A stretch of DNA of 37,386 nt from a bacterium. Its GTDB lineage: Bacteria > Patescibacteriota > Microgenomatia > UBA8517. The stretch spans positions 1 to 37,386 of the forward strand of contig JAJYIG010000006.1 of NCBI GenBank assembly GCA_021790215.1, in the 5' to 3' direction. The notes under the pieces were generated by a model that was not told where the DNA came from, did not search any database, and was given only the letters and a program-made list of their open reading frames with translations. Position 1 is the stretch's first letter. Each line of letters opens with the position of its first letter. The translations under genes and the position numbers were made by a program. Shown one piece after another: positions 1 through 37,386 of the stretch.

Positions 1-60
1 AAACCCTTTTTTAAGCGAATTCGCAATTTTATGTTCATCCTCAATTACCAAGATTTTCAT
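1..60 (-). CDS. Response regulator, N-terminal fragment (cut by window edge)
   Basis: Reading the minus strand from base 60 gives MKILVIEDEHKIANSLKKGF, the typical beta1/alpha1 start of a CheY-like receiver domain (LVIEDE carries the acidic pair that binds magnesium). The rest lies outside the window. By family this would be a two-component response regulator, probably OmpR-type, but the output domain is not visible. It is transcribed away from the ABC exporter genes, so it may regulate that exporter; this is inference from position only. Confidence 0.8.
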   Translation of the reverse strand, partial: MKILVIEDEHKIANSLKKGF

Positions 61-75
61 AATAATGCACAATGA

Positions 76-117
76 AGTCTTGCCTCGCAAGACTGAATTT
101 ATCTGCTTTATATTATA
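76..117 (-). promoter_or_regulatory. Putative promoter -10 and leader hairpin of the response regulator
   Basis: On the minus strand a perfect TATAAT lies at 117-112. A perfect 8-bp hairpin (AGTCTTGC / GCAAGACT, loop of 3) lies at 94-76, between the expected transcript start near 105 and the ATG at 60. The -35 region is a poor match. The hairpin has no U-run, so it is more likely a leader structure or repeat than a terminator. Confidence 0.4.
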
Positions 118-190
118 CTTCAGATGCTTAAAAATAACTGAATGCAGAGCACCTTGAAGAAAGTGGTGCATCTGGATTATCATTACTGTT

Positions 191-997
191 GTGTCAAAAA
201 ACGAACCAATTATCAAAGTTACAGACCTAATTAAAGAATTTGGAAATTTTACCGCAGTTGAGAAAATATCTTTCGAGGTGAAGGAGGGAGAAATATTTGC
301 ATTTTTAGGACCCAACGGTGCCGGAAAAACCACATCTATAAAGATGCTGACCACCCTTTTGACCCCCACCTCCGGAACAATCAGCTTAAACGGTTTTGAC
401 CCAGTCAGCGAGCAGGAAAAGGCCAGGAAATCCTTCGGAATTGTATTTCAAGACCCTTCACTTGACGATGAATTAACCGCCTACGAAAATCTAGAGTTCC
501 ATGGAGTTTTATATGGAGTCCCGAAAGCTCTAAGGCATAAAAGGATTGAGGAGATGCTTAAATATGTGGATCTTTGGGAAAGAAAAGATTCCCTAATAAA
601 GACTTTTTCGGGAGGGATGAAGCGCAGGCTTGAAATTGCCAGGGGGCTTCTCCACCACCCCAAAATATTTTTCCTGGATGAGCCAACCCTCGGACTTGAT
701 CCCCAAACCAGAAACCATATCTGGAGCTACATTAAAAAACTGAATCAAGAGGAAGGCATCACGGTTTTTTTCACTACACACTACATGGATGAGGCTGCGA
801 GGGTTGCAGACAGGGTTGCAATAATTGATCACGGAAAAATCATTAAAATCGATACCGTTCGTGGGCTACTTCAAAAAACCAAGAAGAATAACTTGGAAGA
901 CGCATTTCTGGCTCTTACCGGACACGAAATAAGAGACGAGGCAGTTGGAGCCAGGGAGTCGATGCGAATGCGACACCAGGCTTGGACAAGACACTAA
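191..997 (+). CDS. ABC transporter ATP-binding protein (DrrA-type exporter)
   Basis: Nucleotide-binding subunit of an ABC-2 type exporter that hydrolyses ATP at the inner face of the membrane. All motifs are present: Walker A GPNGAGKTT (residues 40-48), Q-loop Q87, signature FSGGMKRR (139-146), Walker B FFLDEP (160-165) and switch His197. It starts with GTG and has no clear Shine-Dalgarno. The permease follows 4 nt after the stop, so the two form one operon. The substrate cannot be read from sequence; relatives export drugs, lipids or polysaccharide. The last 15 or so residues (from about GARES) are encoded by an inverted repeat and do not look like the usual family tail. Confidence 0.92.
   Translation: MSKNEPIIKVTDLIKEFGNFTAVEKISFEVKEGEIFAFLGPNGAGKTTSIKMLTTLLTPTSGTISLNGFDPVSEQEKARKSFGIVFQDPSLDDELTAYENLEFHGVLYGVPKALRHKRIEEMLKYVDLWERKDSLIKTFSGGMKRRLEIARGLLHHPKIFFLDEPTLGLDPQTRNHIWSYIKKLNQEEGITVFFTTHYMDEAARVADRVAIIDHGKIIKIDTVRGLLQKTKKNNLEDAFLALTGHEIRDEAVGARESMRMRHQAWTRH
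949..982. repeat. Imperfect palindrome at the 3' end of the ABC ATPase gene
   Basis: Arms AGCC-ag-GG and GTCG pair with CGAC, CC-ag-GGCT around a loop near ATGCGAATG. The element lies inside the coding frame and supplies most of the last codons. It resembles the other palindromes in this window in carrying GTCG/CGAC arms. It may be an inserted repeat that replaced the original end of the gene. Confidence 0.45.
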
Positions 998-1001
998 TTA
1001 T

Positions 1002-1748
1002 ATGAACGCAATTTATATTCTCTGGCTTAGACAATTAAAAAGATATTTCAGATCCCGTTCTAGAATAATTGGATCTTTAGGACAACCAATCCTTTTTCTC
1101 GTAGCACTTGGGTTTGGTCTTGGACCGGTTTTTGCCAAGGCGGGCCAAGGAAATTATTTGGAATTTATTGCCCCGGGTATTGTCTCCATGAGCATTCTTT
1201 TTACTGCAGTATTTTCCGGAATAGAAATAATTTGGGATAGGCAATTCGGTTTCTTAAAAGAAACCCTGGTTGCCCCGGTTCCGAGGTGGCAAATAATGGT
1301 AGGAAGAACACTTGGAGGAGCCACTGTTGCCACTCTTCAGGGAATTATCGTACTTCTTCTCTCCCTTGCTTTCGGCTTCAGAGTCGAAACATTTACGCTT
1401 ATTCCCCAGATGCTTATTTTTATGATTCTTATCGCGCTTCTTTTCACCGCCCTTGGAACCGCAATTGCATCAATCCTCGAAGACATGCAAGGATTCCAAC
1501 TTATCATGAATTTTCTTGTTATGCCATTCTTTTTCCTCTCCGGAGCACTTTTCCCGCTTAACGGTGTTCCCAAAGCCCTGCAGATCGTAGCCAGCGTCGA
1601 TCCCCTCTCTTACGGAGTTGACGGTCTTAGAGGGGCCATAACTAATGTTTTTCATTTTGGACTTTCAATAGATCTCACTGTTCTTACCTTAACAACATTG
1701 GTACTAATCGGAATCGGCACATACCTATTCAGTAAAATCCAAATATAA
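1002..1748 (+). CDS. ABC-2 type permease (DrrB-like)
   Basis: Membrane subunit paired with the preceding ATPase. The 248-residue protein begins MNAIYILWLRQLKRYFRSRS, an amphipathic basic start, followed by about six hydrophobic segments, as in the ABC2_membrane family. An upstream in-frame codon at 945 would overlap the ATPase gene and add 19 polar residues; the ATG at 1002, 4 nt after the ATPase stop, fits the family and translational coupling better. The conserved segment near PFFFLSGALFPL, before the last helices, is typical of DrrB/NodJ-type permeases. The substrate is unknown. Confidence 0.9.
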   Translation: MNAIYILWLRQLKRYFRSRSRIIGSLGQPILFLVALGFGLGPVFAKAGQGNYLEFIAPGIVSMSILFTAVFSGIEIIWDRQFGFLKETLVAPVPRWQIMVGRTLGGATVATLQGIIVLLLSLAFGFRVETFTLIPQMLIFMILIALLFTALGTAIASILEDMQGFQLIMNFLVMPFFFLSGALFPLNGVPKALQIVASVDPLSYGVDGLRGAITNVFHFGLSIDLTVLTLTTLVLIGIGTYLFSKIQI

Positions 1749-1819
1749 TTTCCTTAACAAATCCCGGGTCAAAAAGTCAAGACTTGAGTTTATCTTCTTT
1801 AGAAGCTTAAATAATCAAT

Positions 1820-2143
1820 ATGACCAAATATAAAGAGTACTTCGACAGAATGGTAGAAGAAAACAAAAATGTTTTTGAAAGGTTCAAGATGCTGCATGCC
1901 AACTACGGTATGGATGAGAACAAATTTCAGGAAGAATTTAACAAAGAGGGAGAAAAAATTCTGGCTATAGCCCACGATTGGGAAAATAAACTCTGTTCCC
2001 AATCAGAAAAAGCAGGTTTTTCAAGCTACTCCGGAAACCTGGCTGAAAAATTTCAGGCCGAACTCAAGAATGCCTTCCCTTTAATTGACCATGTAGGAAT
2101 TGTGGTGAAAAAATTCTCACTTAAGAAAATTTCTCTACGCTAA
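1820..2143 (+). CDS. Small protein of unknown function (107 aa)
   Basis: I do not recognise this family. The protein is soluble, highly charged and predicted mostly helical (many Lys, Glu, Asn and Phe), with a basic C-terminus (KKFSLKKISLR). It has no signal peptide, membrane segment or cysteine motif (one Cys only). It is 71 nt downstream of the ABC permease and convergent with the next gene. Base composition and codon use look like its neighbours, so I judge it a real gene. Confidence 0.6.
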   Translation: MTKYKEYFDRMVEENKNVFERFKMLHANYGMDENKFQEEFNKEGEKILAIAHDWENKLCSQSEKAGFSSYSGNLAEKFQAELKNAFPLIDHVGIVVKKFSLKKISLR

Positions 2144-2177
2144 TCCCAACCCGTGACCATCCTTTCTCTTAAAGCTC

Positions 2178-2852
2178 TTAAAGAGCAATCAGTATTGAAG
2201 CGATAATAACCCCTATTCCGACAGCTGCACCGGCGATTGTCGGCCAGTCAGTTCCTGTAACAGGAATTGGAAGCGGAGTTGTTTGGATAGAAGGGGTTGC
2301 TGACGCCGTTGAGATCAACGCCAAAGCAGATGATGTTGCTTCCGATGTCGGGGTGGGTGTTACAACGGATGGCGATGATGTCGCTACTGCCGTGGGAGTC
2401 GGAGAAGTTGAAGTAAGTGAGCTCTGTGTTCCGGCAAAAAATGCTGTTGAGGAACCTGTAGGTGAAGGGAAAGGAGATGCAGTACATAAACTCAAATCAA
2501 CTGTCCAGGCAGCTCCAAGAGACGGGCAACAAAAGGTTTGCGACCCGCAGGAAACAGTTTTCCCGACAGATCCCACATTGGAACAGCTAACCTGATTGGC
2601 AGTCCCATCCGCATTAGCAGGGGTACAACTCATGAGTAAATCAGGCTGCCCGGCAACAGGACAGGCCTCAGCCCCGGGACAAAGATTTTGCGCAGCTTTC
2701 TCCTGAATATTCTGCTGCTGTCTGACAAGAATTACCCCTAAAACAACACTCAGAGTTAGAAACAAAAAGACGACAATGGCAACAATTATCCCTTTCTTGC
2801 CAATTTTTTTGGATTTTGTAGAAGTAATTACTTCAAAAGGTTCACCAGCCAT
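2178..2852 (-). CDS. Cell-surface protein with N-terminal anchor and Ser/Thr/Pro-rich stalk
   Basis: A short basic cytoplasmic tail (TKSKKIGKKG) precedes a strong membrane segment at about residues 22-44. RQQQNIQEKAA follows, then a Cys-rich outer domain (about eight cysteines at 55-125), then a low-complexity stalk rich in Ser, Thr, Pro and Ala (about 125-195). The end is PIPVTGTDWPTIAGAAVG followed by a hydrophobic helix with no basic residues after it. Two membrane segments at opposite ends suggest a looped or processed surface protein. PVTGT recalls an LPxTG-type signal, but the positive tail usual for sortase substrates is missing. Function unknown. It follows cysS on the same strand. 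Confidence 0.7.
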   Translation of the reverse strand: MAGEPFEVITSTKSKKIGKKGIIVAIVVFLFLTLSVVLGVILVRQQQNIQEKAAQNLCPGAEACPVAGQPDLLMSCTPANADGTANQVSCSNVGSVGKTVSCGSQTFCCPSLGAAWTVDLSLCTASPFPSPTGSSTAFFAGTQSSLTSTSPTPTAVATSSPSVVTPTPTSEATSSALALISTASATPSIQTTPLPIPVTGTDWPTIAGAAVGIGVIIASILIAL

Positions 2853-2883
2853 ACATTTATACTATCACGCCAGTGACACAATC

Positions 2884-4296
2884 TCACGCCACGGGTTTAT
2901 CTTTCACTTCAAATCCCAACTTCAAAATTTCATCTCTGATCTTATCCGCTTCATCATATTTTCCTTCCGATCTTAGATCTTCCCTTTCCGTTATAAGTTT
3001 CTTCACATTTTCAGGAATCTCAACTTTTTGCACATCTTGAACCTGGGACAAATTCAAACCCAAAATTTCATCAAAGGTCATCATAAGGTCATACTTATCG
3101 GGGCTCGGGATATTACTTTTAAGCATTTCCCAGATAACTGCCAGTGCCTGAGGGGTATTAAGATCATCATTTACCGCCTCTGTAAACTTATTCCTAAATC
3201 CGTTAATTTTTTCTTCTTTTTCCTCCGAAAGCATTGTCCTCTCCGTCTGGGATTTGAAACTTGCAATCTGGCTTTTTAATTTAGTCAAAGCGTTTTGAGA
3301 AGACTTAAGGGCATCCCATGTAAAATTTAAGGGTTCATTATATTTTCCTGACAAATAAAAATATCTAAGCTCAAGTGCGCTAAATCCGTTTTTCTCAATA
3401 TCGGAAATTGTATAGGCGTTTCCAAGACTCTTGCCCATACGGCCTCTATCAACAGTCAAAAATGCTCCATGAATCCAATAATCGACAAATTTTTTGCCGG
3501 TTGCCCCCTGACTCTGAGCAATTTCATTCGGGTGATGAGTTGATTTAAGATCTTCCCCTCCGACATGAATATCAAAAGTATCACCTAGATACTTCATGCT
3601 CATTGCTGAACACTCTATATGCCATCCGGGAAAACCCGCTCCCCAAGGAGAATCCCATTCCATATCTCGCTTAACATCCTTTGGACTGAATTTCCAAAGT
3701 GCGAAATCTCTTGGATTCTTCTTTTCGGGATTAACTTCAACTCTGGCTCCTTCTTTTATTTGATCCAGGTTTGAAAGTTCCCCATACTTGTTACCAGTAT
3801 TTTTTTCGTAAGTGACTGTGTCAAAATAGATTCCATCGGAAGTTTTATATGTAAATCCTTTTTCTTCCAACCTCTTTACTAAATTTATTTGATCTTCGAT
3901 ATGATCTGTCGCTTTAACAAATCTGACGGGATCTTCTAAATTTAACTTATGGAAATCTGTTAAAAATGCATCTGTGTATTCTTTTGCAATTTCCCAGGCA
4001 GTTTTCCTTTCTTTCGCCGCCTCTTTTACCATACGGTCTTCGCCTGTATCTGCATCCCCCAAGTTATCGCCCGTAAGATGTCCAACATCTGTTAAATTCA
4101 TTATGTAGTCAACCTTGTAGCCATTGAATTTTAAAACTCTAAAAAGTATGTCGGCTGAAGTGTAGGTCCGAAAGTTGCCGATTGTCGCATAGTTATAAAC
4201 GGTCGGGCCACAAGTATACATTCCTACTTCTTCATCTTTAAGGGGTATGAATTTTTCCTTGGTCCGAGTTAATGAATTTGTTAAATAAATGTCCAT
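2884..4296 (-). CDS. cysS: Cysteinyl-tRNA synthetase
   Basis: Class I aminoacyl-tRNA synthetase that charges tRNA-Cys in the cytoplasm. The 470-residue length is normal. Zinc ligand C29 lies in MYTCGPTVYNY, the HIGH-equivalent segment is ATIGN (37-41), and GWHIECSAM supplies further zinc ligands. The KMSKS loop appears as GRMGKSLGN (about residues 285-292). The C-terminal DALR-type helical domain and a short charged tail are present. It is the next-to-last gene of the long minus-strand block; a repeat-filled gap of about 100 bp separates it from the upstream unknown gene. Confidence 0.96.
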   Translation of the reverse strand: MDIYLTNSLTRTKEKFIPLKDEEVGMYTCGPTVYNYATIGNFRTYTSADILFRVLKFNGYKVDYIMNLTDVGHLTGDNLGDADTGEDRMVKEAAKERKTAWEIAKEYTDAFLTDFHKLNLEDPVRFVKATDHIEDQINLVKRLEEKGFTYKTSDGIYFDTVTYEKNTGNKYGELSNLDQIKEGARVEVNPEKKNPRDFALWKFSPKDVKRDMEWDSPWGAGFPGWHIECSAMSMKYLGDTFDIHVGGEDLKSTHHPNEIAQSQGATGKKFVDYWIHGAFLTVDRGRMGKSLGNAYTISDIEKNGFSALELRYFYLSGKYNEPLNFTWDALKSSQNALTKLKSQIASFKSQTERTMLSEEKEEKINGFRNKFTEAVNDDLNTPQALAVIWEMLKSNIPSPDKYDLMMTFDEILGLNLSQVQDVQKVEIPENVKKLITEREDLRSEGKYDEADKIRDEILKLGFEVKDKPVA

Positions 4297-4322
4297 TAGT
4301 CAGATTGTAAAGCACCCCGCAT

Positions 4323-4388
4323 CAAATTCCAAATTCCAATTTAAATTTGGGGGTTGTGGTTTGTTTGTAATTTGGATCTTGGAATTTG
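4323..4388. repeat. AT-rich inverted repeat built from CAAATTCC / GGAATTTG units
   Basis: The gap between cysS and the upstream gene is filled by repeated CAAATTCC-like units on one side and their complements (GTAATTTGG, CTTGGAATTTG) on the other, making a long imperfect palindrome. The same type of sequence occurs inside the O-antigen-ligase-like gene at about 31504-31590. AATTCCAA-type repeats are, from general knowledge, frequent in Microgenomates genomes. Confidence 0.7.
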
Positions 4389-4393
4389 TTTTT

Positions 4394-4906
4394 TTACCCC
4401 GAAGGAGGCACGGGTTTTTCAACACGAGTCTGCTCATTTTTCATTCCCTGTTTCTTGCCAAAACTAAAAAGCTGTCTACCCTTTTTGGATGCCGGTTCAA
4501 TCAGGGTTTCGTCATTTGTATTTTTGGCATTTAGCATTTGCGCTCTAACTACCTCCATTTGGGCTTTTAAAACTTGTTTTTGCTCCAGGGAAAGATCCGG
4601 ATAGTCTCCAAGAGAAACTTCTTCACCGGAAGAAATTCTTGCTTGAAGGTCTTTAAGTAAATTTTGTTTCTTTATGTCGTCAATTTCCCGCTCGTAAGCT
4701 TCCATCAAGCGCTTAGAAATCTCCTGATCATGAAGTTTGTCCTGATCCTGAGATAATTTTTGTTGGTTTCCTTCGGATATTTCCTGTCCCGGCTTCTCCA
4801 CCCCGGTTCCAAACACCTGATCCGGAACATTTTTCAGTATCTCGAACGGCTCTTCCGCCGCTTGTTTGGCTATTTTTTGAGCAATATCTTGGGCAGTTTT
4901 ATTCAT
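4394..4906 (-). CDS. Charged, helical protein of unknown function (170 aa)
   Basis: Not recognised. The protein is hydrophilic and probably mostly helical or coiled coil, with Gln/Lys/Glu-rich stretches (EGNQQKLSQDQDKL; LSLEQKQVLKAQMEVV) and a basic, Pro-rich tail (EKPVPPSG). It has no membrane segment, signal peptide or cysteine. It sits directly downstream of recR (9-nt gap) on the same strand, so it is probably co-transcribed with dnaX-ybaB-recR. A role near DNA or the membrane cannot be inferred from this alone. Confidence 0.65.
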   Translation of the reverse strand: MNKTAQDIAQKIAKQAAEEPFEILKNVPDQVFGTGVEKPGQEISEGNQQKLSQDQDKLHDQEISKRLMEAYEREIDDIKKQNLLKDLQARISSGEEVSLGDYPDLSLEQKQVLKAQMEVVRAQMLNAKNTNDETLIEPASKKGRQLFSFGKKQGMKNEQTRVEKPVPPSG

Positions 4907-4915
4907 ATTGGTAGA

Positions 4916-5524
4916 TTACAATTCCCTACGCCCTTCCAAGGCCTGAGTAAGGGTTACTTCATCAGCATATTCCAAATCGGCACCCGTTGGAATTCCCATT
5001 CCAAGCCGCGTAACTTTTACCTTTGATCCTTCACCTCTTACCTGCCTCATAAGGTACATTGCAGTTGCTTCCCCCTCCATTGTCGGATTAGTAGCAATTA
5101 TAATTTCTTTCACCTCCCGGTCGGGATTTTTTACTCTGTCAAGTAACGCCTGAATGTAAATTTCATCCGGCCCGATATTTTCCAATGGATTAATAGCGCC
5201 GTGCAGGACATGATAAATCCCTTTATATTTTCCGGTTTTTTCAAAAGCCAGGATGTCCAGAGGTTCCTCCACTACCAAAATTTGAGAATGGTCGCGGGAA
5301 GTATCGGAACAGATCGGGCAAGGGTCAGTCTCACTTACATTTTTACAAACCGAGCAAAGTTTGGTGTCTTTTTTTAGACGGGAAACAGCATCGGAAAACT
5401 CGTCAAGCTGCATCTGTGGAACATGAAGCAAATAATAAGTAAGTCTTTGCGCAGATTTTGGGCCCACTCCCGGGAGTTTTTGAAATGAATCGATAAGAGC
5501 CTGTATAGGACGAGCAATCTTCAT
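4916..5524 (-). CDS. recR: Recombination mediator protein RecR
   Basis: Works with RecO/RecF to load RecA at gapped DNA. Full-length (202 aa), with domains in the usual order: helix-hairpin-helix LPGVGPKSAQRL (17-28), a C4 zinc finger (C57, C60, C69, C72), then a Toprim domain beginning ILVVEEPLD (82-90), with the Walker-type C-terminal region (GIPTGADLEYADEVTL). It lies in the conserved dnaX-ybaB-recR order seen across bacteria. Confidence 0.96.
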   Translation of the reverse strand: MKIARPIQALIDSFQKLPGVGPKSAQRLTYYLLHVPQMQLDEFSDAVSRLKKDTKLCSVCKNVSETDPCPICSDTSRDHSQILVVEEPLDILAFEKTGKYKGIYHVLHGAINPLENIGPDEIYIQALLDRVKNPDREVKEIIIATNPTMEGEATAMYLMRQVRGEGSKVKVTRLGMGIPTGADLEYADEVTLTQALEGRREL

Positions 5525-5549
5525 GTTTATATTCTAAAGGAAAAGGAAG

Positions 5550-5834
5550 TTATTTCAATCCACCAAGAAGTCCGCCGATCCCTCCGCCCATTTCCATCAT
5601 TTTCTTAGCTGATTCTTTTTGAACTTTCTTCATCACATCATTGATAAGATCAACCAAATCAGTCATATCCTCGCCGTCTTTTTTGATATAACGGATTTTC
5701 TGATCTCCTGTAACAGAAACCACATACCCATGTTTTTCCATTGTCTCAACAATTTTCTCAAGCTCTTTTTGGAGCTCCTTGGCCTTCTGTTGCATCTTGG
5801 CTAAATCTTTAAGCTGATTAAATTTATTAAACAT
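5550..5834 (-). CDS. ybaB: YbaB/EbfC nucleoid-associated protein
   Basis: Small DNA-binding, nucleoid-associated protein (94 aa). The N-terminal helix (KFNQLKDLAKMQQKAKEL) and the central beta sheet are typical. The end is Met- and Gly-rich (MMEMGGGIGGLLGGLK), close to the usual C-terminus. It lies between dnaX (1-nt gap) and recR (25-nt gap), the conserved order, which supports co-transcription. Confidence 0.93.
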   Translation of the reverse strand: MFNKFNQLKDLAKMQQKAKELQKELEKIVETMEKHGYVVSVTGDQKIRYIKKDGEDMTDLVDLINDVMKKVQKESAKKMMEMGGGIGGLLGGLK

Positions 5835-5835
5835 T

Positions 5836-7434
5836 CTAACTACTAAATATTTCTTCTGCTGCTTTGATTATATCTTTATCTTCTCCTTCGGTCAAAACAT
5901 TTGCAGTTTTTGCTTCCTCTACAATCTTTTTGGGTGGCGGCTCCATCAAAGTGCAAATAACTTTAGTGGGACTTTGAAAAACTCCGGCAATCACATCCTC
6001 CAGGATTCTCCGGTGGCGGTTATCTTCCAGCCTTTCTTTGTGAAACTTGTAAAAAACACCTAAAGTTAGGGTCTTTCCGTCATAGGTCATGGGTTTCGCC
6101 GATCTCAAAAGTGCTTCAACTGATGCATTTATCGGCTTAACCAATGAAAGAATCTTTTTCCAAATATCATCATTGATTGACGTTAATCTATCCGCCAAAT
6201 CTTCTGTACTAACGCTTGCCGGTTCACTAGTGCCGGAAACCCCTATCTGAACTAAACCTTCTGGTACTGAATTGAAATCGGAAATTTCAGTTGGGCCTGA
6301 GGTATTTGAACCGGAATTGACAGAGTCATTTCCGCCTTCTGCGGAAGGCGAGTCAATTTCCAGACGAACGGACCGCGAATGTCCGGAACTTTCATTTTCC
6401 TCCCCACACCACTTTATAATCGCAATTTCCAAAGGCAATTCCTCTATGGGAGATTCGGGGATATTCCTAAACGCTTCCAAAAAAAGATCAATAAGTTCAA
6501 TCAAGCCTGCTTTATCGAAAGTCTTGATATCTTCTTTATCCATACCGGATTTCGCAAGAAGTGCTTCCTGAAGTTTTCTCAAAAAAGACTCCAAAAAAAT
6601 TTCAACCGAGACACCCTTCACCTCAAACTTTTCGACTTCCTCTAAAAGCTCTTTTACCTTTCTTTGAGCCAAAAGATCCGTAAATTTATCCAGATCAAAA
6701 TCCTTTTGCCTAAAAAGAGATTCTTCCAATGATTCCTTTTTTAAGTCCTTATCTTCAGAAACCAACTGTTCCAAAATTTTTATTGCATCTCTAAAAGATC
6801 CGCCGGAAACCTTAGCAATAACTTCCAATGCACCTTTGTCAATTTTTATCTTTTCACCAGCAATCACTCTTCCGAGCGACCTTACAATCTCATCAATATT
6901 TGCTTTTCTGAAAGGAATGTATGTAGTACGTGAACGAATTGTATCGATAAGCTTTTCAGGATTAGTTGTGGCCAAAATAAAAATCACATGTTCGGGGGGT
7001 TCCTCCAAAGTTTTAAGAAGCGCATTTGAAGCTTCAGTTGTTAACATGTGGGCCTCGTCAATAATATAAATTTTCTTTTTAGCTTTTGTCGGAGCGAGCT
7101 TTACTGCGTCCCTTAAAATTCTAATATCGTCGATTCCGCGGTGAGAAGCGGCATCCATTTCAATAACGTCCAAATTATTTCCTTTTGTAATTGAAACACA
7201 CTGCTCACACTTATTGCAGGGGTCTGTTCCTTTTAGGTGTTCACAGTTAATAACTTTAGCGATAATCCTAGCCGCGGAAGTCTTGCCAATACCCTTCGGT
7301 CCAGCCAACAAAAAGGCATGAGGAACCTTTCCTGAACTAAAAATACGCGTCAAACTATCTCGAGCTTCGCTACTATCTAACTCAGAAAATAACTGTGGAC
7401 GACTTTTTAAATATAAAGTGGTGTAATTCTTCAT
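5836..7434 (-). CDS. dnaX: DNA polymerase III subunit gamma/tau
   Basis: Clamp-loader ATPase of the replisome. Walker A GPKGIGKTS (45-53), zinc cysteines C64/C73/C76/C79, Walker B YIIDEAHM (123-130) and the SRTTY sensor region are all present. Domains III and the C-terminal region follow. At 532 residues it is tau-like in length. Residues about 355-400 are a low-complexity Ser/Gly/Asn linker, part of which (about 359-375) is encoded by a palindromic DNA element, so the linker has probably been lengthened by an in-frame repeat. The next genes, ybaB and recR, are in the conserved order. Confidence 0.95.
   Translation of the reverse strand: MKNYTTLYLKSRPQLFSELDSSEARDSLTRIFSSGKVPHAFLLAGPKGIGKTSAARIIAKVINCEHLKGTDPCNKCEQCVSITKGNNLDVIEMDAASHRGIDDIRILRDAVKLAPTKAKKKIYIIDEAHMLTTEASNALLKTLEEPPEHVIFILATTNPEKLIDTIRSRTTYIPFRKANIDEIVRSLGRVIAGEKIKIDKGALEVIAKVSGGSFRDAIKILEQLVSEDKDLKKESLEESLFRQKDFDLDKFTDLLAQRKVKELLEEVEKFEVKGVSVEIFLESFLRKLQEALLAKSGMDKEDIKTFDKAGLIELIDLFLEAFRNIPESPIEELPLEIAIIKWCGEENESSGHSRSVRLEIDSPSAEGGNDSVNSGSNTSGPTEISDFNSVPEGLVQIGVSGTSEPASVSTEDLADRLTSINDDIWKKILSLVKPINASVEALLRSAKPMTYDGKTLTLGVFYKFHKERLEDNRHRRILEDVIAGVFQSPTKVICTLMEPPPKKIVEEAKTANVLTEGEDKDIIKAAEEIFSS
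6312..6385. repeat. Palindromic element in frame within dnaX
   Basis: Outer arms GGAATTGAC and GTCAATTTCC pair with one bulged base (about 6313-6321 and 6352-6360). An inner hairpin TTCCGC / GCGGAA lies at 6330-6335 and 6341-6346. A second small hairpin CGGAC / GTCCG is next to it (6369-6373 and 6381-6385). Translated on the minus strand it gives the SPSAEGGNDS stretch of the DnaX linker. It is a likely mobile or repeat-derived insertion that kept the reading frame. Confidence 0.6.
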
Positions 7435-7440
7435 AAATAC

Positions 7441-8055
7441 TTATTCTTGATTAAACAATTCACGTATTTTTAAAATAAATGGATCTAAATTCACAATATC
7501 ATTTTCTATAATTATATCCGCCATTTTTATTACCTCCATCATCCCAGATTCATCTTCCATATTATCTCTTTCTATCATTAAACCCAACCCGTAATCTTTA
7601 GATTCACGCTTGGCTATTCGATCAGCCCTTACATCACGAGATGACTTTACATAAATTAATGTATGCTTTGCGTTGGGAAACATTCGCTTAATTGCATTCA
7701 AACCATTTATACTTCTCATGGATGGTATAACCACTTTCGACGCTTGAATATCTTGGGGGTTTTCTTCAAGATGAAGTCTTAATAAATCTTGACTAAATCT
7801 CTCCTCACCACCTCTAATCTCTTGTCTTATCCAATCTAGTATGGACAGTGGTTGCCCCACTGCCTCTGACACATATCTCTTGTAGGACGAGTTCACTTTA
7901 GCGCCTAATTCTACTCTCGTAAAACCAAACTCCTCCTGAAGAACTTGAGAAAGTGTAGATTTGCCAGCGCCTCCGTACCCTATTACCCACACAACTTCTG
8001 TACAGTTCTCAAATAAAATTGGGTAACTGTTTTCTTTTTCCTTATCTATAGTCAT
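7441..8055 (-). CDS. P-loop nucleotide kinase-like protein
   Basis: The P-loop GYGGAGKST (26-34) is followed by a nucleotide-kinase-like fold. PSMRSINGLNAIKRMFP matches the position where UPF0200/dephospho-CoA-kinase-like proteins have their VxDGIRS strand. RADRIAKRESKDYG, an ERD-type segment and a C-terminal MADIIIEND strand complete the fold. The arrangement resembles the protein at 21457-22035. The substrate is not known; a (deoxy)nucleoside monophosphate or dephospho-CoA kinase is possible. It lies between the GHMP protein (20-nt gap) and dnaX (6-nt gap). Local base composition is somewhat more AT-rich than dnaX. Confidence 0.6.
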   Translation of the reverse strand: MTIDKEKENSYPILFENCTEVVWVIGYGGAGKSTLSQVLQEEFGFTRVELGAKVNSSYKRYVSEAVGQPLSILDWIRQEIRGGEERFSQDLLRLHLEENPQDIQASKVVIPSMRSINGLNAIKRMFPNAKHTLIYVKSSRDVRADRIAKRESKDYGLGLMIERDNMEDESGMMEVIKMADIIIENDIVNLDPFILKIRELFNQE

Positions 8056-8075
8056 TAATTTCTTTAATCTAATCT

Positions 8076-9176
8076 TTACAATAATTTATATTTGAAGGTT
8101 GCACCTTTATTGTCCGGTTTAAAATGATAGATGGCGTCAATGCCTAAATCTCTAAAGTGATCATCTGCTATTTTGGGGTTTGAGGTAAGAATAACCAAAT
8201 TTGGTCCGACACTCGAAACGAAAGCAGTGACAACCTCCTGATTAAACCTTAAACTTGCCAAACTATTCATCATTTCTATCATACCAACCCCGGGACAAAG
8301 CATGTCAATAGATGTTTGAATGTCTCCATATCGATTCAGAGTATAGTCAAAAACAACCTCTCCCACAGTTTTAAAATCACCCCTATTCATAGCTGGTATC
8401 ACAATCTCACTAACCACTTTCTCCTTAACACCCGACCACTCAGCATCTAACTTTTGGTAGTAAACAAAAACTTTTTGAAAAACAGCTTCCATCTCTCCTA
8501 TATAATCCTGTCTATTAATGTATGGAACTCCGAGCACATAGACTAAGTCTTCGGGAATGGAAACTTTACCCAAAACACGTAACCCTTCCCCAAGAGCTAC
8601 AACTCCTCCTCCAAAAAGAGAGACTGCTCCAACTCCACCTGTACTTGGCTCCATAGCAAGAAGTCCTGGCTTCGAGGTTTCCTCACCATAGTTTTGAGGT
8701 AAATATTTGATCAGCTGTTCAGAACTAAACGGGCTACCAAACAATTCATTTGTTGCATAAGCTACCGCGTGTTGAACGGCCGCTGCTGAAGCTAGACCAA
8801 CATGTTTTTCCCTAAAATCATTGTGCGCTTCAACACGCAACCCAAACTGTTCCATCCCAATTCCATTCCTAATAATCTTTGCGGCATGTTCCGCAACCAA
8901 AGGTCTGTCTGAATTCTGATCGACTTTCACACCACCTCCCTCGACTAGACTAACTTTTGCAGTTGTGAAAGCTGCCACTGAAAAATCTATTACACCCACA
9001 TCATATAAACCCATCCTTGAAGGGTTCCCAAACTTCGAAGGCCAAATCAAAAAGGAGCCAAACCTTGACGGGACTGTGCATTCCACCTCTTTATATTTAA
9101 TTACTGGCTCCTTTTCTGGTTGCTCAGAATTCAACACGCTGCCAGGCTGGAAAAACTCATATTCAAATCGACCCAT
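8076..9176 (-). CDS. GHMP-superfamily protein, beta-RFAP synthase-like
   Basis: Several features follow the GHMP fold as seen in archaeal beta-ribofuranosylaminobenzene 5'-phosphate synthases. There is an N-terminal GLYDVGVIDFSVAAF strand, a glycine/alanine-rich motif EKHVGLASAAAVQHAVAYA (where GHMP kinases have PxxxGLGSS), PSTGGVGAVSLFGGGVV, and a late SSVGPNLVIL strand. The protein is 366 aa, a little longer than the archaeal enzymes. The archaeal enzyme joins a phosphoribosyl group to para-aminobenzoate-type substrates in methanopterin synthesis. Whether this protein does so is unknown; a small-molecule kinase role is an alternative. It pairs with the downstream P-loop kinase. Confidence 0.5.
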   Translation of the reverse strand: MGRFEYEFFQPGSVLNSEQPEKEPVIKYKEVECTVPSRFGSFLIWPSKFGNPSRMGLYDVGVIDFSVAAFTTAKVSLVEGGGVKVDQNSDRPLVAEHAAKIIRNGIGMEQFGLRVEAHNDFREKHVGLASAAAVQHAVAYATNELFGSPFSSEQLIKYLPQNYGEETSKPGLLAMEPSTGGVGAVSLFGGGVVALGEGLRVLGKVSIPEDLVYVLGVPYINRQDYIGEMEAVFQKVFVYYQKLDAEWSGVKEKVVSEIVIPAMNRGDFKTVGEVVFDYTLNRYGDIQTSIDMLCPGVGMIEMMNSLASLRFNQEVVTAFVSSVGPNLVILTSNPKIADDHFRDLGIDAIYHFKPDNKGATFKYKLL

Positions 9177-9223
9177 AATTATTCTGTTGGCAGAAGTATA
9201 AATCTACTAAAGGAAAAGTCTAT

Positions 9224-9610
9224 TTATTCATGGTGCACCCCAAGTAGATGCAACGCTCCATGTTCGATAAGCTCATAAACTCTTTCATCAATCAAAACAT
9301 TTTCTTCTTGAGCTTCCCTTACTGCCTGAGGATAACATACGATAATTTCTCCCAAGTGAATTTTATTATCCGGCGGATAGACGAAGCCCCCTTTAGACTC
9401 ACTCGGAACAAATGACAAAACATTATGAAGTTTTTTGTCTTTGAGATATTTCCAGGCAAGGTCCAACATTTTCTTTTCCCCAACAATTGCAACTGAAACC
9501 TCAGCATCAGAGACTATACCGTTTTTCGTGAAAAAATCGGACAATTTTTTCTTTATTATGGGAGTTTTAACCGGATAATTAGACTGTTTTGTAATAAAAA
9601 CTTTGATCAT
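9224..9610 (-). CDS. ybeY: Endoribonuclease YbeY
   Basis: Zinc-dependent RNase involved in rRNA maturation and ribosome quality control. The signature HGALHLLGVHH gives three zinc-binding histidines H117, H121 and H127; the usual Asp before the last His is replaced by His. The protein is 128 aa and ends one residue after the motif, shorter than most YbeY proteins, but all the metal ligands remain. It is 18 nt downstream of the yqeY-like gene on the same strand. Confidence 0.9.
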   Translation of the reverse strand: MIKVFITKQSNYPVKTPIIKKKLSDFFTKNGIVSDAEVSVAIVGEKKMLDLAWKYLKDKKLHNVLSFVPSESKGGFVYPPDNKIHLGEIIVCYPQAVREAQEENVLIDERVYELIEHGALHLLGVHHE

Positions 9611-9628
9611 ATTTCGAAGAAATCCGAT

Positions 9629-10066
9629 TTATTTTAATTTACCTCTGACAATTTCTGCCACTTTTCCACCATCAACTCCGGGGGCATGTTCTTTAACGTA
9701 ACCGATTACTCTACCCATATCTGCAATCGATACGGCGCCGGTTGCTTTAATGGATTCATCAATCAGATGATTAAGTTCTTCCTCACTCATTTCCGGGGGT
9801 AAATACTTCTGCAAAATTTTGAGCTCGCTCTCTTCTTTTTGGGCACGATCCGGAGCATTGCCTTTCTTATACATTTCTATTGCCTCTTTTCTCTTTTTTG
9901 CTTCGCGCCGGATGACAACCAATTCTTCCTCATCCGAAAGTTCATGCTGTTTATCAATTTGCTCGTAATTAAAGGCTGAGAGGAGAAGCCGCAAAGTTGA
10001 GACCCGAATTTCATCATGTGCCTTCATCGCCTCGCCGATTAATTTTGTGAGATCTTTTGATAACAT
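9629..10066 (-). CDS. yqeY: GatB/YqeY domain protein
   Basis: Full-length (145 aa) stand-alone YqeY protein. It has the N-terminal helical part (LIGEAMKAHDEIRVSTLRLL), the central KKRKEAIEMYKKGNAPDRA and ELKILQKYLPPEMSEEEL segments, and the C-terminal MGRVIGYVKEHAPGVDGGKV. The domain is related to the tRNA-binding end of amidotransferase subunit GatB. The physiological role of the free-standing form is not settled. It lies directly upstream of ybeY in the same transcription unit. Confidence 0.93.
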   Translation of the reverse strand: MLSKDLTKLIGEAMKAHDEIRVSTLRLLLSAFNYEQIDKQHELSDEEELVVIRREAKKRKEAIEMYKKGNAPDRAQKEESELKILQKYLPPEMSEEELNHLIDESIKATGAVSIADMGRVIGYVKEHAPGVDGGKVAEIVRGKLK

Positions 10067-10106
10067 ACTTTTTATATTACAAAATTACCCTGGAAAGTTT
10101 GAGAAA

Positions 10107-10601
10107 TCATAGTTTATATCCAATGTCTCTTAAAAACTTTTTCCTCTTTTTAATATCTTCATTACCTTCAACCCCCAAAGAAGAGCCTCCGTCAACAACT
10201 CCGACAATTGCCCTGCCTCTAGAAGTCTCGGCTAAAATAACCTGCGCAGGATTGGCTGTTGCACAAAAGATATTAGTAACTTCATGAACCGATTGTACCG
10301 TCTTTAAGACATTGATAGGATAAAATCCTTCACCCAAGAACAATATGAAACTGTGCCCTGCTGCAATCTTTTTCAAGTTTTTCTTTGCAAGATCAATCAT
10401 TTTTTTATCGGTTCCGGACCATCTAATTAGCCTTTCACCCGAAGCTTCGCAAAAAGCCAGTCCGAATTTTATTCCTGGAACAGCATCCATTAGAGACTCG
10501 TGGATGTCTTCAACGGTTTTAATGAAGTGACTTTGACCCAAAATAAAATTGACGGGCTCAGGTTTCTCGATTGTTACAATCTCAAAATTTATTCCGTCCA
10601 T
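10107..10601 (-). CDS. DUF355 / COG1839 adenosine-specific kinase-like protein
   Basis: Strong family signature: IEKPEPVNFILGQSHFIKTV near the start, then PGIKFGLAFCEASGERLIR, AGHSFILFLGEGFYPINVL, ATANPAQVILAETSRGRAIV and a final LRDIGYKL. The family is common in Archaea and deep-branching bacteria; database names call it adenosine-specific kinase, but function is poorly established. The frame is open further upstream, with ATG codons at 10625 and 10646. I prefer the ATG at 10601 because family members start only a few residues before the IEKPE motif; none of the starts has a clear Shine-Dalgarno. It lies between proS and yqeY. Confidence 0.85.
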   Translation of the reverse strand: MDGINFEIVTIEKPEPVNFILGQSHFIKTVEDIHESLMDAVPGIKFGLAFCEASGERLIRWSGTDKKMIDLAKKNLKKIAAGHSFILFLGEGFYPINVLKTVQSVHEVTNIFCATANPAQVILAETSRGRAIVGVVDGGSSLGVEGNEDIKKRKKFLRDIGYKL

Positions 10602-10667
10602 AGAGCCCAGTATAATTATTTTCATGAAACTGAACAAGTAGCGCAAAGTATGTCAGAAGATGGATAC

Positions 10668-11897
10668 TTAGATATTCAGTCTTGAAGTTATCTCTTCAAA
10701 ACTCAGAAGTTCGGATTTTTCGGAAGTTCTTTCTTTCCACTCAATTTTATCTCCTGTCTTCCCGGAAACAATCAAACGGACAGGAATACCAATCAAATCT
10801 GCATCTGAAAACTTTTCCCCCGCAGAAACCTCCCTGTCATCCCACAAAACATCCACACCAGCATCTTTCAACTTTCGATAGACTTCTTCCCCATGCCCCC
10901 CTGGTAGCTCAATCAAATGAACATCAAATGGTGCAACTTGCGGATGCCAGATGATACCTTTCTCATCATGCGAAACTTCAACCAAAGTTCCCATTACACG
11001 GGTCGGGCCAATACCGTAGCTTCCAAACCAAACAAGTTTCTTGCCTCCGTCTTTATCAGTAAAATACATTCCCATTCTCTCAGCGTACCAAGTTCCAAGG
11101 GGAAATATATTTCCGACCTCTACGCAGCCTTCCTTTTTAACAATTTTGCCTTCTTTGCATTTGGGACAAGATTCCCCTTCCTTACCCTCAAAGATTTCCC
11201 TATTTTGGGCAAAATCGCACTTATCGCATGTGTAAATAATATCCTCCCCTCCGGCATCCAAAACCTGAAATTCGTGTGTGAATTTATCTGTAAAAACACC
11301 TCCGGAAGCTTCAACCACTTTAAAGTTAAAACTTAATCTGTTAAAAATTTTCCTGTAAGCCTCTTTAACTTTTTCGTAGTAATCCATCAAATCTTTCTCT
11401 GTAGCGTGTGCCGAGTAAAGATCTTTCATCATAAATTCCCTGCCCCTTAGAATTCCGCTTCGTGCCCGGGGCTCATGTCTGAATTTAGTCGAGAAGTGGT
11501 AGACAGAAACAGGCAGATCTTGATAGCTTTTAATATTTTTCCGGAGTAGGTCCATAACAATTTCTTCGTGGGTAAAAGAAAGTACATATTCTTTACCATG
11601 CACATCTTTAAGTTTATACATTATCTCGTCAGCCTTATCCCATCTTCCTGTTTCGCTCCAAATTTCTTTTGGGTGAAGAAGAGGCATTAACATCTCCTGA
11701 GCATCAACTGCGTTCATTTCTTCTCTGATTATTTGGTTAATCTTTTGTACAACCCGAAAGCCAAGAGGAAGAAGTGTCCAACTTCCAGCCATAAGTTGGT
11801 CGATAAAACCCGCGCGAACTAAGAGTTTGTGATTAATGCTTACCGCTTCTTTAGGAGCTTCTTTCCGAGTTTTGGGGAAAAGTTGAGATTGTTTCAT
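10668..11897 (-). CDS. proS: Prolyl-tRNA synthetase (short form)
   Basis: Class II synthetase that charges tRNA-Pro. Visible are the substrate loop THEEIVMDLLRK, motif 2 FRHEPRARSGILRGREF, the Cys-containing segment CDKCDFAQN ... CPKCKEGKIV, and the motif 3 region FGSYGIGPTRVMGTL, followed by the anticodon-binding domain (VDVLWDDREVSAGEKFSDADL). At 409 aa it is much shorter than the roughly 570-residue bacterial enzyme. The usual editing insertion between motifs 2 and 3 is absent and is replaced by a short zinc-ribbon-like stretch. It is upstream of the DUF355 gene and downstream of rseP. Confidence 0.93.
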   Translation of the reverse strand: MKQSQLFPKTRKEAPKEAVSINHKLLVRAGFIDQLMAGSWTLLPLGFRVVQKINQIIREEMNAVDAQEMLMPLLHPKEIWSETGRWDKADEIMYKLKDVHGKEYVLSFTHEEIVMDLLRKNIKSYQDLPVSVYHFSTKFRHEPRARSGILRGREFMMKDLYSAHATEKDLMDYYEKVKEAYRKIFNRLSFNFKVVEASGGVFTDKFTHEFQVLDAGGEDIIYTCDKCDFAQNREIFEGKEGESCPKCKEGKIVKKEGCVEVGNIFPLGTWYAERMGMYFTDKDGGKKLVWFGSYGIGPTRVMGTLVEVSHDEKGIIWHPQVAPFDVHLIELPGGHGEEVYRKLKDAGVDVLWDDREVSAGEKFSDADLIGIPVRLIVSGKTGDKIEWKERTSEKSELLSFEEITSRLNI

Positions 11898-11921
11898 TTG
11901 AAAAATATTTTATCACAGGGT

Positions 11922-13016
11922 TTACTGATTAGTCATCGAATTAATAAACCCGGTTATGTTTCCCTTCACCATAACCAATCTTCTCACATCACCAATGGTA
12001 ATTATCAAAATAAGAGTCAGTAGAATCACCATACCGGCAGTATGAATGGCTGCCTCAACTTTGGGGGAAACTCTTCTTCTTGTCACAGCCTCAATAACGA
12101 TAAAGAGAAGACGCCCTCCGTCGAGTGCCGGAAAAGGAAGAATGTTAAGAATTGCTAAGTTCACAGACAAAATACCCACAAAATTGACCAGAGTCAAAAT
12201 CCCATAATGAGCCGCTTCTGTTGTCACCGCAAAAATTCCTACTGGACCGGAAACTCCTTGGGGTACTTTTCCAACTGAAAGCTCCGTAATAATTCCCCAA
12301 AGCCCTGTAAGAATTGTTTCGCCCCAAAAGATAGCATCCTTAAAGCCGTAATAAATTCCGTAAAAAGGACGTTGCCAAATCGGGGGGAAATAAATTTCCG
12401 TCGTGGTTATAACAACACCCAAGGGACCCTCATCTTTCGGAGGATTTGCCCTTGGAGTAACCTCCAATTTCCTATTTTGTGTTTGCACTTCCATCTTTTT
12501 TCCCTCCTGCGTATCCACATATGATATAAAATCGTTTAAGTTTGTAAACGTCCTTCCATTGACAGATGTTATAACATCTCCCACCTTAAACCCGGCAGCA
12601 ACTGCAGGTGAACCTGGGATGATATCGACAACTTTAATTTGATGAGTATCCCGGGGAATTCCTGTGGAGGAATAGAAAATGGTAAAAGCCACGATTGCCA
12701 GAATAAAATTCATAACAACTCCCGCAGTTACCACCAAAGTGCGAGTCAGTTTTCCTTTATTTAAAAACGCTTTCTTGGGATCAGTAATTGAACCTTCCTC
12801 CTGCTCTCCGTGAAGCCTTACAAACCCTCCAAAAGGAAGTAGGTTTAAAGAATAAATCGTGTCGCCTATTTTTTTACCCAATACTCTAGGCGGCAGACCA
12901 AGACCAAACTCTTCGACCATAATCCCGGATTTTTTGGCAACAATAAAATGTCCAAATTCATGGACCAGAACAAGTACAGAAAGTACAATCAAAAAAATCA
13001 GGATTGATATGAGCAT
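11922..13016 (-). CDS. rseP: RseP-type site-2 membrane metalloprotease
   Basis: Zinc intramembrane protease. The active-site HEFGH is at residues 19-23 in the first membrane helix, a PDZ domain covers about 125-200 (IPGSPAVAAGFKVGDVITSV), and the second metal motif NILPFPALDGGRL lies near residue 305, followed by the last helices. At 364 aa it is of usual length with one PDZ domain. It is in the conserved frr-rseP-proS neighbourhood. A second, smaller M50 protease is at 34253. Confidence 0.94.
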   Translation of the reverse strand: MLISILIFLIVLSVLVLVHEFGHFIVAKKSGIMVEEFGLGLPPRVLGKKIGDTIYSLNLLPFGGFVRLHGEQEEGSITDPKKAFLNKGKLTRTLVVTAGVVMNFILAIVAFTIFYSSTGIPRDTHQIKVVDIIPGSPAVAAGFKVGDVITSVNGRTFTNLNDFISYVDTQEGKKMEVQTQNRKLEVTPRANPPKDEGPLGVVITTTEIYFPPIWQRPFYGIYYGFKDAIFWGETILTGLWGIITELSVGKVPQGVSGPVGIFAVTTEAAHYGILTLVNFVGILSVNLAILNILPFPALDGGRLLFIVIEAVTRRRVSPKVEAAIHTAGMVILLTLILIITIGDVRRLVMVKGNITGFINSMTNQ

Positions 13017-13071
13017 AATAGGAGTATAGCAAAAAATACTGAGAAAGGGTTTATAGAAACGTCAAAAGGTT

Positions 13072-13269
13072 TTATTTTCTTTCGCAAAATGGGCACGAGA
13101 TTTCTTGGCATTCGTTGCCCAACATTGGTATAGTCTTTCCATCTCTATTACAAATACCTCTAAGACGATCAACAAAAGCCAATACCTTACAATTATCGGG
13201 TGTTACTTCCTCAGGATTCCCGATAGGAACATCCAAAAGTTCTATTGTGTCGTTAGCATCTCTATTCAT
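13072..13269 (-). CDS. Small cysteine-containing protein of unknown function (65 aa)
   Basis: Not recognised. Five cysteines are present, the last three in NECQEISCPFCERK, giving a CxxC near the C-terminus that could bind zinc. It starts MNRDANDTIELLD. It is 9 nt downstream of frr on the same strand, which supports co-transcription. There is no membrane segment. It could be a small zinc protein; there is no further evidence for a role. Confidence 0.55.
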   Translation of the reverse strand: MNRDANDTIELLDVPIGNPEEVTPDNCKVLAFVDRLRGICNRDGKTIPMLGNECQEISCPFCERK

Positions 13270-13278
13270 ATAGATTCT

Positions 13279-13833
13279 TTAAAGTTGCAGCAAATCTGTC
13301 TTCTTTTTCTCCCCCATCTCTTCAATATCTTTTATATACCCATCAGTAATTTCCTGCAACTTTTTCTCTTCAGCGTACTTCTCGTCCTCAGTTATAACTT
13401 TTTCTTCAAATTTCTTTTTTATTTCATGCATCTCATCACCTCTAACTTGCCTGATCATCACCTTCCCATTCTCCAATTTTGCCGAGAGAAGCTTAACATA
13501 CTTTTCCCTATCTTCGGTTGTAAGAGGAGATATTATAATGCGGATTATTTCACCATCTATTGAAGGGTTTAGTCCAATATTCGCCTCAACTATTCCTTTT
13601 CTGATATCCCCGATTATTGACTTATCCCAAGGATTAATAATTATTTGTGAAGGGTCAGGGGCGGTGATGCTCGATAGTTCCATTACTCTAAGTCTTTGGG
13701 TTCCACCATATGCAGGGCATACAATATTTTCGACCAACGAGGTGGTTGCCCGTCCTGTCCGAATTCCTCCGATATCCGATGCCACAGTATCTACTACCGA
13801 CTGCATCTTTACCCGAACTGAAGATTCATCCAT
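13279..13833 (-). CDS. frr: Ribosome recycling factor
   Basis: Splits post-termination ribosomes together with EF-G. The 184-residue length is normal. The DIGGIRTGRATTSLVENI start, the domain II strand region around SSITAPDPSQIIINPWD, and the long C-terminal helix with KIMIRQVRGDE-like sequence (VMIRQVRGDEMHEIKK) are characteristic. It is usually in the order rpsB-tsf-pyrH-frr; here tsf is 70 nt upstream and pyrH is missing. Confidence 0.97.
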   Translation of the reverse strand: MDESSVRVKMQSVVDTVASDIGGIRTGRATTSLVENIVCPAYGGTQRLRVMELSSITAPDPSQIIINPWDKSIIGDIRKGIVEANIGLNPSIDGEIIRIIISPLTTEDREKYVKLLSAKLENGKVMIRQVRGDEMHEIKKKFEEKVITEDEKYAEEKKLQEITDGYIKDIEEMGEKKKTDLLQL

Positions 13834-13903
13834 GAATAATTAACAATTTACATTAAATCTCAAATTTTTCAATTGGCAAACATTATGAAGATAAAAACTA
13901 AAG

Positions 13904-14359
13904 CTATTTTTCACCAAGCCCCATCCTCTCAACCCGACCAAGTCTGATATTCTCGCCGGTTTTGGCAATGACTTCTTTGATAAGATCAGAAACTTTCTTG
14001 GAAGAATCCCTAATAAACTCCTGCTTCTCAAAATTTTCGTCTCCCATTGAAGCTGCCTGCATAGAAAGATCCTTTCCAAGTGTCTCAAAAAGATCGTTTC
14101 TGGCAACAAAGTCTGTTTCGCAAAGAAGTTCAACTATTCCCACAACTTTACCTGTGTGGTGCGCGTAAACAAAAATTTTACCTTCTGAAGTTTCGCGACC
14201 TTCGCTCTTTGAGGCTTTTTCCAAACCCTCTTTTTTCAGAATCTCAAGAGCTTTTTTTTCGTCTCCACCAACCTCTTCCAAAATTTCACGGATTCTGATA
14301 ATCGCAACACCAGTTTCCTCACGAAGTTTTTTTATCTGTACTATATCTATCTTTGCCAT
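13904..14359 (-). CDS. tsf: Elongation factor Ts (short form)
   Basis: Nucleotide-exchange factor for EF-Tu. The protein begins MAKIDIVQIKKLREETGV (UBA-like N-domain) and carries the signature CETDFVARNDLF. The 151-residue length is about half that of E. coli EF-Ts, because the second half of the core and the coiled-coil/C-terminal modules are missing. The frame is open up to 14443, but that part overlaps rpsB and the ATG at 14359 matches the family; it lies one base after the rpsB stop codon, so translation is coupled to rpsB. Confidence 0.94.
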   Translation of the reverse strand: MAKIDIVQIKKLREETGVAIIRIREILEEVGGDEKKALEILKKEGLEKASKSEGRETSEGKIFVYAHHTGKVVGIVELLCETDFVARNDLFETLGKDLSMQAASMGDENFEKQEFIRDSSKKVSDLIKEVIAKTGENIRLGRVERMGLGEK

Positions 14360-14360
14360 A

Positions 14361-15086
14361 CTATTTCTCTTTAGCCTTAACGCTTTTAGCCTGTTTCTTG
14401 GGGGAAGAGATTTTCTTTCCTGCAGATATAGCTTCTTTAACAAGGTTCAAAACATACTCAACAGCAGCCTTGGCATCATCGTTCATGGGAATCGGATAAT
14501 CAATCAGGTCCGGGTCTGCATTAGTATCAACTATACCTATCACAGGAATTTTCCTCTCGTTTGCTTCATGAACTGCGCCAGCTTCTCTTTTGGTATCGAC
14601 AATAAAAACAATATCCGGGATCTTACTCAGAGTTTTGATACCTTCAAAAAATCTTTCAAGTCTTGTAATTTCTCTATCAATAAGAAGTCTTTCTCTCTTT
14701 GTATATTTATCATAAGCTCCGCTAGCCATATTGGCCTTCATTTCTTCCATTTTCTTAACGGATTTCAACATCTGGCCAAAATTAGAAATCGTTCCGCCAA
14801 GCCATCTTTCATTAACATACGGCACTCCAACCTCTTGGGCCACCTCCGCTACCTTATCTTTAATTTGTTTCTTAGTTCCCAAAAGGAGCACAACTTTACC
14901 TTCTTTTACAGACTTTGTAATAAATTCCAATGCGGATTCAAGGAGGGGCTTTGTTTTAGTTAGATCAAAGACATGAACGCCGTTTTCCACCCCATAAATA
15001 TATTCCTCCATTTTGGGGTTCCAACGTCTGGTTTGGTGGCCAAAATGAGCACCGGTATCGATCATTTCTTCAAGTGAGATTTTCAT
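14361..15086 (-). CDS. rpsB: Ribosomal protein uS2
   Basis: Small-subunit protein of 241 aa, with the typical GAHFGHQTRRWNPKM start, VLLLGTKKQIKDKV, NERWLGGTISN and the C-terminal PVIGIVDTNADPDLIDYPIP. The tail is basic (KKISSPKKQAKSVKAKEK). A good Shine-Dalgarno AGGAG lies 11 nt before the ATG. It is the first gene of the rpsB-tsf-frr unit and has a 100-nt structured leader, described separately. Confidence 0.98.
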   Translation of the reverse strand: MKISLEEMIDTGAHFGHQTRRWNPKMEEYIYGVENGVHVFDLTKTKPLLESALEFITKSVKEGKVVLLLGTKKQIKDKVAEVAQEVGVPYVNERWLGGTISNFGQMLKSVKKMEEMKANMASGAYDKYTKRERLLIDREITRLERFFEGIKTLSKIPDIVFIVDTKREAGAVHEANERKIPVIGIVDTNADPDLIDYPIPMNDDAKAAVEYVLNLVKEAISAGKKISSPKKQAKSVKAKEK

Positions 15087-15186
15087 ATATTTTTTGTCTC
15101 CTTAAACCGCCATCAGTCGGAAGTTATAACCCTGAGCGACTACTGCGAGTCGAACGGGATTCCAGGAGACCTGACTGATGTGTGTA
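15087..15186 (-). promoter_or_regulatory. Structured rpsB leader RNA with a possible Shine-Dalgarno-masking pseudoknot
   Basis: On the minus-strand RNA, 5' CATCAGTC (15180-15173) pairs perfectly with GACTGATG (15118-15111). Inside this stem lie GGAA/TTCC, CCC/GGG and CGACT/AGTCG hairpin pairs. Just after the first arm, GTCTCCT (15170-15164) is perfectly complementary to AGGAGAC (15102-15096), which contains the rpsB Shine-Dalgarno. The two helices cross, so together they form a pseudoknot, or they compete. By analogy with known S2 (rpsB) leaders this could be a site where S2 represses its own translation. The pairing is seen directly; the function is inference. Confidence 0.65.
15130..15158. 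repeat. REP-like hairpin inside the rpsB leader
   Basis: CCC-tgag-CGACT / AGTCG-aac-GGG forms a hairpin with a 6-nt loop. The same pattern (CCT-gag-CGACT / AGTCG-a-AGG) occurs before fmt at 33017-33046. Palindromes of the type CCTGAGCGA...TCGAAGG are widespread interspersed repeats in bacterial genomes. Here the repeat may have been taken into the leader structure. Confidence 0.5.
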
Positions 15187-15192
15187 ACTGGT

Positions 15193-15221
15193 ATTGTACC
15201 AAGGCCGGAGGATTTACGCAA
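15193..15221 (-). promoter_or_regulatory. Putative rpsB promoter
   Basis: On the minus strand a TACAAT -10 box (15198-15193) lies 17 nt from TTGCGT (15221-15216), a half-match to the -35 consensus. The predicted start near 15186 puts the first arm of the leader stem within about 6 nt of the RNA 5' end. The promoter overlaps the end of folC, so the rpsB unit can be expressed separately from folC. Confidence 0.5.
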
Positions 15222-16560
15222 GACTTTTGTAAACCTCGCCGGCCAAATACAAAGACCCGGTTACAATTAAAGGAAACTGTTGCGTTTCCTGAAGGGCTAA
15301 CCTCAAACACTTTGACGGATTATGTATGATTTCAACATTTTTAAACCCTTCCGCATTTAGACTTTTCACTATTAAACTTTCATCCAAAGAAAGGTTTTCC
15401 TTCATATCGCTTTGAAGAAAAAATGAAGTTACGTAAACTTTAACCGCTAGCGGATAAATCTGAGAAAGCATTTTTTTAAAATCCTTCCCCCTCTTGAAAG
15501 CAATCATGAAATTATATTTTTTAGCAGGAAAGACCTTAACCAACGAACTTAGGAAGGCCTTCATTTTCTGTGGATTATGCGCACCATCTACTATCAAAGT
15601 TTCTCCGTCTATATTCATAACATCGAAACGCCCACGAAAACGAATATTAGCTAAAACCTTCCTTATTTTTTGTTCCGGTAAAAAGAAATGATCTCTCTCC
15701 GACAGATAAATTAGAGCCCTAAGCGCCAGGGAAAGATTCTGAGCTTGATAAAAACCGAGTATGGAAATAGATAGTTTCTTGAATTTCAGATCTCCCAAGG
15801 AAAAATCAAAACAAATTCCCTCCTTATTAAGCTTTACATTTTTATATTCAATATTTTTCCTTACCAAAATCATTTGGGCTTTATTTTTCTTACAAAATTT
15901 TTCAAATACAGAAAGGGTTTTGCGCCTTTGATCAACTGTAAAAACAATATTGTCCTTATTGATTATTCCGGCTTTTTGTCCCGCGATCTTCGCAACCGAG
16001 TTTCCGAGGATCTTCGTATGATCGAGTCCTATCTTAGTCAGCAGGCAAACTTTATTTGAATTCTGAACCACATTTGTTGCATCAAACGTACCTCCCATAC
16101 CAGTTTCTACTACCGCATAATCCACTTTCTCTTTATAAAAAATTAAGAAGGCTAATGCCTGAACTATTTCAAAGTAGGTCGGCTGGCCATACTTTAGGGT
16201 TTTCATCTTCTCAAAAGCCGGCAAAAATTCGTTAAAATACGAAACTATCTTTTTTCCGGACAAAACCCTTCCGTTTATTTGAAAACGCTCCCTAAAGTCG
16301 GTTAGGTGGGGAGAAATAGTAAGACCAACCTTAAACCCTAAACCCAATAAAAGCGCAGATGCAAAACACGCGGTGGAACCCTTACCCGAAGTACCTGCAA
16401 TGTGGATTATTTTTAATTTTTCCTGAGGGTTGCCAAGAAGTTCCATCAGGCACTTCATCCGTTTTAACCCTAACTCACCAGGGAATTTTTTCTCGAAAGA
16501 AGGAATATTATCAAAAAGAAATTTCTCAACGTCCTTTAATGAGGTTGGTTCAGTTCTCAT
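15214..16560 (-). CDS. folC: Folylpolyglutamate synthase / dihydrofolate synthase family protein
   Basis: Mur-ligase-family enzyme that adds glutamate to folates with ATP. P-loop GTSGKGST (56-63), the VETGMGGTFDATNVV segment, LTKIGLDHTKILG, the RFRGRFDVM strand and IVDGAHNP near the start of the C-terminal domain are all present. At 448 aa it is full length. Its start overlaps the folD stop by 11 nt, so the two genes are translated from one message. With folD, glyA, thyA and folA nearby, the likely job is to retain folate cofactors in the cell. Genes for making folate from GTP and pABA are not in the window. Confidence 0.93.
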   Translation of the reverse strand: MRTEPTSLKDVEKFLFDNIPSFEKKFPGELGLKRMKCLMELLGNPQEKLKIIHIAGTSGKGSTACFASALLLGLGFKVGLTISPHLTDFRERFQINGRVLSGKKIVSYFNEFLPAFEKMKTLKYGQPTYFEIVQALAFLIFYKEKVDYAVVETGMGGTFDATNVVQNSNKVCLLTKIGLDHTKILGNSVAKIAGQKAGIINKDNIVFTVDQRRKTLSVFEKFCKKNKAQMILVRKNIEYKNVKLNKEGICFDFSLGDLKFKKLSISILGFYQAQNLSLALRALIYLSERDHFFLPEQKIRKVLANIRFRGRFDVMNIDGETLIVDGAHNPQKMKAFLSSLVKVFPAKKYNFMIAFKRGKDFKKMLSQIYPLAVKVYVTSFFLQSDMKENLSLDESLIVKSLNAEGFKNVEIIHNPSKCLRLALQETQQFPLIVTGSLYLAGEVYKSLA

Positions 16561-17362
16561 ATTTTTGGATGAGGTTTTCCAGAAGACAGGTGATTGTTAC
16601 AGGTCCGATGCCACCCGGCACTGGAGTCATAAATCCAGCAATTTGGGAAATTGACGAATCGACATCGCCCTTAGGTGACCCGACATCAATAACAATTGCG
16701 CCCGGTTTTACCATCTCAGAAGTTACAATTCCGGGAATACCGGTTGCACTTATAAGGATATCTGCCTGCAATGTTTTTTGTGACAGATTAGTAGTTTTTG
16801 TATCGCATTCTGTGACCTGATAACCCTCAACTTTAAGCTCTTTTACTAATGGTTTTCCAACCATACCGGAAGCCCCAACCACCGTTACCTTAAGAGGAGT
16901 CTCCTTTAAAGGTAGTCGCACAATATCTCTGGCTTCGTTAAGGATTTCGACTACTGCTTTTGAGGTAGGATGTAAAAACTGACTGTCGTCTCTAAGTCCA
17001 TCAACATCCTTATCTGGTGAAATCGTAGAAAGGATCTCATCCTTATGACTTTGCAACTCTCCCGGTAACGGAAGCTGAATCATAATTCCGCCAAAAGTCT
17101 CATCCGAGTTCAATTCTTTAATTTTTGAAATCAGCTCGTCCTTCCCGGCATTAGTGCCAAAGCTAAAAACTTCTACCCCCACTCCGATTTCCTCTCCTTT
17201 CTTCTTCTTCAACCCCACGTAAAGCTTACTGGCAGGGTCATCCCCAACCAAAATAGAGGCAAGTTTGGGCTTTACCCCATTTCCAACCAGTCTTGAAACA
17301 CGAGCGTTAAGTTCTTCCTCTTTCTTTGCAGCAAAAGCACGCCCATTAAAAATAGCTACCAT
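16550..17362 (-). CDS. folD: Methylenetetrahydrofolate dehydrogenase/cyclohydrolase
   Basis: Interconverts 5,10-methylene-, methenyl- and 10-formyl-tetrahydrofolate using NADP. The family motif YVGLKKKKGEEIGV contains the catalytic Lys (about K52). GIMIQLPLP, the Rossmann motif GASGMVGKPL and the signature PVPGGIGPVT are present. At 270 aa it is slightly shorter than E. coli FolD. It feeds the one-carbon pool used by fmt (10-formyl-THF) and thyA (methylene-THF), both in this window. Its start is divergent from the small ORF at 17443. Confidence 0.96.
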   Translation of the reverse strand: MVAIFNGRAFAAKKEEELNARVSRLVGNGVKPKLASILVGDDPASKLYVGLKKKKGEEIGVGVEVFSFGTNAGKDELISKIKELNSDETFGGIMIQLPLPGELQSHKDEILSTISPDKDVDGLRDDSQFLHPTSKAVVEILNEARDIVRLPLKETPLKVTVVGASGMVGKPLVKELKVEGYQVTECDTKTTNLSQKTLQADILISATGIPGIVTSEMVKPGAIVIDVGSPKGDVDSSISQIAGFMTPVPGGIGPVTITCLLENLIQKYEN

Positions 17363-17442
17363 GAGACTAATTTTAGCCCTATTTCAGGCTATAAACAAGG
17401 AAGTACTTGAAAAGTTGCCAAGAAAACTATTTAATCAGAACT

Positions 17443-17604
17443 ATGGCCGATGTTCGAAGAGTAATTGTGGGTGGCAAAACACAAATACAAAAAGTGGTGG
17501 CAGAGCTCAGAAAAAGACCAGAAATTCAAGCTGAGCTAAAAATACATCAAGACGAAGTAAGTGACCTCGCGGGTCTGATTTGGGAACAAAGGGGGGCGGC
17601 ATAA
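17443..17604 (+). CDS. Small protein of unknown function (53 aa)
   Basis: Begins MADVRRVIVGG and continues as a charged, helix-forming peptide (VVAELRKRPEIQAELK). An in-frame upstream ATG at 17407 would overlap the likely folD promoter region and is less attractive. There is no signal peptide or membrane segment and I recognise no family. The reading frame ends just after a run of six G. A second short frame follows immediately, so the two may be parts of one gene broken by a frameshift. Confidence 0.4.
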   Translation: MADVRRVIVGGKTQIQKVVAELRKRPEIQAELKIHQDEVSDLAGLIWEQRGAA

Positions 17605-17621
17605 GCACCAACGAACAGAGT

Positions 17622-17723
17622 ATGGCAGATTATGTGGATGCCGAAAATGCCTTTATCGCCGCTAACCACTCTAAAGAAATAATTAACTGCTCTCTAGTAG
17701 CTGTGGAAAGGGCCGGGGGTTAA
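17622..17723 (+). CDS. Small ORF (33 aa), possible second half of the preceding small gene
   Basis: ATG at 17622, reading MADYVDAENAFIAANHSKE and ending with GG before a TAA that overlaps the glyA stop on the other strand. The frame is open upstream to the G6 run at 17591-17596, giving GGGISTNEQS before the Met. One extra G there would fuse it to the 53-aa frame into a protein of about 95 aa. It is too short to name, and could be non-coding. Confidence 0.3.
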   Translation: MADYVDAENAFIAANHSKEIINCSLVAVERAGG

Positions 17724-19021
17724 GGGGTAGGAAATTTCTTACAAAGCAACTTTACTTCCGAAGCAATATCTTTCAAAAATTTATCCTCGGCAATCTTCTC
17801 CCTGAAATATTTTATAAATTTAGCTCTTTCATTTTTCTCTTCCGGCAACTTTTCATTTTTAACATGATCTACAACTTTCAGAATCCAGTCGGCGATAATT
17901 TTCATCTGCGGCTCTTTCATGCCGCGGGTGGTTACTCCCGGGGTTCCGAGCCGGATCCCCGAAGGGTAAAAAGGCGGCATGAAATCATTGGGAACTGAAT
18001 TTCTGTTGGTCACGATCCCGGCAGCTTCAAGTGCTTCTGCAACAATATTTCCGGAAAGTACCAGGGGTCTAAGATCGATAACCATCAAGTGACACTCCGT
18101 TCCACCAGTCACTAAAGTGAGTCCTCTTTTCTGCAGTTCTTCTGCAAGAACTTTTGCATTTTTGACAATCTGCTCTGCATACTTTTTGAATTCTGGCTCT
18201 TCGGCTTCACTCAAGGCCTGTGCAATCCCAGCTGTAGTATTATTGTGAGGGCCTCCCTGAAGTCCCGGAAATACAGCTCTATCAATTTTATCCGAAATTT
18301 CAGAGTCTTTTTTAATTCCTTTTTTGGTAACCATTATCATTGCGCCTCTCGGACCTCTCAGAGTTTTGTGAGTTGTTGTTGTAACAACATGGGCAAAGGC
18401 AACAGGACTCGGATAGACTCCGGCAATAATAAGTCCGGCAATATGTGAAATATCGGCAACTAAATATGCACCGATTGCATCCGCAATCTCCCCCAGCCTC
18501 TTCCAGTCCAAAATTAAAGGATAAGCTGTGGTGCCAATAATCATTAATTTCGGCTTTTCCTTTTTGGCTATTTTTTCAACTTCATCGTAATCAATTACCC
18601 CATCATCTTTTGTGCCAAACTGGACTGATTTGAAAAATTTTCCAGAAAAAGTAATATCCGGATGCCCGTGGGTTAAGTGCCCACCGGAAGAAAGTTTTAA
18701 CCCCATTATTTTTTCACCGGGATTAACCAGTGCAAAAAAAACTTCTGCATTTGCGGGAGATCCGGAATATGGCTGGACATTTACATGCTCTACCCCAAAG
18801 AGCTTCTTAGCCAGATCCTGGGCTAAAATCTCAACTTGATCAGCAACCTTATTACCCTGATAGTAGCGTTTGCCCGGATAGCCTTCTGAATACTTATTCA
18901 TCAGTACCGACCCAACGGCCTCGCGGACAGCTTTTGAAGCATAATTTTCCGAGGGAATCATCATGAGAGTTTCCTTCTGCCTTTTCTCTTCTGCCTTAAT
19001 TAATTCCGAAATTTGGGTCAT
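17720..19021 (-). CDS. glyA: Serine hydroxymethyltransferase
   Basis: PLP enzyme that converts serine and THF into glycine and 5,10-methylene-THF. The PLP lysine lies in THKTLRGPRGAM (K219). MIPSENYASKAVREAVGS at the start, YSEGYPGKRYYQG and HIAGLIIAG are all diagnostic. The 433-aa length is normal. The start overlaps the tmk stop by 4 nt (ATGA-type coupling). It provides the one-carbon unit consumed by ThyA, encoded just upstream on the other strand. Confidence 0.97.
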   Translation of the reverse strand: MTQISELIKAEEKRQKETLMMIPSENYASKAVREAVGSVLMNKYSEGYPGKRYYQGNKVADQVEILAQDLAKKLFGVEHVNVQPYSGSPANAEVFFALVNPGEKIMGLKLSSGGHLTHGHPDITFSGKFFKSVQFGTKDDGVIDYDEVEKIAKKEKPKLMIIGTTAYPLILDWKRLGEIADAIGAYLVADISHIAGLIIAGVYPSPVAFAHVVTTTTHKTLRGPRGAMIMVTKKGIKKDSEISDKIDRAVFPGLQGGPHNNTTAGIAQALSEAEEPEFKKYAEQIVKNAKVLAEELQKRGLTLVTGGTECHLMVIDLRPLVLSGNIVAEALEAAGIVTNRNSVPNDFMPPFYPSGIRLGTPGVTTRGMKEPQMKIIADWILKVVDHVKNEKLPEEKNERAKFIKYFREKIAEDKFLKDIASEVKLLCKKFPTP

Positions 19022-19632
19022 TTGATTATTTTACTCCTTTTTAATATTATCAAAGCCTCGTCGCGAACCCCATCAATAGACTTTGAAGCGTCTATCGTCT
19101 TCCACCTATTACCCAATTTCTTTCCTAACTCATGATAGCTTCTCCTAACCTTCTTATGAAACGCTATCTTTTTTATGTCATATCGATCAGAATCTTCTTT
19201 TCCATTCTTTCTGGCCATTCCAATTTTTGGATCAAGATCAAAAAATAAAATGACATCGGGTTTCAAATTGTTTGTAGCAATCTTACTTACTTCCTCAATT
19301 GTTTTTTTAGATACACCATTAGAACCCTGGTATGCATAAGTCGAATACCAATATCTATCAAGGAGCACATTCTTACCCTTTTTTAATTCAGGAATAATAA
19401 CACCCCGTATTAAATTTGCACGACATGCTGAATAACCAAACATTGCCGCATATTCTTCAACTTCATAATCATGCAAACCCTGAACAGCGTCCCTCACCTT
19501 CTCACCATATTCTGTACTGCCCGGCTCTCTATAAAATTCCCAACCCTTAAGCTCTTTCTTTAGAAGTTCTATCTGTGTAGTTTTCCCGCAGCCAACACCA
19601 CCTTCAATAACAACAAATTTCCCTCTTTTCAT
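19018..19632 (-). CDS. tmk: Thymidylate kinase
   Basis: Phosphorylates dTMP to dTDP. P-loop EGGVGCGKTT (10-19), the dTMP-binding YREPGST, the DRYWYSTYAYQG motif and an LID-like region KNGKEDSDRYD are visible. It is 204 aa, normal for the family. It is coupled to glyA by a 4-nt overlap and divergent from thyA, whose start is 30 nt away. The position next to thyA and folA strongly supports dTMP as substrate, although the glycine-rich loop is slightly unusual (GGVGCGKT). Confidence 0.92.
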   Translation of the reverse strand: MKRGKFVVIEGGVGCGKTTQIELLKKELKGWEFYREPGSTEYGEKVRDAVQGLHDYEVEEYAAMFGYSACRANLIRGVIIPELKKGKNVLLDRYWYSTYAYQGSNGVSKKTIEEVSKIATNNLKPDVILFFDLDPKIGMARKNGKEDSDRYDIKKIAFHKKVRRSYHELGKKLGNRWKTIDASKSIDGVRDEALIILKRSKIIK

Positions 19633-19662
19633 CTAGAAAATTTATAGTTATTATCGTAACTA

Positions 19663-20595
19663 ATGTCAACGGGTAAAGTTGTCAAAAATAACGCAGACCG
19701 TGAGTACCAAGCACTCCTTTCCGATATCCTCAAAAACGGCCAGAAAGAAACCCACGAAAGAACTGGAACCGGAACCACAAAAGTTTTTGGGAGAATGCTG
19801 AAATTTGATCTTTCGGAAGGATTCCCCCTTTTAACCACCAAGAAAATGTTTCTCAAAGGAATCATTTATGAGCTTCTCTGGTTTTTGAAAGGCAACAGTA
19901 ACATCCGCTATCTCGTCAAAAACGGTGTGAATATCTGGAATGAATGGCCTTTCCAAAAATATTTGGAGGCCGAAAAACTCGATAAAAAGTTTCCGAAATA
20001 TTCCCCGGAATGGAATGCAGAGATGCAGAAGTTTATCGAGAAGATTAAAAAGGATGCAAAGTTTGCCGAAAAATACGGTGATTGCGGACCTTTCTATGGA
20101 GTCCAGTGGAGAAACTTTTCCGGAGTTGACCAGATCAAATGGATAATTAGTGAAATTAAGAAAAATCCGGGAAGTAGGCGCCTCATCGTTAACGCCTGGA
20201 ACGCTCCTTACATAAATAAAATGGCCCTTCCTCCCTGCCATGTTATGTATCAATTTAATGTTTCGAAAGGGAAACTTTCCTGCATGATGTACCAAAGGTC
20301 AGTTGATACTTTTTTGGGACTGCCTTTTAACATTGCGAGCTATGCTCTTTTAACCATTATGGTGGCTCAAGTTACCGGCTATAAACCGGGTGAACTAACA
20401 ATGGCTCTTGCGGATACACATTTATATTTAAATCATTTAGACCAGGCCAGGGAGCAAATTAGAAGAAAGCCGTTCGCCCCACCCAAGATGAAAATCAATC
20501 CTAAAGTTAAAAGTATTTTCGGTTTCAAGTTTTCCGACTTCGAACTTCAGAATTATGAATGCCATCCGGCAATTAAAGCGCCAATTTCTGTCTAA
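19663..20595 (+). CDS. thyA: Thymidylate synthase
   Basis: Methylates dUMP to dTMP with methylene-THF, producing dihydrofolate. The catalytic Cys192 lies in [24 protein letters not shown], the insertion-containing region around residues 90-140 (as in the longer Lactobacillus-type ThyA), FNIASYALL and the C-terminal [10 protein letters not shown] are all present. At 310 aa it is a long-form ThyA rather than the flavin-dependent ThyX. folA follows after 2 nt, the classic pair that regenerates THF. Confidence 0.97.
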
Positions 20596-20597
20596 CG

Positions 20598-21080
20598 ATG
20601 AAAATCTCAATTATTGTTGCCGTTTCCCAAAACGGCGTAATCGGTGATAAGAAAAAACTTCTTTGGCATATTTCCGGGGATTTTAAACATTTCAAAGAAA
20701 TTACAACTGGACATCATATCCTAATGGGACAAACAACTTATGAATCAATTGGAAAACTCCTTCCTGGGCGTACCAGTCTAATCCTCTCTTTTGATAAAAA
20801 CTTCAAAGTCCCCGGAGCTTTTGTTTTTGGAAGCCAGGAAGAAGCAATAAAATTTGCGGAAGGATCCGGTGAAAAAGAATTAATGATAATAGGTGGCGGA
20901 ATGATTTACAAAACTTTTCTTCCTCTGGCACAAAAAATTTATCTGACCCGTATTCTCAAGAACTATGAAGGCGATGTGACTTTTCCTGAAATTAAAAAAT
21001 CGGAATGGAACGAGAAGATTATTGAGAAACACCCCAAAGAAGATCCTCCTTTTGAATTTGTGGAACTGACAAAAAAGTAG
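20598..21080 (+). CDS. folA: Dihydrofolate reductase
   Basis: Reduces DHF, the product of ThyA, to THF with NADPH. The start MKISIIVAVSQNGVIGDKK, the active-site segment LLWHISGDFKHFK with the catalytic acid Asp, the NADPH-binding MGQTTYESIG, and IIGGGMIYKTFLP are diagnostic. At 160 aa it is of normal length. The 2-nt spacing after thyA implies coupled translation. It is convergent with the MazG-like gene, 1 nt away. Confidence 0.97.
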   Translation: MKISIIVAVSQNGVIGDKKKLLWHISGDFKHFKEITTGHHILMGQTTYESIGKLLPGRTSLILSFDKNFKVPGAFVFGSQEEAIKFAEGSGEKELMIIGGGMIYKTFLPLAQKIYLTRILKNYEGDVTFPEIKKSEWNEKIIEKHPKEDPPFEFVELTKK

Positions 21081-21081
21081 A

Positions 21082-21426
21082 TTAGCGGTTATCCCCGCTT
21101 CCGTGTAGTTTATTTTCTTTTTGCCTTTTGGCAAGTTTTTCCAAATTATATTTAGCAACAACGGAAAGTTTCAGCCCCAGTTCTGTTGAAAGTTGGGCAA
21201 TATACCACATCATGTCTCCCATCTCTGCCTTAATTTCATCCCGCCTTTCTGAAGTAATCTTTCCGTTATCATCGCGAATTAATTTTTTAACTTTATTGGC
21301 AACTTCTCCTGCTTCTCCCATAAGGCCAATTGTTGGATATGTAAAGTTTTTCCCTATATTCGGATAAACTGCAGTTTTCTTACATTTCTTTTGGTAATCG
21401 TCAAAGTCTTTAAAGTCCATTGCCAA
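21082..21426 (-). CDS. MazG-like nucleotide pyrophosphohydrolase
   Basis: Short (114 aa) all-alpha NTP-PPase of the MazG/RS21-C6 superfamily. The metal-binding motif is GLMGEAGEVANKVKKLIRD followed by EIKAEMGDMMWYIAQL (ExxE ... ExxxD). It probably hydrolyses a (d)NTP to the NMP and PPi. Next to thyA, dCMP deaminase and tmk, a role in dUTP or dCTP turnover, or in nucleotide house-cleaning, is likely, but the substrate is not determined by sequence. No separate dut gene is visible in the window. Confidence 0.9.
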   Translation of the reverse strand: MAMDFKDFDDYQKKCKKTAVYPNIGKNFTYPTIGLMGEAGEVANKVKKLIRDDNGKITSERRDEIKAEMGDMMWYIAQLSTELGLKLSVVAKYNLEKLAKRQKENKLHGSGDNR

Positions 21427-21456
21427 TGAGTTTAATAATATATATACTCTTTTTCA

Positions 21457-22035
21457 ATGTACAAACTGGTTTGCATTGCAGGGCTCCCCGGTTCAGGAAA
21501 AAGCACCGCCTCCGACTTTTTTGTAGAAAAAGGTTTTCAGTACCTACGCTTCGGTCAAATTGTTCTAGACGAAGTTAAAAAAAGAGGACTTACCCCAACC
21601 GAAGGAAATGAAAGACCAATTCGTGAAGAATTCCGAAAAAAGTATGGAATGGCAGCAATGGCAATTCTCAACTTACCTAAATTTAAATCATTACTTAAAA
21701 AAGGAGATGTAATTGGTGATGGCCTATATAGTTTCGAGGAATATAAAGTATTAAAAAATGAATTTAGAAAAAGCTTTATTGCAATCGCAGTCTATTCTCC
21801 ACCCGCTATTAGGTATAAAAGGTTAACAACACGGAAATTGCTGAAAAGTGATACCAACCTGAGAGACAGACCGATGACTGTAAAAGAAGCGCAGTCGCGC
21901 GATTTTGCTGAAATAGAAAATTTAAACAAAGGTGGAACCATTGCAATGGCCGATTACACAGTTGTAAATACTAAAGACATAGAGTACTTTAGGAGGGAGC
22001 TAAATGAAATCTACAAAGAAATCCAAAAAATCTGA
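21457..22035 (+). CDS. UPF0200-type P-loop kinase (archaeal-like)
   Basis: P-loop GLPGSGKST (9-17), then FGQIVLDEVKKRGLTPT, VIGDGLYSFEEYKVLKNEF (where archaeal UPF0200 proteins have VxDGIRSxEE), IAVYSPPAIRYKRL and a C-terminal RDFAEIENLNKGGTIAMADY. This order is that of the UPF0200/dephospho-CoA-kinase-like family, mostly described in Archaea. The substrate is unknown; a nucleotide monophosphate kinase role is suggested by its place between the MazG-like gene and dCMP deaminase. It overlaps the deaminase gene by 32 nt. Confidence 0.8.
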   Translation: MYKLVCIAGLPGSGKSTASDFFVEKGFQYLRFGQIVLDEVKKRGLTPTEGNERPIREEFRKKYGMAAMAILNLPKFKSLLKKGDVIGDGLYSFEEYKVLKNEFRKSFIAIAVYSPPAIRYKRLTTRKLLKSDTNLRDRPMTVKEAQSRDFAEIENLNKGGTIAMADYTVVNTKDIEYFRRELNEIYKEIQKI

Positions 22036-22534
22036 GGTCAAAATGGAAAAACATATTCGCCCCAGTTGGGATGAATATTTTCTGGATATTATGAAGGCAG
22101 TCTCAATAAGAGGAACTTGTGACCGTGGACGCTCAGCCTGTGTCTTCGTAAAGGATAAGCAAATTTTAGTAACCGGATATGCAGGTTCCCCTGTAGGGTT
22201 TCCGCATTGTGATGAAGTCGGACATGACTTAAGAAAATCTATTGATGAAGAAGGAACCATCTCGGTTCACTGCGTCAGAACAGTCCACGCCGAGCAAAAC
22301 GCCATCTGCCAAGCTGCCAAAAGAGGAGTTTCTATTGAAGGTTCGACTGTTTATGTCAATATGACTCCCTGCAGGGTTTGTGCCATGCTTTTGATCAATT
22401 GCGGAATTAAAAGAGTTGTGGCCGAGAAAAAATACCACGCAGGGGCTGAATCTGAAGTAATGTTCAAAAAAGCAGGAATAGAATTTGTGTGTAAACACAA
22501 TGAAGTTGAAAGCTACGCAAATCAAAGAGGCTAA
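22004..22534 (+). CDS. dCMP deaminase (ComEB-type cytidine deaminase)
   Basis: Zinc deaminase that converts dCMP to dUMP, the substrate of ThyA. The zinc motifs are TVHAEQNAI (H plus catalytic E) and PCRVC; the RGTCDRGRSACVFVKD segment is typical of the dCMP deaminase family. The ATG at 22004 is chosen because a strong Shine-Dalgarno AGGAGG (21991-21996) precedes it by 7 nt; this puts the first residues inside the upstream kinase gene. A later Met (MEKHIRPSW) would remove a Lys-rich start. Its stop overlaps the topA stop on the other strand. Confidence 0.93.
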   Translation: MKSTKKSKKSEVKMEKHIRPSWDEYFLDIMKAVSIRGTCDRGRSACVFVKDKQILVTGYAGSPVGFPHCDEVGHDLRKSIDEEGTISVHCVRTVHAEQNAICQAAKRGVSIEGSTVYVNMTPCRVCAMLLINCGIKRVVAEKKYHAGAESEVMFKKAGIEFVCKHNEVESYANQRG

Positions 22535-24585
22535 ACCGGAACACTCTTAACGTCCTCCTTCTTAGGGTTCCTCCAACTGGCATACTTACATTTCGGATAC
22601 CGGGAACATCCGAAAAATTTCCTTCCCTTCGAAGTCTTCTTAACAATCACATCTCCGATTTTACAATCGGGACACTTGACTCCAACCTTTTCCAAATATT
22701 TAGCTGTATATTTACAATCCGGAAAACGCGAGCAGGAAATAAATTTCCCGAAACGCCCGGTTCGGATAACCAATTCCCCCTCTTTGCATTCAGGACATTT
22801 TTGACCCAATTTCTCAGTTTCAATTTTTACCCTGCCTGAATTCTTCTCGACATCGGCCAACTTCTTATCAAAAGGATTATAAAAATCTTTTATCGTCTTT
22901 ACCCAAGGCAATTCCCCTTTAGCGATATCATCGAGTTCCCCTTCCATATTTGCCGTAAATTGATAATCAAAAGTCTCCGGAAAATTCGTAATCAAAAAGT
23001 CATTAACCGCAATCCCAATCGCAGTAGGAATGAATTGCTTACTGTCGTTCTTCTCAACATAATTTCTGATTTGGATTGTGGAAATAGTCGGAGCATAAGT
23101 TGATGGACGGCCAATTCCAAGTTTTTCAAGGGTTTTAATAAGAGATGCCTCATTGTATCTGGGAGGCGGCTGTGTAAACTTTTGGGTTGGATTAACTTTA
23201 ATCAGCTTAAGCGAATCGCCTTCTTGAACATCTGGAAGTGTTGCCTCACCATCCACACCCGCTACTTGCCCGGGAATGCCTTTCCGAATCCGCATCCAAC
23301 CATCAAACTTCATAATGGAACCGGTGGCCCTCAAAAGATATTTTGCAGCTGTTACATCGATTGTAGTTTCATCATAAATTGACGGATTCATTTGGCACTC
23401 TATAAATCTGCGCCAAATAAGTCCATAAAGTTTTTCCGCATCTTTTTCGTATTTTGTATTTTTTATTTCGTGTTTAAAAATATCGGTTGGGCGGATTGCT
23501 TCATGAGCCTCTTGGGCATTCTTACTGTGGGTTTTATAAAAATGTGGTTTTTCCGGAAGATATTCCTTTCCGTACTCCTTTTCGATATAAGCCCTAGCCT
23601 TGGCAACTGCCCCGGCATTAAGATTCAAGGAATCGGTTCTGTGATAAGTAATAAGTCCTTCTTCATAAAGGCTTTGGGCAACGGACATGGTCTTTTTACT
23701 TGACCAGCCGAAATTCCTGGCAGCCGACTGGGTCATTGTTGAAGTTGTAAAGGGTGGGTAGGGATTTTTCTTTACTTCGCGTTTTTTAACTTCAGCAACT
23801 TTGTAATCAGATTTTTCAAGTTCAGAAACAATGAAGTCTGCCTCCTTTTTATCATGAATCTCTGCCTTCTTATCATCTATCTTAACAAGGGAGACTATAA
23901 AGACGTTGGGGTCCTGCCGCTCGTCAGCCCCAGGGCCTTTCCACCGGCTAACAAGCTCGGGGCCCCTTCCCTGGGGCTCCCCGACTCGCGTCACCCCTTC
24001 CTTTTTTACTTCACAATAAATCTCCCAATATTCCTCTGCCTTAAATTTCTCTATCTCTCTCTCTTTCTCAACAATCAGCCTTACGGCAACGGATTGAACG
24101 CGCCCTGCAGAAAGCCCACGCCTCACTTTTTTCCAAAGAAGCGGAGAAAGTTTGTAACCAACAAGCCGATCCAGTACCCTCCGGGCGGTTTGAGCATCCA
24201 CTAAATTTTTATCGATATCTCTGGGGTTTTTGATTGCCTCTTCTACTGCCTCCTTAGTGATTTCATGAAAGACAATGCGTTTAAATTTGGCTTTACCAAT
24301 AACTTCTGCAACATGTTCAGCAATAGCTTCACCCTCACGGTCAGGATCTGAGGCAATATAGGTAATGTTGGCTTTCTTGCTCTCACTTTTTAATTTTTTG
24401 ATAGTATCCGCTCTTTTGACTACATCGATATATAAAGGGGCGAAATCGTGTTCAACATCAACTCCGAGCTGGCTTTTGGGTAAATCTTTAATATGCCCAG
24501 TTGTTGCCTCTACATTAAAATCTTTACCCAAAAACCGGGAAAGCGTACGCGCTTTGGTTGGACTTTCTACAATTATAAGATTCAT
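22531..24585 (-). CDS. topA: DNA topoisomerase I
   Basis: Type IA topoisomerase that relaxes negative supercoils. It has the Toprim start IVESPTKARTL with ASDPDREGEA, the active-site Tyr314 in GLITYHRTDS, and two C-terminal zinc ribbons (CPECKEGELVIR ... CSRFPDC and CPDCKIGDVIV ... CSRYPKC). It is 684 aa. Residues about 197-227 (GVTRVGEPQGRGPELV and on) are a GC-rich insertion encoded by a palindrome that interrupts the usual EVKK ... F.V.LVKID segment. The gene overlaps dprA by 4 nt. Confidence 0.96.
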   Translation of the reverse strand: MNLIIVESPTKARTLSRFLGKDFNVEATTGHIKDLPKSQLGVDVEHDFAPLYIDVVKRADTIKKLKSESKKANITYIASDPDREGEAIAEHVAEVIGKAKFKRIVFHEITKEAVEEAIKNPRDIDKNLVDAQTARRVLDRLVGYKLSPLLWKKVRRGLSAGRVQSVAVRLIVEKEREIEKFKAEEYWEIYCEVKKEGVTRVGEPQGRGPELVSRWKGPGADERQDPNVFIVSLVKIDDKKAEIHDKKEADFIVSELEKSDYKVAEVKKREVKKNPYPPFTTSTMTQSAARNFGWSSKKTMSVAQSLYEEGLITYHRTDSLNLNAGAVAKARAYIEKEYGKEYLPEKPHFYKTHSKNAQEAHEAIRPTDIFKHEIKNTKYEKDAEKLYGLIWRRFIECQMNPSIYDETTIDVTAAKYLLRATGSIMKFDGWMRIRKGIPGQVAGVDGEATLPDVQEGDSLKLIKVNPTQKFTQPPPRYNEASLIKTLEKLGIGRPSTYAPTISTIQIRNYVEKNDSKQFIPTAIGIAVNDFLITNFPETFDYQFTANMEGELDDIAKGELPWVKTIKDFYNPFDKKLADVEKNSGRVKIETEKLGQKCPECKEGELVIRTGRFGKFISCSRFPDCKYTAKYLEKVGVKCPDCKIGDVIVKKTSKGRKFFGCSRYPKCKYASWRNPKKEDVKSVPV
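23903..23997. repeat. GC-rich palindromic element in frame within topA
   Basis: Arms AGCCCCAGGG (23926-23935) and CCCTGGGGCT (23969-23978) are perfect complements. GTC/GAC (23923-23925 and 23983-23985) and GGGGT/ACCCC (23908-23912 and 23993-23997) extend the symmetry outward. The stretch is far more GC-rich than the surrounding gene. It adds about 31 codons without breaking the frame, recalling the in-frame palindromic elements known from Rickettsia. Confidence 0.7.
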
Positions 24586-25664
24586 TGCTTTTTATATATT
24601 CCTCCCCCCAGACTTTTAACCATTCCTTTCATTTCCATGATTGTCAGTGTAGCAGAAATTTCGCCTGTCGGCTTGTTAGTTATTCTAACAAGCTCGTCAA
24701 GATGCAATGCTTCCTTCTCTAAAATTTTCAGGATATTCGCTTCTTCGGGACTGCCCGGCGCTATCTCTTCAATTTTTTCCCGATCTACTTTGATCTGTAA
24801 ATCCAGTTCCTCCAAAATATCATTCACCGAGGTGGTCAGTTTGGCCCCATTTTGAATCAAATAGTTGGGCCCTTCCGAAGCAGGAGAAGTAATCTGCCCC
24901 GGAACTGCAAAAACCGGCCTGCCCTGATCAAGCGCCGCCTTAACAGTGTAAAAGGTTCCGCTTTTCATTCTTCCCTCTGTAACTACAACAGCTTTTGAAA
25001 GTCCGGAGATTAGTCTGTTTCTAACAGCAAAATCCGATCTAAAAGGAACATGCCCCAAAGGATATTCGGAAACTATAGCCCCGTTTCTTTTGATAAACTC
25101 GAGGGCCAGAGATTTATTGGTCAATGGTGAGATAATATCCAGTCCCGATGCTAAAACCGCAATTGTTCTACCCCCGACACTAAGAGCCGATCTTTGAGCT
25201 GTTGCGTCCACTCCAAGAGCCAGTCCGGAGACAATTGTGATGCCAAAATTTGCAAGGCTGGTGGAAATTTTCTGCGTTACCTCCCTTCCGTAACTTGTCA
25301 TCATCCTGGTGCCAACTACGGCAACAGCCCGGCTATCCGATTTTTTAAGTTCCCCCCTGACATACAAGACTGGCGGTGCATCAGCCAAGTCTTTAAGATT
25401 TCCCGGATAATCTTTGTCAAAAATGGTCAAAATTTTTATTGAAAGCTTATCTAACTTCTCAAAATATTCTTCTATGTCAAAATCCTCACGATATTTCTCA
25501 AATTTCTGAGCCGCACTGGGTTTTATACCGATTTCCAGAAGTTTTTTCTCAGGTGCTTTCCAAACTCTCTCAGCACTTTTGAAATAAGACAAAAGAAGAT
25601 TTATCCTCGCCGGGCCGAAGTATTCAAAAGAGCAAATGGCAGTAAGATATTGATTCTCTTTCAT
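24582..25664 (-). CDS. dprA: DNA processing protein DprA
   Basis: Binds incoming single-stranded DNA and loads RecA during natural transformation. The Rossmann-like DprA core is clear: VAVVGTRMMTSYGREV, then TIVSGLALGVDATAQRSAL, and GQITSPASEGPNYLIQNGA. An N-terminal helical region (about 1-75) and a C-terminal winged helix (about 300-360) complete it. The 360-aa length is usual. It overlaps both mrdA and topA by 4 nt. CPR bacteria often keep competence genes; none other is visible here. Confidence 0.95.
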   Translation of the reverse strand: MKENQYLTAICSFEYFGPARINLLLSYFKSAERVWKAPEKKLLEIGIKPSAAQKFEKYREDFDIEEYFEKLDKLSIKILTIFDKDYPGNLKDLADAPPVLYVRGELKKSDSRAVAVVGTRMMTSYGREVTQKISTSLANFGITIVSGLALGVDATAQRSALSVGGRTIAVLASGLDIISPLTNKSLALEFIKRNGAIVSEYPLGHVPFRSDFAVRNRLISGLSKAVVVTEGRMKSGTFYTVKAALDQGRPVFAVPGQITSPASEGPNYLIQNGAKLTTSVNDILEELDLQIKVDREKIEEIAPGSPEEANILKILEKEALHLDELVRITNKPTGEISATLTIMEMKGMVKSLGGGIYKKQ

Positions 25665-27271
25665 TCAGTCGTAAGTTGCGCCGAATAATAATCCATTATT
25701 TTTCTGGCGACAGGCCCCGCCACGGATGAGCCTTCCCCGCCTTTCTCAAACACAACTGTTACTACAACTTGAGGTTTATCAGCAGGAATAAAAAGAGTAA
25801 ACCAAGCATTAGGGGTTCCGTTCGTTCCAACCTCTGCAGTTCCTGTCTTGCAGGCAACTGTTAACCCAGGGTGTTTTTGTCCAAAATCAAAAAATGTATA
25901 TCCCGTTCCGCCTGTTGTGCAAGCTTCTTTCATTCCTTCTTTAACTAAATCTATATTATTTTGGGCAACATTTATTTGGTGACAGTTTGGTGCGGAATTA
26001 AGTAGGAGTGTGGGCTGACAAATTTTGCCATTATCAGCAACGGCCGCAATGTAGGTATTGAGTTCAATTGGAGTGACGGATACATCTCCCTGGCCGATTG
26101 ACATATGATAGGTATTACCCAAAAACCACGATTCCTTCTTAACTGTCTCCTTCCACTCGGGAGTCGGAATTAACCCGTGAGTTTCCCCCGGAAGGTCAAC
26201 CCCGGTTGGTTTATCTAAACCGAAGGCGTCTGCCCATCTTGCAATTGCGTCCGGACCAACCATGCCCCCAATCGTATAGAAAAATGTGTCAGTTGAACGG
26301 GCTATAGCCCTAACTAAATTGATCTGCCCCTCAAGTTTACCGTACTCCGTGTAATACCAATTTCTATAAGAAAAATTGTTAACTGTGATAACTCCGGGGT
26401 CATTAAAAAGGAAATTTTTATCAATCGCCCTCTCTTCAAGAGCTGCAATTGCCACAACAGGCTTAAAAACTGATCCCGGATTAAAAGTTCCGCTTATAAC
26501 CCTATCAAAAAGTGGCAAGTTCGGATCATTAAGCGACGGTACAATATTCGTCGGATCAAAACTAGGAGATGAATAAAATGCCAGGATCTGACCATTCGGG
26601 TCTGAAACAATAGCCGCACCCTTTCCCCCACCCATATCTTTTGCCACTTCTTCCTGCAAACCATAATCAATGGTTGTCTTAATATCCTGACCGGGGATGG
26701 GATCGCGTTTACCCAGAATCCTAACCTCATGACCGGATGTATCGACTTCAACCAGCTCCTCTCCTGGTACCCCCATAAGCTGGCATTGATACTCATCTTC
26801 CAATCCTGTTACACCGATAAGCATTCCGCTTACTCTGGGTCCTTTTTCGGGACAGTTCGGATCAATCGTCCCAACCTGATTCGGGGAAACAACGGCCAGG
26901 TATCCTGCAGCATGCGCAAACTGGTCCCCAAGTGGATAAACTCTTTTATAATCCGGAATGATTTCATCCGCGGTTGCACCTGTTAAATCATCCGTCACTG
27001 AAATACTTCCGTCTAAATTAAACTTAACTCTTTTCTCAATTTCCACATTGGTCGCCAATTCTTCTCCGCCACGTGCCAAAATTTTCCCTCTGGGTGCAGG
27101 AATTGGAACATTCCGAATTCTGTTGTCCTGCGATAAAGTTCTGTAATACTCACCCTTTATTATCTGCACTTCAAAAAGTTTGGCAAAAAGAATAAGAAAA
27201 AGAAGAATGAGAACTCCTCTTAAAAACCAGGAAAGCCAGGACTGAGATTTATCAGCGGGAGATAAATACAT
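25661..27271 (-). CDS. mrdA: Penicillin-binding protein 2 (transpeptidase)
   Basis: Cross-links peptidoglycan during elongation. It has a single N-terminal membrane helix (about 14-33), then PAPRGKILARGG of the PBP dimer domain. The transpeptidase domain carries the active-site Ser267 in GSVFKP (SxxK), an SxN-position motif RSTDTFFY and KTGTAE (K475). It is 536 aa. It lies directly downstream of mreB, the usual rod-shape pairing, and upstream of dprA with a 4-nt overlap. The SxN motif reads STD, a common variant in PBP2. Confidence 0.93.
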   Translation of the reverse strand: MYLSPADKSQSWLSWFLRGVLILLFLILFAKLFEVQIIKGEYYRTLSQDNRIRNVPIPAPRGKILARGGEELATNVEIEKRVKFNLDGSISVTDDLTGATADEIIPDYKRVYPLGDQFAHAAGYLAVVSPNQVGTIDPNCPEKGPRVSGMLIGVTGLEDEYQCQLMGVPGEELVEVDTSGHEVRILGKRDPIPGQDIKTTIDYGLQEEVAKDMGGGKGAAIVSDPNGQILAFYSSPSFDPTNIVPSLNDPNLPLFDRVISGTFNPGSVFKPVVAIAALEERAIDKNFLFNDPGVITVNNFSYRNWYYTEYGKLEGQINLVRAIARSTDTFFYTIGGMVGPDAIARWADAFGLDKPTGVDLPGETHGLIPTPEWKETVKKESWFLGNTYHMSIGQGDVSVTPIELNTYIAAVADNGKICQPTLLLNSAPNCHQINVAQNNIDLVKEGMKEACTTGGTGYTFFDFGQKHPGLTVACKTGTAEVGTNGTPNAWFTLFIPADKPQVVVTVVFEKGGEGSSVAGPVARKIMDYYSAQLTTE

Positions 27272-27284
27272 AAATATTTATATA

Positions 27285-28340
27285 TTACAAACCTTTGGTT
27301 ACTCTCATTTTTTTCAGTAAACCATTATCCTCAAGACAGATACCACAACCACGGACCACGCAAGTCAGCGGGTCATCTGCTATCCAGACAGGCATTTTAG
27401 CAGCCTCCGAGATAACTTTATCGATTCCGGAAATAAGCGATCCTCCACCAGCCAGCGCAATCCCTCTTTCCATGATATCACTGGTCAGCTCGGGAGGAGT
27501 CTCCTCTAAAGTATCGACAATGTTTCCGGTAATCTCCTGGATAATTGGTGATAGGGATTCCTGAATTTCACTTGCTGTAAGTTTTATGGACTTGGGAAGT
27601 CCGCTCTCCAAATCGCGTCCGCGGACAACCGCATATTTTTCTTTATCCAATGAGGCCGAACCTATTCCTATTTTTACAGCTTCAGCTGTAGGCTGTCCCA
27701 AAAGAAGGGAATATTTAAGTCTTACGTAATTAATTATTGCCTCATCCATTTCGTCTCCGGCAATTCTTACAGACCTTCCAAGGACTATCCCTCCCATAGA
27801 AATTACCGCTATCTCGCTCGTTCCACCTCCAATATCTACAATGAAACTTCCTTCCGGCCCTTCGACGGGGAGGTTTGCGCCAATTGCTGCCGCCATGGGT
27901 TCCTCGATTAGATTAGCTTCGCGCGCTCCCGCATCGAGTGCCGCATCGGCAACAGCCCTTCTTTCAACTTCAGTTACCCCCGATGGAATTCCAATAACTA
28001 TCCTGGGTCTTGGAATTTTCGGCAGAGAACTACCAGATTCATGAACTTTCTTTATATAATGACGGAGCATCGCAGCCGTTGCATCAAAATCCGCAATAAC
28101 CCCGCCCCTGAGAGGTCTTATAACTTCAATTGTAGAAGGGGCACGCCCGAGCATCTTTTTTGCAGAAGCACCAATTGCCAAGATTTCTTTGGTTTTTTTA
28201 TGTCTTGCCACTGCGGAAGGCTCACGAATTACAATTCCTTTACCTCTGACGTAAACCAATGTATTGGCAGTACCCAAATCAATCCCAACATCGTGAGAGA
28301 ATAAACCTAAAAATTGATCAATGGGATTAATGAATTTCAC
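27285..28340 (-). CDS. mreB: Rod-shape protein MreB
   Basis: Actin-like filament protein that directs side-wall synthesis. It has the phosphate 1 motif VGIDLGTANTLVY, the phosphate 2 motif IVDIGGGTSEIAVIS, and the adenosine motif GIALAGGGSLISGID. The 351-aa length is normal. It is followed by mrdA after 13 nt. MreC and MreD are not in the window, so the mre operon is rearranged here. Confidence 0.97.
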   Translation of the reverse strand: MKFINPIDQFLGLFSHDVGIDLGTANTLVYVRGKGIVIREPSAVARHKKTKEILAIGASAKKMLGRAPSTIEVIRPLRGGVIADFDATAAMLRHYIKKVHESGSSLPKIPRPRIVIGIPSGVTEVERRAVADAALDAGAREANLIEEPMAAAIGANLPVEGPEGSFIVDIGGGTSEIAVISMGGIVLGRSVRIAGDEMDEAIINYVRLKYSLLLGQPTAEAVKIGIGSASLDKEKYAVVRGRDLESGLPKSIKLTASEIQESLSPIIQEITGNIVDTLEETPPELTSDIMERGIALAGGGSLISGIDKVISEAAKMPVWIADDPLTCVVRGCGICLEDNGLLKKMRVTKGL

Positions 28341-28385
28341 TGCAAGTGGAGTATATCGGGAAAATCGAAAGTTGCAAAGAGTGTG

Positions 28386-30269
28386 TCAGCCGGCTCCGCC
28401 TCCTCCACCTCCACCTCCCCCTCCACCGCCGCCGGAAAAACCACCACCTCCTCCGACTCCCGAGGCACCAATTGAACCCGATAGAAAGCTCATACTGGAA
28501 GAGAGAGCCGAAAATGATGCGCCAAAATCGGGAGGTAATACATTGCCTCCCATTGTATAGCCTACAACATACATTCCAGATGCCATAACCTGAGAAGATT
28601 CCTTTATCGGTAACTGAGATAACGCTTTTACCGAAATTCCAAGAGCTGTTCCATAAACCAAATATTTTTCCCATAGAATCACGGAGTCTATCGGATAATT
28701 TTTGGTGACAGAATATTGCCTAAGCCACTTTTTGAATGCACGCCATTCCGCAAGTTCCTCGCCACCCCATTTACTTTTCTTGGGCATTACCGCAAATATG
28801 ATTACCATAAAAAGCGAATAGATTATAAGAATACCCAACGCCAGAAAAAATATAATTCCAATATTCAACGACGCCAGTTCTGAACCAAAGAGAAAAGATA
28901 AAACCAGAATGGCAACAGAAATAACAAATTCGGGCTTAGCTTTATTCTGCCAATCAAGGCTTTCCTGTTCGTAAAATCCGGATTTCTTTAACTCGTCATG
29001 CCCGTCACCCTGCCACTTCGTCCAGAAACTTCTCGACTCAACTGGTTTTGACCTTGAAAGATCTTTCAAATCGTCGAACGAGATCTTAAGAGCACTTCCC
29101 GAAGTCTCTGTTTCCAATGAAGAAAAAATATAATCCAAAAGATTCTTCTCCATTTCTGAAGATAATGGCGCATAATTCATTTCGTTTAGCTGAAGATAAT
29201 ATTGATCTTTACTTCCTAAAAGAGTTTTCTTGCCATCCCTAACGTATTGAATAGTAAGCACCTTGCGACGTGTCAACTCTAAAATAGTAGCTACAATTGA
29301 TTTCCCGGTTGGAGACCCGGAAACCATAGTCTCCACAAGTACCGGCGGCAAATCACTCGGTGGTTCATGCAAAGTCCCGGCGAGATTTACCTCCGGTAAA
29401 GGGTTATCCCTACCAATCAACCACCAGCGCCCATACCAAACAATAAACCGCCAAATAACAAAAGCTGCCAATACTATAACAAAACCTACTGCCCCATAGT
29501 TCATCAACTTTGTCCTAAAGGCAAGCTTTTTCTCCTCGGCAAGAATTGAGGTTAGAGATTTATTCCCGGTTCCTGCATCGGTAAATGAATTTTGCCTAGG
29601 GAAAAGAACTCTAACTTCAAAAAATTTGGTAGCCGGAAGATTATCGGCAGCAAAATCTACCTCATGATCAGAAATGATATTTACTTTTCCGTTAAGAGGT
29701 CCATGCCCAAAAGCCCAGATCTGGTTATTGGCAACTGGGTAAGGTAGAAAAACCTTTGCAGTAACATTTCCTACACCCTTTGACCACTCATTTCCAATAA
29801 GCTGCCAATAAAATTCGGAGATGTCGGCCTGATTGGTAACTGCCTTATGAATCGTGTATGAAAGTGTAAAAGTCTTTTCCTGATTAAGCGCATAATAAAA
29901 CCATTTTACATAAAACTTGCCGCCAGAAACACTTGTATTAAAAGTGCCCTCTGAATTTGTTGAAGATTGCCTGTAGGGCTCTTGCTCGTCAGAAAGAGTA
30001 ACGTCCGAAATAGTGGAATTTCCTAAATTTATCCACTCATCCGCCCAGGAATAACTTCCGCTGAAGTTGTAAACACGCGTTTCTGTAACCTTTGCTGAAC
30101 CGTCTTTGTTTATTTGGACACTGATATTTGCTTCGGGAATTGAATAGTCTTTACCACCAGATACGGCTGGTGACACATGCGGAAGAAGTTGCGCAATAAT
30201 CATGAGAATAAGATAAGCCCCAAAGATAAGGTAAAGGGCTGACACCAACATCTTCTTCGCAGTCTCCAT
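28386..30269 (-). CDS. DUF2207 membrane protein with poly-Gly tail
   Basis: DUF2207 family. A signal/anchor helix is at about residues 7-29, followed by an extracellular beta-rich DUF2207 domain (SIPEANISVQINKDGSAKV and on). A membrane helix lies near 256-278, followed by the typical RWWLIGRDNPLPEV stretch and a cytoplasmic winged-helix-like part (TILELTRRKVLTIQYV). Two more membrane helices lie near 440-490. The C-terminus is almost pure glycine, usual for this family. Function unknown. It is upstream of mreB by 45 nt and may share its message. Confidence 0.9.
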   Translation of the reverse strand: METAKKMLVSALYLIFGAYLILMIIAQLLPHVSPAVSGGKDYSIPEANISVQINKDGSAKVTETRVYNFSGSYSWADEWINLGNSTISDVTLSDEQEPYRQSSTNSEGTFNTSVSGGKFYVKWFYYALNQEKTFTLSYTIHKAVTNQADISEFYWQLIGNEWSKGVGNVTAKVFLPYPVANNQIWAFGHGPLNGKVNIISDHEVDFAADNLPATKFFEVRVLFPRQNSFTDAGTGNKSLTSILAEEKKLAFRTKLMNYGAVGFVIVLAAFVIWRFIVWYGRWWLIGRDNPLPEVNLAGTLHEPPSDLPPVLVETMVSGSPTGKSIVATILELTRRKVLTIQYVRDGKKTLLGSKDQYYLQLNEMNYAPLSSEMEKNLLDYIFSSLETETSGSALKISFDDLKDLSRSKPVESRSFWTKWQGDGHDELKKSGFYEQESLDWQNKAKPEFVISVAILVLSFLFGSELASLNIGIIFFLALGILIIYSLFMVIIFAVMPKKSKWGGEELAEWRAFKKWLRQYSVTKNYPIDSVILWEKYLVYGTALGISVKALSQLPIKESSQVMASGMYVVGYTMGGNVLPPDFGASFSALSSSMSFLSGSIGASGVGGGGGFSGGGGGGGGGGGGGAG

Positions 30270-30318
30270 AATTCAATAATATAACAACTGATATCTGATA
30301 TTCACTAATTTACCTAAA

Positions 30319-32430
30319 TTGGTTACAATGTTATTCATGCAGAAATATCAAAAAACCATCTTCTGGTTTTTTTCGATTCTCATCTTTCTGGTCCCGCTAA
30401 TTTTATGGCCTTATACATCCGAGGTTTTTGAATTCAACAAGATGGTTCTTGTATACATTCTTACAACGTTGATAACAGCTGTTTGGATCGTCAGAATGAT
30501 TGCAGAAAGAAAAATCATATTCCGTCGCACAATATTGGATATTCCTCTTCTTGCATTTACCGCATCACAAATCATTTCTACCATTCTTTCTATTGATCCT
30601 CAAACATCTGTCTTCGGATATTACTCACGTTTTAATGGCGGACTTCTCTCAGTCTTTTGCTATAACCTCTTATATTGGGCATTTGTCAGTAATATTGCCA
30701 AAAAGGAAGCCCGGAAGTTAATTCATATTTTTCTCGGATCCGCAACTATCGTGTCTATCTACGCAGTTTTGGAACACTTCGGGATAGACAAAAAGGTCTG
30801 GGTGCAGGATGTTGCCTCCAGAGTCTTTTCTACCCTGGGTCAACCCAACTGGCTTGCTGCCTGGATAGTTGCGCTCTCTCCAATTACTTGGGCCCTTATG
30901 CTTAATACTGACAAAAAACTCAAAAGCGTAAAATTTTGGATCTACTCCGCATTATCAATCCTTTTTTTCTGGACATTAATCTTCACCAAATCGCGCTCCG
31001 GTTATCTGGGATTTGCAGCTGCCGGTTTTATATTTTGGATACTTGCATTCTGGAAATATAATTTCAAAATTAAAAAAATACTCTGGCCACTCTTCATTGT
31101 TGGAATTTCCTCCGCTCTTATCTGTCTAATTAGTGGAACTGAATATACCCCAAGTATCACCCAAATCCTTCATCACCAACTTCCGTCAGATTTAACCCAG
31201 GTGTCAGTAGGAACTACTTCCTTGGAAACCGGCGGCACAGAATCCGGAACAATCAGAAAAATTGTTTGGAAAGGTGCAATTCAAGTTTTCCTTCATTACC
31301 CGATTTTTGGAACTGGCGTAGAAACCTTTGCCTACTCGTACTACTTATACAGGCCTGCGGAACATAATCTGACAAGCGAATGGGATTTCCTATACAACAA
31401 GGCGCACAACGAATATCTGAACTTTGCTGCTAATAGCGGAACTGTGGGAATTTTGACATACCTTATCGTAATTGTTTTTTCAATCCTCCTCATGCTTAAA
31501 AGCAACAAATTACAAGAGCCAAATCATAAGCAAGCAACAAATTACAATTTGGGAAATTGGGATTTGCTTGGAACTTGGAATTTGAAATTTGCACTCCTTG
31601 CCGGCTATTTCAGTCTTTTAGTCACAAATTTCTTCGGTTTCTCGGTTGTTCCCACCCAAATCGAACTTTTTCTTTTTCCGGCTTTCGCAATTGCCGTTTC
31701 CCTAAACGATGAGATAAAAACGGACGAGAAAAAGACTAAATTGAATTATTTCCAAACGGTTTCAATTGCCATACTTTTGCCATTTATATTTTACCTTCTA
31801 TTTTTGATCTGCCGCTATTGGTATGCCGATACCCTTTACTCTTCCGCGAAAAACTATAATGCTGCCGGCAGACCAGATACGGCAGCCCTCTATCTTTCGC
31901 AGGCAATAAACTTGGAACCAAATCAACCAATTTACCGTAATGAAATCTCAACTTCCTACGCCAACCTGGCCGTTTACTATTACAACCAAAAAGATACGGA
32001 GGATGCCACCAAGTTGGCAAATCTGGCTGTTTCCGAATCCGATTCTGCAATTAACTCTTCACCTGCAAATGTAAATTTTCCAAGAACCAGATTCGGCGTC
32101 TTTATAACTTTGACTGCCATTAATCCAAATTATCTTCTCGACGCCCGCGATACCCTAATTGCTGCTATTGCCAGGGCTCCCACAAACGCCAAACTTTATT
32201 ATTATTTGGCTCTTGTTTATGCCAGAACCGGTCAATCAGACCTGGCCCTAAGTACGCTACAAAAGACAATCAAGCTTAAAGCTAATTATGAAGAGGCAAG
32301 GTATGCATACGCCCTCCTTTTGATTAATGATAAGAAAAACCAGGAGGCAAAGACACAACTTGAATACATCCTCAAATATATCAACCCAGAAAGCTCCACC
32401 GCCAAAGAGGCTCTTGCTGGAATAAAATAG
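30319..32430 (+). CDS. O-antigen ligase-like membrane protein with TPR tail
   Basis: About ten to twelve membrane helices cover residues 8-490, with a large outer loop (about 270-350) holding the Wzy_C features, including the FGTGVETFAYSYYLYRPAEHN and AHNEYLNFAANSG motifs. A C-terminal domain of TPR-like repeats follows (about 510-700). Family members join or polymerise glycans, or glycosylate surface proteins. The start may be at the ATG at 30337 (MQKYQK). Residues about 395-425 (rich in Asn, Leu and Trp) come from an AT-rich repeat inserted in frame. Confidence 0.85.
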   Translation: MVTMLFMQKYQKTIFWFFSILIFLVPLILWPYTSEVFEFNKMVLVYILTTLITAVWIVRMIAERKIIFRRTILDIPLLAFTASQIISTILSIDPQTSVFGYYSRFNGGLLSVFCYNLLYWAFVSNIAKKEARKLIHIFLGSATIVSIYAVLEHFGIDKKVWVQDVASRVFSTLGQPNWLAAWIVALSPITWALMLNTDKKLKSVKFWIYSALSILFFWTLIFTKSRSGYLGFAAAGFIFWILAFWKYNFKIKKILWPLFIVGISSALICLISGTEYTPSITQILHHQLPSDLTQVSVGTTSLETGGTESGTIRKIVWKGAIQVFLHYPIFGTGVETFAYSYYLYRPAEHNLTSEWDFLYNKAHNEYLNFAANSGTVGILTYLIVIVFSILLMLKSNKLQEPNHKQATNYNLGNWDLLGTWNLKFALLAGYFSLLVTNFFGFSVVPTQIELFLFPAFAIAVSLNDEIKTDEKKTKLNYFQTVSIAILLPFIFYLLFLICRYWYADTLYSSAKNYNAAGRPDTAALYLSQAINLEPNQPIYRNEISTSYANLAVYYYNQKDTEDATKLANLAVSESDSAINSSPANVNFPRTRFGVFITLTAINPNYLLDARDTLIAAIARAPTNAKLYYYLALVYARTGQSDLALSTLQKTIKLKANYEEARYAYALLLINDKKNQEAKTQLEYILKYINPESSTAKEALAGIK
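31504..31590. repeat. AT-rich AATTTGG-type repeat in frame within the O-antigen-ligase-like gene
   Basis: AACAAATTACAA occurs twice (near 31504 and 31537), followed by several AATTTGG / AAATTGGG / CTTGGAATTTG units that are complementary to the first part. The unit composition matches the intergenic repeat at 4323-4388. It encodes an atypical stretch (NKLQEP ... NYNLGNWDLLGTWNL) between two membrane helices. Confidence 0.65.
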
Positions 32431-32460
32431 TCGAATTTTCCGATTTATCCGGCTTTTTGA

Positions 32461-32466
32461 TATAAT
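32461..32466 (+). promoter_or_regulatory. Putative -10 box of def
   Basis: A perfect TATAAT ends 8 nt before the def ATG at 32475, so the transcript would start at or next to the ATG and be almost leaderless. No strong -35 is visible (TTCCGA at 17 nt spacing is a weak match). Confidence 0.45.
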
Positions 32467-32474
32467 TGAGCTAT

Positions 32475-33008
32475 ATGATACGTAAAGTTTTACAATCCGG
32501 CGACCCACTGCTCCGCAAAAAGGCCAAACTAGTTACCAAGATAGACAAGAAGGTTCGAGGCATTATCAAGGATCTGAAAGACACACTCAGTGTCCAAAAA
32601 GATCCTGAGGGAGTAGGGCTTGCTGCCCCACAAATCGGGAAAAATCTGCAAATCTTTGTTTGTGAATACAAAAAGTTCAAGCGAGTTGTTATAAACCCAA
32701 AAATAATCAACATCGAGAAAAAAAGCGGCATCAATAAAACTCCACAAAAGAAGAAAGAAATCCTTGAAGGATGCCTTTCCCTTCCCTATTATTACGGCCC
32801 GTTACGAAGGGCACAAAAAATTACCGTAAAATATTTAGATGAAAACAGTAAGGAGGTTACAGAAACATTTGAAGGTTTTAATGCTCAGATAATTATGCAC
32901 GAAATTGACCATTTGAATGGCATTCTTTTTATCGACAGGCTATTAGAAGAAAGAAAACCTCTTTACAAAGTTGATGGAGACGACTGGGAGGAAGTCGAGC
33001 TTATTTAA
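32475..33008 (+). CDS. def: Peptide deformylase
   Basis: Removes the formyl group from nascent proteins. The three signature motifs are present: GVGLAAPQIG, EGCLSLP (metal-ligand Cys) and QIIMHEIDHLNG (HExxH). The start is placed at ATG 32475 (MIRKVLQSGDP), rather than the TTG at 32466, because it matches the family. The protein has 177 aa. It is followed after 51 nt by fmt, so both formylation and deformylation are encoded side by side. Confidence 0.96.
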   Translation: MIRKVLQSGDPLLRKKAKLVTKIDKKVRGIIKDLKDTLSVQKDPEGVGLAAPQIGKNLQIFVCEYKKFKRVVINPKIINIEKKSGINKTPQKKKEILEGCLSLPYYYGPLRRAQKITVKYLDENSKEVTETFEGFNAQIIMHEIDHLNGILFIDRLLEERKPLYKVDGDDWEEVELI

Positions 33009-33016
33009 TAAGCGAG

Positions 33017-33046
33017 ATCCTGAGCGACTAAAAGGAGTCGAAGGAT
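33017..33046. repeat. REP-like hairpin upstream of fmt
   Basis: ATCCT-gag-CGACT, a 6-nt loop, then AGTCG-a-AGGAT form a near-perfect hairpin between def and fmt. The pattern matches the hairpin at 15130-15158. It ends 13 nt before the fmt start and could affect translation, but may simply be an interspersed repeat. Confidence 0.6.
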
Positions 33047-33059
33047 GGAATAATTATTT

Positions 33060-33929
33060 ATGAAAATCGTATTTTTTGGAACACCAGATTATGTTTTGCC
33101 GATTCTAACCGCAATTCACAAAAAATTTGTGACTGGGCCAGGCAAATCTCCTATTGCTGCTGTTGTCACCCAAAGTCCGAAACCGGTAGGGCGAAAGCAA
33201 ATTCTTAGCTATTCCGCAGTTGATAAATGGGCGCATGATAGAAAAATTCCTATTTATTACTCCGCCGATAAACTGCTTGAAAATCCGGTCGAAGCTGATT
33301 TGGGGATTTTGGCATCATATGGTGAAATTATCAAGAAAGAGGTTATTAACCAGTTTCCGCAGGGAATTTTAGTAATACATCCCTCCCTCCTTCCTAAGTT
33401 GAGGGGCGCATCCCCGATCCCTGCCACAATTATCAGCGGTGAAACAATAAGCGGTGCATCAATAATCAAAATGGATGAAAAAATGGACCATGGCCCAATC
33501 ATTTCCCAATTTAAAGAAGATGTCCTACCAACCGATACGGCAGCTTCACTAAGAACCAGAATTTTTGAAAAGTCGGCGGGGGTTGTAACCGAACTTTTAA
33601 CCCCTTATCTGCAAGGGAAAATAAGACCAAGGGTTCAGGATAATTCACAGGCGACGTATACCAAAATCATGAAAAAAGAGGATGGGTTTATTGATTTGAC
33701 AAAGACTGACCCGACTGAGGCCGAAAGGTTTATCCGTGCTATGGATCCCTGGCCAATTGCCTGGACTTATGTAACTCTAAAAAATAATGATCGAAAGAAG
33801 AGAGCTAGACTCAAAATCCTTGGTGCGCATTTAGATAATGGCAACTTGGTCTTAGATGTAGTTCAGCTTGAAGGTAAAGGTCCGGTTTCCTGGAAACAAT
33901 TTACCGAAGGTTACACCTATTCCTTTTAA
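33060..33929 (+). CDS. fmt: Methionyl-tRNA formyltransferase
   Basis: Formylates initiator Met-tRNA using 10-formyl-THF from FolD. The start KIVFFGTPDYVLPIL, the folate-binding and catalytic IHPSLLPKLRGASPI (Asn/His/Asp site region), MDEKMDHGPII, and a C-terminal domain from about residue 205 (YTKIMKKEDGFIDL) are present. It is 289 aa, a little shorter than E. coli Fmt. Confidence 0.95.
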   Translation: MKIVFFGTPDYVLPILTAIHKKFVTGPGKSPIAAVVTQSPKPVGRKQILSYSAVDKWAHDRKIPIYYSADKLLENPVEADLGILASYGEIIKKEVINQFPQGILVIHPSLLPKLRGASPIPATIISGETISGASIIKMDEKMDHGPIISQFKEDVLPTDTAASLRTRIFEKSAGVVTELLTPYLQGKIRPRVQDNSQATYTKIMKKEDGFIDLTKTDPTEAERFIRAMDPWPIAWTYVTLKNNDRKKRARLKILGAHLDNGNLVLDVVQLEGKGPVSWKQFTEGYTYSF

Positions 33930-33950
33930 TAAAACCGGAGTCGATGGGTC

Positions 33951-34190
33951 TTAAACCAATATTGTCTTTCCGGTCGAAAATCGAAGCTTTTTAATTTTAC
34001 CTTCCTTCTTAAGTTTCGAAATACAATCTGCGCAAAGTTTCATTCCTGCCACCTTCTGCAAATTTGGCATAAAAAGTCTGGGGGTTTTTTGGGCACGCTT
34101 TTTCCACCGTTTTCCGGCAACACCCCTACCATGTGTGCTTTGACGGCCATGAACTATCCCTTTTCCGCAGTTGTCGCAAATGTATGCCAT
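33951..34190 (-). CDS. rpmB: Ribosomal protein bL28
   Basis: Large-subunit protein of 79 aa. It begins MAYICDNCGKGIVHG, followed by basic residues (GKRWKKRAQKTPRLF), and has CADC near residue 54, so the zinc-binding CxxC ... CxxC form is intact. It is single and convergent with fmt. Confidence 0.94.
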   Translation of the reverse strand: MAYICDNCGKGIVHGRQSTHGRGVAGKRWKKRAQKTPRLFMPNLQKVAGMKLCADCISKLKKEGKIKKLRFSTGKTILV

Positions 34191-34198
34191 TTTTTTGA

Positions 34199-34253
34199 TA
34201 CTAGTGACTAGTTACCGACGTTGAATTATACTATTTAGACAAATATTCCGCAA
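34199..34253 (-). promoter_or_regulatory. Putative rpmB promoter and palindromic leader
   Basis: On the minus strand TATAAT (34230-34225) lies 17 nt from TTGCGG (34253-34248). The leader contains ACTAGT-G-ACTAGT (34199-34211), a palindrome. The same TTGCGN half-site is seen at the rpsB promoter. Confidence 0.45.
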
Positions 34254-34894
34254 TGATAATAATCGAGGCCCTTATTGGCATAATAGCCTTGGCCGTAACC
34301 ATAACCATACACGAATCAGCTCACGCCTTCATGGCGGACAGGCTTGGCGATCCCACAGCCAGACTTTCCGGAAGACTCAGTCTCAACCCCCTTAAGCATT
34401 ACGACCCGATCGGAACTACCCTTCTTCTAGTCCTTGCGATGATGAGTTTCCTTGGTCTTCCGGTAATTCCATTCGGTTGGGCAAAACCGGTCCCTTTTGA
34501 TCCTTATAATCTGGAAGACCCCAGAAAAGGTGCAGCACTAATTTCCGTTGCCGGGCCTGGTGCAAATATAATTTTTGCCGTATTTTTGGCCATTATCGTC
34601 AGAATTTTCCCGATAACTACCGGTATGCTCGCTCTGGTAATTATATTAAATCTAAGCTTAGCAATTTTTAACCTAATTCCCATTCATCCATTGGATGGAG
34701 GAAAAATTTTGGCTGGGTTTCTCCCGGAAAAAGATGCCAGGGAGTTTGACTATTTCATGAACCGGTTTGGAATAATTCTTATCGCATTTCTGATCTTTCC
34801 CATATTTAGAAGTACCTCACTAATCTCAAGTATCTTTTATCCGATAATAAATTTTCTTCTTAACATTCTTATCCCCGGCTTCGGAAAGATCTGA
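34253..34894 (+). CDS. M50-family (site-2) membrane protease, short form
   Basis: Small (213 aa) zinc intramembrane protease. The active-site HESAHAF (HExxH) is in the first helix, followed by LGDPTARLSGRLSLNPLKHYDPIGT, typical of the SREBP-type/YdiL-like M50B group. The second metal site is NLIPIHPLDGGKIL. It has no PDZ domain, unlike RseP at 11922. It has about five membrane helices. The substrate is unknown. It is divergent from rpmB. Confidence 0.9.
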   Translation: MIIIEALIGIIALAVTITIHESAHAFMADRLGDPTARLSGRLSLNPLKHYDPIGTTLLLVLAMMSFLGLPVIPFGWAKPVPFDPYNLEDPRKGAALISVAGPGANIIFAVFLAIIVRIFPITTGMLALVIILNLSLAIFNLIPIHPLDGGKILAGFLPEKDAREFDYFMNRFGIILIAFLIFPIFRSTSLISSIFYPIINFLLNILIPGFGKI

Positions 34895-34965
34895 GCTGCT
34901 TTTGCGAGGCTAATTTTCCAATAAACAAGAAGAGTTTGGGCTTTTTTGGCATTGATTTTTTTTGG

Positions 34966-34971
34966 TATAAT
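34966..34971 (+). promoter_or_regulatory. -10 box of the structured RNA at 34978
   Basis: A perfect TATAAT lies 6 nt before the first base of the closing helix of the RNA described next. The upstream region is T-rich without a clear -35. Confidence 0.6.
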
Positions 34972-34977
34972 ATATAC

Positions 34978-35121
34978 GACCCTGTTAGAAGGATGAGCGG
35001 TTTAACTTTCTGACCATTTATATAATCTGGGAAGGCGAAGTCCGCCTGAGATTTTCAAGGGATGGCAGCCTACCCACCTGGATTTTACCAGGAAGATCAC
35101 CGACATTCCGAAGACGGGGTC
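34978..35121 (+). ncRNA. Structured non-coding RNA candidate, family not assigned
   Basis: No ORF explains this stretch. The first nine bases GACCCTGTT (34978-34986) pair without a gap with GACGGGGTC (35113-35121, two G-U pairs), closing a multi-branched fold. Inside are AGAAGG/CTTTCT (about 34987-35011), a GGCG/CGCC hairpin (about 35034-35046), a 7-bp helix GATTTTC/GAAGATC (35050-35056 and 35092-35098) and two hairpins within it (GGG/CCC; CCTGG/CCAGG). The TATAAT upstream predicts transcription starting at 34978. Length and shape could suit a 6S-like regulatory RNA, but I see no clear match to 6S, SRP RNA, RNase P RNA or tmRNA. No U-rich terminator follows. Confidence 0.6.
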
Positions 35122-35197
35122 AACTTTATGTTAATTGCCCATCAAAACCCCATCACACTATCCAACAGAAGAAACAAGCCGATACCATAAATGTAGG

Positions 35198-35282
35198 TGC
35201 TGAGGACAGGATTCGAACCTATGCAGGCCTTCCGGCCGTCAGATTTACAGTCTGATGCGATTGTCCACTCCGCCACCTCAGC
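35198..35282 (-). tRNA. tRNA-Tyr (GUA)
   Basis: Acceptor arms GCTGAGG and CCTCAGC pair perfectly. The anticodon loop CTGTAAA carries GTA, and the long variable arm (CGGCCGGAAGGCCTG) is that of a bacterial class II tRNA-Tyr. The T-arm has TTCGAAT. CCA is not fully encoded. It lies 72 nt downstream of tRNA-Thr on the same strand. Confidence 0.95.
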
Positions 35283-35354
35283 GCATAGCCGAGAAAAGGA
35301 TTTGTATGCAAACTCAACTTTAGCCAGCACAATCAAACCCAATCCGAGGCTTTG

Positions 35355-35426
35355 AGCCGAGGAGAGGATTCGAACCCCCAACCTTCGCTTTACAAAAGCG
35401 CTGCTCAACCGTTGAGCTACCCCGGC
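35355..35426 (-). tRNA. tRNA-Thr (UGU)
   Basis: Acceptor arms GCCGGGG and CCTCGGC pair with one G-U. The D-arm is GCTC ... GAGC, the anticodon stem-loop is CGCTTTTGTAAAGCG with TGT, and the T-loop is TTCGAAT. No CCA is encoded. It is upstream of tRNA-Tyr. Confidence 0.95.
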
Positions 35427-35439
35427 ATCTCAGGCTTAT

Positions 35440-35445
35440 ATTATA
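35440..35445 (-). promoter_or_regulatory. Putative -10 box of the tRNA-Thr/tRNA-Tyr unit
   Basis: On the minus strand a perfect TATAAT lies 13 nt before the first base of tRNA-Thr. No good -35 hexamer is visible at 16-18 nt. Confidence 0.5.
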
Positions 35446-35503
35446 CTTTCTCAAGGCATATAATTCCATCACCTTAAAGATTAATACCCGCCAAAAAATT
35501 ATC

Positions 35504-36583
35504 ATGGTCTCAGTTCAACCCATTCATTTAATCCAATATTTGAGCCTTAAGCGGTCCAAAACGCCACACAACCTAAAGTGTCTCTTCTACCTGTCGTGGG
35601 AAGACGCCCTTTGGGATCTTCTTTTGAAAAAGAGGGTCAAAAAATGTTCTACCATTCTCGTCCCCAACTTTTATTGTGTAGATGTTGAGAATAACATCAT
35701 CAGTCACGGTTATAAAGTAAACCATTATCCCGTAAATAAGGACTTTTCCGTTAATTCAAAATTATTCAAATCAAAGATAAAATCGGTCAATCCTGCTATC
35801 ATCGTCATACTGCATTCTGTAGGAATTACCAACAACCTTCTTAAAAACCCGGAGTGGATAAAAGAACTTCCTCCCGAAACAATCGTTATAGAAGACTGCG
35901 CCCACCGCCTGGTCAATCCTCAAAACATTAAAATTATAAGAAAAAATTATTTTATAATCGACAGCTTAAGAAAAGTTGTTCCCCTCCAGGGATCAAGAGT
36001 TTTCGGACTAAAGGAGGATCTGAATTTTGATACGGAGACAAATCTAAAAACATTAATCTATTCTTCCAAAGTAACTGCTCTTTGGCTTCTGATGCTAATC
36101 TTTTGGAATCTTTCTCAAATTTCCTATAGCACCAGATTGTCCCTATATTTCGGTGTTATTGCTGAGAAGCTAATGCTTTTAGGCTATGACGTTATCGGAG
36201 ATAGTCCCCGCGCAGCTTCCGGAAGCCGCTTCTTTGCATTTCTGACAGATCATCTTAATTACGATAAAATTTACAAAGTTAAAGATACGCAAGCTAAACT
36301 TTACGAGAAAAATTTAACTCCGGCAGTTCAGTCAAAAAATCTTTATAATGGAGATTCTCGGAAAGAGCTGCGGCACTACCCGGTTATTTTGCCCATAAAA
36401 TCCGCCGGAAAAATTCTTAACTATCTAAGAAGCCGTGGTCTAATTGTCCGCTTTGAACTTGACGACTCACCTTGGAGTCAAAAGCAAAAAGTAATTTATT
36501 TGCCTTTGGGACTACATATTAATGAGAAAAAGCAATTAAATATTTGCAATTTGGTAAATAAATCCTTTAAAAATATTTCATGA
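35504..36583 (+). CDS. DegT/DnrJ-like PLP-fold protein, divergent
   Basis: The fold order resembles DegT/DnrJ/EryC1 aminotransferases: a large-domain start (FYLSWEDALWDLLL), the TILVPNFYCVDVENNI strand, PAIIVILHSVG, IVIEDCAHRLVN (the PLP-ring Asp-like position) and IIDSLRKVVPLQGSRVFGL, where the PLP lysine and glycine-rich loop are expected. The match is weak and the middle (about 185-215) is unusually hydrophobic. It may be a sugar or amino-acid aminotransferase, or a relative that lost activity. Its stop overlaps the queA start by 4 nt. Confidence 0.55.
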   Translation: MVSVQPIHLIQYLSLKRSKTPHNLKCLFYLSWEDALWDLLLKKRVKKCSTILVPNFYCVDVENNIISHGYKVNHYPVNKDFSVNSKLFKSKIKSVNPAIIVILHSVGITNNLLKNPEWIKELPPETIVIEDCAHRLVNPQNIKIIRKNYFIIDSLRKVVPLQGSRVFGLKEDLNFDTETNLKTLIYSSKVTALWLLMLIFWNLSQISYSTRLSLYFGVIAEKLMLLGYDVIGDSPRAASGSRFFAFLTDHLNYDKIYKVKDTQAKLYEKNLTPAVQSKNLYNGDSRKELRHYPVILPIKSAGKILNYLRSRGLIVRFELDDSPWSQKQKVIYLPLGLHINEKKQLNICNLVNKSFKNIS

Positions 36584-37335
36584 ACATTTCTAAATTTAAT
36601 TACGTGTTACCAAAAAACCGGATCGCCCAAACTCCGGCAAGCCCAAGAGATTCTTCGCACTTACTTGTTATTGACCGAAAGATAGGCAAAATCAGCCACC
36701 ACCACTTTTACGATCTTCCGGATTTACTAACTCCGAACGATGTGCTGGTTTTTAATGAAACCAAAGTTATCCCGGCCCGGATTATCGGGAAGAAAAATAC
36801 AGGGGGCAAGGTTGAAATTCTTTTGAATAAAGAAATTTCACCAGATACCTGGGAGGTAATTTTCGGCGGAAAGTTAAAGGTTGGCTCCATAGTTATCTTT
36901 GAGGGTCTTGTGGGCAAAGTTCTGGAGCTGGGAAACTACATTGCAAAAATCCAATTTAATAAATCCGGCAGTGCCCTAAAATCCACCTTTGAAAAACTCG
37001 GCAAGACTCCCCTTCCCCCATACATTGTGCCGCAGGATCCCGAATCAAAAATAAGAAGACAATATCAGACTGTTTACGCTAGGCTTGAAGGCTCCGTGGC
37101 GGCCCCAACTGCAGGCTTACATTTTACCCGAAGGCTTCTTGAGAAATTAAAATCCAGAGGAATCCAAACTGAATATCTAACCCTGCACGTAGGCCTGGGA
37201 ACGTTCGCCCCTGTTAAGGAAAGAGAGATTGAAAAACACCACATTCATTCTGAATATTTTGAATTAAGCAAAGAAACCGCAAACCGTCTAAGTGATTCTC
37301 TACGGGTGTCGTTCGCTTTGCTCACTTACCCGTAG
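36580..37335 (+). pseudogene. queA: S-adenosylmethionine:tRNA ribosyltransferase-isomerase, 3'-truncated
   Basis: QueA makes the epoxyqueuosine precursor on tRNA. The N-terminal part is clear: RIAQTPASPRDSSHLLV, DVLVFNETKVIPARI, PPYIVPQDPESKIRRQYQTV, APTAGLHFTRRLLEKL and LHVGLGTFAPVKEREIEKHHIHSE. The frame ends at 251 residues, about 90 short of the family. The last dozen residues (SLRVSFALLTYP) come from a palindrome, and none of the three frames in the remaining 51 bp resembles the QueA C-terminus. So the gene is either disrupted by the repeat, or the assembly is wrong at this end. Confidence 0.75.
37300..37335. repeat. Palindromic element at the broken end of queA
   Basis: Perfect arms CTACGGGT (37300-37307) and ACCCGTAG (37328-37335), extended inward by GTG/CAC across a bulge, enclose TCGTTCGCTTTGCT. 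A second small palindrome CAGCT-ttc-AGCTG follows at 37351-37363. The stop codon of the truncated queA frame lies inside the right arm. Confidence 0.65.
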
Positions 37336-37386
37336 CATCATTATCCCATACAGCTTTCAGCTGTCCTGAATCTTGTTCTCTTTGAT

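Follow-up and report, generated by a model that had tools for sequence, protein, structure and literature searches.

Does the leader of rpsB, the gene for ribosomal protein S2, hide its own Shine-Dalgarno (SD) sequence in a pseudoknot in a member of the Patescibacteriota, and, if so, is this leader of a new type or a form of one already known? We addressed this question for a window, the whole stretch of DNA analysed, of 37,386 nt from contig JAJYIG010000006.1 (assembly GCA_021790215.1; Patescibacteriota; Microgenomatia; UBA8517), the nearest named genomes being those of Candidatus Woesebacteria (Microgenomates). The minus strand of the window encodes S2 (rpsB, 14361-15086, 241 aa; PF00318, 268.9 bits), followed by tsf (13904-14443, minus strand) and then frr (13279-13833), the latter two identified by PF00889 and PF01765. 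The EF_TS Pfam model covers only the first 75 of its 204 positions at 13904-14443, so that EF-Ts looks short in this lineage.

Read 5′ to 3′ on the minus strand, the leader starts with a conserved CACA (15181-15184), which occupies columns 1-4 of the alignment of relatives described below (A1), column 1 covarying with column 49, and corresponds to the structure line of the Rfam rpsB motif RF01815. As in the RF01815 drawing, both C15184 and C15182 may form pairs with G of the GNG linker, A15181 being bulged. There follow the 5′ arm of helix P1, CAUCAGUC (DNA CATCAGTC, 15180-15173), the dinucleotide AG and the 5′ arm of helix B, GUCUCCU (DNA GTCTCCT, 15164-15170), which is the anti-SD arm. Two short motifs conserved in the A1 columns, UGGA (15161-15164) after B and CUUCC (15119-15123) before the returning arm of P1, can pair with one another to form a very short P3. 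The P1 3′ arm, GACUGAUG (DNA GACTGATG, 15118-15111), is then followed by the linker GCGGUUUA (15103-15110; consensus GNGGNNNA) and by helix B′, AGGAGAC (15096-15102), which contains the rpsB SD sequence AGGAG and ends 9 nt before the ATG. All four arms of P1 (8 bp) and B (7 bp) were assigned from the sequence and from relatives, and their order, A-B-A′-B′, makes a true crossing, that is, an H-type pseudoknot. The initial annotation had drawn the same two helices from the window; on the minus-strand reading its coordinates, pairings and crossing are right.

A -10 box, TACAAT (15193-15198, minus strand), lies upstream of P1, and its spacing to P1 is repeated in relatives: the best TAnnnT hexamer begins 17-18 nt ahead of P1 in 18 of 31 leaders of the order. 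It is preceded, across a 17-nt spacer, by a -35-like hexamer, TTGCGT (15216-15221, minus strand), that is weak by consensus and was not reported by the consensus promoter scan. Given the -10 box at 17-18 nt before P1, the transcript should begin at CACA, with a predicted start near 15186-15185, which agrees with the earlier proposal that transcription starts some 6 nt ahead of the first arm. As a scan of the window leader found no terminator-like site in the stretch from P1′ to rpsB, transcription attenuation was ruled out.

Taken from the window alone, the crossing pair of helices is only moderately unlikely and thus no more than suggestive: the best such pair scores 38, a value that 17 of 3000 dinucleotide shuffles also attained. 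Minimum free energy folding of the leader was not unusual (z -0.94), because the folding program cannot represent a pseudoknot, and it was set aside as uninformative for this structure.

We therefore compared the leader with those of relatives, as the initial annotation had proposed. A protein search located rpsB in 53 of the 57 genomes of the order. Most of the upstream regions keep one order of elements, namely the -10 box, (A)CACA, P1, 0-3 nt, B, a short variable loop, P1′, the GNGGNNNA linker and B′, which is the SD, with P1 ranging from 8 to 12 bp and B, ending in CU, from 6 to 9 bp. At the sequence level the SD lies within B′ in nearly all leaders, and the linker is 8 nt long in 43 of 56. 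When 22 compact leaders of the order, originally picked by a stem search, were aligned with MAFFT without structure (A1), 98.7% of cells were paired (100% in P1, 97% in B). Pairing fell to 77.2% when columns were shuffled and to 40-50% in controls in which the 3′ partners had been slid by 1-3 columns. Double-sided changes were found in 12 of the 14 base pairs; helix B, for example, appears as GUCUCCU/AGGAGAC, GUUUCCU/AGGAAAC and GCUUUCU/AGAAAGC. In the lower extension of P1, C3-G47 is invariant, C1-G49 covary and A4 is conserved, and the middle A2/N48 position forms no standard pair in most leaders from the Candidate Phyla Radiation (CPR).

Because the rows of A1 had been selected by a stem search, two further tests were applied. 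One was a home-made phylogeny-aware null, in which substitutions were redistributed randomly over a FastTree tree. Against it, the structure pairs made up eight of the top nine among all column pairs, the remaining one being columns 1/49, the lower P1 extension that is also drawn in RF01815. Three P1 pairs reached E≤0.05, and the best B pairs were individually marginal (0.08, 0.25 and 0.7). The other test used a covariance model, R1, that knows P1 only and from whose training the window was left out; it served to choose 31 leaders outside its training set without reference to helix B. In 30 of these 31 leaders, L196 being the exception, helix B covers the SD position with 5 bp or more. The mean score with each leader's own tail was 17.7, compared to 13.4 with swapped tails, and none of 10,000 tail-swap permutations reached the observed mean. 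Taken together, these comparisons of sequences show that the rpsB leader fold is a real, conserved and covarying pseudoknot that sequesters the SD. Extra hairpins are inserted into the linker, after GNGG and ahead of the SD arm, in L018, L037, L187, L193 and L028, and the pseudoknot pairing appears to be kept in L018 and L037.

Among the upstream regions of the order that were read, several from Woesebacteria contain no such leader at all. In five of these (L019, L020, L041, L046 and L049) a -10-like box lies about 10-20 nt from the rpsB start codon, which suggests that the rpsB mRNA may be leaderless where the S2 leader has been lost.

The model R1 recovered the window leader with 50.8 bits (E=2e-11). 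A second match in the window, at 1103-1157 (14.9 bits), was rejected as chance, and six weak matches in genomes (L147-L152, E 0.03-0.09) were rejected as not being at rpsB. A sequence-only model, R2, yielded 13 matches, and structure contributes much of the score. A strict descriptor of the form CA-P1-B-P1′-GNGG-B′ was satisfied by 31 of 49 rpsB upstream regions from the order, one of which (L051) looks like chance, by 16 of 29 from the class and by 9 of 29 from the sample of the phylum, compared to 1-3% of shuffles; several of the regions that fail it carry variants, such as hairpins in the linker. Within the class and phylum loci, 31 of the 33 model matches at E≤1 sit just upstream of rpsB. 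Whole-genome scans of the phylum gave 10/380 and 9/380 genomes, counts that are lower bounds, since the filters were strict and direct reading of rpsB upstream regions gives far more; all nine whole-genome matches of the broader model (E≤0.1) are at rpsB, with the S2 reading frames checked. The descriptor counts and the position of the model matches thus indicate an element that is rpsB-specific and common in Microgenomates and that also occurs elsewhere in Patescibacteria.

GGA and CUUCC, contiguous or nearly so in relatives, are separated by 37 nt in the window leader. This insert, AUCCCGUUCGACUCGCAGUAGUCGCUCAGGGUUAUAA (15124-15160, minus strand), lies in the P3 loop, outside the core, and was delimited by repeat comparison and folding. 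It folds as a hairpin, in which AAUCC/GGGUU and CGACU/AGUCG can be drawn, and it belongs to a dispersed palindrome family, TTCGACT..GCTCAGG, with a second copy in the window at 33018-33042 and two good copies in the genome. A close pattern is dispersed in 27 of the 57 genomes of the order and a reversed control pattern in none; a similar insert, one copy of the palindrome, is found in the leader L013. The three short inner helices that the initial annotation had fitted into the first stem can indeed be drawn in the window, yet they are not conserved and are part of this inserted palindrome. The predicted core fold is left intact by insertion into the P3 loop. As a REP-like dispersed repeat, CCTTCGACTNNGCTCAGG is present in many Woesebacteria genomes, and two or three rpsB leaders have it inserted in their P3 loop.

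How the leader relates to known rpsB leaders was examined with the Rfam models and with our own. RF01815 aligned to the window leader along its entire length and in the correct register, at 17.7 bits against a gathering cut-off of 40 (E 0.11 in a 171-base search), and RF00127 (t44) gave no match in the window, the Rfam gathering scan being silent. None of 20 related leaders matched RF01815 even at E≤5, nor did any of the 57 order genomes in a whole-genome scan. This silence is weak evidence rather than evidence of absence, because the model also misses most controls: it rings in only one of 14 control genomes, below its cut-off, and Escherichia coli is not among them. Sub-threshold Rfam matches to MIR5298, CRISPR-DR42, sR52, SNORD43 and Atu_C9 were discarded as chance. 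In a cross-phylum test on 64 named, mostly non-CPR loci of about 3 kb each, searched on both strands, the first ten matches of a model built from CPR leaders only (E 0.024-0.81) were all located immediately upstream of rpsB and on the correct strand, in marine Alphaproteobacteria, Rickettsiales, Legionellales (Legionella) and Clostridia. The first eight matches of the broader CPR model were likewise upstream of rpsB (best E 0.003). Gamma- and alphaproteobacterial loci, some of them among those matched, carry RF00127 or RF01815 at rpsB. Direct reading of a marine alphaproteobacterial leader (L114), GCA[CACAGAAA]..CCGGU..[UUUCUGUG]GAGGUUUA{ACCGG}AGA, finds the linker and register of the CPR leaders, and both are likewise common to a leader from Legionellales (L060).

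What would such a leader do? The rpsB-tsf mRNA of E. coli is repressed by its own product S2, which acts via the 5′ UTR (Aseev et al. 2008, reviewed in PMC10931766) and needs S1 as its partner (PMC10931766). The mechanism has been described as unclear because the ribosome-binding site is reported to lie outside the operator (PMC10931766), whereas in the CPR leader it lies inside the pseudoknot. The two systems would have in common a conserved 5′ UTR structure of the gene's own operon as the target of S2. With the SD outside the E. coli operator and with S1 required there, the E. coli mechanism need not transfer to CPR; and since the SD is itself one arm of the conserved helix, the simplest mechanism would be its capture, stabilised by S2. 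We propose that, over its first ~100 nt, the rpsB-tsf mRNA folds as a compact H-type pseudoknot, in which P1 (8-12 bp) encloses the anti-SD arm of B and the other arm of B is the SD itself. S2 in excess of its uptake into 30S assembly would bind the core formed by P1 and CACA-GNGG, possibly together with S1, and stabilise the pseudoknot; the SD would then be held in a helix of 6-9 bp and translation of rpsB-tsf would stop. When S2 is scarce, the helix would open and ribosomes would initiate. The likely protein-binding surface is the conserved unpaired core, comprising CACA with its bulged A, GNGG and UGGA/CUUCC. The gene context and homology point to S2 as the putative ligand, and repression would probably act by occlusion of the SD. 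The explanation as a whole, an SD-capturing pseudoknot leader that acts as an S2 autorepressor, is one that we consider probable, and on this point the earlier proposal of S2 autoregulation is still the best reading.

An unlikely alternative is that the leader is a genuine regulatory element responding to something other than free S2, such as S1, EF-Ts, an assembly intermediate or ribosome availability, or that it is a fixed brake with no ligand at all. The SD is fully paired, which would permit a ligand-free brake, and the need for S1 in E. coli finds an echo here in a 361-aa S1-like protein encoded in the genome (L220, G000:C17:1126-2130), so that an S1 partner is possible. This protein spans only some four of the S1 domains in the rpsA model and, at 225 bits, falls short of the curated cut-off of 577. 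However, the conservation of the non-helical CACA, GNGG and UGGA/CUUCC points to a surface that is recognised, and this core is common to a leader known to answer to S2, both of which argue against this alternative.

The initial annotation had also suspected a distinct type of leader, and this part of its claim is not supported. In the published rpsB motif (RF01815; Meyer et al. 2009, PMC2704228), P1 is accompanied by variable P2 and P3, and a pseudoknot joins J2-3 to the 3′ extension that follows P1. The CPR leader has the same position upstream of rpsB, the same P1 with a lower CaC/GnG extension and bulged A, and the GNGGNNUAA linker, and its helix B is that same J2-3 pseudoknot; the CPR layout CACA-P1-B-P1′-GNGGNNUA-B′ is the layout of the known rpsB leader. 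The differences are that the CPR form has no P2 (J 0-3 nt) and a tiny P3 with UGGA..CUUCC (2-3 bp, or expanded), and that its pseudoknot helix has 6-9 bp and contains the SD, compared to 3-5 bp; very short or absent P2 and P3 are permitted in the published motif (PMC2704228). With t44 (RF00127), a gammaproteobacterial rpsB leader annotated as an sRNA, whose probable start site is in common with rpsB-tsf (PMC9788540), the CPR leader shares the CACACAC-P1-...-GUGGAGGCUUAAC core and the position at rpsB; t44 differs in its longer multi-stem loop and in a pseudoknot partner, ACCC, that adjoins rather than surrounds the SD. The alphaproteobacterial leaders (Nisaea, L070, and the marine L114) have CA-P1-GAGGNNUA-ACCGG, and in Nisaea helix B, CUCCGGU/ACCGGAG, likewise covers the SD GGAG; these leaders differ in a CCGGU-type pseudoknot of 5-7 bp and, in some, a long P2/P3.

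Such likeness might have arisen by convergence of a CPR leader of independent origin on the RF01815/t44 architecture, which would make it a distinct class of S2 leader. Neither RF01815 nor RF00127 detects it at gathering or at useful E-values, and its P3 region, UGGA..CUUCC, is unlike the GUGCU-type loop of Proteobacteria. Nevertheless, we regard convergence as quite unlikely, for the element order, the 8-nt linker and the CACA with bulged A are all identical, the matches of the CPR-only model fall precisely on rpsB leaders in some five independent lineages, and the silence of RF01815 means little for a model that fails in E. coli and most control genomes. We conclude that CPR and known rpsB leaders probably descend from one ancestor or, failing that, follow the same design. 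Judged by its sequence, the CPR leader falls within the known class of rpsB leaders as a compact and divergent variant and is not a new type; as it fails the formal Rfam threshold, it is filed as a variant rather than as a member of RF01815. A single core is common to the t44 and rpsB 'sRNA' families, each of which is located in the 5′ leader of rpsB, and a joint clan or a re-curated model for RF00127 and RF01815 seems warranted.

That the two helices reflect functionless chance complementarity, as the shuffles of the window by themselves would still allow, is refuted by the compensatory changes that many genera show in each of the two helices, together with the swap and slide controls, and we give it practically no credence.

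Feedback control by S2 has so far been described for Proteobacteria, Cyanobacteria and Firmicutes, and our literature searches found no description of an S2 feedback leader in the CPR. If S2 has the role proposed here, its feedback control would extend into the CPR, where Rfam is blind, and the rpsB and t44 families, filed separately in Rfam, have one core in common with the CPR leaders. An SD inside a compact pseudoknot would offer a simple, testable mechanism, where that of the E. coli counterpart is described as unclear (PMC10931766). The broader idea, on which we are evenly balanced, is that a minimal S2-responsive pseudoknot of ~55-60 nt without inserts may represent the ancestral or a pared-down rpsB leader across Patescibacteria, one that would tolerate palindrome insertion into its P3 loop and act by direct capture of the SD, a mode not established for the proteobacterial versions.
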